From the NCBI GenBank assembly GCA_958295645.1, contig OY282361.1, positions 1,454,501-1,518,500 on the forward strand: a DNA stretch of 64,000 bases. Direction: 5' to 3'. The DNA comes from Longimicrobiales bacterium. Lineage in GTDB: Bacteria; Gemmatimonadota; Gemmatimonadetes; Longimicrobiales; Gaopeijiaceae. The position numbers and the translations under genes are program-made. The notes below the pieces were generated by a model that was not told where the DNA came from, searched no databases, and was given only the letters and a program-made list of their open reading frames with translations. Below, piece after piece: positions 1 to 64,000 of the stretch (positions are counted from its first letter, which is position 1; every line of letters begins with the position of its first letter).

Positions 1-94
1 GAATCGATCAGAAGACATCAAGCGAGCTTTGTCGGACGACGAACAGGCCCTGCCCGTGTCCGATCGAATCATGCGGGGCGACTTCGATGCGTGA
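1..94 (+). CDS. C-terminal end of an unidentified protein (partial)
   Basis: An open frame runs in from the window edge and ends at a TGA at 92-94, giving about 30 residues ending in RGDFDA. Its stop overlaps the ATG of the next gene (87) by eight bases, so the two are probably translated together. The visible residues carry no diagnostic motif. The downstream partner is TOPRIM-like, and such proteins are often paired with an AAA/OLD-type ATPase, so this may be the end of one. That identity is inference only. Confidence 0.5.
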   Translation, partial: NRSEDIKRALSDDEQALPVSDRIMRGDFDA

Positions 95-704
95 AGTGGC
101 CATGTTCGTGGAAGACAAGGCACACGAACTCATAGTGGGCTCGTTGGTTCGGCGGATGGCCGCCGAGCAAGGCGTGCAGATCAAAGTGGACGTGCGCAGC
201 GCTCACGGCGGACACGGCAGGGTCGCAAAGACATTCCGCCAGTACTTGCGTGACGTCGATCGTCAATCCGCCGATGTTGTCAGTCTGGTGGTCGTGGCGA
301 CCGACACAAACTGCAAGGGGATCAACAAGCGAGCCGACGAGATCCGGACAGCAAGCGAGCCGATCCCCGTCGTCCGGGCCATTCCCGATCCGCACGTAGA
401 GCGTTGGTTGCTGTTGGACGGTGCAGCCTTCAAGCAGGTCTTCGGCACGGGATGCGACGCGCCGGATCGCAAGTGCGAGCGCAACCTGTACAAGCAACGT
501 CTCATGCAAGCAATCGTTACTACCGGGCGGAAGCCGCCTCTTGGCGGAATCGAACACGCCGAGGAAATCGTGGAGGCCATGGACATCCACCGGGCCTGCG
601 AGGCGGACAATTCGTTCGACCGTTTCGTGAGCGACCTGCGCGCCGCATTTAGAACATGGCCCCGGCCGCCCGCTACGGCCGGTAGTTCTCCATCTCCCGT
701 TTGA
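87..704 (+). CDS. TOPRIM-like (DUF4276/RloB-like) protein, second gene of a probable pair
   Basis: A 205-residue protein begins MFVEDKAHELIVGSLVRR, so an acidic VED motif starts the first strand. A VVATDTN segment lies near residue 70 and DPHVERWLL near residue 105. An early Glu, a mid-protein Asp after a hydrophobic strand and a conserved E-R-W-L-L helix recall the DUF4276/RloB branch of TOPRIM-fold proteins, which partner ATPases in anti-phage modules. The ATG overlaps the preceding stop, which supports coupling. The last dozen residues overlap the 3' end of the convergent symporter gene. The family assignment comes from motif memory, not a search. Confidence 0.55.
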   Translation: MREVAMFVEDKAHELIVGSLVRRMAAEQGVQIKVDVRSAHGGHGRVAKTFRQYLRDVDRQSADVVSLVVVATDTNCKGINKRADEIRTASEPIPVVRAIPDPHVERWLLLDGAAFKQVFGTGCDAPDRKCERNLYKQRLMQAIVTTGRKPPLGGIEHAEEIVEAMDIHRACEADNSFDRFVSDLRAAFRTWPRPPATAGSSPSPV

Positions 705-2055
705 CCACCGGGGCCAGGAAGTACAGGCCCGCCAAGTTGGGGATGGCGATCACGAAGACCAAGGCGTCGGAGAAGTCCAGGAGCGCGGTGAGTTCCACGC
801 TGGAACCCACGACGACGCAGATGCAGAAGAACAGCTTGAATCCCAGGTCGCGGGCGCGGCCTTGGCCCACCAAGTAGGTGAACGCCTTGAGGCCGTAGTA
901 GGACCAAGCCAGCATGGTCGAGTAGGCGAAGAGGAGGGCGAAGACGGCGAGCGCCGCGGGGGCCCACGACACGGCGGTGGCGAAGGCGCGGGCCGTGAGT
1001 TCGATGCCGCTGGCTGCGCCGCCGGCCGTCAAGGGATCGTAGACGGTGGTGATGATGACGAGCGCCGTCATCGTGCAGATCACGACGGTGTCGATGAACG
1101 GCTCGAGGAGGGCGACGTAGCCTTCGCTGACGGGCTTGGCCGTCTGCGCGGTCGAATGGGCGATCGCGGCGCTCCCCAGGCCCGCCTCGTTGGAGAAGAC
1201 GGCCCTTCGGAACCCCAGAATCGCCACTCCCAGGGCGCCCCCGGCGATGCCCTCGGCGCCGAACGCACCGTTCCAGATGGCGGCAAACGCCCAGGGAACG
1301 CGGTCGGCGTTGACCGCGATCACCGCCAGCGCCGAACCCACGTACAACAGGGCCATGCCCGGCACCAGCTTCTCGGTCGTGTTGGCGATCGACCGGATGC
1401 CGCCCACGATGACGACGCCGACTAGCACGGCCAGGACGACCCCCAGAATCCACGCGTTGGCCGACAGCACGCTGTTGCCGAGCACGTCCAGCAGGATGGC
1501 CGTCGCCTGGTTGGACTGGAACATGTTGCCGATGCCCACGCAGCCCACCACGATGCTCGCCGCGTAGAAGACGCCGAGCGCCTTGCCCAGCCGCGGCAGG
1601 CCCCTGTCCGCGAGGCCGCGCGACAAGTAGTACATGGGGCCGCCCGAAACCGATCCGTCGGCGTGATTCTTGCGATAGAGCACGCCCAGGGTGCATTCGG
1701 CGAACTTCGTGGACATGCCCAGCAGGCCCGCCACGATCATCCAGAAGGTGGCGCCGGGTCCGCCGACGGAAATCGCCACCGCCACGCTCGCGATGTTGCC
1801 GATTCCGACCGTCCCGGACACCGCCGTAGTCAGCGCCTGGAACTGCGAGATCTCGCCCGGATCGCCCGGCCGGCGGTACTTGCCCGAGAGGATGCGCACC
1901 GCCTGCGCGAACCCGCGGACGTTGACGAACCGCAGATAGCTCGTGAAGAAGACGCCGCCCGCGACCAGCCAGACCACGATGAGCGGCACCTGCGCGCCCA
2001 GGATCGAGACTTCGTAGAAGATGAAGCCGTAGACGGCGTCGGCCAGCGGCCGCAT
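673..2055 (-). CDS. Sodium:alanine symporter family (AGCS) amino-acid transporter
   Basis: A 460-residue inner-membrane protein that is almost entirely hydrophobic helices, the usual length for AGCS Na+/alanine-glycine symporters. The segment GGPGATFWMIVAGLLGMSTK and the later FSNEAGLGSAAIAHSTAQT loop are hallmarks of the family and contribute to substrate and sodium binding. The ATG at 2055 is preferred because it starts just before the first predicted helix (YGFIFYEVSILGAQ) and overlaps the upstream gene's TGA as TGATG, indicating translational coupling. The gene converges on the TOPRIM-like gene with a 32-base overlap. Confidence 0.93.
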   Translation of the reverse strand: MRPLADAVYGFIFYEVSILGAQVPLIVVWLVAGGVFFTSYLRFVNVRGFAQAVRILSGKYRRPGDPGEISQFQALTTAVSGTVGIGNIASVAVAISVGGPGATFWMIVAGLLGMSTKFAECTLGVLYRKNHADGSVSGGPMYYLSRGLADRGLPRLGKALGVFYAASIVVGCVGIGNMFQSNQATAILLDVLGNSVLSANAWILGVVLAVLVGVVIVGGIRSIANTTEKLVPGMALLYVGSALAVIAVNADRVPWAFAAIWNGAFGAEGIAGGALGVAILGFRRAVFSNEAGLGSAAIAHSTAQTAKPVSEGYVALLEPFIDTVVICTMTALVIITTVYDPLTAGGAASGIELTARAFATAVSWAPAALAVFALLFAYSTMLAWSYYGLKAFTYLVGQGRARDLGFKLFFCICVVVGSSVELTALLDFSDALVFVIAIPNLAGLYFLAPVVKREMENYRP

Positions 2056-2792
2056 CAGTCCGTCGATGGGATGCGCCTCCTCGGTGGGGCCGGGCTTGGC
2101 GCCGGAGAAACGACCTCTTCCCCGGCCTTGGCGAGGCGGGCCTTGGCGTCGCCGGACGCGGGCACGGCGACGGGCCCGGTTTCTTCCCCGCCTCTGGGCA
2201 ATCGCGCCACGGCCAAGACCAGTTCGGCCGCGAACTCCTCGGCAAGCAGGCGGTCGGCGCGCCTGATGCGGAGCACGAGCTTGGCCGGATGCTTGAGCTT
2301 GAGGCCGTGGCCCCCGGCGATCTCGTCGAACGCCACGAGGTCGGCCGCCGTGACCACCAGTCGCGGTCCCTTGAGGAAGCCCCACCGGCTGCGAGGCACG
2401 GCGGCGCCCGCCACGTCTGCGAGAGGCACGGCAGTTTCGCGCACGGGCCCAATTTCGTCCTTCGCGGTCCAGGAAGCGCGCTCAAGCGACTCGGTGCGGA
2501 CCGCCAGCCGCCACTGGATCACCAAGCGCTCAAGCTCCAGGCGGAGCAGGCCGTGAGCGGTCTCCCTCTTGGTCGTGTACGAGCCCGCGTCCCAGAGATC
2601 CGAGCTGCGCTTGAGGGTGAAGGGAACCGCGCAGACGGTGCGACCGGGACTCGCCAGCTCCCCGCGGCCGACCTGCCCCCGGGCGTCCCTCGAAGCCCAT
2701 TCCGGCGAACCGCCATCGCCCGCCTGCGAACGTACCGCGCCAACGGCGTCATTCGGTGTCGCCATGCCGTAATCTAGCTTCGCGTCGCTCAT
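2055..2792 (-). CDS. Uncharacterised protein coupled to the AGCS symporter
   Basis: About 245 residues starting MSDAKLDYG; longer (2831) and shorter (2765) starts are possible. It is cytoplasmic in appearance, with no signal peptide or membrane span. The middle (roughly residues 75-195) alternates short strands such as SDLWDAGSYTT, WGFLKGPRLVVTAADL and KHPAKLVLRIRRADRL, a pattern like a beta-rich PH-type fold. The C-terminus is rich in Ala, Pro and Arg. Its stop overlaps the symporter start, so the two form an operon; a role in transporter function or regulation is only inferred. I do not recognise the family. Confidence 0.7.
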   Translation of the reverse strand: MSDAKLDYGMATPNDAVGAVRSQAGDGGSPEWASRDARGQVGRGELASPGRTVCAVPFTLKRSSDLWDAGSYTTKRETAHGLLRLELERLVIQWRLAVRTESLERASWTAKDEIGPVRETAVPLADVAGAAVPRSRWGFLKGPRLVVTAADLVAFDEIAGGHGLKLKHPAKLVLRIRRADRLLAEEFAAELVLAVARLPRGGEETGPVAVPASGDAKARLAKAGEEVVSPAPSPAPPRRRIPSTD

Positions 2793-2818
2793 CGGTTGAT
2801 GTTCGAACAGGATATGCA

Positions 2819-4021
2819 ATGACCATGGCAACTTTCTATCACGAAGGAGGCTTTCCGCCGGAGGAGCGCCTCGACTGGCCTGCGATTATTCCGCTGATCG
2901 GCCCGGCGGCGGCAGCGGTTGCGCGGTACGACGCGATGCTGGCCAGCATTCCCAACCCGCGAGTACTGCTTTCTCTCTTGACGACGCAGGAGGCGGTTCT
3001 TTCCTCTCGCATCGAAGGGATCGAAGCCACGACGAGCGAAGTCCTGGAGTTCGAGGCTGGAGGAGACGCGGAGTCCCTGGAGCGCAGAGCCGACATCGGC
3101 GAAGTGCTCAACTATCGCCGGGCGATGCGGCGAGCGGAACGGATGCTTCAGGAGCTGCCGCTTTGTCAGCGGGTCGTTCGCGAGGCGCACCGCGTGTTGC
3201 TTTCTGGAGTGCGGGGAGAGGGAAAATCGCCGGGCGAGTATCGGCGCGTCCCCAATTGGATCGGCCCACCTGGATGCGCGGTGGAGGAGGCGACGTTCGT
3301 GCCGATCGGTGCGGCGAAGCTGCCGACAGCCATGAGCGGGTGGGAGCGTTACATCCAAGGCGACGCGCCCGATCGTTTGGTGCAACTCGCCGTGCTTCAC
3401 GCCGAGTTCGAGGCCCTGCACCCGTTCTTGGACGGCAACGGCCGCCTCGGCAGGATGCTGGCGCCGCTGTTTCTTTCCCAGTGCGGGCTGATCAGCGAGC
3501 CCATGTTCTACATCAGCGCCTACTTCGAGACTCGCCGGGCCGCCTACTACGAAGGGCTGCTCGCCGTCTCGCGCGACGACGACTGGACCGGGTGGTGTCG
3601 ATTCTTCTTGGAGGCAGTGCGAGTCCAGGCCGAGGAGAGCCTTGCAAGAGCAAGGGGCATTCTCGATCTCTACGAGGACATGAAGGGGCGGGTCGCGGAT
3701 GTTACCCGCTCACAGTACGCCATTCACACGCTTGACTGTATCTTCGAGCACCAAGTATTCAACAGCGCGAGCTTCGCTGCGGATGCCGGAATCCCAGCCC
3801 GTACTGCGCGGCGGCTCCTGGCCAAGCTGGTCGAGCATGACGTTCTGCGCGTGCTCCGGCCGTCCAGCGGTCGCCGAGGGGCCATTCTGATGTTCCCCGA
3901 TCTCTTGAATGTCGCCGAGGGAGAAGGATGTGTTTTGACGGTCACCGGTGTCCCTCAAGCCGATTTGACGGACATATTTTCGGTCTTGTGGCCGCCAAAC
4001 CGTCGTGGCGGTCACCGGTGA
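2819..4021 (+). CDS. Fic family protein (AMP-transferase) with N-terminal inhibitory motif and C-terminal winged helix
   Basis: About 400 residues. A Fic_N-type domain (residues ~1-100) contains SSRIEG, which fits the (S/T)xxxE(G/N) inhibitory helix of class II Fic proteins. The catalytic core holds HPFLDGNGRLGR near residue 202, the full HxFx(D/E)GNGRxxR motif, so transfer of AMP from ATP to a protein hydroxyl is expected. A C-terminal region (ASFAADAGIPARTARRLLAKLVEHDVL) looks like a winged-helix domain. Start is at 2819 or 2825; an upstream in-frame start at 2756 would overlap the divergent gene. The last 30 residues (GCVLTVTGVPQADL) may be a read-through tail. Such proteins often act as self-regulated toxins or defence factors. 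Confidence 0.9.
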   Translation: MTMATFYHEGGFPPEERLDWPAIIPLIGPAAAAVARYDAMLASIPNPRVLLSLLTTQEAVLSSRIEGIEATTSEVLEFEAGGDAESLERRADIGEVLNYRRAMRRAERMLQELPLCQRVVREAHRVLLSGVRGEGKSPGEYRRVPNWIGPPGCAVEEATFVPIGAAKLPTAMSGWERYIQGDAPDRLVQLAVLHAEFEALHPFLDGNGRLGRMLAPLFLSQCGLISEPMFYISAYFETRRAAYYEGLLAVSRDDDWTGWCRFFLEAVRVQAEESLARARGILDLYEDMKGRVADVTRSQYAIHTLDCIFEHQVFNSASFAADAGIPARTARRLLAKLVEHDVLRVLRPSSGRRGAILMFPDLLNVAEGEGCVLTVTGVPQADLTDIFSVLWPPNRRGGHR

Positions 4022-4239
4022 CCGCGAACCTTTCCGGCTCCACGGACAACGCCGCCCCCACGCCCACGTGCCACGCCCCGTCGTTGCCCGTCGTCAGCAT
4101 CTCCACGATCCTCCGCTCCGCCTCGGCGTCGGCGTCGCCGGCCTTCACTTCTCGATCGTCGCCTGCTCCTGCATACACCGGCTACCGGAGTCGGTCCACG
4201 ACAGGATCTCCGCTCGCCGACCGCGCCGGTATATGCGAT

Positions 4240-5160
4240 TCACGAAAATCCGCTCCATCGAACGCCCTCACGTCCAGCCATCAGGCACCGTGTGGGGATG
4301 CTCGCCGGAGCCGTCCGAAGTCCGGAGGCTCCCCCGCTCCCGCGCTCAACGTCCGGCATCGGCAAGCATGGCATCGCCGGCGAAGAGCCCGTGGACATAG
4401 CAGCCTTCCACCCGGCCGTCGGGGCCGTGCGCGAGATGCGCGAAGGGCCGCGCGGTGTCGGGGCCGGTGGTCGCGGCCATATGGATCTCATATCCGGGGA
4501 GCGGCGCACCGTTGCGCGCGCAGGTCCCGCTCACCGGACGCACCGACTTCTCGCCACGTCGAGCAGCCCGAGGCCGGACACCTTGCCGGGCGGGCCGTCC
4601 ATGCCGTCCGGATCGCTGACGCGCCGGCCGAGCATCTGGTACCCGCCGCGCAGGCCGAGCACCCGGCCGGCGGCGCGCGCGTGGGCGATGGCGTCGTGGT
4701 CCCAGCCGTGCTCACGAAGGAAACGCAGAGCACCGAGGGTCGACTTCGTGCCAGGCAGCACGACGACGCCGACGTCGCGCGGCAGGGGCGTGCCCGGAGG
4801 ATGAACGCGAACTCCACCCCCGGTTCCATCCTGAACGGATCGGCGTCGTCGAAGTTGGCGATGCGGGAGAGCATCGGTGCGACGATCCTGATGCGCCCTC
4901 CCCCCGGCCGGGACGGTGCTGGGGCGGGGCGTTCGAGCGCCACCGCGTCTTCCGGCGGGAGGCGGCGCACCGCTTCGAGCCACGGGGACGATGCCCCGGC
5001 ACGGCCAGCCGGTACGCCGCTCGATCACCTGCGCGGCTTCGACGGCGCGGCTCTGGTAGTGGCGGATGGTCTGCTCCAGCATCTCGGCGGAGGAGCGGGC
5101 CTGGACGACGTTCTTCCGCCGGCGGGCCGCAAGCTCGCCTTTCAACAGCAGCCTGACGCA
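4240..5160 (-). pseudogene. cobQ: Decayed cobyric acid synthase (cobQ) C-terminal half
   Basis: CobQ-like peptide runs are spread over all three minus frames. In order they are [21 protein letters not shown], then [15 protein letters not shown] with [19 protein letters not shown], then [20 protein letters not shown] with [19 protein letters not shown], then [20 protein letters not shown] and GCYVHGLFAGDAMLADA. The order matches the glutamine-amidotransferase half of cobyric acid synthase, but the glutaminase Cys site reads GLRGGYQ instead of the usual GLCGGYQ, and at least three frameshifts break the gene. It lies between Fic and the ATPase operon and marks an accessory insertion or deletion site. 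Confidence 0.75.
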
Positions 5161-5296
5161 CGCGCGTCCGAGCTTGACGATCCTCCCTCGTGTGAATACC
5201 GTCGAACGGACAGAGGGGTGCCGCGCGGGCTGAACCTCGCCCGCCGGAACCCCGATCAGTGACGACTGGCTATTCCTCCCGATACGGTGCTTCGTA

Positions 5297-6541
5297 GTGG
5301 AACTCCGCAAGCTCGGCATCAAGCGGTACAAGGGCTACACGCAAAGGGCAGAGGTGCAACTTGCTCCTCTGACAATCCTTGTGGGGCCCAACAATTCGGG
5401 CAAGACCGCGCTCGCTCAGGCGATCCAGTTGTTGGCCGGTGGCTTGGCCCCATCAGGGCCGGATGCGTCAGAACCGCTTCCGCTCGAGTCCGGTGGAATC
5501 CGGCACGGCGAGACGTTCGAAGACCTGGTGACTGGGCGCCCCGTGCACGGGCGGCTACAGATGTCCGCCAGCCTGGTGGACGACACGGGCGAGACGTCCC
5601 TGTCCGCCACCATTCGGAACGTAATGACGCCGAACCGGCCCTCTGCCCGCCAGATTGCCGAATGGCGTCTCGTCAGCGGCGGTAACAAAATCGTCGCGCA
5701 ACGACAGGGCTTCGACGACCGAACCGATTATCGCATCTCTGTTTCCGGATCCGCGCCACAACCCCGGCAGTTCGACCGGCAGCTCGATTGGCGAGGGTTG
5801 CTCCCGCTGCAGCCGGGCAACCTTGCGGACTGGGCCGAGGCGCGAGTCGACGCGCTCCGGAACTGGGCTTCCGGCGTCCGGCATTTGCGGTGCCCACGCA
5901 GCCTCCTTGCATCGCCTTTCGTCACTCCGGAAAACTCACCGATGGCCCTTGGACCGAACGGGCAGCAGGCCCCGCTGGCACTCGCAGCGGACCACAAGTT
6001 GCGGGAATCCGTGCGGAAGTGGTACCGCGACGCTTTCGGGGAGACCATCGACATTGCAGCGCAGGGAAGCTATTCCGAACTGGTCGCCGGATCTCCGGCA
6101 CGCGACACCAACGTGCGCCTCGTGCAATCCGGCCGCGGGCTGTCGCATGTTCTCCCGGTCGTGGTCATGGCGCTGACCGCCGCCGCGGCCGGTCCAGGCG
6201 TCGACGTCATCGAGCATCCCGAAGCCGAACTCCATCCCGCTGCTCATGCCGAAGTCGCGGAGTTGTTGCTCGCCAACCTCCGCGGCCCGATTCGGCCCAT
6301 GGTCGTGGAAACGCATTCCGAAATGATGCTTCTACGTGCGAGGCGCTGGATCGCGGAGGGGCGGTTGCCGGCCGGAAACGTCCTCGTTTACTGGACTCAT
6401 GCGGAACCGGGAAGCGGATCGGTTCTGCGAAAGATCGCAATCGACGAGCGGGGCGAAATGGATTCCTGGCCAGCCGGCGTTTTCATCGAGGACTATGAAG
6501 AAATCCTGGCGATCCGGCGCGCCGCCCGGACGAGAGGATAA
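5297..6541 (+). CDS. AAA-family ATPase (DUF3696-type ending), first gene of a three-gene defence-like operon
   Basis: A 414-residue SMC/OLD-like ATPase. The N-terminus [20 protein letters not shown] leads into the Walker A motif GPNNSGKT (residues ~36-43). Near the end come [17 protein letters not shown] (Walker B/D-loop with the ABC-ATPase EPE variant) and [15 protein letters not shown] (switch His), followed by [17 protein letters not shown], which recalls the DUF3696 ending of RecF/OLD-like defence ATPases. The start is GTG at 5297, with a TANNNT box (TACGGT, 5284-5289) seven bases upstream. Six bases separate it from the next gene. Function in phage defence is inferred from architecture. 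Confidence 0.85.
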
Positions 6542-6547
6542 GGGCGC

Positions 6548-7510
6548 GTGCGCATCGAAATCGACCCGAGCGCAGCGAACGATCCGGATGCCCACCCGTG
6601 GCTGGATCGGATTCTGCGCAAGATCGAGGATGGTTGGCACGTGTGGGAGATGGCCGATCCACCGGATCCCGGTGAAATGGAAGCCACGACGTGGATTCAT
6701 GACCGCGATCGTCAAGGCGCTTGGGTCCGCGAACTGCTCGTCGCATCGGTTCAGCGCAACGCTTGGACCCTGGCTCCGCACGGAAGGTCCTTACGGGTGA
6801 CGGCCCGCCCGCGCAACCCGGAAGAACTCACGCCCGAAAACGCTTCCCGACTCGCTGACGAACCGCTCTGGATTCTGGTCGAGAGCCGGTTCAGTGACGG
6901 ACCGTTTGTCGAATACGTCGTGAGGGAACTCGACGAGTCCCTTCGCATTCTGTGGGATCGGCCGGGACGTCCCATCCGAATCGACAGTGTCGGCGGCAAG
7001 GGAGAGATGCCAAAGGAGGTCGAGCACCGGACATCCGGCAATCCGTACCGCCCCCGGCTCGTCGCCATGATCGACAGCGACCGGAAATCGCCGGATGCCA
7101 ATCCCAGTCGGGACGCTCAAAAATTGCTTCGTGCCTGTGATAAACCGGATCTGCCCTGCTGGATCCTCGCCAAACGGGAGGCCGAGAACTACCTGCCCCG
7201 CGTACTCCTCCTTGCGCGACAAGACGTAGGGAAGGACCATGAACGACGATGCGATGCGTGGGGCAGGCTCAACGATGATCAAAAGAACTTCTTCGACATG
7301 AAGCGCGGCCTGCGGAACGCCCTCTCCGAGGTCGAGCAGGAATTGTTCGGTGGACTTTCATCGGCCGACCAAGAGGTTCTTGTCGACGGGTTCGGCCCGA
7401 ACGTGCACGAGTGCTGGACCCTCTGGAACGTATCGGCGAAGAAGGAACTGATCGCCCGCGGACAAGGTGACCTTGAACGCGGACTCGAACTGATTCGAAG
7501 GGAAGTCTGA
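6548..7510 (+). CDS. TOPRIM/DUF4435-like protein, second gene of the ATPase-TOPRIM-DUF262 operon
   Basis: A 320-residue soluble protein with a GTG start. The N-terminal ~95 residues are strand-rich and unassigned. From about residue 98, LWILVESRFSDGPFVEYVVRE fits the first TOPRIM strand and catalytic Glu. RLVAMIDSDRKS near residue 172 supplies a D-x-D, and ILAKREAENYLP near residue 210 resembles the xIENYL motif that follows the TOPRIM core in DUF4435 (AriB-like) nucleases. The C-terminus is helical. It sits six bases after an AAA ATPase and one base before a DUF262 gene, matching the ATPase-effector logic of PARIS-type modules. The TOPRIM call is by eye. Confidence 0.6.
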   Translation: MRIEIDPSAANDPDAHPWLDRILRKIEDGWHVWEMADPPDPGEMEATTWIHDRDRQGAWVRELLVASVQRNAWTLAPHGRSLRVTARPRNPEELTPENASRLADEPLWILVESRFSDGPFVEYVVRELDESLRILWDRPGRPIRIDSVGGKGEMPKEVEHRTSGNPYRPRLVAMIDSDRKSPDANPSRDAQKLLRACDKPDLPCWILAKREAENYLPRVLLLARQDVGKDHERRCDAWGRLNDDQKNFFDMKRGLRNALSEVEQELFGGLSSADQEVLVDGFGPNVHECWTLWNVSAKKELIARGQGDLERGLELIRREV

Positions 7511-7511
7511 G

Positions 7512-9233
7512 ATGCCCGACGGCAGCCGCAACCACACTGAAGTCGTCCCCGAAGTCGTATTTCTCGGCAAACTCGTCGAACGGATTGCGGCTGGCAAAAT
7601 TCGCGTGCCGAGGTTTCAACGCGCTTTCGTGTGGAGGCAGACGGACCTGCACGCGTTGCTCGACAGCATTCTGCGCGGATTTCCAATCGGTTCGATACTG
7701 GTTTGGGATACCGAGGAAAACATGGAATCCACCCGGCGCATCGGACCGATGGAAATCAGCCCGCGCCCAGACGGCATGATCGGCTACCTGCTTGACGGCC
7801 AGCAGCGCGTCTCCACGCTGGTAGGCACGCTGCGTTTGACCGATGGCATGAACGCAACCGTGGATCAAATCGATTGGCGCGTGTACTGCAACCTCGACAC
7901 CCGAGAATTTCACCGAGCATCGGCGGAGGATGTCGGTCCACAACATTTCCCGGTGCGGAGCTTGCTCAATACCGCAGGCTTTTTCGAAGCGTGCCGCCGG
8001 ATCCAATCAGAAGTCGACGATCTCGTCCAGAGCCAAAAATGGCTGGACGAGGCGGATCGTCTCGCAAACGCGTTTCGAAACTACCAGCTTCCGCTCATTC
8101 GTATCCGTGATGCCGACCTCGACAGCGCCGTGACGGTCTTTGCCCGTTTGAACCGCACCGGACGCAAGATGGCTGCCGACGAGATGGTGTCCGCGCTGAC
8201 CTACCAGAAGGGACAATTCCATCTTGCCCAGGAAATGAATAATTTCAAGGTCGAGCTGGCCCAAAAGAGATTCGGAAACCTCGATCGCGTCTTTCTCTTC
8301 AGGGCGGTGCTCGCAGCCCTCGACCGCGACATCTATGTGAAGGATTGGGCGGACATCATGGTCAAGCCGGAGGTTCGCGAGGCGCTTCCAAGCGCGTTCG
8401 AGTCCGCGACGGAAGGAATTCGACACGCACTGAAATTCCTCGCGAGACTCGGCGTTACGTCCGATCGGCTGCTACCCTATGGACTCCAGCTCGTGTTCCT
8501 CGGTGAATTCTTCCGGCAGTGTCCGCAGCCGACCGCAAATGTTGACGAGTTGCTGAACCGGTGGTTCTGGGTGACGTCGTTCGCCGGATGGTTCGGTGCA
8601 GTCCGTTTGACGCAAACCCGGCTCGCCTTGAGCGAGATCCGCAATCTTGCCACGGGCGTCGAGACCCGGTTCAGCGTCGTCAATCTTGAAACACAGGCTC
8701 AACCTTTTCCGGACCGCTTCGATGGCCGCAGTGCCCGCGTACGCACTTTTCTTCTCTATCTTGCGTCTCTCGAACCTAGTTCGCTTCGAGGCGAAGGCGC
8801 TCTTAATCCAGGCGAACTGCTTTCCAGGCCGGGAACCGGAGCGGTAGGACGCGTGTTCTCGAACCTGCCGCAACGTGCGGACCTGATTCGCAGTCCGGCG
8901 AACCGCATGTACGTGGACCGTGATTACGTTGGTCAAGCGTTCCGCGCCCTGACGGATTTACGGGACGACGTGTTGAAGGAAGTACTGCTGACACACGGAT
9001 TTCCGGTGGGGTCGATAGACCACTTGAGGAGCAACGACCGGACAGAATTGATCGAAGCGCGGCTGGAGGCCCTGATTAACGGCGAGCGGGACTTCATGGT
9101 GGAGCGGGGTGTAGTGCCGCCACAGGAGCGGACAGCGGGAACCATTGCCGACAGCGACGCTTCCGACGAGGAGTACGTCGATATCGACTACGGGGAAGCT
9201 GATGCGGAGGACGAAGAGACCCCGATATCTTAA
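7512..9233 (+). CDS. DUF262 domain protein (GmrS/BrxU-type N-terminal domain)
   Basis: A 573-residue protein. The N-terminal domain has the DUF262 signature: IRVPRFQRAFVWRQTDLHALLDS, GFPIGSILVWDT, and the nucleotide-binding DGQQR motif (LLDGQQRVSTLVGTLR, residues ~95-110). Helical middle sections follow (DADLDSAVTVFARLNRTGRK is also typical). No clear HNH of the DUF1524 type is visible; the tail TELIEARLEALINGERDFM matches the usual end of standalone DUF262 proteins and is followed by an acidic run (DEEYVDIDYGEADAEDEE). DUF262 proteins such as GmrSD, SspE and BrxU restrict modified or unmodified phage DNA using nucleotide hydrolysis. It is the last gene of the operon. Confidence 0.85.
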   Translation: MPDGSRNHTEVVPEVVFLGKLVERIAAGKIRVPRFQRAFVWRQTDLHALLDSILRGFPIGSILVWDTEENMESTRRIGPMEISPRPDGMIGYLLDGQQRVSTLVGTLRLTDGMNATVDQIDWRVYCNLDTREFHRASAEDVGPQHFPVRSLLNTAGFFEACRRIQSEVDDLVQSQKWLDEADRLANAFRNYQLPLIRIRDADLDSAVTVFARLNRTGRKMAADEMVSALTYQKGQFHLAQEMNNFKVELAQKRFGNLDRVFLFRAVLAALDRDIYVKDWADIMVKPEVREALPSAFESATEGIRHALKFLARLGVTSDRLLPYGLQLVFLGEFFRQCPQPTANVDELLNRWFWVTSFAGWFGAVRLTQTRLALSEIRNLATGVETRFSVVNLETQAQPFPDRFDGRSARVRTFLLYLASLEPSSLRGEGALNPGELLSRPGTGAVGRVFSNLPQRADLIRSPANRMYVDRDYVGQAFRALTDLRDDVLKEVLLTHGFPVGSIDHLRSNDRTELIEARLEALINGERDFMVERGVVPPQERTAGTIADSDASDEEYVDIDYGEADAEDEETPIS

Positions 9234-9877
9234 CCCGGAGTTGCACGTTCGCAGTAATCGACGACAGAATCGCATACGGTCGGGGACTGACCGGCACCGA
9301 CCCATGAATGGCGATGCTCCCCGTGATGGACCGGCGACGCTTGGCACGCGTCGCTCCCCGCCAGTGATGCGGACGACGACCGGTCCGCATCATAGCGCAA
9401 GGCATCCCGGCCTCCGGTGGCGGATGGCGCATCGAAAGCCGCCGGCGCGGTTCGGGGCCCGAACGCACCGGCCAACAATCCGGAGAACGTAGGCGCACAT
9501 TCCGGCTACGCTCGGCCGACACAGAACCAAACCGTCCGGCCGACGGACAGTGCCTCCTTCATCCGGCTCCGGTGGTGGAACCGCCCACGGGCTCAAACCG
9601 CCCCGCCCGCGGACAGCGCCTCCGCCTGCCCCAGCACCGCGCGGGTCGCCGATTCCTGCCTGTCCGGCGGGTAGCCGTGCTTGCGCAGGACGCGCCGCAT
9701 CTGTCGGCGGAGATGTACGCGCACGCATGTGCCCGTGCCTCTGGTCGAACTGGTCACCCCAACCGGCAGCGTAGGCGCCGTTCCACATCCAAGCAAAAGA
9801 ACATCCCCAACCCCCTGGACACGCGGGCGGCACACGGCGAATCTCTCAAGGCGACCCGCAGGCCCCCTCCCACGACG
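9234..9877. other. Non-coding stretch between the DUF262 operon and metH
   Basis: About 640 bases without an intact gene. Apart from the hsdR remnant at 9593-9724, I see no recognisable cobalamin or SAM riboswitch consensus before metH, no tRNA and no clear terminator. A reading frame in phase with metH runs back to 9572, but its sequence has no methionine-synthase character. The composition is high-GC and probably degraded coding sequence. Confidence 0.4.
9593..9724 (-). pseudogene. hsdR: Remnant of a type I restriction endonuclease R subunit (C-terminus)
   Basis: On the minus strand a stretch reads [20 protein letters not shown] followed by [18 protein letters not shown] and then a stop. 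This matches the end of HsdR proteins (DUF3387 region), where a conserved block of the form RxxLRRxxKRxLRKYGYPPDxQExAxxxVLEQAE closes the protein. Nothing upstream in the same direction can be read as the rest of the gene, because metH occupies the space. The fragment shows that a type I restriction locus once stood here. Confidence 0.65.
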
Positions 9878-13737
<3,860 letters not shown>

Positions 13738-13741
<4 letters not shown>

Positions 13742-15582
13742 CGAACCTCGGCGAGATGATCGCGGGGCGGAGAGTCCACGTGATGGACGGCGCGATGGGG
13801 ACGATGCTCTACGCGCGGGGCGTCTTCGTCAACGTCTGCTACGACGAGCTGAACGCGACGCGGCCCGAGCTGGTGGAGGACATCCACGAGCAGTACGTGC
13901 GGGCGGGAGCGGAGGTGATCGAGACCAACACGTTCGGCGCGAACCCCGTGAAGCTGTCGGCGCACGGCCTGGAGGAACGCACCGAAGAGCTGAACCGCCG
14001 GGCGGCGGAAATCGCGCGGCGCGCTTCGGCGGGACGGGCCGCGGTGGCCGGGGCGATCGGGCCGCTGGGCCTGCGCGTCGAGCCGCTGGGGCCGACTTCG
14101 CTGGAGGAGGCCCGCCGCTACTTCGCTCGGCAGGCGGCGGGCTTGCTGGAGGGGGGCGTGGACGGGTTCGTGCTGGAGACGTTCTCGGACTTGGCCGAGC
14201 TGGAGCAGGCCGCGAAAGCCGTGCTCGGCCTGTGCTCGCTGCCCGTGATCGCGCAGATCACCGTGGGGGAAGACGGCAAGACGGCCAACGGCGCGACGGT
14301 CGAGCAGGCGGCCCGCGAGGCCGGCGAATGGGGCGTGGCGGCCGTGGGGCTCAACTGCTCGGTGGGGCCGGCGGTGATCCTGGACGGCCTGGAGCGCATG
14401 GCGGCGGCGACCGATCTGCCGCTCTCGGCGCTGCCCAACGCGGGGCTGCCCAGGGCGGTGGGCGATCGCAAGATCTACTTGGCGGGCCCCGAGTACATGG
14501 GGCAGTACGCGCGGCGCGTCATCGAGACGGGGGCGCGGTTCGTCGGCGGATGCTGCGGCACCACGCCCGAGCACGTCCGCCGGATGCGCGAGGAGGTGGC
14601 CCGCCTGCAGCCGCGCACGCCCGTAGTGCGGGTGACTCGGCCCCGCCCGTCCGGCCAAGCCCCGTCTCCCCCGGTTCCTCTGCGCGAGCGCTCGGTGCTG
14701 GGGCGTTGCTTGGCGGATGGCGAGTTCGTGCGCTCGGTTCGCATCCTCCCGCCCGCGGGATGGGACGCCTCGCAGGCCGTGCGGGACTGCCGCGCCTTGG
14801 CGAAGGCGGGGATTCCCTTCGCGCACGTCCACGAAGACCGAAGCGCGCCGCGCATGAGCGCACTGGCGACGGCGGCCCTCGTGGCCCGGGACGAGGCCGT
14901 CGAGCCCATCGTCCATTACACCTGCCGAGACCGCAAGCTCAACGAGATCATCGGCGATCTGCTCGGCCTGGCCGCCTCGGGCGTCCGCAACGTCCTGGTC
15001 ATGACCGGCGACGCTCCCGGCCCAGGACCCTACCCCGAGTTCAACTCGGTCGTGGACGTGGACTCCATCGGCTTGGCGAACGTGGCGGCCAGCCTCAACG
15101 CGTGCGCCGACCCCGCCGGAAACAGCATCGGCACGCCCACCGCGCTCGTGGTCGGAGCGCTCTTGAACCAGGGCGCCAGCGATTCGGAGCGGGAGACGGA
15201 ACGGTTCCGCTGGAAACAGGAGGCCGGCGTGGACTTCGCGGTCACCCGGCCCGTCTTCGACGTGGATCACCTGCTGGACTTTCTCGGGCGGGCCGAGCCC
15301 CGCGTGCCCGTGCTCGCGGCCGTTCAGCCCCTCGCGAGCCTCCGCCAAGCCGAGTTCCTGCAAAACGAAGTGCCCGGCGCCTACGTGCCGGACCGCGTGG
15401 TGGAGCGGATGCGCGAGGCGGAGCGCGTGGGGGGGCTCGTCGGCGCGAAACGCGAAGGACGGGCGGTGGCGGGCGAGGTGGCGAGCGCTCTCGCCGGCGA
15501 GGTATCGGGCATTCAGGTCGTGCCGGGCCCCGGCGGGATGTCTGGAGCGGTTGGCGTCTTCCCGGCTAAAGCGCGGCCATGA
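13738..15582 (+). CDS. Bifunctional homocysteine S-methyltransferase / methylenetetrahydrofolate reductase
   Basis: A 614-residue fusion like Bacillus YitJ. The N-terminal half is a homocysteine methyltransferase domain ([16 protein letters not shown]; zinc cysteines in GLNCSVGP and [10 protein letters not shown], ~residue 270). After a proline-rich linker, the C-terminal half is a MetF-type TIM barrel ([48 protein letters not shown]). It would produce methyltetrahydrofolate for, and act beside, MetH. The TTG at 13738 overlaps the metH stop (TTGA); an ATG at 13756 is an alternative. The 3' end overlaps the convergent MTHFR-like gene by 17 bases. Confidence 0.92.
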
Positions 15583-16429
15583 TCCGGTCCAGCACGGCAC
15601 CGGGCCGGGGGCCGCCCAGGTTGCTCACGTAGACCTTGGTCGCGCCGATCTCTCTCAATCCGCGGATCGTGCGAGCGCATATCTCTTCCGGCGGGACGCC
15701 CGCGTCGAACTCGGCCGTGATTCCCGGGGCGGGGACCGGGAAGAAGCGTCGCAGGCGGGCCAGCGTGCGCGGGTCGGCGCTCCGGTAGAAGAAGACGCCG
15801 AACACGACGGGGCGATCCCATCCGCGGCGGTTCAGCTCGCCTTGAAGCGCCTCGACGCGGTCCAAGGAGTGGTGCGAGACCACCTGGGTCAACACGTAGT
15901 CGGCGCAGAAGTCCTCCGCGGCCACGAAGCCGGCCTGCTCGGCCGCCTCGCGGTGGGGATTGGCCCAGCCCCCCAGGGCCAGCCCCGGCTCGTCGCCCCG
16001 GACGATCCGGCGCAGATCGCTGCCGTGCGGCACGCAACGGGGAGCGCCCACCGACCGGTCGCCTCCGACGACCGTGAGTCCGCCCACTCCCAAGGCCGCC
16101 GCCCGCCGGGCGAACAACCGGCAGTACTCCAGCGTGTGCTTGCAGGTCAGAAAGGGGGCCACCGCTCCGAAGCTGGCGTCGCCGCCCAGGTTGCCCCCCA
16201 GGTGCGCGAGGCCGTCCTCCTCGGGATTGCCCACCGCGCCGTCGGTCAGGAAGACCGGAGTCCCGCGGTCGCCGAACCGTCGCACGGCGTGGTGCAGGTC
16301 GATCCACACGTCCATCCCGCGCACGGCGTCCAGGCCGGACCGAGGCGGGCGAAGTTCCACGGCCGCTACGGGTTCGGGGCCGTCGAGCAGGCCGGTGATC
16401 CGCGAGGCGGCGGGCGCGGGCCGCGTCAT
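15566..16429 (-). CDS. Short methylenetetrahydrofolate reductase-like protein
   Basis: A 287-residue protein with MetF-like landmarks in order: AVELRPPRSG at the N-terminus, FLTCKHTLEYCRLFARRAAA, a GGLTVVGGDRS segment where MTHFRs read ALRGDPP, and DYVLTQVVSHHSLDRVEALQ at the substrate-side strand. It is diverged from standard MetF and may belong to the flavin-independent mycobacterial-type group (Rv2172c-like), but I cannot confirm this. The ATG overlaps the pepP stop as ATGA. It converges on a fused MTHFR, so two reductase-like proteins are adjacent. Confidence 0.7.
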   Translation of the reverse strand: MTRPAPAASRITGLLDGPEPVAAVELRPPRSGLDAVRGMDVWIDLHHAVRRFGDRGTPVFLTDGAVGNPEEDGLAHLGGNLGGDASFGAVAPFLTCKHTLEYCRLFARRAAALGVGGLTVVGGDRSVGAPRCVPHGSDLRRIVRGDEPGLALGGWANPHREAAEQAGFVAAEDFCADYVLTQVVSHHSLDRVEALQGELNRRGWDRPVVFGVFFYRSADPRTLARLRRFFPVPAPGITAEFDAGVPPEEICARTIRGLREIGATKVYVSNLGGPRPGAVLDRIMAAL

Positions 16430-17733
16430 CCTCTGCCGCCCATGGGGCCTGCTCCGGCGGGCAGCGCCGAAGTCAGCACTTCCGCGCCCTCCTCGGTCAT
16501 CAGCACGTCGTCCTCGATGCGCACGCCAATGCCCTCGAGCGCCCGGGCGGCCGGGCAGCTGCCATCGGGAAAGTACAGTCCGGGCTCGACCGTGAAGGCC
16601 ATGCCCGGCTCCAGGACGGGGGAACGGCCGCCTTCGAGGTAGGGGCCGCAGTCGTGCACGTCCAAGCCGATCCAGTGCGTCGTCTGGTGCGGGAAGTACG
16701 GGCGGTAGGACTTGGCTTCGACGATGCCGGAGGCCGTTCCCGGAACCGCGCCGAGGCCGCACAGGCCTTCCGCGAGCGCTTCGACGGCAACGGCGTGCAC
16801 GCCCGCCAGCGGCGCCCCTGGACGGCAGGCCGCGAGCGCCCGGCGGTGAGCCTCTCGGACCACCGCGTGCACCTCCCGCGCCGCCTCCCCTGCCCCATCG
16901 GAGGCGCAGACGGTGCGTGTGACGTCGGCCGCATAGAAGTCCACCTCCGCGCCTCCGTCCACCAGCACCAAGTCCTCCGGCCCGATCACCGACGAGTTGG
17001 CGCAATAGTGCAGCGTGCAGGCGTTGCGGCCCGCCGCGACGATCGAGGCGTACGCCGGACCGCGCGCCCCCCTGCGGCGAAACCCGCCTTCGAGCGCCGC
17101 CTCGACCTCCCACTCGCCCGCCCCGGGACGCACCGCCGCCAGCGCCTCCTCGAACGCCAGCACCGTGACCCTGGCGGCCTCGCGCAAACGTGCCGCCTCC
17201 GCCGCGTCCTTGCGCAGGCGCAGATCGTCCAGCGCCGCCCCGGGGTCGATCACGGCATGGGCGCCCCTGCCCGAACGCGCCCGCAACCGGCGCCCCCGTC
17301 CCAACGCCCCCCTCACCGCGGCATCGCACCGCTCCGACGCGCCCAAGCGGTAGTAGATGCGGTCGCCCCCGGCGAGCAGCTCCGGGGCCTCGTCGGCGAA
17401 GCGCTCCAGGGGCAGCACTCCGTCCGCCCCGCAGGCCGCCTGGACTTCCCGTGCGTCGCGCCGCTTCCCGGTCCACATCTCCTGCTCGGGGCTCGTCTCG
17501 GGGACGAACAGCAGGAAGCGCTTCTCGTCGGCGAAGCCGCGCAAGAGGGCCACGCCGCCGGCCTCCTCCCACCCCGTCAGATAGAAGAACTCGGAATCGG
17601 GCCGGTAGCGATACTCGGCATCGGCGTTCTTGGCGCGAACGGGAGCGGCGGGAAGCAGCAGCGAAGCCGACTCCAGACGCGAGAGCACGGCGTCGCGACG
17701 CCGGAGGAAGGGGAACGCGGGAAGGGCGTCCAC
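16426..17733 (-). CDS. pepP: Xaa-Pro aminopeptidase (M24B)
   Basis: A 435-residue cytoplasmic dinuclear metallopeptidase that removes N-terminal residues preceding proline. The N-terminal creatinase-type domain has YRYRPDSEFFYLTGWEE. The pita-bread catalytic domain shows the metal ligands in LVDGGAEVDFYAADVTRTV (two Asp), HWIGLDVHDCG (His), TVEPGLYFPDG (Glu) and GVRIEDDVLMT (Glu). Length and motifs match PepP. The start is GTG at 17733. It is co-transcribed with the MTHFR-like gene through a 4-base overlap. Confidence 0.95.
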   Translation of the reverse strand: MDALPAFPFLRRRDAVLSRLESASLLLPAAPVRAKNADAEYRYRPDSEFFYLTGWEEAGGVALLRGFADEKRFLLFVPETSPEQEMWTGKRRDAREVQAACGADGVLPLERFADEAPELLAGGDRIYYRLGASERCDAAVRGALGRGRRLRARSGRGAHAVIDPGAALDDLRLRKDAAEAARLREAARVTVLAFEEALAAVRPGAGEWEVEAALEGGFRRRGARGPAYASIVAAGRNACTLHYCANSSVIGPEDLVLVDGGAEVDFYAADVTRTVCASDGAGEAAREVHAVVREAHRRALAACRPGAPLAGVHAVAVEALAEGLCGLGAVPGTASGIVEAKSYRPYFPHQTTHWIGLDVHDCGPYLEGGRSPVLEPGMAFTVEPGLYFPDGSCPAARALEGIGVRIEDDVLMTEEGAEVLTSALPAGAGPMGGRG

Positions 17734-17985
17734 GTCAGGGCGCCGACAGGACTCGGACCACGGGGTGACGTTCGATCGGCTGGGTCAACAGGACGGCTCG
17801 GAAGCGGCGCGGCGGACGCGCCATGGGCTGGCTCCGCATTCGAGAGTTGTCGGAAGGCCGCGTTTCGACTGCTGGGGGAGGCGGCGCGACTGAAGACGTT
17901 GCCGGGAACCCGCGGCCAGCTTATAGAATAGGTTCCGCCGGCGCACCGACTCAAGGCCGCCGGGGTTCCCGGGCCGCCTTTGGAG

Positions 17986-18047
17986 ATGCCGGTGAGCGTC
18001 CGTCCCCAACCCAATCGTTTCCGCTCGTGAAGATCCGGCGCTCGTGA
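17986..18047 (+). other. Two micro-ORFs chained by GTGA overlaps into the next gene
   Basis: An ATG at 17986 opens a 14-codon frame (MPVSVRPQPNRFRS) that stops with TGA at 18028-18030. That stop overlaps a GTG at 18027, which opens a 6-codon frame (VKIRRS) stopping at 18045-18047, and this again overlaps the GTG at 18044 that starts the long gene. The motif TCGTGA occurs at both junctions, and the long gene repeats CTCGTGAAGG at 18059. A ribosome could relay through all three frames. Expression of the micro-ORFs is not proven. Confidence 0.4.
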
Positions 18048-19918
18048 GGGCGGCGGGGCTCGTGAAGGCGGCGGGGCTCGCGGCCGCGGTTCTCCTCGCC
18101 CACGCCCTTCCCGCGACCGGCCAAGTAGTGCGCGGACGCCTGGTGGAGCGCGGCCAGGACATCGCGGTCGCCACGGCCATGATGTCGCTCACCGACTCCG
18201 CCGGCGCTTTGGTCGCGCAGACGTTGACGCGCCGCAACGGACTGTTCCACCTGGCCGCCTCCGGCCCCGGCTCCTACCGACTCCGCGCCGACCGCATCGG
18301 CTACGCGACGACCTTCTCGGACTTCTTCGCGCTGGCGGCCGGCGACACCCTCGCCCTCGACATGGAGGTGCCCGTCGAGGCCATCGCGCTCGCGGGGCTC
18401 ACGGCCGAGGGAGACGGCCGATGCAGAATGCGTCCCGAGGACGGCCTCGCGGTGGCGAAGGTCTGGGAGGAGGCGCGCAAGGCGCTGGCGGCCGCGGCCT
18501 GGACCCAGGAGCGGGGCATGTACCGCTACGAGATGCTGCGGACGCGACTGGAACTGGACCCCGAAGGCCGCCGCGTCGTCTCCGAGAAGCGCAAGTACGA
18601 GGACGAGTACCGCAAGGCTCCCTTCGTGTCGGCGCCGGCCGAGGACCTCGTCTCCCAGGGCTTCGCGATCCTGTCGTCGCAGGAGTCCTTCTACCGCGCC
18701 CCCGACGCGGGCGTCCTGCTCTCGGACCCCTTCCTGGACACCCACTGCTTCAGGCTGGCGGAGCGGCGCCGCGCCGGCTTGGTGGGCCTCGAGTTCGAGC
18801 CTGTGCCCGGCCGCCGCGTCGCCGAAATCGAGGGCACGCTCTGGCTGGACGAGTCGTCGGCCCGGTTGCAGCGGCTGGACTTCCGCTACCGCAACCTGAA
18901 CTTGCCGGACGAGTTGGTGGACGCCGACCCGGGCGGATGGGTGGAGTTCAAGGAGATGCCCAACGGGACTTGGATCGTGGAGTCCTGGCGGATTCGGATG
19001 CCGAAGCCGGGCGTGCGCAATCATTGGAGGACCGGGCGGGCCGTCGCGACCTTGGACGGCATCACGGTCGAGGGCGGAGACGTCCTGGAGGTGCACGGAG
19101 CCGACGAGGAGGTGGTCGCGCCCGGTTCGGACGCCGGCGGACGCATCGCGGGCATCGTCTTCGACAGCCTTCAGGGGGGACTCGAAGGCGCGCAGGTGTT
19201 CGTCGAGGGCGCGAACTACGCGGTGACCGCGAACCGCGAAGGCCGGTTCGAGATCGCCCATCTGTCGCCCGGCCTCTACTCGCTCAACTTCTCGGTTCCC
19301 TATTTCGAGCGCCTCTCCTACTGGCCGGAACCGCTGGAGGTCGAAGTGAAGCCGGACGGCGGCGCTCCCGCGCAGGCCAACTTCTCGGCTCCGTCGATGG
19401 AGCGCGCCGCCGACGCCGTCTGTCTGGAAACCGAACGGTCCGAGGCAGACTGGTCCGCGCCCGGCCGGGAACGCCCACATCTCGTCGGAGTGCTCGCGGG
19501 CCGCGTCGCGGACAGCATGGGCAATGCCGTGCCGGGAGCGGTGGTCGCGGTGGTGTCGACCGATCGGGACGTGGAGAGAACGTCGGCCGCCGGAATGCAA
19601 GTCCGCAGAGGCCGAACCGTGGTGGCGACGACCGCGAACGCGGCTGGGCGGTACGTGGTCTGTCGACTTCCAGTGGACGCGTCGCTGGAAGTCCATGCTT
19701 GGCGGCCCAGCGCGGGCGGGGAGCTCGGCCTGCCTAAGCAACCCAGCGCGGGCGAAGAGGACGATGCAAGCGCCGCGGGGGATGCAACGGCGAGGCTCGA
19801 GGCGTTGCGCAGAGGCAGGCGGAGCGACGATTCCGCGCGAACGTTGGTGATTCCGCCAGCGACGCGGGTGCAGATCGTCGACCTGCGGGTCGCGGACGCG
19901 GGCGGATCCAACCGGTGA
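18044..19918 (+). CDS. Secreted carboxypeptidase-regulatory-like domain protein
   Basis: A 624-residue exported protein. The N-terminus is a signal peptide (AGLAAAVLLAHALPATGQ). An Ig-like CarboxypepD_reg domain follows (VVRGRLVERGQDIAVATAMM ... GSYRLRADRIGYATTFSDFF). The middle has a strand-rich WRI/RYRNLNLP region common in proteins of this type, and two further regulatory-like repeats (GGRIAGIVFDSLQGGLEGAQ and LAGRVADSMGNAVPGAVV) lie towards the end. The GTG start is supported by the stop/start chain upstream; a second in-frame GTG is at 18062. Its stop overlaps the TonB receptor start, so the pair probably works at the outer membrane. Confidence 0.85.
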   Translation: MRAAGLVKAAGLAAAVLLAHALPATGQVVRGRLVERGQDIAVATAMMSLTDSAGALVAQTLTRRNGLFHLAASGPGSYRLRADRIGYATTFSDFFALAAGDTLALDMEVPVEAIALAGLTAEGDGRCRMRPEDGLAVAKVWEEARKALAAAAWTQERGMYRYEMLRTRLELDPEGRRVVSEKRKYEDEYRKAPFVSAPAEDLVSQGFAILSSQESFYRAPDAGVLLSDPFLDTHCFRLAERRRAGLVGLEFEPVPGRRVAEIEGTLWLDESSARLQRLDFRYRNLNLPDELVDADPGGWVEFKEMPNGTWIVESWRIRMPKPGVRNHWRTGRAVATLDGITVEGGDVLEVHGADEEVVAPGSDAGGRIAGIVFDSLQGGLEGAQVFVEGANYAVTANREGRFEIAHLSPGLYSLNFSVPYFERLSYWPEPLEVEVKPDGGAPAQANFSAPSMERAADAVCLETERSEADWSAPGRERPHLVGVLAGRVADSMGNAVPGAVVAVVSTDRDVERTSAAGMQVRRGRTVVATTANAAGRYVVCRLPVDASLEVHAWRPSAGGELGLPKQPSAGEEDDASAAGDATARLEALRRGRRSDDSARTLVIPPATRVQIVDLRVADAGGSNR

Positions 19919-22059
19919 ACGTGTGTCCACGAGCGTGCGCCAGCGGGTTGCCGACGTCCCAAGCGGCTTCGCGGATCTCTCCTGCTGTCGGCAGTGCGCT
20001 CGCGCTGGCCGCGATGCTGGCCTGGCCGACGCAATCCCACGCCCAGACGGAAGCTGGGGACACGGTGGAGATCAGCCCCGTCCTCGTCTCCGTGCTGCGG
20101 ACCGACGACCGGCTCGCCCGCCTCCCGTTCGCGGTGTCGGTGATCGAGGGCCGGGACTTGGCTTCAGGCGCCGCGGGCGTCTTCATCGAAGAGGCGCTGC
20201 ACGGCCTCGCGGGCGTCCGGGTCCAGAATCGCTACAATCCCGCCGTGGGCGAGCGCATCTCCATTCGAGGCTTCGGCGCTCGCGCCCAGTTCGGGGTGCG
20301 AGGCGTCAAGATTCTGGTGGACGGGATGCCCGCGACGCTGCCGGACGGACAGAGCACTCTGGATCACCTGGACGTGGGTTCGCTGAGACGCGTCGAGGCG
20401 TTGCGCGGCCCAGGCGCCGCCTTCTACGGCAACGGCGCGGGCGGCGTTCTCCTTTTCCGCAACGCGCCTCCCTTCGGCGGCCCCTACCGCCAAGAGACGA
20501 CCGTGGCCGCGGGGTCGCACGGGCTGTTGCGCCTCCAGGCGACGGCTTCCGGCACGGCGGGCCGCGCCGCTTACCGAGCCAGCGTCGCCCGCAACCGCTT
20601 CGACGGCTTCCGCGACAATCCCACCGACGGCGGCGAGGACCCCTACAGCCAATCCACGCGAACCACGGCCAACGCCGCCCTCACGATCCCGGCCGGGGGC
20701 GGCATCCTGTCCGTCCGGCTGAACGGCGTGGACCTGGACGCGCTGAACGCCGGCTCCCTGCCCGCCTCCCTATTCGACGAGGGAAGCAACCAAGCCTGGG
20801 GCTTCAACGTGGCGCGACGAACCCGCAAGGACGTGCGGCAGGCCCAGGCGGGGGCGAGCTGGCGGGGTTCGGCCGGGCCGCTCGAAACCGACGTTTCCGT
20901 CTACGGCGTGCGGCGCGAACTGGACAATCCCATCCCCACCAGCGTGATCGACCTGGACCGCAATGCCGCCGGCGTTCGGTTGGCGCTGTCGAAGGCGTGG
21001 GGCGAGGGCGGCGAGGGCGCGAGGCTCGACTTCGGCGGCGAAGGGGAGATGCAGGACGACGACCGCCGCAACTTCGCCAATCAAGGCGGCGAGCCGGGAC
21101 GGAGGACCCTGGACCAGCGCGAGCGCGTGCGAGCGCTGGCGGCGTTCGGGCGGCTGGGCCTGCCGTTGGGTGGCCGGGCGAGGTTGCTGGGAGCCGTGCG
21201 GATGGACCAAGTCGCGTTCCGAGCGGACGACAGGCTCGTAGCCGCCGACAATCCCGACGACTCGGGCCGTCGCACGATGACCGCCGTCAGTCCGTCCTTG
21301 GGAATCCATGTCGCCCTCGGCCGGCACGGCGCCTTCGCGTCGGTCGCTCGCTCCTTCGAGACGCCGACGACGACCGAGCTGGCCAACCGCCCCGAGAGCG
21401 CAGGCGGCCTGAACCCCGGTCTCGACCCGCAACGCGGATGGACGTTCGAGGGCGGCCTGCGGGGCGCGTTGGGCGAGCGCGCTTCCTACGACTTGGCCGC
21501 CTTCTGGACCCGCCTTTCCGGCCAGCTGATCCCGTTTGAAGTGGCCTCGTCGCCGGGCCGACGATTCTACCGCAACTCGGGCAGGTCGCGGGTGCGGGGC
21601 GCCGAAGCGTCGGTTCGCGCCGCATTGTCCGCGCGGCTCTCGGCCCGCGCCTCCTACAGCTACGTGGACGCGCGCTTCGTGGACTTCGCCCTCGGAGCCG
21701 ACCGCTTCGACGGCAATCGGATCCCTGGAGTCGCGCCCCACCGAATCGAGGCCGCGTTGAAGGCGACGCACGGTGCGTGGTTCGCCGAGCTGCGGGCGGA
21801 GGCACGAGGCCAAGTCCCCGCCGACAACGCCAACGACGCGAGCGCGGAGGGGTTCGTGCTGTTGGACGTGCGTGTCGGAAGCACGGGGGTACGGGTCGGC
21901 CGGTTGCAGCTGTCGCCTTTCGGCGGCGTCACGAACGTGGCCGACGTGCGCTACGCCTCGTCTGTTGTCGTCAATGCGTTCGGCGGCCGCTACTTCGAGC
22001 CAGGGCCGGGCCGCGGCGGATACGCGGGCTTGTCAGTGGGCTGGGACAGGGGGAGGTAG
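19915..22059 (+). CDS. TonB-dependent outer-membrane receptor
   Basis: A 714-residue protein with a signal peptide ending near AWPTQSHAQ. The plug domain is clear: PFAVSVIEGRDL, VQNRYNPAVGERISIRGFGA, GVKILVDGMPATLPDGQS and GPGAAFYGNGAGGVLLFRN. The rest is a strand-rich 22-stranded-type barrel ending GGRYFEPGPGRGGYAGLSVGW. The substrate cannot be read from sequence. The GTG start overlaps the previous gene's stop (GTGA). It converges with a 27-base overlap on the NAGPA-like gene. Confidence 0.95.
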   Translation: MNVCPRACASGLPTSQAASRISPAVGSALALAAMLAWPTQSHAQTEAGDTVEISPVLVSVLRTDDRLARLPFAVSVIEGRDLASGAAGVFIEEALHGLAGVRVQNRYNPAVGERISIRGFGARAQFGVRGVKILVDGMPATLPDGQSTLDHLDVGSLRRVEALRGPGAAFYGNGAGGVLLFRNAPPFGGPYRQETTVAAGSHGLLRLQATASGTAGRAAYRASVARNRFDGFRDNPTDGGEDPYSQSTRTTANAALTIPAGGGILSVRLNGVDLDALNAGSLPASLFDEGSNQAWGFNVARRTRKDVRQAQAGASWRGSAGPLETDVSVYGVRRELDNPIPTSVIDLDRNAAGVRLALSKAWGEGGEGARLDFGGEGEMQDDDRRNFANQGGEPGRRTLDQRERVRALAAFGRLGLPLGGRARLLGAVRMDQVAFRADDRLVAADNPDDSGRRTMTAVSPSLGIHVALGRHGAFASVARSFETPTTTELANRPESAGGLNPGLDPQRGWTFEGGLRGALGERASYDLAAFWTRLSGQLIPFEVASSPGRRFYRNSGRSRVRGAEASVRAALSARLSARASYSYVDARFVDFALGADRFDGNRIPGVAPHRIEAALKATHGAWFAELRAEARGQVPADNANDASAEGFVLLDVRVGSTGVRVGRLQLSPFGGVTNVADVRYASSVVVNAFGGRYFEPGPGRGGYAGLSVGWDRGR

Positions 22060-23022
22060 AGTCGCCACGCTCGGTTGCGCCAAGCTGGCCCCCCCCCGAC
22101 ACCCCAAGCCGTCCCGAACCAGCCAAAGACTGTTCGCAACGCGCCGTTCGCCTTCGGCGTCGGACGGCCGGTTGGCCAACCGGCCTCGCAACAACATGGC
22201 CGACGAGCCGCCGCCGTCGAGGTTGAGGGCCTCGTCCACGCCCAAGGCGGCCATCAGCCGGGCCAGCTCGGGCAACGTCATTCCGGCGGAGCGGGGTTCC
22301 TGCCGTCCGTCCACCACGACCATCCAGAGCCGGCTCCGATCCGTGTCGACGCCGACGCTGGTTCGGGGATGGCGGAGCGTGGCGAATTCCGGCCGGGCCG
22401 CCGCGACGCCTGCGGCGACTTGCCCGCCATCGAGCAGTTCGGGATAGCCGCCGACCACCTGCCAGCCCTCGCGGCGCGACAAGACCGAGGCCTCGCTCAT
22501 GCCGTCGTGCCCGTCTCTCGCCCCGTTGTCCGCACCGAATTCCATGCGCCCGCCGCTCCGAACCGGCCGGCCGATCCAGGGCGCTCGGCCCTCGCGCCAT
22601 GCGAGTACCGGACGGGCGGCCGACCGCCATGTGGACGCGGTGACCTCGGCTCCCAGCGGACGGCCTTGCGGCGTAAAGAAGTCGCCGTTGACGGCCGCTA
22701 TGGCCGCGAGACCGGGCGGCGGCGCCATCTCCGAGACGCGCAGGCGGACGCGCGTGGAGCCGTCGGCGGCCAACGCGGGCACGACGACGAGGCCGAGGCC
22801 GCAGCGGCTCAGGTCGGCCGACACCAGGTGCACGGCCCACGGCCCGTCCGCGGACCAAGCGTAGCGGTAGAAGACTCTGTCGCCGATGCGGAGCGACCGA
22901 AGCGTGTCGGGGGCCAGCAGCGCGAGCGCCGCTTCGGCAAGGGGAGGCGCCGAGCCCGCCGGACGATCGGGCGCCGCGCAGGCCGCCAGCAGGAGCGCCG
23001 GGGCCAGTCGCCAGCGCATCAC
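22033..23022 (-). CDS. Phosphodiester glycosidase (NAGPA) domain lipoprotein
   Basis: A 329-residue protein with a lipoprotein-type leader (RWRLAPALLLAACAAP; Cys at residue ~15). The NAGPA-type catalytic domain includes AAIAAVNGDFFTPQGRPLG, HPRTSVGVDTDRSRLWMVVVDGR and the family signature EALNLDGGGSSAML. Members hydrolyse sugar phosphodiester bonds at or outside the membrane, and the natural substrate here is unknown. Its start overlaps the stop of the PNPOx-like gene. Confidence 0.9.
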   Translation of the reverse strand: MMRWRLAPALLLAACAAPDRPAGSAPPLAEAALALLAPDTLRSLRIGDRVFYRYAWSADGPWAVHLVSADLSRCGLGLVVVPALAADGSTRVRLRVSEMAPPPGLAAIAAVNGDFFTPQGRPLGAEVTASTWRSAARPVLAWREGRAPWIGRPVRSGGRMEFGADNGARDGHDGMSEASVLSRREGWQVVGGYPELLDGGQVAAGVAAARPEFATLRHPRTSVGVDTDRSRLWMVVVDGRQEPRSAGMTLPELARLMAALGVDEALNLDGGGSSAMLLRGRLANRPSDAEGERRVANSLWLVRDGLGCRGGASLAQPSVATLPPPVPAH

Positions 23023-23705
23023 TCCGGGCCGCGCCCGTCCGCTGCGGGGAACGGCACCGGCAGTCCCGGCAACGCGAAGGCCCCGGGGAAGTCCGCGTCC
23101 GCTTCCTTCTGCTTGCCGCTCCAGGTCTCCACGTCGATCCGGTAGACCGCCGTGCGCTTGAGCTCGGCGTCCGTGGTGGGCCGGTAGTCCGTTCCGGGCC
23201 GCAGGTGGGGCGCGTACTTGTCGAGCAGCATCTGAAGCGCGGCCTTGGCCTCGGCGGGGTCCTCCACCACGCGGCCCGTGCCGAAGGCGACCACGCCGGC
23301 GTACTCCACCGAGAACTCCAGGGCCTCGGGGGCCGGCAGCAGGCGTCCCATGGCGACGGCGCCGAAGGCCACGGGGGAGGCCTCTTCCAAGTTGGCGCGG
23401 GTGCGGCCCGTGCGATGCGTGTGCAGATAGATTCGCCGGTCCGCGCTCTCGTCCGTCCGGGCTCCGCCGTCGTCGAAGACGAACAGATTGGAGTTGAGGA
23501 AAGGTTGGCCGCCGTCGCCGACGGTCGCCAAGAACCCGTAGGGCGCGCGCTTCAGGAAGGACGCCACCCAGTCGTCGTTCTTGGTCCGATCCCGGCGCCG
23601 GACGGCGCTGCGGGGGTCGCCCCGGCCGATGCCGTTCGCCCGGCTGGGACGGTTCGCTCGGCTGGGACGGTTCGCTCGGCCCGATCCGTCCGCTCGGGGC
23701 TTCAT
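23019..23705 (-). CDS. Pyridoxamine 5'-phosphate oxidase-family flavin-binding protein
   Basis: About 228 residues from ATG 23705 (23771 is an alternative). The core, APYGFLATVGDGGQPFLNSNLFVFDD ... IYLHTHRTGRTRANLEEASPVAFGAV, is the split-barrel FMN fold of the PNPOx-like/YhbP group. The N-terminal 35 residues contain an 18-bp tandem repeat encoding RANRPS units and look disordered. The substrate is unknown; reduction of a flavin or deazaflavin-linked substrate is typical. Its TGA overlaps the start of the NAGPA gene. Confidence 0.82.
   Translation of the reverse strand: MKPRADGSGRANRPSRANRPSRANGIGRGDPRSAVRRRDRTKNDDWVASFLKRAPYGFLATVGDGGQPFLNSNLFVFDDGGARTDESADRRIYLHTHRTGRTRANLEEASPVAFGAVAMGRLLPAPEALEFSVEYAGVVAFGTGRVVEDPAEAKAALQMLLDKYAPHLRPGTDYRPTTDAELKRTAVYRIDVETWSGKQKEADADFPGAFALPGLPVPFPAADGRGPE
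23634..23690. repeat. 18-bp tandem repeat at the start of the PNPOx-like gene
   Basis: The unit GGTTCGCTCGGCTGGGAC is repeated about three times, the last copy diverging. In the minus-strand gene it encodes RANRPS units and keeps frame (18 bases). It sits within the first 30 codons, like other tandem repeats near starts in this window. Confidence 0.8.
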
Positions 23706-23889
23706 GAGTTCATGTCGCTTGTCTTCCGGCGTTCGTGCGGACTTTCGGGCGGCCCGCCGGAAGCAAGGCACATGACGGACGGGGGACGACGAGGCACGAC
23801 GACGCCCCGACCGAATCTAACCACGCTGGCCGCCGGGTTGGAGGCGCCGCGGTTCCGTGGACGCGTCGAAGCTTCGGCTGCGGCCCGCC

Positions 23890-24032
23890 GGCCCAGCGCG
23901 CGGGTTCATGCCGGGCGCGGAGTTCCGCATGTGCGCCGCGCAGGGCCCGCCCGCCAAGCGCGCGGGTCACGAGGTTCGCGACCAGCAGGGCCGGCTGCGG
24001 CAGCCCGCCCCCCCGAGCGCGCGGGTTATAAT
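23890..24032. repeat. Three ~60-bp imperfect repeats upstream of the 24041 gene
   Basis: The core AGCGCGCGGGTT/C recurs near 23894, 23956 and 24015, each after a C-rich run (GGCCC, CCGCC, CCCCCC). The last copy leads directly into the TATAAT box of the downstream gene. No coding sense was seen across the block. It appears to be a local tandem duplication of the promoter-proximal region. Confidence 0.55.
24027..24032 (+). promoter_or_regulatory. Leaderless-type -10 box (TATAAT) for the 24041 gene
   Basis: A perfect TATAAT lies eight bases before the ATG at 24041, and no Shine-Dalgarno sequence separates them. Transcription would start at or next to the ATG and give a leaderless mRNA. Similar TANNNT boxes lie seven bases before the starts at 5297, 54949 (minus) and 57602. 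Confidence 0.55.
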
Positions 24033-24040
24033 CCGGCGCC

Positions 24041-24595
24041 ATGATCGATCGTCCCTCCTCGCGCCGCGCCGCGCCGCGCCGCCTCGTTCGCACCAAGCCG
24101 AGACGCCTCGCGACCGCCTTCGCGACCGCCTGCCTCGCGGGAGCGGGACTCGCCGCGGCTGGACCCTTGGCGCCGGCCGCCGGCCAGTACCGCTTCGGGA
24201 TATCGGTCGGCGGGGCGAGCGCCGTCGCCGTCCTCGCCGAGTACCGCTGGGACCACCAGGGGCTGGAGCTGCAGCTGGGCACCTGGGGCTTCCGGGAGGC
24301 GAGCCTGACCCTGACGGCCAAGCAGTACTTCGGCTCCCATGCGGTCGAGCCGTTCGTGGGGGCTGGACTGTGGGGCATCTTGGCGCGCACCGAGGAGGGT
24401 ACGGGAGTGGGCTTGATCGCTCGCTTGCCGGCAGGCTTCGACGCGCGATTCTCCGGGAACCACTGGCTGGGCGCAGCCGTGTACCTCAATCGCGCCCTCG
24501 CGCTGCGGCGCCCCGACCCGGAGGACCTGCGCCCGCCCCGGAAGGCCTTCATCCCCCTGCCCGAGTTCAGCTATCGCTGGAAGCCGAGCGAGTAG
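24041..24595 (+). CDS. Secreted hypothetical protein, probable small beta-barrel
   Basis: A 184-residue protein with a long positively charged leader and hydrophobic stretch (FATACLAGAGLAAAGPLAPAAG) resembling a signal peptide. The mature part alternates short strands: YRFGISVGGASAVAVLAEYRW, LELQLGTWGFREASLTLTAK, VEPFVGAGLWGILA and WLGAAVYLNRALA. This fits an outer-membrane-type barrel of eight or so strands. No specific family is recognised. A TATAAT box eight bases before the ATG suggests a leaderless transcript. Confidence 0.7.
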   Translation: MIDRPSSRRAAPRRLVRTKPRRLATAFATACLAGAGLAAAGPLAPAAGQYRFGISVGGASAVAVLAEYRWDHQGLELQLGTWGFREASLTLTAKQYFGSHAVEPFVGAGLWGILARTEEGTGVGLIARLPAGFDARFSGNHWLGAAVYLNRALALRRPDPEDLRPPRKAFIPLPEFSYRWKPSE

Positions 24596-24623
24596 CGACG
24601 TTTTCCCGGAGCAACGGTTGCGG

Positions 24624-24869
24624 TCAGCGCTCCTCGGGCTTGTCCCAGGTGGGCTCCCAGAATCGCTTCTCGGCCTCGCGAATCTCCTCCAGGTCCAACG
24701 GCTCGTCCTCCTCCTCGCGCACGAGCCACCCCCGTTCCTCGATCTGCCGCACGTCCTCGTCGGACAGGCCGCCGTCTCCCGCATCGGCCCGGTTCCTCCG
24801 CATCCTCAGGCGCGCCAACGCGCCACCAGCCAACGCCAGACCCGCCAGCACCGCGAAGACGTACGTCAC
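24624..24869 (-). CDS. Small single-span membrane protein with acidic tail
   Basis: An 81-residue protein: one N-terminal transmembrane helix (TYVFAVLAGLALAGGALARL), then a basic RLRMRRNR stop-transfer segment and a highly charged cytoplasmic tail (LVREEEDEPLDLEEIREAEK). No family was recognised. The GTG start at 24869 overlaps the stop of a preceding 24-codon micro-ORF. The promoter-proximal region has been duplicated, giving a chain of GTGA-linked frames that runs back to the thrC stop. It is downstream of, and probably co-transcribed with, thrC. Confidence 0.7.
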   Translation of the reverse strand: MTYVFAVLAGLALAGGALARLRMRRNRADAGDGGLSDEDVRQIEERGWLVREEEDEPLDLEEIREAEKRFWEPTWDKPEER

Positions 24870-25020
24870 GACGCCGCAGGCCCCGGCAGGCGGACGACCG
24901 AGCCGGCCGAGTCCGGCCACAAGGCGAAAACGTACGTCACGGCCCAGCAGGCCTCGAGCCGCACGCGACCGGGCCGGCCGAGTCTGAGCACCCGGAGGCG
25001 AAGACGACCCTCACGTCCCC
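24853..25020. repeat. ~70-75 bp tandem repeats carrying duplicated GTG starts between thrC and the small membrane gene
   Basis: Three partial copies start at about 24853, 24923 and 24998 and share GCGAARACG(TACG)TCAC, CAGGCC and GGCCGGCCGAGT elements. Read on the minus strand, each copy begins with GTGA. The thrC stop (25011-25013) overlaps GTG 25014. That frame (25 codons) stops at 24937-24939 overlapping GTG 24940. The next frame (24 codons) stops at 24866-24868 overlapping GTG 24869, the real gene. The stop/start couplings are exact in all three places. Confidence 0.8.
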
Positions 25021-26219
25021 TCGGGCTCCATCCCCACGTACTTGAGACCGCTGCCCGTGTTGAAGAGCAACACCTCTTCCCCGCCGCCCAACAGGCCCAT
25101 GTCGCGCAACTTGGGCACCGCCGCCGCCGTCGCCCCGCCCTCCGGCGCCGCGAACACGCCCGTGGCGGCCCCGATGGCCTCCACCCAACGAGCCATGTCC
25201 TGGTCGCTCACGGCCACGGCCCCGCCCTCCGACTCCCGCAGCGCGCGCAGGATCAGGAAATCCCCCACCGCCCCCGGCACGCGCAGGCCGGACGCATACG
25301 TGGCCGGGTCGGTCCACGCACGCGCCTCCTCCTCGCCTTCCTCCCAGGCGCGCACCATCGGCGCGCAGCCCTCCGCCTGCACCGCGAACATCTTGGGCCG
25401 CTCCGGGCCGATCCATCCCAGCTGCTCCATTTCGGCAAAGGCCTTCCACATGCCGATCAAGCCGGTTCCGCCCCCGGTCGGATACACGACGGCGTCCGGC
25501 AGGCGGCCCATCTGCTCGAACAGCTCGTACCCCATCGTCTTCTTGCCCTCGACCCGGTAGGGCTCCTTCAGCGTGGAGAGGTCCCACCACCCGTGCTCGT
25601 CGCAGTTCCGGCGCACCACCTTGCCGCAGTCGCTGATGACGCCGTCGAGCAGCTGCACGCTCGCCCCGAGCGCTCCGATCTCGGCCAGAATCGGCGCGGG
25701 AACGTCGCGCGGGAGCACCACGTGAACCGGCAGGCCCGCCGCCGCTCCGTAGGCCGCGCTGGCGCTCGCTGCGTTGCCCGCCGACGGAATGGCCAACTCC
25801 TTCGCGCCCAGCTCCCAGGCGCGCGACACCGCTATGCACAGGCCCCGGTCCTTGAACGAACCGGTCGGATTCTGTCCTTCGTCCTTGATCCAGAGACGCC
25901 GCACGCCCATGGAACGAGCCAGCCGGGGCGAGTCGATCAGCGGCGTGAATCCTTCGCCCAGGGTGATCCGGCGCAGGGGGTCGCGAACGGGCAGGACTTC
26001 CGCGTAGCGCCAGAGCGTGGGCGGACGGCCCGCGAGCGATGCGGGCGTGAAGCGGCCCTTCAGCGCGTCCAGGTCGTAGCGCACCAGAAGGGGCCTGCCG
26101 GCCTCCGACAGCCCGGCCAAGCGCTCCGAAGGACTCGTGCGGCCCGTGCTCGAACACTCAAGGTGGACGGCGCCGGGGCTGGGCGGGAGCGAAGGGCCTG
26201 TGCGGCGGGATGCGTTCAT
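25011..26219 (-). CDS. thrC: Threonine synthase
   Basis: A 402-residue PLP enzyme converting O-phosphohomoserine to threonine. It shows the class II/III threonine-synthase layout: ITLGEGFTPLIDSPRLA, the PLP lysine in NPTGSFKDRGL, SAGNAASASAAYGAAAGL, and the Ser/Gly-rich phosphate-binding VVYPTGGGTGLIGMWKAF. ATG 26219 is used; the first ~60 residues (zinc-ribbon-like ECSSTG region) are less conserved. The gene is transcribed away from the ECF sigma gene. Its stop begins the duplicated GTGA chain. Confidence 0.93.
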   Translation of the reverse strand: MNASRRTGPSLPPSPGAVHLECSSTGRTSPSERLAGLSEAGRPLLVRYDLDALKGRFTPASLAGRPPTLWRYAEVLPVRDPLRRITLGEGFTPLIDSPRLARSMGVRRLWIKDEGQNPTGSFKDRGLCIAVSRAWELGAKELAIPSAGNAASASAAYGAAAGLPVHVVLPRDVPAPILAEIGALGASVQLLDGVISDCGKVVRRNCDEHGWWDLSTLKEPYRVEGKKTMGYELFEQMGRLPDAVVYPTGGGTGLIGMWKAFAEMEQLGWIGPERPKMFAVQAEGCAPMVRAWEEGEEEARAWTDPATYASGLRVPGAVGDFLILRALRESEGGAVAVSDQDMARWVEAIGAATGVFAAPEGGATAAAVPKLRDMGLLGGGEEVLLFNTGSGLKYVGMEPEGT

Positions 26220-26560
26220 GGATGGTGCGCGGCGGGCGGTGGGAGGGCTGTGGGAATAGAGGGCAGCGGGCAAGAGGGCCGCGGGCGTGGCGGGCCTCGG
26301 GGCGCTAGGATAAGGTCGCCTTCGCCCGCAACAGCCGGAAGGCGGACAGGCGGGCCGGGAGGAGGACAGGCGGACCGGAAGGCGGACAGGGCGGACCCGG
26401 CGGTGGACTCGCGGGCTGGGCGGCGGACCCGCGGGCCAGAAAGCCGCATCCCCGCGAGGGCAACCCTTTCGCCGCCAACGGTCATCCAAGTGACCGACCG
26501 ACGGGGAACCCATCGCGCCCAGCTCGCGCTCACGGGGCGGGCCAGCCGGACGAGACGACA
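26220..26560. other. Divergent intergenic region with a G-rich minisatellite
   Basis: About 340 bases separate thrC from the ECF sigma gene. From about 26336 to 26450 the plus strand carries irregular copies of GGCGGACAGGCGGACCGG and related GGCGGACCCGCGGG units with a period of roughly 20-25 bases. No confident promoter was recognised. The sigma reading frame is open back to 26494 without ATG, GTG or TTG. Confidence 0.55.
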
Positions 26561-26640
26561 TCGAACCAGAGCTGATTGCCAGGGCCTGCAAGGGCGACAG
26601 CCGGGCTGTCCGCGCCCTGTACGACCGGTACGCGCCCCGC

Positions 26641-27111
26641 GTGTACGCCGTGGTGCGGCGAATCGCCGGGGACGACGACTTGGCGCAGGACTGCGCGCAG
26701 GAGACTTGGATGCGGGCCATCCGCGCCTTGCCGACCTTCCGGGGCGAGGCCCGGTTCGGCACGTGGTTGCACCGGATCGCGGTCAACGCGGCCCTGCAGG
26801 CGATCCGCAAGGAGAAGAGCCGAACCCAGCGCGAGGCGCCCATGCCCGAAGACATCGGGGTGGCGCCGGACTTGGGCGATCCGTTGCTGGCGCGGAAGCT
26901 GGAGGCGGCGTTGGACGAGTTGCCGCCGGGGATGCGGGAAGTGCTCATATTGCACGACGTGGAGGGCTACACGCACGCGGAGGTCGGCGAGGCGCTGGGC
27001 GTGACCGCGGGCACCTCCAAGTCGCAGTTGTTCAAGGCGCGGGCGCGGATGCGCCGCCTTCTGGGCGGTTGCGGATACGACAACGAGGAGGCGAAGGCAT
27101 GGAGCGGTTGA
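26641..27111 (+). CDS. ECF RNA polymerase sigma factor
   Basis: At least 156 residues with sigma-70 region 2 (VVRRIAGDDDLAQDCAQETWMRAIRALP) and region 4 (LDELPPGMREVLILHDVEGYTHAEVGEALGVTAGTSKSQL). The first available start in frame is GTG 26641, but homology plainly starts earlier: codons from about 26560 read IEPELIARACKGDSRAVRAL, the normal N-terminal helix. No ATG, GTG or TTG lies between that point and the stop at 26491, so a rare start or a frameshift (a GTG at 26490 is in another frame) is likely. The next gene overlaps its 3' end and is its probable anti-sigma factor. Confidence 0.85.
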   Translation: MYAVVRRIAGDDDLAQDCAQETWMRAIRALPTFRGEARFGTWLHRIAVNAALQAIRKEKSRTQREAPMPEDIGVAPDLGDPLLARKLEAALDELPPGMREVLILHDVEGYTHAEVGEALGVTAGTSKSQLFKARARMRRLLGGCGYDNEEAKAWSG

Positions 27112-27821
27112 CTCTGGAAGCGTTGGCGCGGCTCGTCGACGAGGCGCCGACCCCCGAGGAACAGGCGGTCTTGGACGCCGACCCGGAGGCGGCAAGGGAG
27201 CTCGAGACGCTCCGCGCCCAGCGTGAGGCGCTGGGAGACCTGCCGTCGGTGCTGCCGGCGGAAGCGTGGCAGGCGGTGGAGGCCAAGCTGTTGTCGGCGG
27301 GACTGATCCGTGCTCCGGTGGGACGGGCGGCGTCCCCAACCAGTGTTGCCCGGGTTGCGGATCCGGTTCCCGCCGCCGTTGCCGCGCAGCTGCCGTGGCG
27401 CTGGTGGCGTCCAGCGGCGGCCGCGTTGATCGTCTTCGCTGCGGGGACGGCCGCGGGATGGGCCGCGGCGCCGGGCGGGCAGGCGGCGTTTCCGGCCGGA
27501 GCAGGGATTGGGGCACGCGCCGTCGTGGACGAGCCGGCGCCGCCCCGCACTCTGGAGGACGCGCGCCTGGCAGTTCAGGCCGCGGAGAGGCGTTGGATCA
27601 CCGCCCACAACCACTATTGGGGCCTCGTGGACGCCCGCCAGCCCCAAGTTGCCGTCGGCGATCCGGCCGCTCGGTTGGCCGCGTTGGAAGCGCTCGTCGC
27701 GGTGGGCCGGGCGGCGGTGGCGGAGTCGCCGTCGGACGCCTTCTTCAACGGCTTCCTGGTCAGCACCCTGGCCCAGCAGCAACAGACTCTCCGGCAGATC
27801 AGCCGCGCGGGCTGGTACTGA
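27099..27821 (+). CDS. Probable membrane anti-sigma factor
   Basis: A 240-residue protein overlapping the sigma gene by 13 bases. The N-terminal ~75 residues are acidic and helical (LTLEALARLVDEAPTPEEQA) without a classic HxxxCxxC zinc motif. One membrane span follows (AAAALIVFAAGTAAGWAAAP), and a periplasmic helical domain (ARLAVQAAERRWITAHNHYW ... TLAQQQQTLRQISRAG) ends it. Size, topology and position fit an anti-sigma factor holding the upstream ECF sigma at the membrane. This is inferred from context. Confidence 0.72.
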   Translation: MERLTLEALARLVDEAPTPEEQAVLDADPEAARELETLRAQREALGDLPSVLPAEAWQAVEAKLLSAGLIRAPVGRAASPTSVARVADPVPAAVAAQLPWRWWRPAAAALIVFAAGTAAGWAAAPGGQAAFPAGAGIGARAVVDEPAPPRTLEDARLAVQAAERRWITAHNHYWGLVDARQPQVAVGDPAARLAALEALVAVGRAAVAESPSDAFFNGFLVSTLAQQQQTLRQISRAGWY

Positions 27822-27826
27822 GGCTC

Positions 27827-28951
27827 GTGACCCGTCGGCTTGCCGCCGAAAGCACCGACCGTCCCGGAGAGCGACCGGGGTGGGGGAAGCTACTGGGCTT
27901 CGTGAGCGCCCGGCGCGCATTGGCGCTGGACTTCGTGAGCACCCGGCGCGCGTTGGCACTAGGCCTCGTGAGCACCCGGCGCACGTTGGCGCTGGCCGCC
28001 GTCCTGGCGATCCTGGTTCCCGCCTCCGCGAACGGTCAGGAGGCCGGGGGCGGGCGGGCGGCCTCGAACCGGCTCGCGACAGACGAGATCGGCGGAGAGG
28101 ATGGATGGATCGGCATCCGCTTCAACGCGACGGCGAGTTCGCTGGGCTCCGCTCCCTTCGAGATGCTGGTCACCGAAGTCTACCGGGGCGGGCCCGCCGA
28201 CCTCGCCGGCATCCGCGCGGGCGACCGGTTGGCCCCGGCCGACCCAGTGGCTCCGTACTTGGCTTGGGTTCGCTCGGTCGTGAACGCGGGCCCGGGCAGC
28301 AGCGTCCGGTTGCGACTCAGGCGAGCCGGCCAGGAGCAAGATGTCGTCGTGGTGACGGGCCGGCGTCCGCCCAGCCTTCCGCCCGCCCCCGTGTACCGCT
28401 ACGAAGTCGTGCGCAGCCGGATTTACGCAGCCACCGATTCCATGCTGGTTGCCGTCACGCTACGGGGCGACTCGCTTCTGCGGGCGGGCTCCCTGTTGGC
28501 CGGCAATGCGGGACTCGCGTGGGCCGACACGGTCTTCGACGCACGGAGTTGGATCGACACGCTCGTCGCAAGGGAGTTGGACTTCCTGGCCGAGTTGCGG
28601 GCGGCTTGGGTGGACGGGGCGGAGACTGCCGGGCTTGGCGGCGCCGGACGGCCATCCGGAAGCGCCACGTTGTTTGCCGCGGTCATGGGCGGCGCCCAGT
28701 TGCGGGACATGACTCGCGGCTTGGCCCGCCACTTCGGAACCAGCGAGGGCGTACTGGTGATCCGCGTGACTCCGGCCAGCCCGGCCGCCAACGCGGGATT
28801 TCGCGCCGGCGACGTGGTCGTCGCGGCTGGAGGCAGGCCGCTCGCGACCGCCTCCGCCCTCCGGGCCGCCCTGCGGAACGCCTCCGCCCCCCTTCGACTC
28901 GACTTGATCCGCAACGGCGAACGGATCGCGCTCTTCCATCCCGCCGGGTAG
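27827..28951 (+). CDS. Exported protein with two PDZ domains
   Basis: About 340-375 residues depending on start. Three in-frame GTG codons (27902, 27935, 27968), each in a 33-bp repeat encoding V-S-x-R-R-x-L-A-L, precede a signal peptide (LALAAVLAILVPASANGQ). A first PDZ-like domain (DGWIGIRFNATASSLGS ... GGPADLAGIRAGDRLAP) and a second (GVLVIRVTPASPAANAGFRAGDVVVAAGGRPLATA) flank a helical middle. No protease domain is present. It is the third gene of the sigma/anti-sigma operon and probably senses or stabilises envelope proteins. GTG 27968 gives the most normal signal peptide. Confidence 0.82.
   Translation: MTRRLAAESTDRPGERPGWGKLLGFVSARRALALDFVSTRRALALGLVSTRRTLALAAVLAILVPASANGQEAGGGRAASNRLATDEIGGEDGWIGIRFNATASSLGSAPFEMLVTEVYRGGPADLAGIRAGDRLAPADPVAPYLAWVRSVVNAGPGSSVRLRLRRAGQEQDVVVVTGRRPPSLPPAPVYRYEVVRSRIYAATDSMLVAVTLRGDSLLRAGSLLAGNAGLAWADTVFDARSWIDTLVARELDFLAELRAAWVDGAETAGLGGAGRPSGSATLFAAVMGGAQLRDMTRGLARHFGTSEGVLVIRVTPASPAANAGFRAGDVVVAAGGRPLATASALRAALRNASAPLRLDLIRNGERIALFHPAG
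27902..28000 (+). repeat. Three in-frame 33-bp repeats, each with a GTG start
   Basis: Units start at 27902, 27935 and 27968, exactly 33 bases apart. Each begins with the GTG of CGTGAGC followed by RCCCGGCGCRC and TTGGC. Because 33 is a multiple of three, all GTGs share one frame and lead into the same signal peptide, so translation could begin at any of them with 0, 11 or 22 extra residues. Confidence 0.9.
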
Positions 28952-28995
28952 AGGTCTCGACAGGTCGGCGGGGCCGTCGTGGCGACTCGCCTGAA

Positions 28996-29033
28996 GCGGG
29001 CAGGCCCCACGCTCCCGGCGCGACCTGCCCCGC
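28996..29033. terminator. GC-rich hairpin between convergent genes
   Basis: GCGGGCAGG (28996-29004) can pair with CCTGCCCCGC (29024-29033), one base bulged, around a 19-base loop. No T-tract follows on either strand, so if it terminates transcription it is not a classical intrinsic terminator. Confidence 0.3.
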
Positions 29034-29043
29034 AGGTTCTCGG

Positions 29044-30261
29044 CTACTCGTAGCGAAGGGCGTCGATCGGGTCGAGAAGCGAGGCGCGGCGGGCCGGCCA
29101 GATGCCGAAGAAGAGGCCGATGGCGGCCGAGAATCCCAGCGCCACGGCGACGGCCTCGGGCGCCACGGCGGTCTGCCAGGTGGGATTCAGGCGGGTGATG
29201 AGATCCGCGCTCGCGGCTCCAGCGGCGACGCCGAGAATGCCGCCCACGATGCAGAGCACCAGCGCCTCCACGAGGAACTGAAACAAGATGGTCTTGCGGC
29301 TCGCGCCCAACGCCTTGCGAACGCCGATCTCGCGCGTGCGCTCGGTGACGCTCACCAACATGATGTTCATGATGCCGATGCCGCCCACCAGCAGGCTCAC
29401 TCCGGCGATGCCGGCCAGCAGGAGACCCAGCGTCTCGTTGGCCTCGTTCGACACCTCGAGCATTTCCGACGATCTCTGGATGCTGAAGTCGGCGTCCTCG
29501 CTGGGACGGATTCGGTGCTCGCGCCGAACGACGCGGTCGATCTCGGCCCAGGCCGCGTCGAGCTGCTCGGGCGAATCCGTGGCCACATAGATGGAACGAA
29601 GCCGGTCGCGCCCGCCCATGACCCGGTACATGGCCGTCGAAAGCGGGATGAATATCTGGTCGTCGGGCCGCACCCACCACGCCGAACCCTTCTCCTTCAG
29701 CGTGCCGACGACTTCGAAGGGGATGCCGCGAATCTGGATCGTTCGGCCCACCAGCAGCGGGGCCGGGGTGCCCAGCTCCTCGGGCACGTTGTAGCCCAGC
29801 ACGGCCACGCGGCGGCGTCCTTGGACCTCGCCTTCGTCGAAGAAACGGCCGTGCACGATCTCGTGATTGTGGAGATCGAAGAACGACGGCCACGTCCCGA
29901 TCACCGAATGCGAGGAATTCCAGCGCAGGTAGGACACCTGCTGGCGGCCCTCGATTTCGGGCGCAACGTCGTAGCGTTCGTCCAGCTGGCTTCGCAGAGC
30001 GACGGCGTCGTCCTCCTCCAGCCGCCGGGAACCGCTCGCGACGCCCCGGAAGAAGCCCTGGCCCGGCCGCACCGTGAGAACGTTGGTGCCCATGACCTCG
30101 ATCTGCTCCTGCACGCGCCGCTGCGCGCCTTCGCCCAGGGCCACCATCGCGATCACGGCGGCGCAGCCGATCACGATGCCCAAGGCCGTGAGGCCCGAGC
30201 GGAGAGCGTTTGCGCGAATGGAAGCAAGCGCGACGACGATCGTTTCCTTGACGACGAACAT
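29044..30261 (-). CDS. ABC transporter permease, MacB/FtsX type
   Basis: A 405-residue inner-membrane protein. An N-terminal helix (RSGLTALGIVIGCAAVIAMVAL) precedes a large periplasmic MacB_PCD domain (GTNVLTVRPGQGFFRG ... VDRVVRREHRIRPSEDADFS). Three C-terminal helices follow, including the conserved GIGIMNIMLVSVTERTREIG and GVRKALGASRKTIL loop. It is the last gene of the efflux operon and works with the adaptor, ATPase and TolC genes upstream as a tripartite MacAB-TolC-like pump. The substrate is unknown. Confidence 0.95.
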   Translation of the reverse strand: MFVVKETIVVALASIRANALRSGLTALGIVIGCAAVIAMVALGEGAQRRVQEQIEVMGTNVLTVRPGQGFFRGVASGSRRLEEDDAVALRSQLDERYDVAPEIEGRQQVSYLRWNSSHSVIGTWPSFFDLHNHEIVHGRFFDEGEVQGRRRVAVLGYNVPEELGTPAPLLVGRTIQIRGIPFEVVGTLKEKGSAWWVRPDDQIFIPLSTAMYRVMGGRDRLRSIYVATDSPEQLDAAWAEIDRVVRREHRIRPSEDADFSIQRSSEMLEVSNEANETLGLLLAGIAGVSLLVGGIGIMNIMLVSVTERTREIGVRKALGASRKTILFQFLVEALVLCIVGGILGVAAGAASADLITRLNPTWQTAVAPEAVAVALGFSAAIGLFFGIWPARRASLLDPIDALRYE

Positions 30262-30280
30262 GGTGTGGCTCTCCCGGTCG

Positions 30281-31918
30281 CTAGCCGCCGAACGGCCGTC
30301 CCCCGCCCATTCGGCTTCTGATCCTCTGCATCCGCTCCGCCTGCTGGGCCTGCAGCTGCGCCGCCCCGATGAGCGCGACCTGCTCGCCCTCCTTCAGGCC
30401 GGCCACGATCTCGGCGTAGTCCCAGTCCGTGAGTCCCATCATGACCGGACGAGACTCGACGTTGCCCGCTTCGTCCACCACAAAAGCGACCGCGGGCTGA
30501 TAGGTCCGGTCCCCGGCGGAGCCCCCCCGGCCGCCGCCCGCCGCAAATCCGGCCCGGCCGCCGCCGCGCCCAGCCGCAACGCCGCCCGCCGCGGCACCGC
30601 CCGCAGCACCACCCACCACGGCGCCTGCCCGTCCTGCGGCGCCTGCCCCTCCTGCCCTTCCTGCCCCGCCAGTACCACCAGCACCGCCTGCCCCGCCGCG
30701 CCGTCCCCGCCGGGCCGCCATCAACACCCGCGCCGAATCCCGGCTGATCTCGCCGGAGGCCATCTTCTCGCGGAACTCCGCCATCGCCGGATTCGCGTCA
30801 CCGCCGCCGACCGCACCCACGCCGCCCCCAGCACCGGCACCCGCAGCCGCACCAGCACCGCCACCCGCGCCACCCCCGCCCCCAGCGCCGCTGCCCGCCC
30901 GCATCGCCTCCGCCATGAGGCCGGCCCAAACGCTCCGGTCGACCACCATGTCGCCCGGGTCCAGTCCCAGCACCTCCGCCGCAGGCGCGACCTCGAGCGG
31001 CTGGACCACCGCGTTGTTGGGCACCGCCACCACCGCCATGCGCTCGTCGACGAGCACCTCCACCTCGGCGTTCATGCCCGGCTTGAGCAAGCCCGCCCGG
31101 TTGTCGAGCAGGACGATCACCGGAAACATCGTCACGTTCTGCACGACCGTCGCCTGCGGTTCGATCTTCTCGATCTCGCCCCGGAAGGTGCGATCCGGAA
31201 ACGCCTCCACGCTCACCGTCGCGGGCATGCCCGCGGAGAGCTGCCCGACGTCGGTCTCGTCGACCAGCGTGCGGACGCGCATGTCGTCCAAGTTGGCCAT
31301 GATGAGGAGCGTGGTGCCGCCGGAGACGTTGCCCGTGGCGGACTGAATGACCTGGCCTTCCTCCACCAGCTTCTCCAAGATCGTTCCCGACATGGGCGCG
31401 CGAATCGTCACGTCGGTGAGGCGCAGTTCCGCGAGTTCCAGATTCGTCGTGGCGCGCACAAGCGCCGCTTGCGCGTTGGCGTGCTCGAGCTGCCTGCTCT
31501 CGTATTCCTGGGCCGTCATCACTTCGGACCGAAACAGTTCTTCCGAGCGGGCCAGCTGAGCTTCGGAGATCTTCATTCGGGCCTTGGCGACCTCGAGGTC
31601 GGCGGTGGCTTGGTCGTGCGCGTTTCGGACGTCGCGGGGATCCACTCTAGCCAGGAGGGCGCCGGGCTCGATCTTGTCGCCGGAATCCACATAGAGATCC
31701 AGGATTTCGCCGGACGCCTTGGACTTCACTTCGACCTTGCGGATCGGCTCGATCTCTCCCGTGGCCTCCGCGGTGATTCGCATGTCGCGAATCTCGACCT
31801 CGACGGCCTGAAAGGCGACGGCTTCTTCTTCCTGTTGCTGCGCGCAGGCGTTCGCCAATAGAGCGAAGCACGCGATGCTCAGCCGCAGAAACAACCCGGA
31901 GTTTTCGCTTGATTTCAT
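30281..31918 (-). CDS. Periplasmic adaptor (membrane fusion) subunit, MacA-like, with a large Gly/Ala insert
   Basis: A 545-residue lipoprotein-like adaptor ([12 protein letters not shown]; Cys near residue 25). The lipoyl/barrel-sandwich halves ([18 protein letters not shown] and [20 protein letters not shown]) surround a helical hairpin (residues ~85-150), and the beta-barrel follows ([20 protein letters not shown]). Unusually, residues ~340-470 are an insert of Gly, Ala and Arg tracts around a short [21 protein letters not shown] helix. The C-terminal membrane-proximal domain then resumes (VSFVV-like [20 protein letters not shown]). The ATG overlaps the stop of the ATPase gene. Confidence 0.92.
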
Positions 31919-32643
31919 GCCTGCGTCCCGTCGTTGAAGAAATCCCGCTCGATGAATCCGTCCATGAGATGGACTTGGCGTGAAGCCGCGGCGGCGATGT
32001 CCGCCTCGTGCGTCACAAGGAGAATGGTCTGGCCTGCTCGGTTGAGTTCGACGAGGATGTCCACAATCTCCTGCGAAGTCTTCGAGTCCAGGTTGCCCGT
32101 CGGCTCGTCGGCGAGCAGAAGGGCGGGGTCGTTGACCAGCGCACGCGCGATGGCGACGCGCTGCCGCTGTCCGCCCGACAGTTCCGGCGGCTTGTGATCC
32201 ATGCGATCCGCCAGCCCCACGCGCTGCAGCTTGTCCTCCGCTCGCTTCTTGCGCTCCTTGGCCGGGGTTCCCGCGTAGATCAGCGGAAGTTCGACGTTGT
32301 GAAGCGACGTGGCCCGCGGCAACAGGTTGAAGGTCTGAAAGACGAAACCGATGTCCCGGTTGCGGACGCGGGCGAGCTGGTCGTCGGAGAGTTCCGACAC
32401 TCTGCGCCCGTTGAGCCAATACTCGCCGTCGGTGGGCGTGTCCAGGCAACCGATCAGGTTCATGAACGTGGACTTGCCGCTGCCCGACGGCCCCATCATC
32501 GCAACGAACTCGCCGCGCCGAATGACAAGGTCCACTCTCCGCACCGCGCGCACCGTCTCCGCGCCCAGAAAGTAGTGCTTGCTAAGCCCTTCCGTGTTTA
32601 TGACGACGTCGTTTCCCGTCCCCACCCCATTCCCGTTGTGCAT
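31915..32643 (-). CDS. ABC transporter ATP-binding subunit, MacB/LolD type
   Basis: A 242-residue ATPase with Walker A GPSGSGKS (residues ~52-59), Q-loop [21 protein letters not shown], signature [15 protein letters not shown], Walker [16 protein letters not shown] and switch His in LVTHEADIA. The Q-loop and LDSKT context are typical of the MacB/LolD/FtsE group. Its start overlaps the TolC gene stop by one base and its stop overlaps the adaptor start. Confidence 0.96.
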
Positions 32644-34010
32644 TACAGTGCTCTCCCCACTATGGATTCGAGTTCAGCCTTCGCGAGTATGTAGTCGTAC
32701 CGAGCCGACACGAAGTCGGCTTCGGCTTGGTCCAGCGCCACTTGGCTGGTGATCACGTCCAGCACCGACGCCATCTGAACCGCGTAGCGCTCCCGGATGA
32801 AGCGCAGGTCTTCTTCGGCCACCGCCACCGCCTCCCGGGCGATCTCGATGGCCTGCTCCTGGGTCTCCAGCGTCCGAAGCGCGGCGTCCACGTCCTGGCG
32901 CACCGCGCGGCGCGCGTCCTCTTCGGAGAGACGGGCGACCCGGCGGCTCTCCGACGCTTGGCTCACGTTGGCCGATCGCTGAAACCCGTCGAACAACTGA
33001 TAGCTGCCCGACAGCCGGAAGTTCCAGCTCGTGTTGCCGCCGGACAGCGCCGCCGCTTGGTTGGCCCAGCTGTAGCCGGAGGACAGAGACAGCGAGGGCA
33101 GGTAGCCGCTCTTGGCGTTTCCAAGCGCGGCGTTGGCGACCGCGGCCGCGGCCTCGGCGGCCAGGACCGCAGGCGAAACGGACTGCGCCAGCGCGAATAT
33201 CTCGGCGTCCTGCAGGGCCAGCGGCGCGGGATCCAGATTGCCGGGCGGGACGGGCTCCACCGGGCCGCTCACGCCCACCTGCCGGCCCAGCGAGAAGCGC
33301 GCCGCGCGCAGCTGGTTCTCGGCTTGCAGAACGACCTGCCGGGCGTTGGCCAGCTCCAATCGCGTCCTCAGACTGTCGGAACGCGTGCCGGTGCCGACCT
33401 GCACCTGCGTGCGGGTCATGTCCAAGCTCTCTTCGGCCCGGCTCACGCGCGCCCGGGCCACCTCCAGCAGCTCGGCTTGGCGAAGCGCGTTCATGAACAG
33501 CGTCCGCGTCTGCAGGAGGATCGCGAAGCGCTGGTCGCGCAGGTTCGCTTCGGCTTGGCGCATGGCCGAGCCGGTTCGGTTCAGCTCGTGGAACTTGCGT
33601 CCTCCCTGAAACAACTGGTACGAGGCGCTCAGCGAAGCGTTGTAGGAGTCGCTGGAGCCCTCGACGACGCGTTGCGTGTTGGGATCGAACCGGCTCTGGC
33701 TCTGGACCGAGGCGCCGGAGCCCACGCTCAAGTTCGGCAGGAACGAGCCGACCGCGCGCCGCCGCGTGCCCGAGGCGTTGGACAAGGCGGCTTGGCTCTG
33801 GGCGATCTGGGGACTATGGACCAGTGCCCGCTCGAGCGCCTCGTCCAAGCCTATGGACGGGACCGGCTCCTGCGCTCCAGCGCCGGCCGTCCAGCCGCAA
33901 GCCGCGAGCGCGACCGCCAGGAGACGGAGCTTCCGTTGCGCCAACGCAGGCGTTCGGGCGCGAGCGCCGTCCGCGCGGCAAGGCCTTGCCAGCAGTCTGT
34001 TCAGTCGCAC
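32643..34010 (-). CDS. TolC-family outer-membrane efflux protein
   Basis: A 455-residue protein with a signal sequence ending near AGAGAQEP. Two OEP repeats are visible: [20 protein letters not shown] at the N-terminus and [21 protein letters not shown] in the second half, with heptad-rich helices and [19 protein letters not shown] at a barrel strand. It would form the outer-membrane duct of the pump encoded downstream in the same operon. Confidence 0.94.
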
Positions 34011-34011
34011 G

Positions 34012-34449
34012 TCACGTTCCTCCCCGGCCGTCGCTCGCGCCTCGCTTGCGGCCCTCGCCGCCGCGCCGCGAATGCCGCAGAGCGAGCAACGAATCGTAGG
34101 CCATCCTCTGTTCCGCCGACAGCAAGGACTTGATGGAATCCCGCGCTTGGCGAACCAGCGTGCGCTGCCGGGGTTCGTAGGCGTCCCGCAGTTCCTTGTC
34201 GAGCACCCGCTTCCGGGATCTGTAGTGCTGGATGACGTCCTCGACTTCGGCGCGCTTCTCGGCGGCGAGACCCACCTCGTCGATGACCAGTCGGCGCACG
34301 TCTCTGCCGGGCCGATCCTCGCGCCCCCCGGCTGCGGCGGCTTCCGGCTCGCCGTCTCCGGGCCAGGCCATGCCCGCCAGGAAGCCCGCGGCCAGCGTTG
34401 CGCCGAGCAAGGCGACCGAGGCCAGCCGGGCGTTGCGGCGCGCGCCCAT
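34012..34449 (-). CDS. Spy/CpxP/ZraP-like periplasmic stress protein
   Basis: A 145-residue protein with an N-terminal hydrophobic helix (LASVALLGATLAAGFLAGMAW) acting as signal or anchor. A helical, charged domain follows: VIDEVGLAAEKRAEVEDVIQHYRSR and RQARDSIKSLLSAEQRMAYD, which resembles the LTxxQ-type helices of Spy/ZraP (periplasmic heavy-metal sensor) proteins. Its place between an anti-sigma-like gene and TolC suggests it senses envelope stress or metals for the operon. Confidence 0.72.
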   Translation of the reverse strand: MGARRNARLASVALLGATLAAGFLAGMAWPGDGEPEAAAAGGREDRPGRDVRRLVIDEVGLAAEKRAEVEDVIQHYRSRKRVLDKELRDAYEPRQRTLVRQARDSIKSLLSAEQRMAYDSLLALRHSRRGGEGRKRGASDGRGGT

Positions 34450-34832
34450 CAGCGACCGTGCCCCTCTACGAAGGCCATGAAGGCCACGGGGCTCGCCGCC
34501 GCGTTCTCGGCCGTCCAGGAGAGGCCCTCCGCGGCGCCCTCGTCCAGGACGTCCTCCAGCGCCAGGGGCTGCGGTTCGCCTTGGTCGCTTGCGTTCTCCG
34601 AGAGCGCCAGGAACGCGGCGGCCGCGGCCGCCGCCAACGTGGCCGGGATCAGCTTGCGCGACCAGCTCGACAAGACGGCGGTCACGGACGCGCGCGCCGT
34701 CTCGCGGCGCCTCGCCAACTCGAACGCGGCCCCTGCCAAGACGGCGGCGCGCAAGCGTTCCCAGTACCCTGCGTCGCCGAGTCCGGGGTCCAGGACGGAC
34801 AGATCCGGGCGGCGGTCTTCGCGGTCCATCAT
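34449..34832 (-). CDS. Probable anti-sigma-like membrane protein
   Basis: A 127-residue protein: a cytoplasmic helical N-terminus (RPDLSVLDPGLGDAGYWERL), one membrane span (LIPATLAAAAAAAFLALSE) and a short periplasmic tail. It lies directly after the ECF sigma gene and its stop overlaps the Spy-like gene's start. There is no zinc-binding HxxxCxxC motif. Position and topology suggest it regulates the upstream sigma factor; no family was recognised. Confidence 0.6.
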   Translation of the reverse strand: MMDREDRRPDLSVLDPGLGDAGYWERLRAAVLAGAAFELARRRETARASVTAVLSSWSRKLIPATLAAAAAAAFLALSENASDQGEPQPLALEDVLDEGAAEGLSWTAENAAASPVAFMAFVEGHGR

Positions 34833-34846
34833 CCTCGTCTCCTGGG

Positions 34847-35404
34847 TCAAACGGCCTCTTCGTGGTTCTTCCAGCCCGACAACTCCGCCCGCAAGGCCTT
34901 CCGGGCGAAGTGAAGGTGCGACCGCACGGTCCCCGAGGGGATGCCCAGCCGCTCCGATATCTCGCCGTGCTTCCAGCCCTCCAAGTCGTAGAGCAGCACG
35001 ATCTCGCGCTGCACTTGGGGCAACTTGGCCAACGCCTCCTCGAGGTCCTGCCGCAACGTCGCCAGCTCCGCCTCCGCGGCCGGACCCCGCGAGGTCTCGG
35101 GCGCATCCAACGGAATCGGCTCGGCCATCCGGAGCTTCTCCCGGCGAACCAAGTTGCGCGACCTGTTCCTCACGATGGCCAGCAGCCAACCGGCGAACTT
35201 GCCGGGATGGCGGCATTCCTCCAGTCTCTGCAACGCCACGACGAAAGCTTCCTGCACCGCGTCCTCCGCGTCCTCGTGACTTCCCGTGCACGCTCTGGCC
35301 ACTGCATAGGCCGCTCCTTGGTAGCGGCGAACCAACTCGCCGAACGCCTGCCGGTCGCCCAGCTTGGCCTGCACGACCAGTTCGGCGTCGGTCGAATCCT
35401 TCAT
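34847..35404 (-). CDS. ECF RNA polymerase sigma factor at the head of the efflux operon
   Basis: About 185 residues with region 2 (LVVQAKLGDRQAFGELVRRYQ ... EDAEDAVQEAFVVALQRLEE) and region 4 (LPQVQREIVLLYDLEGWKHGEISERLGIPSGTVRSHL). ATG 35404 (MKDSTDAEL) is preferred; 35413 is an alternative. It leads a seven-gene minus-strand operon with an anti-sigma-like protein, a Spy-like protein and a full MacAB-TolC-type pump, so the pump is probably induced by envelope or chemical stress. Confidence 0.93.
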   Translation of the reverse strand: MKDSTDAELVVQAKLGDRQAFGELVRRYQGAAYAVARACTGSHEDAEDAVQEAFVVALQRLEECRHPGKFAGWLLAIVRNRSRNLVRREKLRMAEPIPLDAPETSRGPAAEAELATLRQDLEEALAKLPQVQREIVLLYDLEGWKHGEISERLGIPSGTVRSHLHFARKALRAELSGWKNHEEAV

Positions 35405-35513
35405 TCCATGCACAAGGACACGCGCCCGGCCCTCTCCGTTGAGCGACGGCCCGTTGGACTGCCGCCGGTCCGATGGTCTACGTCTTTGATGGACAATGCC
35501 GAAACCGCCGTTG

Positions 35514-36119
35514 TTAAGGCCGGGCCTGCCTTGGCGTCTGCACCCGTCGCGAACGCCGGCCCCTGGAGCGGGAAGCGCGCGCTGCCGCCTTCAGCCTGTC
35601 CGCCAGGAGTCCCTCGAGCACGCTGTCGGCGACCTCGCCCAAGTCTTTCGCCACTACGTAGCCGGCAAGCTCCGGGTTTGGACTGCCGGCCGGCGGCTCG
35701 AAGACCAGGCTCAGGACTTGGACGGCCGATCCACTGGTGGCGCCGGCCGCCGCCGAGCCGCCGAGACGCGCGGTCCACGACTCGTCGCCGAACTCGAGGT
35801 CGCGAGAGAGCGTAGGGGCGCGGCGCGCGGCGGGCGCCTGCGGGACGGACGAAGCCGAGGAGCGCGAAGAGGCCGGCGGCGGGGCGGGGGGAGCGAGCAC
35901 GGACGGGGGGACGGGTCCGGTGCGCTGGGGAGGAGGCAGGGGCCCGGTTCGTGCGGACGGAGGCGCCGCTCCAGGGGGTCGCACTGGGGAAGGCGTCGCA
36001 GGAGGAGGCGCCGGGCGGGCGGAAGGCGGCACGGCCTCGCCGCCGGCCGAAGGGGGAGGTCGCTTGGCCGAGCCGTCGCCGGGCGACCGCGACTCGTCGC
36101 CGGGCGGCGGCCCCGTCAG
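35514..36119 (-). CDS. Proline-rich hypothetical protein downstream of the HNH gene
   Basis: About 200 residues. The N-terminal ~110 are low-complexity Pro/Ala/Ser (PPSARPAPPPATPSPVRPPG), probably disordered. A structured C-terminus follows (LSRDLEFGDESWTARLGGSA, VQVLSLVFEPPAGSPNPELA, KDLGEVADSVLEGLLADRLK). No ATG, GTG or TTG lies in frame near the 5' end. A CTG at 36119 overlaps the HNH gene's TGA as CTGA and is in frame, mimicking the ATGA/GTGA couplings elsewhere, so a CTG start is proposed. Function unknown. Confidence 0.6.
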   Translation of the reverse strand: MTGPPPGDESRSPGDGSAKRPPPSAGGEAVPPSARPAPPPATPSPVRPPGAAPPSARTGPLPPPQRTGPVPPSVLAPPAPPPASSRSSASSVPQAPAARRAPTLSRDLEFGDESWTARLGGSAAAGATSGSAVQVLSLVFEPPAGSPNPELAGYVVAKDLGEVADSVLEGLLADRLKAAARASRSRGRRSRRVQTPRQARP

Positions 36120-36694
36120 GCCGGAATCTCCTCGCGGCGGCGGATCGCGGGGGCCGCGTCCTCGCCGAAGAACATCCGGATGTACTTGGCCTGCACGGGG
36201 GTCACCTTGCGAACCGCCCAGACGAGCTTGACGTGATTCGGCTCCGCCGGCCGGGTCGCCAGACGCAGGCCCGCCTCGTTGGGAAGCTGGTTGCCCTTGC
36301 GGTGGTTGCAGGTCGAGCAGGCCGTCACCACGTTGCCCCACGAGTTGCCTCCGCCCCTCGAAATCGGCATCACGTGGTCGCGGGTCAGGAACTCCCGGTG
36401 CTTGAGCGTCCGCTTGTGGCGGCCGCAGTACTGGCAAGCGTATCCGTCGCGCGCAAACAGAAACGTGTTGGTCACCTGCCTGCGGAAGCGCCTCGGCACG
36501 TGCACGTAGCGCACCAGCCGGATGACCAGCGGCAGCGGATGGCGAGAGCGGACCGACCGAAACGCTTTCTGCGCATCGGCCTCCAGAATCTCGGCCTTGG
36601 CGTCCAAGACGAGCCGCACCGCCCGGCGCGCAGGCACGATCGTCAGCGGCTCGTAGGAGGCGTTCAACGCCAGACAACTCACTAGACCGCCCAT
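36116..36694 (-). CDS. HNH endonuclease
   Basis: A 192-residue protein with a compact HNH domain: zinc ligands CQYCGRHK and CSTCNHRKGN flank TRDHVMPISRGGGNSW, the catalytic DH and following Asn. The N-terminal half (VLNASYEPL-like CLALNASYEPLTIVPARRAV) is the common bacterial form found as a solo HNH nuclease beside housekeeping genes. GGGGAAGGG before the ATG is a good ribosome-binding site. The biological target is unknown. Confidence 0.9.
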   Translation of the reverse strand: MGGLVSCLALNASYEPLTIVPARRAVRLVLDAKAEILEADAQKAFRSVRSRHPLPLVIRLVRYVHVPRRFRRQVTNTFLFARDGYACQYCGRHKRTLKHREFLTRDHVMPISRGGGNSWGNVVTACSTCNHRKGNQLPNEAGLRLATRPAEPNHVKLVWAVRKVTPVQAKYIRMFFGEDAAPAIRRREEIPA

Positions 36695-36758
36695 CCCTTC
36701 CCCGATGCGGGTTGCCGACTCGCCTAGGTGCGAGCGCGTACATCCTGGCGCAGGCGCG

Positions 36759-36919
36759 TTACGCTAATGGAAACGGAACCGACTGCGCAAGCCCTGGCAG
36801 GCGCACGAGAGCGCCCGCTATTCGGCCAGCCATGCGTCGATCACGTCCCGGTCGCCTGGCAGGCGCACGAGCGTCCGCTACATCAACTCCGCCGGGTCGC
36901 GATCGAGCAGCAGGCGCAC
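36759..36919. repeat. Tandem duplicates of the priA 3' end
   Basis: CAGGCGCAC occurs at 36911-36919 (inside priA), 36860-36868 and 36798-36806. On the minus strand each copy encodes V-R-L and ends in a stop: priA itself ends VRLLLDRDPAELM (stop 36880), the next copy reads VRLPGDRDVIDAWLAE (stop 36820), and the third VRLPGLAQSVPFPLA (stop 36761). The sequence after each of the first two stops is also similar (CGGACGCTC / CGGGCGCTCTC). The copies are not long enough to be genes. Confidence 0.7.
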
Positions 36920-39442
36920 GCCGGGGGTTCCGGGCGCCTCGCCGCCGGCCATGGAGCGGAGGGTGCGTCCGACCTGCGCCGGGCTGCCTCGCAACAGGAG
37001 ATGCCACCGGAACCGGTCCTTCCGCTTCTCGATCGGGGCGGGCGCGGGGCCCAAGACCTGGAGCTCCTGGCCCGGCCGGCGCCTGATCCACTTCGCCAAG
37101 TTCTGCGCGGCCTCGGAAGCCGCGGCTCGGCTGCGTCCGCTCGCCACGACCCGGGCCAAGCGCATCGTCGGGGGATAGGGGGGATTTCGGCGCGCCTGGA
37201 GCTCTCTCTCCACGAATCCCAGGTAGTCGTGCGCGACGACGGCCCGAATCACGTGGTGGTCGGGCACGTAGGTCTGAATCACGACCTCGCCGCGCAACTT
37301 GCCCCGCCCCGTGCGGCCCGCCACCTGCGACAACAACTGGAACGTGCGCTCGGAGGCGCGAAAGTCCGGCAGGTGCAGGCCGATGTCGGCGTTGACCACG
37401 CCGACCAGCGTGACGCGGTGGAAGTCGAGTCCCTTCGCCACCATCTGGGTGCCCACCAGGACGTCCACGGCGCCGTCGCGAACCCGTCCCAGAATCTCGT
37501 GGCGCGACCACTTGCCGCCCGTGGTGTCCGTGTCCATGCGGGCCACGCGGACGCCGGGCACGGCCTCGACGAGGACGCGCTCCACTTGTTCGGTGCCGAG
37601 CCCTCGATAGGACAGGGCCGCGGACCCGCAGTCCATGCACTGCTCGGGGACGGCTTCGCTGCGCCCGCAATGATGGCAGACCAGCTCGCGACGGCCCCTA
37701 TGCAGCGTCATGGACACCGAGCACTGGCCGCACTCCCGGACGGCGCCGCAGACCCGGCAAAGCGCGAAGGAGGCGTATCCCCGGCGGTTGAGCAGGAGGA
37801 TGACTTGCTCGCGGCGCGGCAGCCGGGCGCGAATGGCGTCGGCCAGCTGGGCGGAGATGACGTGCGGCGGGAAGGCCGGCGGCTCGGCGGCGGACTCGGG
37901 CTCGGCGTTTCGGTCCAGGCGGCCGGACGCCGGCGGCGGGGGGCGGGAGTCGCGCGCGGGAGCGAGTTCGCTTGCCGAGGCGAGGCCAGGCGAGAGTCCA
38001 CGGCCGACGCGCAGGTCGGCTACGCGCACGTCCGGCAGGCTGCCGCCGCCGACTCGTTCCGGCATGGACAGCAAGGCCAGCTTGCCGGACTTCGCGTTGG
38101 CCCAGCTCTCCAGCGAGGGCGTGGCCGAACCCAGCACGCAGAGGGCTCCGGCCTGGGCGGCGCGCACCAGGGCCACGTCCCGGGCCTGGTAGCAGGGCGC
38201 TTCGGACTGCTTGTAGCCGCCGTCGTGCTCCTCGTCCACGACGATCGCCCCCAGCCGGGCCACGGGCGCGAAGACGGCGGATCGCGCCCCGATCGCGACT
38301 CGTTTCTCGCCCGATCTGAGCAACCGCCAGGCGTCGTAGCGCTCCGCCGTCGAGAGGCCCGAATGCAGGACCGCCACCAAGTCGCCGAAGGCTTCGCGGA
38401 AGCGGCCCACCGTCTGGGGCGTCAGCGCGATCTCGGGCACCAGGACGATCGCGTCCTCCCTGCGCGCCAAGACGTCCTTGAGCAACTCGACGTAGACCAG
38501 CGTCTTGCCCGATCCCGTCACGCCGTGGAGCAAGAAGGCGCCGCCCTTGCCCAGCGCGGCCCTCATGGGGGCCAGCGCCCTCTTCTGCGAAGGCGCCGGG
38601 GTCAGCGGAGAGGCTCGAGCCTTCGGACGCCCCGTCCCGTTCGCGTCGGCGTCAGCGTCGGCGTCGGCCCATGCACCGGGGCTCCCCTCCCGGAACGGGT
38701 CGCGGGCGACGGTCTCGTCTGTCGTCTCCGCGACGCCCCGTGCCACGAGTCCGGCAACGACGGCCCGGCTGAAGCCGCCGTCCAGGAGCGCCGCGAGGGG
38801 CATGCGCCCACCCGCTTCCTTGAGCCGCTCGTACGCTTCGCGCTGCCGCGCGGCCCTTCCGAAGAGGCGGTCCATCTCCTCCAGCGTGCCGATCTGCCGG
38901 ACGATCCGAACGGCTCGGCGCGTGCGGGGCCTCTGCAGTCGCGGGAGCGCCGTCGAGTGGCCGACGATTCCCTGGGCCGCGAGCTTGCGCACGGCGGGCC
39001 AGAAGCCGGACGAGCCCGCCAGGCGGCGGACTGCGGCCACGGACTTGCCGCGAGGAGAGGCGCCGAGGGCGGCCAGCACGCGCTGCCCGGGGCGGCCGAT
39101 GTCGTCGCCAGGTTCGAGCGGACGCAGGGCGACCAAGCGCTGGTGGGACCGGTCGGTCAGGCCGGCCGGCGTCATCGCCTTGAGCACGACGCCCAGCGGC
39201 GCCACGTAGTAGCCGGACACCCAACGAGCCAAGGCCAGCAGGTCGCCGGGCACCAGCGGCTCGCTCTCCAGCACCGAGAGCACGTTTCGCGCCCCCGGCC
39301 GGGAGGCCGCCGGGCCTGCCGCCCAGCCGACCTGGAGCGATTGCCGAAACGGCACCAGCAGGCGCGTCCCGGGCGGCGGCGGCGGGCCGTCGCAACGATA
39401 GGTGAACAGCTGCGCCGCGGGCACGGGAACGGCGACGGCCAC
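36878..39442 (-). CDS. priA: Primosomal protein N' (replication restart helicase)
   Basis: An 854-residue superfamily 2 helicase. The N-terminal DNA-binding domain begins VAVAVPVPAAQLFTYRC. Walker A is GVTGSGKT (~residue 305) and motif II is VDEEHDGGYK (~400). The zinc-binding module carries paired cysteines (CRVCGAVRECGQC ... CHHCG ... CMDCGS). The helicase C-terminal half has VLVGTQMVAKGLDFHRV and QVAGRTGRG. Two low-complexity inserts are notable: an Asp-Ala run (ADADADADAN) before the helicase core and a Pro/Glu-rich stretch before the zinc module. GTG 39442 is the likely start. Confidence 0.94.
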   Translation of the reverse strand: MAVAVPVPAAQLFTYRCDGPPPPPGTRLLVPFRQSLQVGWAAGPAASRPGARNVLSVLESEPLVPGDLLALARWVSGYYVAPLGVVLKAMTPAGLTDRSHQRLVALRPLEPGDDIGRPGQRVLAALGASPRGKSVAAVRRLAGSSGFWPAVRKLAAQGIVGHSTALPRLQRPRTRRAVRIVRQIGTLEEMDRLFGRAARQREAYERLKEAGGRMPLAALLDGGFSRAVVAGLVARGVAETTDETVARDPFREGSPGAWADADADADANGTGRPKARASPLTPAPSQKRALAPMRAALGKGGAFLLHGVTGSGKTLVYVELLKDVLARREDAIVLVPEIALTPQTVGRFREAFGDLVAVLHSGLSTAERYDAWRLLRSGEKRVAIGARSAVFAPVARLGAIVVDEEHDGGYKQSEAPCYQARDVALVRAAQAGALCVLGSATPSLESWANAKSGKLALLSMPERVGGGSLPDVRVADLRVGRGLSPGLASASELAPARDSRPPPPASGRLDRNAEPESAAEPPAFPPHVISAQLADAIRARLPRREQVILLLNRRGYASFALCRVCGAVRECGQCSVSMTLHRGRRELVCHHCGRSEAVPEQCMDCGSAALSYRGLGTEQVERVLVEAVPGVRVARMDTDTTGGKWSRHEILGRVRDGAVDVLVGTQMVAKGLDFHRVTLVGVVNADIGLHLPDFRASERTFQLLSQVAGRTGRGKLRGEVVIQTYVPDHHVIRAVVAHDYLGFVERELQARRNPPYPPTMRLARVVASGRSRAAASEAAQNLAKWIRRRPGQELQVLGPAPAPIEKRKDRFRWHLLLRGSPAQVGRTLRSMAGGEAPGTPGVRLLLDRDPAELM

Positions 39443-39510
39443 GAACGAAGCTCCCGCGTCCGTCCGGCTCCGTCCAACCCGAGAACCCGGGAGAGACGCT
39501 GCGCGCCTGC

Positions 39511-40734
39511 TCAATCCGGCAGGAGAAGGAAGACGTCCTGCTGCGGCTCGTCCACCGTCACCTCGGGTCCGTCCGGCCCCATGAACACGTTGATCTCCGT
39601 GCGAAGACCGATCTCGCCCGGCACGTAGATGCCCGGCTCCACCGAAAAGCCGACCCCCGGCCCCAGCACGCGGTCGTCCCGGGTCTCGAGGTTGTCGAGA
39701 TTGGGGCCGCGCCCGTGGAGTTCGCGGTCGATCGAATGGCCCGTGCGGTGGATGAAGTAGTCGCCGTACCCGGCGGCGGCCACGACTCCGCGCGCCACGT
39801 CGTCGGCCTCGAATCCTCGGGTCGGCTCGCCCAGGTCGAAGCGGCTTCGCAGCGAGTCCACGACGCTGTCCCGCGCCGTCCTGATCGCGTTCCACATGGG
39901 GACCGCACGCGCGGGAAGCTCGGCGCCCAGGAAGCCCATCCAGGTCTGGTCCGCGGGCACGGAGCCGTCCTGAAGCGCGCACCAGAGATCGACGAGCAGG
40001 AGATCGCCCCTGCGGATCGGCTCGCCGGTCTCGCCCGGATCGTAGTGCGGGTCGGCCGCCTTGGGGCCGATGGCGACGATGCAGCCCGCCTGCGCCGGGG
40101 CGCCGCGCCGTGCCATCTCGGACCGAATCCAGGCCGCAAGCGCACCCTCGGTGACGGTCTCGCCGGCTCGGATGCCCGTCGCCGCCCGGTCGAAGGCGTC
40201 GCGCGCCAAGTTCTTGACGAGCATCGAGGCGCGGGCGTGCTCCTCGCGCTGGGCCGGCGTCCAGACGGAGTGGAACCGCGACACCAAGTCGCCCGAACTG
40301 CGTAGCTCGACGCCTGTCTCGGCGATCAGATCGAGCATGCCCCCCGGGATCAGGTCCATGCCGGGCACGCCGCCGCGCGCAGACGTCTCGGCGGCCACGC
40401 GGCCGGATCCGCCGAGCAGCTCCGCAAGGCCGCGTTCGAGGGCCTGATGGCTCGAATACGTCGCCCGGGGCCAGTCCAGATGGCGCCACGACGAGGCCTC
40501 GATCGCGTGAATCAACAGGCGAGCGGTCCCCGAGGCGGGCACGAACGCGAAGCCGCGCCGGGTCGTCCATTCCAGGCCCAGCAGGCCGCGCGCAATCGGA
40601 TTGCGGTCGCCGAAGTCGTAGAGGAGCCATCCGTCGAACCCCGCCTCGCGGAGCGCCGCCTGAACCCGCGCCACGCCCTCGCCCGAAGCCAGCAGAGCCG
40701 GCCCTCCGATCCTCTTCTGCCCGTGTGCGCTCAC
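39511..40734 (-). CDS. M24-family metallopeptidase (Xaa-Pro dipeptidase-like)
   Basis: A 407-residue protein. A creatinase-type N-terminal domain (GFDGWLLYDFGDRNPIARGL) is followed by a pita-bread domain with ligands in LLLVDLWCALQDGSVPADQTW (two Asp, with unusual spacing), YFIHRTGHSIDRE (His), VEPGIYVPGEIG (Glu) and RTEINVFM (Glu). The GTG at 40734 overlaps the stop of the CcmH-like gene (GTGA). Substrate is probably a proline-containing peptide. Confidence 0.9.
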   Translation of the reverse strand: MSAHGQKRIGGPALLASGEGVARVQAALREAGFDGWLLYDFGDRNPIARGLLGLEWTTRRGFAFVPASGTARLLIHAIEASSWRHLDWPRATYSSHQALERGLAELLGGSGRVAAETSARGGVPGMDLIPGGMLDLIAETGVELRSSGDLVSRFHSVWTPAQREEHARASMLVKNLARDAFDRAATGIRAGETVTEGALAAWIRSEMARRGAPAQAGCIVAIGPKAADPHYDPGETGEPIRRGDLLLVDLWCALQDGSVPADQTWMGFLGAELPARAVPMWNAIRTARDSVVDSLRSRFDLGEPTRGFEADDVARGVVAAAGYGDYFIHRTGHSIDRELHGRGPNLDNLETRDDRVLGPGVGFSVEPGIYVPGEIGLRTEINVFMGPDGPEVTVDEPQQDVFLLLPD

Positions 40735-41369
40735 GCGTTCCCCTCCGTTCGGTCGAATTCCGCCAAGGCCGCCCGCACCTGCGCCCTCTCGTCGTCGCTC
40801 AGCTTCTCGCTGGAGGCCGCGCCCGGCGGCCGCCGCAACTTCCGGAGCGCCACCACGACCAGCCCCAGGCCGGCCGCCAGCGCCAACGGCGGCATCACCC
40901 ACGCCATCAATCCCGCGCCGCTCGTCTTCGGGACCGCGCGGTACTCTTCCCCGTAGGACGCCACCACAATCTCCACCAGACTGTCCGCCCGCAACCCCAC
41001 TCCAGCCCGCGCGTCGATGCTGTCCCGGAGCGCCTGGGCCGGCCCGGACGGACAAACTTCCAGCATCAGCCCCGGGCAGAACGGCGAGCGGATCCGCGAA
41101 ATCGCCTCGCGCGCCTCGGGGTGCAACGTGCGGCGCCCCGCGTCCACGGAGGAATCCCGAGCCTGCACCTCCGGGGCCGGCAAACCCTGCGCCGACGCCC
41201 AGCCCGCTGATCCGGCCGGCAGCGCCAGTCCGCAAGAGGCCAGCCCCGCGAAGACGCACGCCAATCGCCCGCGGCCGACACGCTTCGGGCTCTCGCGACC
41301 AGTCCGGCTGGCGGCCGCGGCCTCGCCGTCGACGCGCTGAACCATCGCCACCGGCGCCCGTCTTCCCAT
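40731..41369 (-). CDS. CcmH/CycL-like cytochrome c biogenesis protein
   Basis: A 212-residue protein with a signal peptide (LACVFAGLASCGLALPAGSAG), a short periplasmic helical domain (EAISRIRSPFCPGLMLEVCP ... LRADSLVEIVVASYGEEYRA) and one C-terminal membrane span (MPPLALAAGLGLVVVALRKL) before a cytoplasmic helix. The order matches CcmH, whose usual active motif is LRCxxCQ. Here the cysteines sit as FCPGLMLEVC (six residues between them), so thiol chemistry may differ. GGAGGAG nine bases before ATG 41369 supports the start. The upstream region is part of duplicated leader A. Confidence 0.75.
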   Translation of the reverse strand: MGRRAPVAMVQRVDGEAAAASRTGRESPKRVGRGRLACVFAGLASCGLALPAGSAGWASAQGLPAPEVQARDSSVDAGRRTLHPEAREAISRIRSPFCPGLMLEVCPSGPAQALRDSIDARAGVGLRADSLVEIVVASYGEEYRAVPKTSGAGLMAWVMPPLALAAGLGLVVVALRKLRRPPGAASSEKLSDDERAQVRAALAEFDRTEGNA

Positions 41370-41679
41370 TCGAATCGCTCCTCCAGTTTGCGGCCCATGC
41401 CCGGCCCACCGACGGCCTCCGCCACTCACCGCGAGGAGCGGCTCCGGGGGCCGCCCCGACTCGCCCTGCCGTCTCTCAAGAATAGCGTAGCCGACGGGCA
41501 GTCCTCCCCCAACGTGGCGTCTCGGCTCACGGACCCCCCCGATGGGAACTCGTCCGCTACCGGATCCGGTCCATCGCCATGCCGGGCCAGTCCGCCAGGA
41601 ACAGGCACGGACGAGTCGCTCCGCGAGGCGGGAACGTGCTGACGAAAATTGACACTCCCGATTTCGGCGTGATTGCGTC
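41360..41679. repeat. Leader repeat A, copy 1 (~320 bp)
   Basis: This block starts at the ccmH-like translation start and ends after TTGACACTCCCGATTTCGG. It matches 43783-44099 at well over 90 percent by eye (few substitutions, small indels). It contains no convincing gene. It ends with a TTGACA box and leads into the small signal-peptide gene at 41754, so it probably holds promoter or 5' regulatory information for the cassette. Confidence 0.9.
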
Positions 41680-41753
41680 TCTCTTAATGTGGGGCGGCTT
41701 GCATCGGCGTGCTGCTCCGTTTCCCGACACCTAGCCAAGACAAGGAGGAAGAC

Positions 41754-42245
41754 ATGGGAAACGCGTTGAGTAGGAAGATGATCGGCCAGTCCGTTCTCTT
41801 CGGAGCGCTCGCGTTGGCGGCGGTCGCCGTGGTTCCGGTCGGTGGCGCAACCCAAGAGGGCCCGGACGCGACTTGCGCCCGGTGCGAAGACTGCGAGAGT
41901 TGCGGCAGGTCGCCGTGGGGGGGCAACTCCTGCAAGTTTACGAGCAAAGACGGATGTTGCGAGGAAGACGACGGAAACTGCAACCCGAGTTCTGCACTGA
42001 ACGTCGATGACGAAGACCGGCGTGTCGTCGTGACAGTCGACGGGTCCCTGTTGGTTGTTCGCCTGTTTGGGGACACGTTCGGAACATGGAGTTGCGACGG
42101 TGAGCTCCGAGCAGTCTTCCGAGAGACGTCGTCGGGGGCCTTCATGCGGGCCAGTGCCTTGGACTTCAGAAACTACGAGCGTCGTTACGCGCTTGAAGCA
42201 TACGTCAAGGCTCTAACCGAACAGCTTCTCGCCGGGGCAGGCTGA
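41754..42245 (+). CDS. Exported Cys-rich small protein, cassette 1
   Basis: A 163-residue protein starting MGNALSRKMIGQSVLFGALA, with a signal peptide ending near VGGATQ. A cysteine-rich segment follows: CARCEDCESCGRSPWGGNSC then CKFTSKDGCCEEDDGNC, nine cysteines within about 35 residues. An acidic, helical C-terminal half ends the protein. AAGGAGGA before the ATG is a strong RBS. Its TGA overlaps the propeller start (TGATG). In Bacteroidetes, small NVEALA-type peptides precede propeller genes in the same way, so an exported peptide partner is plausible. No family was recognised. Confidence 0.78.
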   Translation: MGNALSRKMIGQSVLFGALALAAVAVVPVGGATQEGPDATCARCEDCESCGRSPWGGNSCKFTSKDGCCEEDDGNCNPSSALNVDDEDRRVVVTVDGSLLVVRLFGDTFGTWSCDGELRAVFRETSSGAFMRASALDFRNYERRYALEAYVKALTEQLLAGAG

Positions 42246-43342
42246 TGGACATGTCGCCGTCTAGGCGGTGGATTCGCGCCGTCGCAGTCTGTTGGCCGTT
42301 CGTCCTGGCGGCAACTCCCGCTCTGCGCGCACAGTCCGCGTCCTCCACGCTCCGTTTGACCGTCGACGAGATATGGGACTCAAGCGAATTCGACATGGCC
42401 GGGGGCTTGACGAGAGTCGTAGGGCTTGCGGAGACGCGCGATGGAGCAATCTGGATAATCGATCGCGTGCCCGGGGGTTCCAGCCGAGTCATGATTCATC
42501 GCGGCACGTCGCCGCCCGGGAACACTCGTGTTGTGGGCCGGGTCGGCGACGGCCCCGGCGAGGTGCTGCGCCCGACCCGCATAGCGCTGGCGCCCAACGG
42601 CGATGTCGCGGTCTACGACATGGGCCGGGTCGGCATCGAGATGTATTCGCCGGACGGCGAGCCGCGCGGGCGAGTCCAGTTCCCGGTCAGGGTGGAATGG
42701 ACCAAGGGGTTCGCCGTGCTCGCATCGGGCGACTTCGTCTTGAGCGGCCCGGTTCCCGGAATCGACTTCGCCATCCACCAGTTTGGGCGGGAGGGGCGGT
42801 TGCTCCGCAGCTTCGGCGCGCCCGCCGTCGCCCTCGAGTGGAGGGCTCGCATGGTTGCCACGGGAGGGGCTTTGCATGCGTTGTCCGACGGGTCGCTTCT
42901 GTACTCACAAGGGGCTCCGCACAACATCTCGCGATACGCGGCGATGGGCGACGGGGAGGAGGGGGCAGTGCGTCAAGTCGCGGCCCTCGCTGGTTTGCTT
43001 GAGGCCCCGGGAGACGCCGCCGTCACGGAGACCGTGGGCGAGAGCGGACGGATGACCCGCAGCTTCAACGTGTTCTACCCGCAGTCGGTCGCAGTATTCG
43101 AACTCGCCGGAGGGTTGATTCTGAACGTGGTGCGGATCTGGGACGAGGGCGAATCGCTGTGGCAGTTGTTCGACCCTGGCCTGGCGACGGACGCGGGAGC
43201 GCCTGTCGTCGCCGAGACTCGGGTCGGCGTGGCCTACCTCCCCATGTTCAAATGCGCCAACGGCGACATCCTGGCGACGCGGCGGGATCCCGCCACCGAG
43301 ACATCGGTGATGGTGCGCCTGCGAGTTGGCTGGGACAACTGA
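42245..43342 (+). CDS. Exported 6-bladed beta-propeller protein, cassette 1
   Basis: A 365-residue protein with a signal peptide (AVCWPFVLAATPALRAQ). Repeated NHL-like blades are visible: GLAETRDGAIWIIDR, GRVGDGPGEVLRPTRIALAP, GDVAVYDMGRVGIEMYSPDG and MFKCANGDILATRRDP. The G-x-G-P-G-E motif is the usual mark of this propeller group. The start overlaps the stop of the Cys-rich gene, so the two are coupled. Ligand and role are unknown. Confidence 0.88.
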   Translation: MDMSPSRRWIRAVAVCWPFVLAATPALRAQSASSTLRLTVDEIWDSSEFDMAGGLTRVVGLAETRDGAIWIIDRVPGGSSRVMIHRGTSPPGNTRVVGRVGDGPGEVLRPTRIALAPNGDVAVYDMGRVGIEMYSPDGEPRGRVQFPVRVEWTKGFAVLASGDFVLSGPVPGIDFAIHQFGREGRLLRSFGAPAVALEWRARMVATGGALHALSDGSLLYSQGAPHNISRYAAMGDGEEGAVRQVAALAGLLEAPGDAAVTETVGESGRMTRSFNVFYPQSVAVFELAGGLILNVVRIWDEGESLWQLFDPGLATDAGAPVVAETRVGVAYLPMFKCANGDILATRRDPATETSVMVRLRVGWDN

Positions 43343-43366
43343 TCTTGGCGTAACTGCATTACATTA

Positions 43367-43446
43367 ATCAGATATGGGGCGGCCGAATCCGGTCCGCTCC
43401 TTCCGACACCCATTCCATCGAGGAGAACAACCATGGGAAAAGCGTC
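43367..43446 (+). repeat. Repeat B, copy 1 (80-bp promoter/RBS/start block)
   Basis: This block runs from ATCAGATATGG through an RBS (GAGGAGA) to the codons ATG GGA AAA GCG TC. It differs from 44102-44181 at only one position that I can see. It supplies the translation start for the small ORF at 43434 and probably part of a promoter. Confidence 0.92.
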
Positions 43447-43552
43447 GAGAAGTGCGATCGCAGCTATCGCGGTGATTGCCGCATGGCCCGCGCAGCCGGC
43501 CGCCAGCTTGGACTTCGGTTTCCGCAACTCTTCCTCTAGACGGCGAACTTGA
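43434..43552 (+). CDS. 39-residue signal-peptide ORF, cassette 2 (probably truncated)
   Basis: It starts MGKASRSAIAAIAVIAAWPA, a short leader with a good RBS, then QPAASLDFGFRNSSSRRRT and a stop. It matches the leader part of the 41754 protein but lacks the Cys-rich domain. It may be a decayed member of the family or a real short secreted peptide. Confidence 0.45.
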
Positions 43553-43555
43553 GCG

Positions 43556-43783
43556 ATGTGGACGACCTCGGCAGCCGCAGTTGTCGTCTTGCCGTTGGCG
43601 TTCGGCGAATGGCTGGGTTGGCACGGCGTGCAAGGGTGCTTGGCGTTGACCGCCATCCTAATGAGTTGCGCCTTGGTCAGGGAATGGCAGAAGAACCGAG
43701 CGACTTGGCTAGGCCGGGCAACAATCGGCATGCAGGCCGCGACTCTCGTGGCCATCGCGTCCTATTGGTTGGCTTTTGCATAG
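43556..43783 (+). CDS. Small membrane protein, cassette 2
   Basis: A 75-residue protein with two or three hydrophobic helices (TSAAAVVVLPLAFGEWLGW, GCLALTAILMSCALV, MQAATLVAIASYWLAFA). It starts four bases after the stop of the 39-residue ORF, and its own stop is the first base run of leader repeat A copy 2. No family was recognised. Its place where a propeller would be expected suggests a replaced cassette body. Confidence 0.5.
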   Translation: MWTTSAAAVVVLPLAFGEWLGWHGVQGCLALTAILMSCALVREWQKNRATWLGRATIGMQAATLVAIASYWLAFA

Positions 43784-44099
43784 TCTTCCCATTCGAATCG
43801 CTCCTCCAGTTGCGGCCCATGCCCGGCCCACCGACGGCCTCCGCCACTCACCGCGAGGAGCGGCTCCGGGGGCCGCCCCGACTCGCCCTGCCGTCTCTCA
43901 AGAACAGCGTAGCCGACGGGCAGTCCTCCCCCAACGTGGCGTCTCGGCTCACGGACGCCCCAATGGGAGTTCGTCCGCTATCGGATCCTGCCCATCGCCA
44001 TGCCGGGCCAGTCCGCCAGGAACCGGCAAGGACGAGTTGCTCCGCGAGGCGGGAACGTGCTGACGAAAATTGACACTCCCGATTTCGGCGTGGTTGCGT
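43783..44099. repeat. Leader repeat A, copy 2 (~317 bp)
   Basis: Near-identical to 41360-41679, including the remnant of the ccmH-like RBS/start region, the inverted AGCGTAGCCGACGGGCAG segment and the terminal TTGACACTCCCGATTTCGG. It is followed after two bases by repeat B copy 2, giving a combined A-B unit in front of cassette 3. Confidence 0.92.
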
Positions 44100-44101
44100 A
44101 T

Positions 44102-44181
44102 ATCAGATATGGAGCGGCCGAATCCGGTCCGCTCCTTCCGACACCCATTCCATCGAGGAGAACAACCATGGGAAAAGCGTC
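44102..44181 (+). repeat. Repeat B, copy 2
   Basis: Matches 43367-43446 with GGAGCGG in place of GGGGCGG. It begins within TATATCAGATATGG and carries GAGGAGA and ATG GGA AAA GCG TC. It sits directly after leader A copy 2. Confidence 0.92.
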
Positions 44182-44370
44182 CTGGCAGTTCGGTGCCGCC
44201 ATGCTCACAACACGGAGAGGACCGAGATGTTGACGAAAAGCTGTCGATGACCGTGGTTGCGACCACGAAGTTGCTGGGTGTCGTGTCGGCCCGGCTACGA
44301 TGCCTGTTGCAACTGCTCCGGCCTAGGCACGCCCGAGTGCAAGTGCATCAAGAGCGGGCCGGGCCAGTGA
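44168..44370 (+). pseudogene. Disrupted MGKA leader plus Cys-rich peptide, cassette 3
   Basis: The leader reads MGKASWQFGAAMLTTRRGPRC and stops at 44233. In a different frame, from about 44251 to the TGA at 44368-44370, the DNA encodes SCWVSCRPGYDACCNCSG followed by LGTPECKCIKSGPGQ, again densely cysteine-rich. A stop at 44248 and the frame change separate the two parts. The Cys-rich frame's TGA overlaps the GTG (44367) of the propeller gene, which shows the ancestral gene order was the same as in cassette 1. It is either a recent frameshift or a recoded gene. Confidence 0.6.
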
Positions 44371-45497
44371 CGCCGGCGGCCCTTGCCACCGGCTGCGCTC
44401 TCGCCGTTGCGGGGGTTGCCCAGGCTGGCCAGCTGCCTCAGTGGAGCTTGGCCACTCGTCCCCTTGCCGAGATCGGCAGAGACGATGGCGTCGTGCTGAG
44501 CCGCGTGCTGGACGCAGCAGTCGTCTCGGACGGGACCGTGTTGGTCGCCGACGGGAGCACGGCGCAACAGCCCGCGAAGCTGTGGTCTGTTGGTCCAGAT
44601 GGCAGGGTCGCGAGCCCACGCGAACCGTTCGGGGAAGGCCGGGAAGGGTTTGGTGCGCTCTGGCGCCTGTTCGCGGTCGGCGACACGGTGCTGGCCTACG
44701 ATATTGGCCGGTCCGCTGTTGCGAGTTGGCTCCCCGGCGCCGAAGAACCGGAGTTCCGCGGGGTTCCGGGCGAGCTGATTGTCATGGCAGCTTTGTCGTC
44801 CCGACTCTGGATCGTCGTCCAGTACCAGCCGGACCAGCAAGCGGAACGCCTGTCCTCGTCGGCGCTGCAACGACGATGGAGAAGCATCTTCATTGTCTCC
44901 GCGGACTTGGCTCGCCGTTCGCTTGTAGGACAGCGCGACATCGGCTACGAGTACCATCTTTCCGAGCCGACCCAATACGCGGTCTATCGAGCCGATTTTC
45001 TCGGCGGCGCCCAGTTTGCGTCCGCCAACGGGAAGTGGGTCTTCGCGCCGATCGACGACGAGGAGCTGGAGGTATGGTCGCAGGCTGGCGACCTGACCAG
45101 GACGATCGCGCTTCCGGGTAGCCGGTCGCCGTATGTTCCGGACATTGGATGGGAGACGAAGGAGAAGTGGACGCGAGCTTCGCCGCATCGAGCAGGGCCG
45201 ATTCGCGACATGTTCGCCCACATTTGGCGCGATCTTCCGCCGTTGGCTCCGCTGGCGAGTCGGGCCGTGGGGATGGGTTCGGACGTATGGATCCTGCCGT
45301 TCGGCTCCGGAGCCGACACCGGACGGAATTGGATCGTCGTGGATCCGATTGCAGGTGCGACTCGAGCGACGGTGACTGTCGATTCAGATATGAAGTTGCT
45401 GGGTGGTTCCGCCGATGTTGCAGTTCTGCTGGGACGAACCGAGTCCGGGGAGGAATTCGTTCAGGTGCGAGAGATCGTTCGGAGCGTGGTCCCATGA
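44367..45497 (+). CDS. Exported 6-bladed beta-propeller protein, cassette 3a
   Basis: A 376-residue protein with a GTG start overlapping the Cys-rich frame stop. The leader ALATGCALAVAGVAQAGQ looks exportable, possibly through a lipid-modified Cys. Propeller segments include DAAVVSDGTVLVADGSTAQQ, LFAVGDTVLAYDIGRSAVAS, DFLGGAQFASANGKWVFAPI and VAVLLGRTESGEEFVQVREI. The stop overlaps the next propeller's ATG. Confidence 0.8.
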   Translation: MTPAALATGCALAVAGVAQAGQLPQWSLATRPLAEIGRDDGVVLSRVLDAAVVSDGTVLVADGSTAQQPAKLWSVGPDGRVASPREPFGEGREGFGALWRLFAVGDTVLAYDIGRSAVASWLPGAEEPEFRGVPGELIVMAALSSRLWIVVQYQPDQQAERLSSSALQRRWRSIFIVSADLARRSLVGQRDIGYEYHLSEPTQYAVYRADFLGGAQFASANGKWVFAPIDDEELEVWSQAGDLTRTIALPGSRSPYVPDIGWETKEKWTRASPHRAGPIRDMFAHIWRDLPPLAPLASRAVGMGSDVWILPFGSGADTGRNWIVVDPIAGATRATVTVDSDMKLLGGSADVAVLLGRTESGEEFVQVREIVRSVVP

Positions 45498-46342
45498 CAG
45501 CACGTGCGAATTGCCGAATCGTGGCCATGGCGTACGATTCCGGACTGCGGCGGGTCACCGTCTGGCATCCGGGCGCCGAGGATCCGGAAGTCCAATCGTT
45601 GCCCCAGATGGATGGCGTGCCAACGACGTTGAAGGCAGTTGCGTCGTCCAAGGATTGGCTTCTCGAGTCGAATTCGTATCCTTCGCCCGACGCGGAGCCG
45701 GGCCTGATGGAACGAGAGCGCGAACTCCTTTTCTTCGACGCCGTCACGCAAGAAACGGCGTCCTTGGGCGTGCGGCATGTCGGCTACGACTACCTCCTCC
45801 AGATCGAAGGCGGCAACTTGGCGAACAGCCTGTGGTTTCTTGGCGGGGCGCAGACCGCGGCGGCCGGCGGCAAATTGCTGTTCGCGCCGATGGACGAAGC
45901 GGTGCTGGAAGTGTGGCCGCCGGGCGGGCGTTCGCCAGAGCGCCGCGTGGCGTTGCCTGTCGCCCGGGCTCCATACGGCCGGGAGGCGATTCGAGCGTTG
46001 AGGGCCAAGGAATCGTCGGCAGCATCCGGCGAGGACGCCGTGCTGGTCCGGAAGCAGTTTGACGGAGTGCTGGACGAGCTGCCGGCGCTGGCGCCATCCA
46101 TTCTGCGGATGGTGCGGATGGGGCGCGACGTCTGGGTTCAGCCATTCTCGCCCGATCTAGATGGGCAACCGGACTGGCTCGTCGTGGATCCTGGTACGGG
46201 GACGGTGCGGGCGACCGTGACCGTTGGCCAGGATTGGACCCTTCTCGGGGGCTCGGACGAGGTGGCGGTGCTCCTGGGCCAAACCGAAGAGCTGGAGGAG
46301 CAGTTCGTGCAAGCACGAGGGATCGTGCGGGCTCGTGAGTGA
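45494..46342 (+). CDS. Beta-propeller paralogue lacking signal peptide, cassette 3b
   Basis: A 282-residue homologue of the upstream protein: VWHPGAEDPEVQSLPQMDG aligns with SWLPGAEEPEFRGVPGE, GYDYLLQIEGGNLANSLWFL with GYEYHLSEPTQYAVYRADFL, and VAVLLGQTEELEEQFVQARG with the same region near the end. About 95 N-terminal residues, including the leader and first blades, are missing. The ATG overlaps the preceding stop (ATGA). It is probably a tandem duplication that lost its 5' end; whether the product is functional is unclear. Confidence 0.65.
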   Translation: MTARANCRIVAMAYDSGLRRVTVWHPGAEDPEVQSLPQMDGVPTTLKAVASSKDWLLESNSYPSPDAEPGLMERERELLFFDAVTQETASLGVRHVGYDYLLQIEGGNLANSLWFLGGAQTAAAGGKLLFAPMDEAVLEVWPPGGRSPERRVALPVARAPYGREAIRALRAKESSAASGEDAVLVRKQFDGVLDELPALAPSILRMVRMGRDVWVQPFSPDLDGQPDWLVVDPGTGTVRATVTVGQDWTLLGGSDEVAVLLGQTEELEEQFVQARGIVRARE

Positions 46343-46348
46343 GCGGCG

Positions 46349-46803
46349 AACTGTCCGAACTCCCCATCTCGGCACGAGTCGGAGTACCGGTTGCATGAAG
46401 TGGCGTTTTCCGGGGACACGCTTCGCACGGTCGAACTGCGGCGCGATCCCGAACCGTTGGTCGGAGCCGAGCGCGACAGCTTGGCCGAAGCGGCAGGGTT
46501 CGACCCGGACGACTTACCTGCCTTCCGGCGCATGTTCGACCGCATCGACGTTGCGCCGGACGGGTATCTGTGGGTGCAGCGGCGGCAGCCGGGGCGGACG
46601 TTCGCCTGGGACGTCTTCGACCCGTGCGGCCGGTTCGAGGGCGCCGTCGTGCCCGAGACGCGACTGGGCTGATGGGATCCCTTCGTCGTTGCCCCCGGCG
46701 GAGCGTTGATCGGAGTCGCCAAGGACGAGATGGACTTGGAGTACGTCGTGCGCATGGTGTTGCAACGACCCGCCGGCGCCCCGGCCGCGCCGTCCGACTG
46801 CTG
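46349..46803 (+). pseudogene. Propeller C-terminal fragment with a frameshift
   Basis: From about 46373 the frame reads EYRLHEVAFSGDTLRTVELR and later DVAPDGYLWVQRRQPGRTF and FDPCGRFEGAVVPETRLG, then stops at 46672. A second frame continues PFVVAPGGALIGVAKDEMDL and EYVVRMVLQRPA to a stop near 46803. Together these form the last blades of a 6-bladed propeller. There is no start region, so this is a relic at the end of the cassette array. Confidence 0.65.
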
Positions 46804-46871
46804 ACGAGCCCCTCGCCGACCAGGCTTCGGCGGGCTTGCCATACGCTGGTCGCACGCCGAGTCGTGCCGGG

Positions 46872-47900
46872 CTAGGCGTCCAGCCCCGCCCCAGCCAGAG
46901 CCCGCACGACGGCCGCGCAACCCTCGCCCGTGCGGGCCGGCTCGTAGCCGCCTTCCAGGAACGCCACGATCCGGCCTCCGCAACAGCGCTCCGCGATTGC
47001 CAGAAGCGCCAGGGCCATGCCGTGCAGGTCGGACGGCTCCAGGAGCTGGCCGCCCAGCGGGTCGCCGGCCAGCACGTCGAAGCCCGCCGACACGAGGACG
47101 AAGTCGGGCTCGAAGCGCGCGACGGCAGCATCCAGAGCGCTGGAGAACGCGTCCAAGTAGTCGCCACGTGGCGTAGCCGCAGGCAACGGGACGTTGAGCG
47201 TGAAGCCCTCGCCCGATCCAGCTCCCGTCTCGCTCGCCGCTCCCGTGCCCGGGTAGTGGGGATGCTGGTGCAACGACAGGAAGAACACCGACGGATCGTC
47301 GTAGAAGATGTCCTGGGTGCCGTTGCCGTGGTGCACGTCCCAGTCCACGATCAGCACGCGTTCGGCCGCACCGGAGGCCCGCAGGTCCGCTGCCGCAACG
47401 GCCACGTTGTTGAACAAGCAGAAGCCCATCGCGCGGTCGGCGGTGGCGTGATGGCCCGGAGGCCGCGCCGCGACGAACGCGTTGCGAAACGAGCCGGACG
47501 CGACCAGCCGCACCGCTTCCAGGCCGGCTCCGACCGTGCCCAGAGCGGCGTCCCAAGAGGCGCCGGACACCTTCGTGTCTCCGTCCAGCGAGACCACTTT
47601 GCCCCGCCCGCGGGCCGACGCTGTCGTTTCCCGAACGGAATCGACCAAGCGTTGCCTGTGCACGCGCCGCAACTCCGTCTCGGACGCCGCGCCGGGCGCC
47701 ACCTGCGCCACCCGCTCGTGCAACGACGGCAGTTCCCGCTCCAACGCCGACACGATCGCCCGTAGCCGTCCTTGATGCTCGGGGTGGCCCCATCCCGTGT
47801 CGTGCAGGGCAGCGGCCTCGTGCAACAGGAAGGCCGTGCGCCGAGCGGCCATGGGAGGGGCGGATCTCACACGCGCGGGCACGTCGGCATCGCGTCCCAT
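46872..47900 (-). CDS. Histone deacetylase family (acetoin utilisation/APAH-like) protein
   Basis: A 342-residue arginase-fold deacetylase. Motifs in order: HDTGWGHPEHQGRLRAI, FVAARPPGHHATADRAMGFC (two catalytic His), VLIVDWDVHHGNGTQDIFYD (zinc ligands), LVSAGFDVLAGDPLGG and FLEGGYEP. It would remove acetyl groups from a lysine, polyamine or small molecule. It starts two bases after the carB stop on the same strand. An ATG at 47852 (MAARRTAFLL) may be the true start. Confidence 0.93.
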   Translation of the reverse strand: MGRDADVPARVRSAPPMAARRTAFLLHEAAALHDTGWGHPEHQGRLRAIVSALERELPSLHERVAQVAPGAASETELRRVHRQRLVDSVRETTASARGRGKVVSLDGDTKVSGASWDAALGTVGAGLEAVRLVASGSFRNAFVAARPPGHHATADRAMGFCLFNNVAVAAADLRASGAAERVLIVDWDVHHGNGTQDIFYDDPSVFFLSLHQHPHYPGTGAASETGAGSGEGFTLNVPLPAATPRGDYLDAFSSALDAAVARFEPDFVLVSAGFDVLAGDPLGGQLLEPSDLHGMALALLAIAERCCGGRIVAFLEGGYEPARTGEGCAAVVRALAGAGLDA

Positions 47901-47901
47901 G

Positions 47902-51150
<3,249 letters not shown>

Positions 51151-51178
51151 GAGGCGGTTAGTCCAGCAAGGCTGCGGT

Positions 51179-51292
51179 CTAGTTCCGGGTCTTGCCCGAT
51201 TCCCTTCGGATGGCGGTGCGAACCACGATCGCGAATCCGCCCCAGACGAACGTCATGACGGCAATCATCGTGATCCAGGCGGTGGTGGTCAT
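51179..51292 (-). CDS. MetS-like small subunit of an NSS transporter
   Basis: A 37-residue protein: [20 protein letters not shown], one membrane helix, then a basic tail. Length, the N-terminal T/S, the W-G-G motif in the helix and the basic end match the MetS family, small partners that NSS-type methionine/alanine importers need. The large NSS subunit lies 4.7 kb upstream at 55999-57456 rather than adjacent. It is 28 bases before carB. Confidence 0.7.
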
Positions 51293-51425
51293 GGCCCAGC
51301 GGACTTGGAGGGATGGGGAGGCGGGAGGAGGAGCGACGCCGGCGCGGGCGGCTCTCGCCCGACCAAGATGCCGAAGACGGCCCGTGGGGGCAAGTGGGGG
51401 ACGAGCGCGTGCCCGTCCAGGTGGT

Positions 51426-53660
51426 TCAGGTCCATGTTGCCTCGACGTAGTCCACAACCTCCCTCGCCGTGAGTTCGCGGGTCGCCGGACCCGCGCGCAC
51501 AAAGAAGCGCTCCGCGCGTCCGTCCTTGACGTAGACCGGCCGCCTCGCCTTCGAACAACGAACGACCAAGACGCGAACGCCCTCGTAGTCCTCGAAGTGC
51601 GGTCGCACCTGCGCCATGGTCTCCACCCCCATTCGTTGGCTGACTATGTTGACCAAGTGAAGGCTCATCTTGTCTTCGCTGCCAAACCCGTCCTCGCCGA
51701 TGCCCACGGGCGTCCCGTCGTCGGCAACCCCCACGAACAGCGTACCCCCGTTCGTGTTCAGAAACGCCGCCAACGTCTTCAGGACGCCTAGCTCCATTCG
51801 GCCGTCCTTGGCTCCGGTATGCAAATTGATGCGGAGCGTCGACTTGAACTCCCGATCGCCCGACTCTCCGGAGGAGATCTCCATGGTCCAGTCGATGTCG
51901 TGATCGTCTTCAGCTCCTACGTCGTCGGCCAGTCGATCGTAGCCTTCTTTCGTGATCTTTGCGATCAGGTCGCGCCGGTGCGCGAGAAACTTCCGGTACT
52001 CCATGCGCTCCCATCCGTCCGGAAGCGCGTGGAAGCGGTACATTCGGCCGATCTCTTCCGCACTGAAACGCTCTTCCAAGTTCGGCACGTAGGCCTCGGG
52101 CGCTTTGTCTCCGACTCGCGCATTATCTGAACGATCCACATACGCGAAATTGGCATTTTGATTAGTATTCTTGGCGCCGCCAAGGCGAATTCTTTCCAAA
52201 TGTCTCCTGGGAAACAGATGATGCTTCTCGACCTCCCGACCGCTGCTCACGCTAGGATCCAGCGCGTCAGCCATTGGCGTGTTGGAATACAGCACTGGAG
52301 CTTCAAGCAAGACTAGGGCCGCGTTGTATGCCAGAAACGAAGGACTCCGAGGCGCGGCCGTAGCCAGGGCGTTGGGCAACGTCGTCTTCCAGAAGTCTCC
52401 GGTCAACGCAGTCCTGCACACCTTCTTGAGCTCATGGACGAAGCCGTCCGCGTCGCGCACGTCGCGCAACCTACCCAAGTCGAATTCCATGGCCCCTTCA
52501 GGAGAGCCCGTGAAGCGGCCCGTCGCCGCAGACATGAAGAACCATTGTGCAATCGCGCGTCGAAGTGCAACGGCGTCCACTCCATATTCCGTTCGGCCAA
52601 TCAAGTACAGAGTGTACGAGAACAGCAGATTGGTCTGCGAACTGATCATCTTGCCGTTGCGAAAGCCCGCCAACCTGACGCAAATCATGAAATCGTGCCA
52701 ATGACGCATATTCAACGTTAGTTCCTGCGCACGTCTCAACTCCTCGAACTGCCGGTCGCGGTTCTCCTTGCTGAAGCCACCGGTTTCGACGTCCTTTCCG
52801 CGTAGAAGCGAATAGCAGTGCCGGAGTTGGGCCCGCCTGAAGCCCACGCCGATGGTAACCCGCAGCAACTGATCCGGCTTCGGCTCGATGAACCGATTGA
52901 AAGGCGATGCAGCCGCATCCTTGGCCGGGGTCTTGGCGTCCCGGCAAAATTGTTCCAAGTCCTTCCGGCCTTGGTCCCAAAACACCGACATCAACGTCAA
53001 GATGAAGTCCGCTTGCTTCAGCGAAGTTCCCTTGCTGTTGATGCGAACGAACACTTCGGCGATGTCTTCCTCCGTGACGCTGGCGGACAGCTCCAAGGCT
53101 TGGAAGGGGAAATTCTTCAATCCATAGAGCTTCTCAATTGCGAATAGGGCTCGCTTCTCCGTTTCTGGGTCGACATTGGATGGCAACGTCTCCTTGTAGT
53201 CGATCGATACTCTGACGATGCTGTTCGACCATATCGTCGAGATATCCCCGATGAAAGACTTGTTCTGGCGAATGGCGGCATTGGCGACGTCGAAGCGCTC
53301 TTCCATTGGATTGAAAGCGATCTGTATTGTCCTTTCTCTCCAGTTTCTGTCGACGATCGGCCTGCCCGTCATCACGGCGTAGAGCGACGTCAGTCGCTGT
53401 TGCCCGTCGACGATGACCTTCTCGGGTGTCTTGCGCTTTTCGTCTTGCCCGATAGTGCGATCATCCTTGATGCCGTGCCTCCAGAACAGAAGATGGCCCA
53501 CGGGATATCCGCGGTACATCGAATCCAAGAGGTCGCGCACCTTGGCGTTGGGCCACACGAACGGCCTTTGAATGTCCGGCAAACCTATGACGCCGAGTTC
53601 AATGTCGTTCAGCAAATGCCGCAACTCGTAGGGGATTGGCGTGAAGACCGTGTTGCTCAT
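51426..53660 (-). CDS. DUF262-HNH-AlbA_2 (Schlafen-type) fusion protein
   Basis: A 744-residue protein. The N-terminal DUF262 domain has ELGVIGLPDIQRPFVWPNAK, YPVGHLLFWRHG and VIVDGQQRLTSLYAV (DGQQR). Residues ~430-530 carry an HNH/DUF1524-like nuclease motif (EKHHLFPRRHLERIR ... NQNANFAYVDRSDNARVGDK). The C-terminus is an AlbA_2/Schlafen domain (ESGDREFKSTLRINLHTG, TLAAFLNTNGGTLFVGVADD, FVRAGPATRELTAREVVDY). DUF262-HNH proteins restrict foreign DNA; AlbA_2 domains bind or cut nucleic acid. The ATG overlaps the stop of an HD-domain gene (ATGA). Confidence 0.88.
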   Translation of the reverse strand: MSNTVFTPIPYELRHLLNDIELGVIGLPDIQRPFVWPNAKVRDLLDSMYRGYPVGHLLFWRHGIKDDRTIGQDEKRKTPEKVIVDGQQRLTSLYAVMTGRPIVDRNWRERTIQIAFNPMEERFDVANAAIRQNKSFIGDISTIWSNSIVRVSIDYKETLPSNVDPETEKRALFAIEKLYGLKNFPFQALELSASVTEEDIAEVFVRINSKGTSLKQADFILTLMSVFWDQGRKDLEQFCRDAKTPAKDAAASPFNRFIEPKPDQLLRVTIGVGFRRAQLRHCYSLLRGKDVETGGFSKENRDRQFEELRRAQELTLNMRHWHDFMICVRLAGFRNGKMISSQTNLLFSYTLYLIGRTEYGVDAVALRRAIAQWFFMSAATGRFTGSPEGAMEFDLGRLRDVRDADGFVHELKKVCRTALTGDFWKTTLPNALATAAPRSPSFLAYNAALVLLEAPVLYSNTPMADALDPSVSSGREVEKHHLFPRRHLERIRLGGAKNTNQNANFAYVDRSDNARVGDKAPEAYVPNLEERFSAEEIGRMYRFHALPDGWERMEYRKFLAHRRDLIAKITKEGYDRLADDVGAEDDHDIDWTMEISSGESGDREFKSTLRINLHTGAKDGRMELGVLKTLAAFLNTNGGTLFVGVADDGTPVGIGEDGFGSEDKMSLHLVNIVSQRMGVETMAQVRPHFEDYEGVRVLVVRCSKARRPVYVKDGRAERFFVRAGPATRELTAREVVDYVEATWT

Positions 53661-54253
53661 GGCCGCTGCTGCTGCCCTCGCCGGGCGGCCAAGTCTTCCC
53701 CGCGCACTTCCAGCACGTCCGCCACGGTCCGCAGGCCGTCGATGACGTTCTGGACGTGCACGGCCCGGTCCAGGTCGATCAAGTCGAGGCCGCGCTGCAC
53801 GGCGTCGCGGTGAACACCGGCCGCGAACGCCTTGTCCTTCAGCTTCTTGACCACGGACTTGGGGCGAAGGTCGTCGATGCCGTTGGGGCGAACGAGGCAG
53901 CAGGCGTAGACGAGGCCGCAGAGCTCGTCGCAGGCGTAGAGGACCTTGTCCAGGGGAGTCTCGGGGACCACGTCGGAGCGGTCGGGATAGGCATGAGCGA
54001 GGATGGCGCGAACGACGGGTTCGGGATAGTCCAGCTCGCGAAGACGCGCCACGCCCGGGTGTGGATGCTCGTCGGGAAAGCGCTCCCAGTCGAGGTCGTG
54101 GAGGAGGCCGGCCAAGCCCCACGTCTCTTCGTCCTCTCCCTCGAGGCGGGCGTAGTGGCGGACGGCGGCTTCCACGGCGTACATGTGCTTGCGCAACGCC
54201 TCGCTCTCGACCCACTCCTCCAGAAGCGCAACGGCGTCGGATCGGCTGGGCAT
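53657..54253 (-). CDS. HD-domain phosphohydrolase
   Basis: A 198-residue protein with HD metal-binding residues in LRKHMYAVEAAVRHYARLEG, GLLHDLDWERFPDEHPH and RAILAHAYPD. It belongs to the small cytoplasmic HD hydrolases that act on nucleotides or other phosphates. Its stop overlaps the DUF262-AlbA_2 start, so the two are co-translated, which raises the possibility that it is part of a defence pair; equally it may be a housekeeping gene. Confidence 0.88.
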   Translation of the reverse strand: MPSRSDAVALLEEWVESEALRKHMYAVEAAVRHYARLEGEDEETWGLAGLLHDLDWERFPDEHPHPGVARLRELDYPEPVVRAILAHAYPDRSDVVPETPLDKVLYACDELCGLVYACCLVRPNGIDDLRPKSVVKKLKDKAFAAGVHRDAVQRGLDLIDLDRAVHVQNVIDGLRTVADVLEVRGEDLAARRGQQQRP

Positions 54254-54298
54254 GGCAGGCGTCCTAGGCGAAGTGCGGTGCGGCAGACGGGCGAGGCG

Positions 54299-54949
54299 TC
54301 ACACTGCGCTCGACGGGCAGAGGTGCGAGACCGCGCACTCGTTGCAGCGCGGACGGCGAGCGGGGCAGACTTGGCGGCCGTGGTAGATCAGCAGGTGGGC
54401 GAGCATGGTCCACTGGTTGCGGGGCAGGAGTTCCATCAGGCCCCTTTCGATCTTGTCCGGATTCGTCTCGGCCGTGAACTGCAACCGACCCGACAGGCGC
54501 TTGACGTGCGTGTCCACGACAACGCCTTCGTCGATGCCGAACGCATTGCCAAGGATGACGTTGGCGGTCTTGCGTCCGATCCCGGGGAGCGCAACCAGCT
54601 CCTTCATGGTGCGCGGCAGCTCGCCGCCGTGGTCCTCTTCCACCACCGTCGCCATGCGCACCAGGCTGCGCGCCTTGTTGCGGAAGAATCCCGTGGAGTG
54701 GATCAGCTCTTCCAGCTCCTCCTGCTCGGCGCCCGCCAGCGAACGCGCGTCCGGATACCGCCGAAACAGCTTGGGCGTCACCATGTTGACCCGCACGTCC
54801 GTGCACTGGGCGGACAGAATGGTGGCGACGGCCAGCTCGAAGGGCGAGCCGTAGTCGAGCGCGCACTTGGCGTCCGGATATTCTTCGGCGAGATGCTCGT
54901 AGACGCGGGCGGCTCGCGTCTTCCGGGCCTTCTTCGATTCTCTGGGCAT
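54299..54949 (-). CDS. nth: Endonuclease III (DNA glycosylase/AP lyase)
   Basis: A 216-residue base-excision repair enzyme for oxidised pyrimidines. It has the helix-hairpin-helix LPGIGRKTANVIL with catalytic Lys, Asp in VVDTHVKRLSGRL, and the C-terminal 4Fe-4S loop CPARRPRCNECAVSHLC (C-x6-C-x2-C-x5-C). The ATG at 54949 (MPRESKKARK) is preferred. A TAGAAT box lies seven bases upstream, which suggests a leaderless mRNA. Confidence 0.96.
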   Translation of the reverse strand: MPRESKKARKTRAARVYEHLAEEYPDAKCALDYGSPFELAVATILSAQCTDVRVNMVTPKLFRRYPDARSLAGAEQEELEELIHSTGFFRNKARSLVRMATVVEEDHGGELPRTMKELVALPGIGRKTANVILGNAFGIDEGVVVDTHVKRLSGRLQFTAETNPDKIERGLMELLPRNQWTMLAHLLIYHGRQVCPARRPRCNECAVSHLCPSSAV

Positions 54950-54956
54950 GAGGCGG

Positions 54957-54962
54957 ATTCTA
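54957..54962 (-). promoter_or_regulatory. Leaderless-type -10 box (TAGAAT) for nth
   Basis: On the minus strand TAGAAT is followed by CCGCCTC and the nth ATG. The seven-base gap leaves no room for a Shine-Dalgarno sequence and matches the other TANNNT-N7/8-start boxes in this window. Confidence 0.5.
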
Positions 54963-54989
54963 GTTGCTTGGGGTGAAAGGCGCAAGACG

Positions 54990-55982
54990 TCAGAGGAGGA
55001 CGTAGGGGAGGCCGGACGGCGCGGGAGCGGAGGAGGGGGAGGGCGGCGACGGGGCGGGAGAGGAGAGGGGCGCGGGCGGCGGGGCGGGAGATAGCGAGGA
55101 CGAGGGGGGCGACGGGGCCGGCTGGATCGCGCCGCTTGCCCATCGCTCCAGCGCGAGCGCCATGAGCTTGAGGAGCTCGGCGGGCGTGCGGATTCCGGCG
55201 AGCCCGTCCATTTGCGCGCCAGGCAGGCTGGTCGAGAACTCGGCGCCGCCCTCGCGCGCGGGCTCCGCCGTCCAGGACGATAGGGAGTCCAACGGCTGCG
55301 GCGGAACCGGAATCACACCGTATCCGGGCCGGTCTTGCCTCATGCCGGTGACCGCCGCCGCATGGAAGGCGCGGTCGCGGGTCGCCGCCCAGAAGAAGCC
55401 GTCCATCGATTCCGGCCGCTCGGCCCCCGCCTCCTCGGCCCACACCATGTGCTGAGGCAGCTGGACGTAGCCCGCCCTGCCTTGCAACGCAGGCTCCCAT
55501 CCAGGCTCGGCGGCGCGAACCGCCGGGCGGCCCTCGCTACCCGGGTGCGAGCCGTCCCTGCCCACTCCGCGTTGCGGCTCCTCGTCCCGGGCGGCGCCGA
55601 CCAGCAGGGTTCGCAACGTGTCGCCGGTGACCAGGGCCAGGCCGAGTTCGCCGCCGGAGCACGTCGTGCGCCACAGGTGGTAGGCGAAGAAGAGGACGTC
55701 GCCGTGGGCGTGCGAGGCCTCGGGTGCGACGGCCTGGGGAGAGACGCGGCCGGGCGGGGCGGATTCGGGCGTGGCGGGTGCGGGCGGGGGTTCGTCCGGC
55801 CGCAAGTCCGCGAGGATGCCCTGCACCGCCCCGGACAGTGCGAAGGCCGCGGGGTTGTCCAGATCCGTCCCCCGCGCCCGGGCTTCGGCTTCGACGGCGG
55901 GGAAGCGCTGGTTCGCGAAGTCCGGGGCGGGAAAGAGCAGCTCGTAGGGAGTCCAGCGGGCGTAGGCGTCGTGGGCCGCCAT
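54990..55982 (-). CDS. Hypothetical protein with Pro/Ser/Ala-rich tail
   Basis: A 330-residue protein beginning MAAHDAYARWTPYELLFPAP. Its globular part (residues ~1-270) includes HGDVLFFAYHLWRTTCSGGE, LALVTGDTLRTLLVGAAR and DGFFWAATRDRAFHAAAVTG; the last ~55 residues are PAPSPPSSS-type low complexity. It has no signal peptide or membrane span. It starts 17 bases after the NSS transporter stop on the same strand and may be co-transcribed. I do not recognise the family. Confidence 0.72.
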   Translation of the reverse strand: MAAHDAYARWTPYELLFPAPDFANQRFPAVEAEARARGTDLDNPAAFALSGAVQGILADLRPDEPPPAPATPESAPPGRVSPQAVAPEASHAHGDVLFFAYHLWRTTCSGGELGLALVTGDTLRTLLVGAARDEEPQRGVGRDGSHPGSEGRPAVRAAEPGWEPALQGRAGYVQLPQHMVWAEEAGAERPESMDGFFWAATRDRAFHAAAVTGMRQDRPGYGVIPVPPQPLDSLSSWTAEPAREGGAEFSTSLPGAQMDGLAGIRTPAELLKLMALALERWASGAIQPAPSPPSSSLSPAPPPAPLSSPAPSPPSPSSAPAPSGLPYVLL

Positions 55983-55998
55983 TTCTGGGACGCGCCGG

Positions 55999-57456
55999 TC
56001 AGCCGTCCCCGGCGGCTTGGGCGCGGCGGGCCAGCCATCGGTTGGCGGCGAAGAGCACGCAACCCACGATTGCGAACTGGATGACGACCGTCCCCACGTT
56101 GTAGCTCGACATCAGCTTCCACGTCTCCCCGAAGTCCTTGCCCCTCGAGGCCTCCCACAACCACCATCCCAGAAGCACGACCGCCTCCACCGCCACGAAC
56201 CGCATCGCCCAGTCCCACCAGCGCCCCACGCGCAGGTCGGAGTCCGGCGTGTCCACGAACGACTTGCGCCACTTGGTCACCCCGTACTTGAGCACCGCGA
56301 AGGCGAAGAAGAACCCCGACAGCATGAGGCCCACGCCCCAGACCCAGTCCTGGTTCTGGAAGATCCCGATCTTGAGCGCCGACGGAATGCCCAGCAGGAA
56401 GCCGACCGTCCCGACCGCCGCGATGGCGGGCTTCCGGGCCAGTCCCAGATCCATGAGCACGCGCACCGAGAGCTCGATCATGGCCACCAAGCTGGACCAC
56501 GCCGCGAAGACCAGCGCCAGGAAGAACAACGCCATGAAGAACTGGCCGCCCGGTATCTGCGCGAAGAGCTGGGGCACCCAGATGAAGGTCAGTCCTTCGT
56601 TGCCTGCGCCCACGATCTCGTTCGCGGCTTCCGGCATCACCGAGAAGATCGTGCAGAGCACCATGATGCCCGCCAGGAGCGACATGGAGTTGTTGCCGAA
56701 GCCGATCACGAAGGCGTTGAGGGACGTGTCCTCCTTGGAGCGCATGTAGATGGCGTAGGACAGCACCAAGCCCCAGCCCGCGCCCGTGTCCCATGCGTTT
56801 TGGGTCAGCGCTTCAATCCACACCTTGGCGTTGCCGAGCTCGGAGAAGTCGGGATTGAAGAGGAACGCGAGCCCGTCCGCGGCGCCCGGCATGGTGACGG
56901 CTTTGATCGCGAGCACCACGACCAGAATCACCAGCGACGGGATCAGGATCTTGGCCGCCTTCTCGATGCCCCGAACGCCCTTCGACACCACGAACAAGCC
57001 CATCGCCATGGCCAGCCCGTGAAAGAACACGGCCTGCGGCGTGGAGTTGAAGGCGTCCCAGAACTGCGCGGGCACGCTCGCCGGAGACGGAACCTCGCCG
57101 GTGAGCGTGGCGATGAAGAAGCGGATCGTCCAGCCCATGACGACCGTGTAGTAGAACAGGATTGCCGTGGCCACCCACGCCACCCAGGCGCCCATCCAGG
57201 CGAACTTGGGGCCGAGCATCTTGACGAACGACCCGACGGATCCCCGCCGCGTCGCCTTGGCCATCCCGAACTCCAAGACGAGAAGCGGGATGGACCACAG
57301 GAGCAGGAAGACGGCCCAAGCCACCAGGAACTCTCCGCCGCCGTTCGACGCCGCGACGCGCGGGAACCGCCAGATGTTTCCGGTGCCGATCGCCATGCCC
57401 AGCATGGCCACCAGCATCCCCCATCGGGAACTGAAGACTTGAGATCGGGTGGACAC
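55999..57456 (-). CDS. Sodium-dependent NSS-family amino-acid transporter
   Basis: A 485-residue LeuT-fold membrane protein with the NSS signature AIGTGNIWRFPRVAASNGGG in helix 1. Further helices include FLVAWAVFLLLWSIPLLVLE and the unwound helix 6 region (NAWDTGAGWGLVLSYAIYM). Members import amino acids with sodium. It starts with GTG after a clear RBS (CAGGAGT). MetS-like proteins partner such transporters, and one lies 4.7 kb downstream. Confidence 0.95.
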   Translation of the reverse strand: MSTRSQVFSSRWGMLVAMLGMAIGTGNIWRFPRVAASNGGGEFLVAWAVFLLLWSIPLLVLEFGMAKATRRGSVGSFVKMLGPKFAWMGAWVAWVATAILFYYTVVMGWTIRFFIATLTGEVPSPASVPAQFWDAFNSTPQAVFFHGLAMAMGLFVVSKGVRGIEKAAKILIPSLVILVVVLAIKAVTMPGAADGLAFLFNPDFSELGNAKVWIEALTQNAWDTGAGWGLVLSYAIYMRSKEDTSLNAFVIGFGNNSMSLLAGIMVLCTIFSVMPEAANEIVGAGNEGLTFIWVPQLFAQIPGGQFFMALFFLALVFAAWSSLVAMIELSVRVLMDLGLARKPAIAAVGTVGFLLGIPSALKIGIFQNQDWVWGVGLMLSGFFFAFAVLKYGVTKWRKSFVDTPDSDLRVGRWWDWAMRFVAVEAVVLLGWWLWEASRGKDFGETWKLMSSYNVGTVVIQFAIVGCVLFAANRWLARRAQAAGDG

Positions 57457-57588
57457 GGGGGCAAAACTCCTGGGGGCTGGGGGGCGATGCGGCTGGGCGA
57501 CGAGGGCGGCGCGGAGGCGACGATCCGGCTAGGCGGACGGCCTCATCCTACTGCGGCGGGGCGGATCCCGCCAGTTTCGGCTTTCGGC

Positions 57589-57594
57589 TACATT
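57589..57594 (+). promoter_or_regulatory. Leaderless-type -10 box (TACATT) for the 57602 ORF
   Basis: TACATT sits seven bases before the ATG at 57602 without a Shine-Dalgarno sequence between. It fits the TANNNT-N7/8-start pattern seen at 5284, 24027 and 54957. Confidence 0.4.
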
Positions 57595-57601
57595 TGCCGG
57601 C

Positions 57602-58224
57602 ATGCTCGCGTCGGGTAGAGAAATGATGCGCCTTGGGGCCGGCGTTGTCGTTGCGTTGGCCGCGGGTGCGACGGCGGCGGCGCAACAGATTCTGGAAGTG
57701 GACCTGGACGCTGGTCGCAAGCTCGCCGGCGGCCCCGAGTACTCGTTCAACAGCGACAATGCGGTCGTGGACTATGGTCGGCGGCTGGTGTTGGTCACGG
57801 AGGCTGCCGATCCGCTGGCGGTGACGGCATACTCGCTGGACGACGGTTTGGTGCAGCACGTGTTCGGGGGCGGCCGGGCGGGCGACGGTCCCGGCGAGCT
57901 TACCCAAGTGCTTGCGACGGCCGTGGGACCGAGCGGCGTCTTCGTGTTGGGCCCGGGCAGGGTGCTTCATTGGAGTTGGTCGGGCGCCCTTCTCCATCAA
58001 TGGAGGCTGCCCTTGCCACCGGATGCTCTTTGCGCATTGAACGACCGTCCCGCCGTCCCGTTGCAGCATGGGGGCGTTGTGTTCCGTGGCGACGACGGCG
58101 GCCCGCCGACGACGAGGATTGTGAACGGCAGGAAAGTCCCCGTGCATGACGCGATCTGGACGCGCATCTTCGTGCGCCCGGCTCGGCACGTATCGGGCGA
58201 GCCCTGTGAGCCGTCGCCGGCCGT
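57602..58224 (+). pseudogene. 3'-truncated exported beta-propeller
   Basis: A signal peptide (GAGVVVALAAGATAAAQ) and the first half of a propeller (FNSDNAVVDYGRRLVLVTEA; VFGGGRAGDGPGELTQVLAT; FVLGPGRVLHWSWSGALLHQ) are intact to about 58215. The frame then runs on antisense through the end of glyS to a stop at 58381, and that tail has no propeller character. The lost half suggests the propeller was cut when its 3' region was replaced or deleted next to glyS. If expressed it yields about 205 propeller residues plus 50 foreign ones. Confidence 0.7.
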
Positions 58225-59547
58225 TCAGAGCCGCTCCCGGATCCAGTTCGCCACTTGGCCCAGGCCGACGCGCTCCTGGGCCAGCGTGTCGCGGTCGCGG
58301 ATGGTGACGCTCTGGTCCTCGGCGGTCTCGCCGTCCACGGTGACGCACCAGGGGGTGCCCGCCTCGTCCTGGCGGCGGTAGCGACGGCCGATGGATCCGG
58401 CCATGTCGTAGAAGGAGGGGATGCGGGCGCGGCGGAGAGTCTCGTGGAGGGCGGCGGCGGTCTCGGGCATTCCGTGCTTCTTGACGAGGGGGAAGACGGC
58501 CGCCTTGACGGGCGCCAGCCGCGGATGGAGTCCTAGGACGACGCGCGTGTCGCCGCCGACTTCGTCCTCGCGGTAGGCGTCCACCAGCAGCGTCAGCACG
58601 GAGCGCCCGATCCCCATGGCCGTCTCCACCACGTAGGGCACGAAGCGCTTGCCGGATCCGGGATCGATGTAGAGCAGCCGCTTGCCCGAGAACTCCTGAT
58701 GGCGCACGAGGTCGAAGTCGGTGCGGTTGTGGACGCCTTCAAGCTCCTGCCAGCCGAAGGGGAACTCGTATTCGATGTCCAGGGCGGCCTTGGCGTAGTG
58801 CGCCAGCTGATCCGGCCCGTGCGCGGCTAGGCGGAGCTTGCCGGCGCGGACGCCCATCTCCTTGTGCCAGGCCAAGCGTTGGTCGCGCCAGTAGTCGAAC
58901 CATTCGTCGTCGGCGCCCGGCTCCACGAAGAACTGCATCTCCGCCTGCTCGAACTCGCGCGTGCGGAAGATGAAGTTGCCCGGCGTGATCTCGTTGCGAA
59001 ACGCCTTGCCGGTCTGCGCGATTCCGAAGGGAACCCGCTTGCGCGACGTCTGCTGCACGTTGAGAAAGTTGACGTAGCTCCCCTGCGCCGTCTCGGGACG
59101 CAGATAGACCGCCGAGGCGTCTTCTTCCACAGGCCCCATGAACGTCTTGAACATGAGGTTGAAGAGGCGCGGTTCGCCGATCTCGCAGTCGCCGTGGCCA
59201 CCTGGAGCCACCGACGGCTTCCGCGGGCACGCGCTCTCCTCGATGTGGTCGGCCCGCCAGCGCCGCTTGCAAGTCTTGCACTCCAGCAGCGGATCGGCGA
59301 AGCCCTCGACGTGCCCCGACGCCTCCCAGACCCGCGGATGCATGAGGATGCCTGCGTCCAGTCCCTCCACGTCGTCGCGGGCGTGGACCATCGCCGACCA
59401 CCAAGCGTCGGCCACGTTGCGGCGCAGCTCCACGCCCAGCGGCCCGTAGTCCCACACCGACGCGGCGCCGCCGTATATCTCGGAGGACTGGAAGACGAAG
59501 CCCCGGCGCTTGCAGAGCGACACGATCTGTTCCATGCGGTCGGGCAT
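58225..59547 (-). CDS. glyS: Glycyl-tRNA synthetase (alpha2 type)
   Basis: A 440-residue class II synthetase. Motifs: SSEIYGGAASVWDYGPLGVE at the N-terminus, zinc cysteines CKTCKRRW and the ACPRK segment, motif 2 in YLRPETAQGSYVNFLNVQQT and FRNEITPGNFIFRTREFEQ, and motif 3 in ETAMGIGRSVLTLLV. A C-terminal anticodon-binding domain ends it (VVLGLHPRLAPVKAAVFPLV). Its last bases face the truncated propeller. It begins two bases after the SDR gene stop. Confidence 0.97.
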   Translation of the reverse strand: MPDRMEQIVSLCKRRGFVFQSSEIYGGAASVWDYGPLGVELRRNVADAWWSAMVHARDDVEGLDAGILMHPRVWEASGHVEGFADPLLECKTCKRRWRADHIEESACPRKPSVAPGGHGDCEIGEPRLFNLMFKTFMGPVEEDASAVYLRPETAQGSYVNFLNVQQTSRKRVPFGIAQTGKAFRNEITPGNFIFRTREFEQAEMQFFVEPGADDEWFDYWRDQRLAWHKEMGVRAGKLRLAAHGPDQLAHYAKAALDIEYEFPFGWQELEGVHNRTDFDLVRHQEFSGKRLLYIDPGSGKRFVPYVVETAMGIGRSVLTLLVDAYREDEVGGDTRVVLGLHPRLAPVKAAVFPLVKKHGMPETAAALHETLRRARIPSFYDMAGSIGRRYRRQDEAGTPWCVTVDGETAEDQSVTIRDRDTLAQERVGLGQVANWIRERL

Positions 59548-59548
59548 G

Positions 59549-60529
59549 TCAGGCGTCCTCGGGGCTTGGCGCGCCCCGATCCGCGCCGTCCGGCTCCAGG
59601 TCCACCGCCTGCGCGCTCCACGACCACAGCCGCTCCTGGGCGCCCTGATCGAGAGCGGCCTCCGACGGCTCGGCAGGCGCCAACCGGCTCACGTAGAGGC
59701 CGTTGAGGTCCTCGTCGGCGTGTCCGGCCACCAATCCGCCGACGATTCGTTCGGCGCGTTCGTCCAACGGAGCCGGCTGCGGCATGCTGCCGAAGGACGC
59801 CCTCTTCGCGTAGTCCCGGAACAGCGAGGTGTCCCATACGCCGGGGTCGACGGCCACCGCCTCCACGCCGGTGCCGGCCACCCTCCGGGCCAGCGCCATC
59901 GTGAAGAGCACGTTGGCGAGCTTGCATTGCTGATAGGCGACCAGCGAGTCGTAGGGCTTGCGACGGAAGTTGGGGTCGTCCAGGTCGAAGGCGGGGCCGT
60001 AGTGCGCGCCCGAGGACACCGTGGCGATGCGCACGCGCACGCCGGAGCCGCCTCGTTCGGCAGCGCCCCGGCGCAGGGAGTCCATCAGAAGGGCCGTCAG
60101 CAGGAAGTGGCCCAAGTGCGCGACCGCGAGCTGAGCCTCGAAGCCGTCGGCGCTCTCGGCACGGTCCTGCGGGATGACCGCCGCGTTGTTGACCAAGCCT
60201 CCCAAGGGCGCGCCCAAGGCCGTGAGCCGCGCGGCGGCCGTACGCACCGAGTCGAGCGACGCGAAGTCCGCCTCGAACACCTTGTGCTGGTACGGCCCTC
60301 CCGGCTCGGGCAGACTGGCCGCGGCCGCCCTGCCCCGCTCCTCGCTCCGGCAAAGGAGAGCCACGGCGTGTCCCCGGCCTGCGACCCAGCGAGCGGCGGC
60401 CAAGCCGAGACCTCGGTTGGCGCCGGTGATCGCGATGGGGGCCGGGGCGTCGCGGCGACTCGGCAAGGCGTCTTGGTTCACGAAGGTGGGCTCCCGGTCA
60501 GCGCAGGTGGGCGCGGCGGCATGTGGCAT
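59549..60529 (-). CDS. Short-chain dehydrogenase/reductase (retinol-dehydrogenase-like)
   Basis: A 326-residue SDR. The nucleotide-binding motif TGANRGLGLAAA, NNAA in GGLVNNAAVIPQD, the catalytic Ser in ATVSSGAHYG and YxxxK in VAYQQCKLANVLF are all present, followed by VDPGVWDTSLFR. The arrangement resembles the WWOX/retinol dehydrogenase group. ATG 60529 (MPHAAAPTCAD) is chosen; the frame is open upstream to 60799 without obvious sense. Substrate unknown. Confidence 0.92.
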   Translation of the reverse strand: MPHAAAPTCADREPTFVNQDALPSRRDAPAPIAITGANRGLGLAAARWVAGRGHAVALLCRSEERGRAAAASLPEPGGPYQHKVFEADFASLDSVRTAAARLTALGAPLGGLVNNAAVIPQDRAESADGFEAQLAVAHLGHFLLTALLMDSLRRGAAERGGSGVRVRIATVSSGAHYGPAFDLDDPNFRRKPYDSLVAYQQCKLANVLFTMALARRVAGTGVEAVAVDPGVWDTSLFRDYAKRASFGSMPQPAPLDERAERIVGGLVAGHADEDLNGLYVSRLAPAEPSEAALDQGAQERLWSWSAQAVDLEPDGADRGAPSPEDA

Positions 60530-60816
60530 GGCGCGAACCGTCCGCAGGGCGGGACGAACGTCCCCGCGGCGTCCGCGTTCCGGAGAAAGCTGCCGGAAGG
60601 AAGGGAGTCCGACAAGGCGCCGGGGCTCCTCCGCGGGTTGGGGCGCCCCATCGCGTGCTTCTGGCTGCATGGTTTGGCCGCGAGGTCTGGCAGCAAGGGG
60701 TTGCCGTGCTGGTTGGGGCGTCCCTGGGGGTGCTTCCGCGGGGTGGCGGGTCTTCTGCCAAGCGGCTAGCTCGCGGAACCGCTCGCCGGGGCCCGGCAAA
60801 TCTGCGTGAACCTATA
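60530..60816. other. Non-coding stretch upstream of the SDR gene
   Basis: High-GC DNA with several overlapping open frames but none with recognisable protein character. The base composition changes sharply at about 60810, where an AT-richer block begins. No promoter for the SDR gene was identified. Confidence 0.4.
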
Positions 60817-60834
60817 TTGAGTACTTTTACTCAA
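60817..60834. promoter_or_regulatory. Palindromic operator-like site overlapping a -10 box
   Basis: TTGAGTA-CTTT-TACTCAA is a perfect 7-bp inverted repeat around a 4-base centre. Its middle contains TACTTT (60822-60827), a TANNNT box six bases before ATG 60834. A dimeric repressor bound here would block the promoter, the usual arrangement for autoregulated toxin-antitoxin operons. Confidence 0.55.
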
Positions 60835-61007
60835 TGGCATTCCATTTCGTCCGGACGCGTTGCTGTCGGACCTTCCTAGGTAGCTACCAGACGGAGCTGA
60901 CGCTAGCCGAGAGGCAAGAGAAGTACATGCGTGACTCGCGAGCAACGGGCCACGGCATCCATGTAATCGACAAAGCAAGACAGCCTCCATCAAAGGAAGA
61001 AAAATGA
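60834..61007 (+). CDS. Small ORF upstream of the HicB-like gene
   Basis: A 57-residue frame: MAFHFVRTRCCRTFLGSYQT, a charged middle (LAERQEKYMRDSRA) and an end rich in Lys and Glu. Its TGA overlaps the next ATG (ATGA). It does not resemble HicA or another known toxin. Composition is AT-rich, like the gene after it. Coding is supported only by the coupling and the promoter-like site at its start. Confidence 0.4.
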   Translation: MAFHFVRTRCCRTFLGSYQTELTLAERQEKYMRDSRATGHGIHVIDKARQPPSKEEK

Positions 61008-61231
61008 ATGCCCTAGAACACTATCTTCGTCTTCCGTACAGAGTTACGGTCACACCAGAATCTTGCACTGACGGTTCCTCATGCTACATGGCTCGAATTG
61101 TAGAATTGCCAAGTTGCGAGAGTCATGGAGACACTCCTGAACAGGCAATTCGCCATCTCGGTCAAGCAAAGAAGCTTTTCATCGCCTCAATGCTGGAAGA
61201 CGGTGTAACGCCGGCATTGCCACAAGCATAA
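61004..61231 (+). CDS. HicB-like antitoxin family protein
   Basis: A 75-residue protein: YRVTVTPESCTDGSSCYMAR, IVELPSCESHGDTPEQAIRH and LGQAKKLFIASMLEDGVTPA. The core Y-x-A-x-V/I-x-E-L-P-x-C-x-S-x-G-D-T-x-E-x-A is the HicB/DUF1902 half-RNase fold. The usual C-terminal DNA-binding extension is absent, which is common in the short HicB_lk type. No HicA toxin is next to it. AT content is clearly higher than in neighbours, suggesting transfer. Confidence 0.8.
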   Translation: MNALEHYLRLPYRVTVTPESCTDGSSCYMARIVELPSCESHGDTPEQAIRHLGQAKKLFIASMLEDGVTPALPQA

Positions 61232-61558
61232 GTGGCGTCTGCCAACGGCCCGGGCACTCCGTCTCCACCACCTCCAGCCGGGTCGTCTACTCCGCGAGCG
61301 ACGCTTGAACGCCGCGCACAACCGCTCCACCTCGGCATGGCACGGCGGCCGCGCATCCTGTCCGGCGTCCCACCGGACGGCTAGCTTTTCGTCGACGCAA
61401 TCAACCGTCCTCGCCTAGCCCCCACCCCACAACTTCCGATCACGGCGCCCGCGAAAATTCCCACGATCGAAGATTCCCACGCGGCCCATACGGCTCCGAC
61501 CGTCGGCGTCGAGCCCTTCGAGGCCACCTACGGCGCCGGGTTCGAGGCCCGGGAGGAC
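61232..61558. other. Non-coding stretch before the nurA-like gene
   Basis: About 330 bases without a confident gene. The nurA frame is open back to a TAG near 61381 and reads PTVGVEPFEATYGAGFEARED just before the chosen ATG, which resembles NurA N-termini, yet no ATG, GTG or TTG exists in that extension. A short minus-strand frame (VDCVDEKLAVRWDAGQD) has no clear match. Confidence 0.4.
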
Positions 61559-62458
61559 ATGCCGGAGGCCATCGAGTGCGAGGTCGCGGAAGACGGGGGC
61601 GCCTTTCGCTTTCACGAGGTCGCGCCGGTGGAGCGTCCCGAGCGGCTGTGCTTCGTGGACGGCGTCATGCGGACGGAGGCGCGCCTGACTCGGGTCGGGT
61701 CTTCGGGCGAGACTCGCTTGGGGCTGGCCGGAAGCTGGGCCGCGGGCGCGGTGGTGGTGGAGGCGGACCAGCCGGCGGAGATCGCCGAGGTCGTCCAAGA
61801 CCGCATGGTGATCTTCACGGGAGGAGACGTCGTGAGGCTTCCGCGCCACAAGGATGGATGGGCCTGGACGCCGGTCGCCGTCGAGGACGACGACGTGGCC
61901 GCGGCGCGGGATCGCTTGCGCGACGAGATGCAGGCGGCCGAGGCGGAGGTCGCGTCGAGGCTGCGCGACGACGGACGCACGATCCTCTCCGACGGCCCCC
62001 TCCGTTCCGGGTTGCGGAGCGGGACGGGTCCCGGGCAGGTCATGGGGTACGTCAAGACGCACCACCGCCGGACGCTCGCCGTGGAGCAGTGGCGGCAGGT
62101 GCCGAAGCTGGAGACCGGCCAGCGAACCAGCTTGTTCGCGATGCCGGTGGGCCTGTACGCCTGCTACCTTCGCATGGGCGAGTCCGGGCCTTGGGCGGGT
62201 GGATGGGCAGGCGTCGCCCGGCTCGAAGTCCCACAGGACGCCGGGCTGGAAGCGGCGGCGGCCGCCGTGGGCCGAGCCGCTGCTTGGCTGCCGGCCTTCG
62301 CCGCGGCCCTGCACCGGAACCCGCGCGCGCCCGTCAACTTGACGCCGGTGGCCGGACTGGAGCGTCGGTTGCGGCACTTGCTGGGCAACCCGCGTCTGGC
62401 GGTCCGGGCGGTCCGCGAGGCGGTCATGGACCTCAACCGCAAAGAACAAGCAGGATGA
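61559..62458 (+). CDS. nurA: NurA-domain nuclease
   Basis: About 299 residues. The NurA fold is indicated by the metal-binding Asp in RLCFVDGVMRTEARL near the N-terminus, the central TILSDGPLRSG, and GYVKTHHRRTL towards the middle. NurA is a 5'-3' nuclease that works with HerA in DNA end resection, and pairs of this type also occur in defence loci. The start is uncertain because the open frame continues about 55 codons upstream. Its stop overlaps the herA ATG. Confidence 0.8.
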   Translation: MPEAIECEVAEDGGAFRFHEVAPVERPERLCFVDGVMRTEARLTRVGSSGETRLGLAGSWAAGAVVVEADQPAEIAEVVQDRMVIFTGGDVVRLPRHKDGWAWTPVAVEDDDVAAARDRLRDEMQAAEAEVASRLRDDGRTILSDGPLRSGLRSGTGPGQVMGYVKTHHRRTLAVEQWRQVPKLETGQRTSLFAMPVGLYACYLRMGESGPWAGGWAGVARLEVPQDAGLEAAAAAVGRAAAWLPAFAAALHRNPRAPVNLTPVAGLERRLRHLLGNPRLAVRAVREAVMDLNRKEQAG

Positions 62459-64000
62459 GCGAAGGCCAAGCACGCATCGGGCTCGTCGACGGTTCCACCG
62501 ACAGCGACTCGCGGCGTTTCTTCCTGGTGCTGGAGGCCGACGCGCTGGTCCAGCTCGACGAGCTCGTCACGGTGACGACGCCATTGCCCGGAGGGGAGCA
62601 AGTCACCCACTACGGCATCGTCACCGAGATCACGTCGCGCCTCGAGGGGGCCGACTTCCCCTCCGACACGACCCGCTTCGCAGACCGGACGTTGCCCGCA
62701 GAGCACGTGCGCCGGGCCGAAGTTCGCGTGTTGCGGGTCGTGCCGGAACTGTTCGTGTCGCCGCACGCGGGCACTCCTGCCCATCGCGCCCACGGCGACC
62801 ATCGCAAGCGCGCGCTCTTCGAAGACGAGATGACGCGCGGAATGCTGCCCGTGGGGCTGGATACGGGAGGTGCGCCGGTTCATGCCGACATGCGGTTCGT
62901 GGACGGTCGCGCGGGCGGCCACGTGTCCATCTCCGGCATCTCCGGCGTTGCGACGAAGACCTCCTACGCCCTCTTCCTTCTCTACCAGCTGCTGGAGACT
63001 AAGCGGGGCATGGAGTTGCTGGGCGGGCGGGCCGGCCGTGAGAGCGTGCGCGCGCTCGTGTTCAACACGAAGGGCGAGGACCTGCTTCACGTGGACCGGC
63101 CGAACTCCGAGTTCGACGCCAAGCCGGACGCCCGCCGTCAGTGGAGTGAGCTGGGCGTCGAGGAGCCGGGGCCGTTCAAGTCCGTGCGCTTGTACGCCCC
63201 CCGCCAGACCGAATCGGTTGGGACGGCCGTGCCCGCGGTCAAGTCGCGCGACACCGGCGACGTCAACGCCTACGGCTGGACGCCCGAGCAGTTCGTGCGC
63301 GAGCAGCTTCTGCAGTTCTGCTTCACGTCGGCCGACGAGCGCTCCACGCAAGTGGGCTTCGTGGAACAGCAGTTTCGCATCCAGCTGCTACGCCAGTTGC
63401 GGCGGCTGCAGGGCGACGAAACCGGCGCGATCGTGATCGCCGAAGCCATCGCGCCCGACATCGGCTTCAACCCGGACCGGCTGGCCATGCGCGAACCGCC
63501 GGAGGCCGCCGCGGGCGAGGGCCACGTGATCCGCGACTTCGGCGACTTCGTGGACTTCGCGGAATCGCTGGCGTCACGAGACGACGAAGAGGCCGCTCGC
63601 TGGTTCGGCCGCACCCAGGCCGGCACGCGCCAAGCCTTCCTCCGCCGCGTCCTGCGGCTGCGCCGCCACGTCGGCCCGCTCGTGGCCTGCGGCCTAGCGC
63701 CCGTCTCCGACGAAAACGCCAAGTTGCACGTCGTGGACATCTCCACCCTCCACGACGACGCCCAGCGCTTCGTGGTGGGGGCGCTCCTGGACCGCGTGTG
63801 GCGCGAGAAACAAGGCACCGGACGCCTGCCGCTCCGATTCGTCGTGCTGGACGAACTCAACAAGTACGCGCCCGCCGCCGGCTACTCGCCCCTCAAAGAC
63901 CTTCTCGTGGACATCGCCGAGCGCGGCCGCTCGCTGGGCGTGCTGCTGATCGGCGCCCAGCAGGCGGCCTCCGCCGTCGCCCAGGCCCTGCCCCGCAACG
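62455..64000 (+). CDS. herA: HerA-like ATPase (DUF87), 3' end beyond the window
   Basis: The first 515 residues of a hexameric DNA-translocating ATPase. An N-terminal HAS-barrel (ARIGLVDGSTDSDSRRFFLV ... HYGIVTEITSRLEGADFP) precedes the nucleotide-binding region (VSISGISGVATKTSYALFLL, a variant P-loop lacking the second Gly before Lys). Walker B is FVVLDELNKYAP, and GRSLGVLLIGAQQAAS is the following arm. The 4-base overlap with nurA indicates a functional pair. Sequence ends at the window edge. Confidence 0.88.
   Translation, partial: MSEGQARIGLVDGSTDSDSRRFFLVLEADALVQLDELVTVTTPLPGGEQVTHYGIVTEITSRLEGADFPSDTTRFADRTLPAEHVRRAEVRVLRVVPELFVSPHAGTPAHRAHGDHRKRALFEDEMTRGMLPVGLDTGGAPVHADMRFVDGRAGGHVSISGISGVATKTSYALFLLYQLLETKRGMELLGGRAGRESVRALVFNTKGEDLLHVDRPNSEFDAKPDARRQWSELGVEEPGPFKSVRLYAPRQTESVGTAVPAVKSRDTGDVNAYGWTPEQFVREQLLQFCFTSADERSTQVGFVEQQFRIQLLRQLRRLQGDETGAIVIAEAIAPDIGFNPDRLAMREPPEAAAGEGHVIRDFGDFVDFAESLASRDDEEAARWFGRTQAGTRQAFLRRVLRLRRHVGPLVACGLAPVSDENAKLHVVDISTLHDDAQRFVVGALLDRVWREKQGTGRLPLRFVVLDELNKYAPAAGYSPLKDLLVDIAERGRSLGVLLIGAQQAASAVAQALPRN

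What the first reader, a model, noticed from the sequence alone, without database searches (positions are those of the whole stretch)
51426..54253. HD hydrolase coupled to a DUF262-HNH-AlbA_2 fusion
The fusion joins three nucleic-acid-related modules in one polypeptide and starts inside the stop of an HD phosphohydrolase gene. DUF262-HNH proteins are restriction enzymes; an added AlbA_2 domain and an HD partner that may process nucleotides would be an unusual architecture. It interrupts a run of housekeeping genes (nth ... carB).
Basis: partly seen in the sequence, partly recalled or inferred. Interest (0 to 1): 0.6.

Follow-up and report, generated by a model that had tools for sequence, protein, structure and literature searches.

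The report
Roaming restriction enzyme with Schlafen-like tail
A single gene for a probable phage-fighting DNA-cutting enzyme, carrying an extra nuclease-like tail related to the antiviral Schlafen proteins, has landed by chance among household genes here; the same enzyme is spread across many unrelated bacteria and archaea, often inside known restriction systems, but its neighbour the HD gene is just an ordinary resident.

Summary
A 744-aa protein (51426-53660, minus strand) carries DUF262/GmrSD_N, an HNH (HHLFP) site that no library names, and SLFN_AlbA_2. It starts in the ATGA overlap with an HD gene. The HD gene is a single-copy core gene (85 of 96 family genomes). It sits beside nth in 24 of 29 fetched HD loci, and beside both nth and carB in 12 of 29; none of these 29 loci has the fusion. 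The closest family relative of the fusion (60%) lies 448 kb from its HD gene. One weak HD match occurs near 80 fusion homologues. The fusion itself is real and spread widely: the 80 best public loci (46-61% identity, about 20 phyla, archaea included) keep all three modules, one contig-truncated copy aside. In the 54 aligned copies the DxQQR, HH, Asn and Schlafen ExxxxExK residues never vary. The gene is embedded in or near type I R-M genes in 17 of 80 loci, and next to MmeI-type enzymes in others. Most likely it is a mobile, stand-alone GmrSD-type restriction nuclease with a conserved Schlafen-type second module. The fusion was not found in the papers searched. New variant of a known kind; activity untested.

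The parts
51426..53660 (-). DUF262-HNH-AlbA_2 fusion gene, 744 aa (start ATG 53660)
   Evidence: N-terminus MSxTVF aligns with family start
52998..53621 (-). DUF262/GmrSD_N domain (residues 14-221), ParB/Srx-like nucleotide-binding and sensor module
   Evidence: Pfam PF03235 E=2e-30; BrxU match
53394..53408 (-). DGQQR motif (residues 85-89)
   Evidence: D85, Q87, Q88, R89 54/54
52098..52235 (-). HNH / His-Me finger (residues about 476-521), ExHHLFP...NxxAN...N
   Evidence: E478, H480, H481, N504 54/54, N513 53/54; beta-beta-alpha in the model
51471..51866 (-). SLFN_AlbA_2 domain (residues 599-730)
   Evidence: Pfam PF04326 E=2.8e-16; Schlafen matches
51843..51866 (-). ExxxxExK motif (E599, E604, K606), the Schlafen RNase core
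   Evidence: 54/54 invariant; motif defined in PMC12215978
53657..54253 (-). HD-domain hydrolase, core gene; chance neighbour, not part of the system
   Evidence: 85/96 family genomes, beside nth in 24/29 loci
51179..51292 (-). 37-aa MetS-like NSS transporter small subunit; right-hand edge of the empty site
   Evidence: NF033493 25.5 bits over cut-off 25; conserved between HD and carB

Best explanation
A stand-alone, horizontally moving restriction nuclease of the GmrSD superfamily. Inferred mechanism, in steps. (1) The N-terminal DUF262 domain binds a nucleotide (DGQQR) and senses foreign, probably modified, DNA. (2) Sensing licenses the HNH/His-Me finger to cut that DNA. (3) The C-terminal Schlafen AlbA_2 domain, which keeps the ExxxxExK metal site, acts as a second nucleic-acid module, more likely a nuclease than only a binder, adding cleavage of RNA or DNA. 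In this genome the gene was inserted between an HD hydrolase gene and the metS-like/carB genes and is read behind the HD gene through an ATGA overlap. The HD protein takes no part. Shown: architecture, residue conservation, spread, insertion site, restriction-operon context. Inferred: every biochemical activity and the target.
For: Domains. Catalytic-type residues of all three modules invariant in 54 aligned homologues. Foldseek best hits BrxU 1.1e-13 and SspE 2.1e-4, then AlbA_2 and Schlafen structures. hsdM-hsdS-fusion-hsdR order in e.g. L065 and L074, with type I genes confirmed by Pfam. MmeI-type IIG neighbours in L128 and L139. Phyla interleaved on the tree. GC 57.7% against 68.7% for the window. 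Empty site in relatives.
Against: No Pfam or NCBIfam HNH call. No activity data. PADLOC HEC-05 matches only short stretches. Most copies (63 of 80) have no type I gene within 3 kb, though many contigs are short. ExxxxExK lies in a domain family whose other members include nucleic-acid binders not shown to be nucleases. Phylum mixing can also come from mis-binned contigs, and the tool warns that more than one change is no proof of transfer.
Confidence: 0.65

Rival explanations
1. Same restriction enzyme, but AlbA_2 is only a nucleic-acid-binding or dimerising module; all cutting is done by the HNH.
For: Relatives of 36-47% identity without AlbA_2 (L140, L141, Euzebya plasmid, phage record MT836124) match only residues up to about 577-585, and L140 and L141 are complete ORFs of 586-587 aa. 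The AlbA_2-like domain of SAMD9 is a DNA-binding structure (7ksp).
Against: E599, E604 and K606 unchanged in 54/54 copies down to about 43% overall identity, more than binding alone would seem to need.
Confidence: 0.4
2. HD protein and fusion form a two-gene defence system (nucleotide processing plus nuclease).
For: 4-bp ATGA overlap, same strand.
Against: HD is a core gene beside nth without the fusion; unlinked in G025; one weak HD match among 80 fusion loci. The fusion makes the same -4 overlap with the ORF upstream in six other loci, which are in the HsdS cluster.
Confidence: 0.03
3. The fusion is an accessory of type I restriction-modification complexes rather than an independent enzyme.
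For: Inside hsdM-hsdS-hsdR operons in several loci.
Against: In this genome the nearest HSDR_N hits lie more than 1 Mb away; many copies have no hsd gene nearby. By analogy, T1RM-embedded TgvAB protects when expressed without the type I genes (PMC11411939).
Confidence: 0.12
4. Decayed or non-functional insert.
For: Lower GC than the surroundings.
Against: Full-length frame, all conserved residues present.
Confidence: 0.03

Closest known systems
BrxU (GmrSD-family type IV restriction enzyme, PDB 7p9k)
   Same: DUF262 with DGQQR plus C-terminal His-Me/HNH; best sequence and fold match
   Different: No AlbA_2 domain; described with DUF1524 (PMC8565348), which no profile detects here
TgvAB of Vibrio (type I-embedded GmrSD-like, PMC11411939)
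   Same: DUF262/HNH genes embedded in a type I R-M operon, as many homologues here
   Different: Two proteins, no AlbA_2; here one polypeptide, and an orphan in the window genome
SspE (phosphorothioate-sensing DUF262-HNH, PDB 6jiv)
   Same: DUF262-HNH; weaker fold match
   Different: Works with Ssp modification genes (own knowledge); none seen beside the fusion here
Schlafen RNases (SLFN11/13/14)
   Same: AlbA_2 domain with ExxxxExK
   Different: Those have a two-lobed Schlafen core and no DUF262-HNH; the conserved arginine (R133 in SLFN14) has no tested counterpart
HEC-05 (PADLOC, Hma-embedded candidate; = BrxU according to PMC11411939)
   Same: Best PADLOC hit, N-terminal part
   Different: Short stretches only; no AlbA_2

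Membership tests
GmrSD family (type IV restriction) | N-terminal DUF262/GmrSD_N | tested here: met
   PF03235 106.9 bits, cut-off 33.2
GmrSD family (type IV restriction) | QR, DGQQR and FxxxN motifs | tested here: met
   Q31/R32, D85/Q87/Q88/R89, F204...N208 invariant in A2
GmrSD family (type IV restriction) | C-terminal DUF1524 (PF07510) by profile | tested here: not met
   no Pfam hit at E<=1; an HNH-like site is present instead
GmrSD family (type IV restriction) | His-Me finger: His at end of strand 1, Asn in loop, Asn in helix | tested here: met
   H480/H481, N504, N513; E477-481, E505-509, H510-516 in the model
GmrSD family (type IV restriction) | cleaves modified DNA only, nucleotide dependent | not testable with these tools
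   needs biochemistry
Schlafen RNase | AlbA_2 fold with ExxxxExK | tested here: met
   PF04326 over cut-off; 54/54; SLFN14 alignment to E206/E211/K213
Schlafen RNase | two-lobed core with conserved Arg | tested here: inconclusive
   single AlbA_2 only; R722 is invariant but its place in the site was not examined
Schlafen RNase | RNA cleavage | not testable with these tools
   needs biochemistry
HD-fusion two-gene system | conserved linkage of HD and fusion | tested here: not met

The most novel reading that the evidence does not exclude
A one-protein, two-effector immune enzyme: a nucleotide-driven DUF262 sensor switches on both an HNH DNase against phage DNA and a Schlafen-type RNase against RNA (e.g. 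tRNA), so that restriction and translation shut-off are joined in one polypeptide that moves between phyla.
Probability: 0.3. Interest if true: 0.7.

Novelty: new variant of a known kind. Interest (0 to 1): 0.42.

Why it matters
GmrSD enzymes are known as modification-dependent DNases, and Schlafens as antiviral RNases. A conserved, widely transferred fusion of the two would be a direct prokaryotic link between restriction and RNA-based shut-off. It can be tested with one gene.

Tried and rejected
HD-fusion pair: rejected. Phage or plasmid carriage: no full-length copy among GenBank phage records, only distant ones (about 25% identity) on two plasmids, and 2 full-length in IMG/VR. Literature: no paper in the library holds both GmrSD and AlbA_2 or DUF262 and AAA_4. 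The only GmrSD+Schlafen and DUF262+Schlafen papers treat the two separately in the passages read. Machnicka 2015 lists DUF4268, DUF4357 and DNA_binding_1 as extra domains, not AlbA_2. [quoted passage not shown] The L054 ORF beside the G062 copy looked methylase-like to the eye but had no Pfam hit, so it is not used. The host organism of the window was not identified.

Full report
Observation. Two overlapping minus-strand genes are present as described: HD (53657-54253) and a 744-aa fusion (51426-53660) whose ATG overlaps the HD stop by ATGA. Pfam finds GmrSD_N/DUF262 and SLFN_AlbA_2 well over cut-off in the fusion and HD in the other. The HNH is unnamed by the libraries but shows as ExHHLFP...NQxAN...N.

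The HD gene is a bystander. In 96 genomes of the same family it is found in 85 (56 of 59 good ones), nearly always single copy, 61-90% identical over full-length matches. The fusion is full length in only 4. In 29 fetched HD loci of other genomes, nth lies beside HD on the same strand in 24, and nth and carB both in 12; the fusion is in none. In those 12 loci a spacer and a small ORF are all that the searches and reads show between HD and carB; in the window this ORF matches the MetS-like NSS transporter subunit. This is the empty site. In G025 the fusion (60%) lies at C2:1286621 and HD at C2:838366. Among 80 public fusion loci with up to 8 kb flanks, HD gave one weak hit (38%, L090).

The fusion is a widespread family. 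A scan of 84,980 species genomes gave 470 relatives; the best 80 kept are 46-61% identical over essentially the whole query, except L138, cut by its contig end. Three appear split by a frameshift or stop (L097, L103, L129). Hosts include archaea (Methanoculleus, Methanohalophilus), CPR, Planctomycetota, Chloroflexota and Bacteroidota. A 54-row tree mixes phyla (31 changes for 20 groups, least possible 19); mis-binning may contribute. The gene has 57.7% GC against 68.7% for the window, GC3 0.74 against 0.85-0.93 in neighbours, fitting acquisition from elsewhere.

Context. Genes of the HsdR, HsdS or HsdM clusters lie within 3 kb in 17 of 80 loci, immediately adjacent in 10. Pfam confirms HsdM, HsdS and HsdR in L065 and HsdS/HsdR in L126. 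In six loci the fusion shares the same -4 ATGA overlap with the ORF upstream, which falls in the HsdS cluster, so the overlap with HD is how this gene often sits, not a sign of HD partnership. MmeI-type IIG enzymes lie beside the fusion in L128 and L139, with homologues near it in L091 and L133. Published GmrSD enzymes are likewise often inside type I loci (PMC11411939). In the window genome the fusion stands alone: the HSDR_N hits are more than 1 Mb away.

Residues and structure. Over 54 copies D85, Q87-R89, E478, H480, H481, N504, E599, E604, K606 and D647 are invariant. E599/E604/K606 align with E206/E211/K213 of SLFN14, whose mutation abolishes RNase activity (PMC12215978). The AlphaFold model (pLDDT 85, pTM 0.68) matches BrxU best, then SspE, AlbA_2 proteins and Schlafens; whole-chain TM-scores are low (about 0.3), so relative domain placement is not to be trusted.

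Mechanism. By homology to BrxU and TgvAB, DUF262 senses modified DNA with nucleotide use and the His-Me finger cuts (reported for those in PMC8565348 and PMC11411939; inferred here). Relatives without AlbA_2 exist, so AlbA_2 can be seen as an added module. Its unbroken ExxxxExK favours catalysis over mere binding, but this is inference.

Membership. It works like a GmrSD enzyme; strict membership by DUF1524 profile is not met, while the His-Me geometry is. It carries a Schlafen domain but is not a Schlafen proper.

Noticed in passing
window 5297-9233 (+): Three-gene AAA_15 ATPase / unknown / DUF262 cluster matching all three parts of PADLOC candidate system PDC-M55 (A 1.5e-71, B 9.6e-34, C 5.3e-130), next to a methionine-synthase-like gene; a Fic-domain gene lies at 2756-4021.
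   Followed up: partly
window 51179-51292 (-): 37-aa MetS-like NSS transporter small subunit directly before carB, while the SLC6/NSS-type ORF lies at 55999-57456.
   Followed up: partly
L065:5763-6785, L059:2187-3770: Other genes inserted in the type I operons that hold the fusion: a YhcG PDDEXK nuclease (PADLOC PDC-S02) and a reverse transcriptase.
   Followed up: no
L071:10285-11733, L084:10230-11771: A second, separate AlbA_2 protein (AlbA_2 with HATPase_c_4 and a Fic-like C-terminus in L071) sits just downstream of the fusion.
   Followed up: no
G000 whole genome: Eight SLFN_AlbA_2 matches over cut-off in a 2.9 Mb genome.
   Followed up: no
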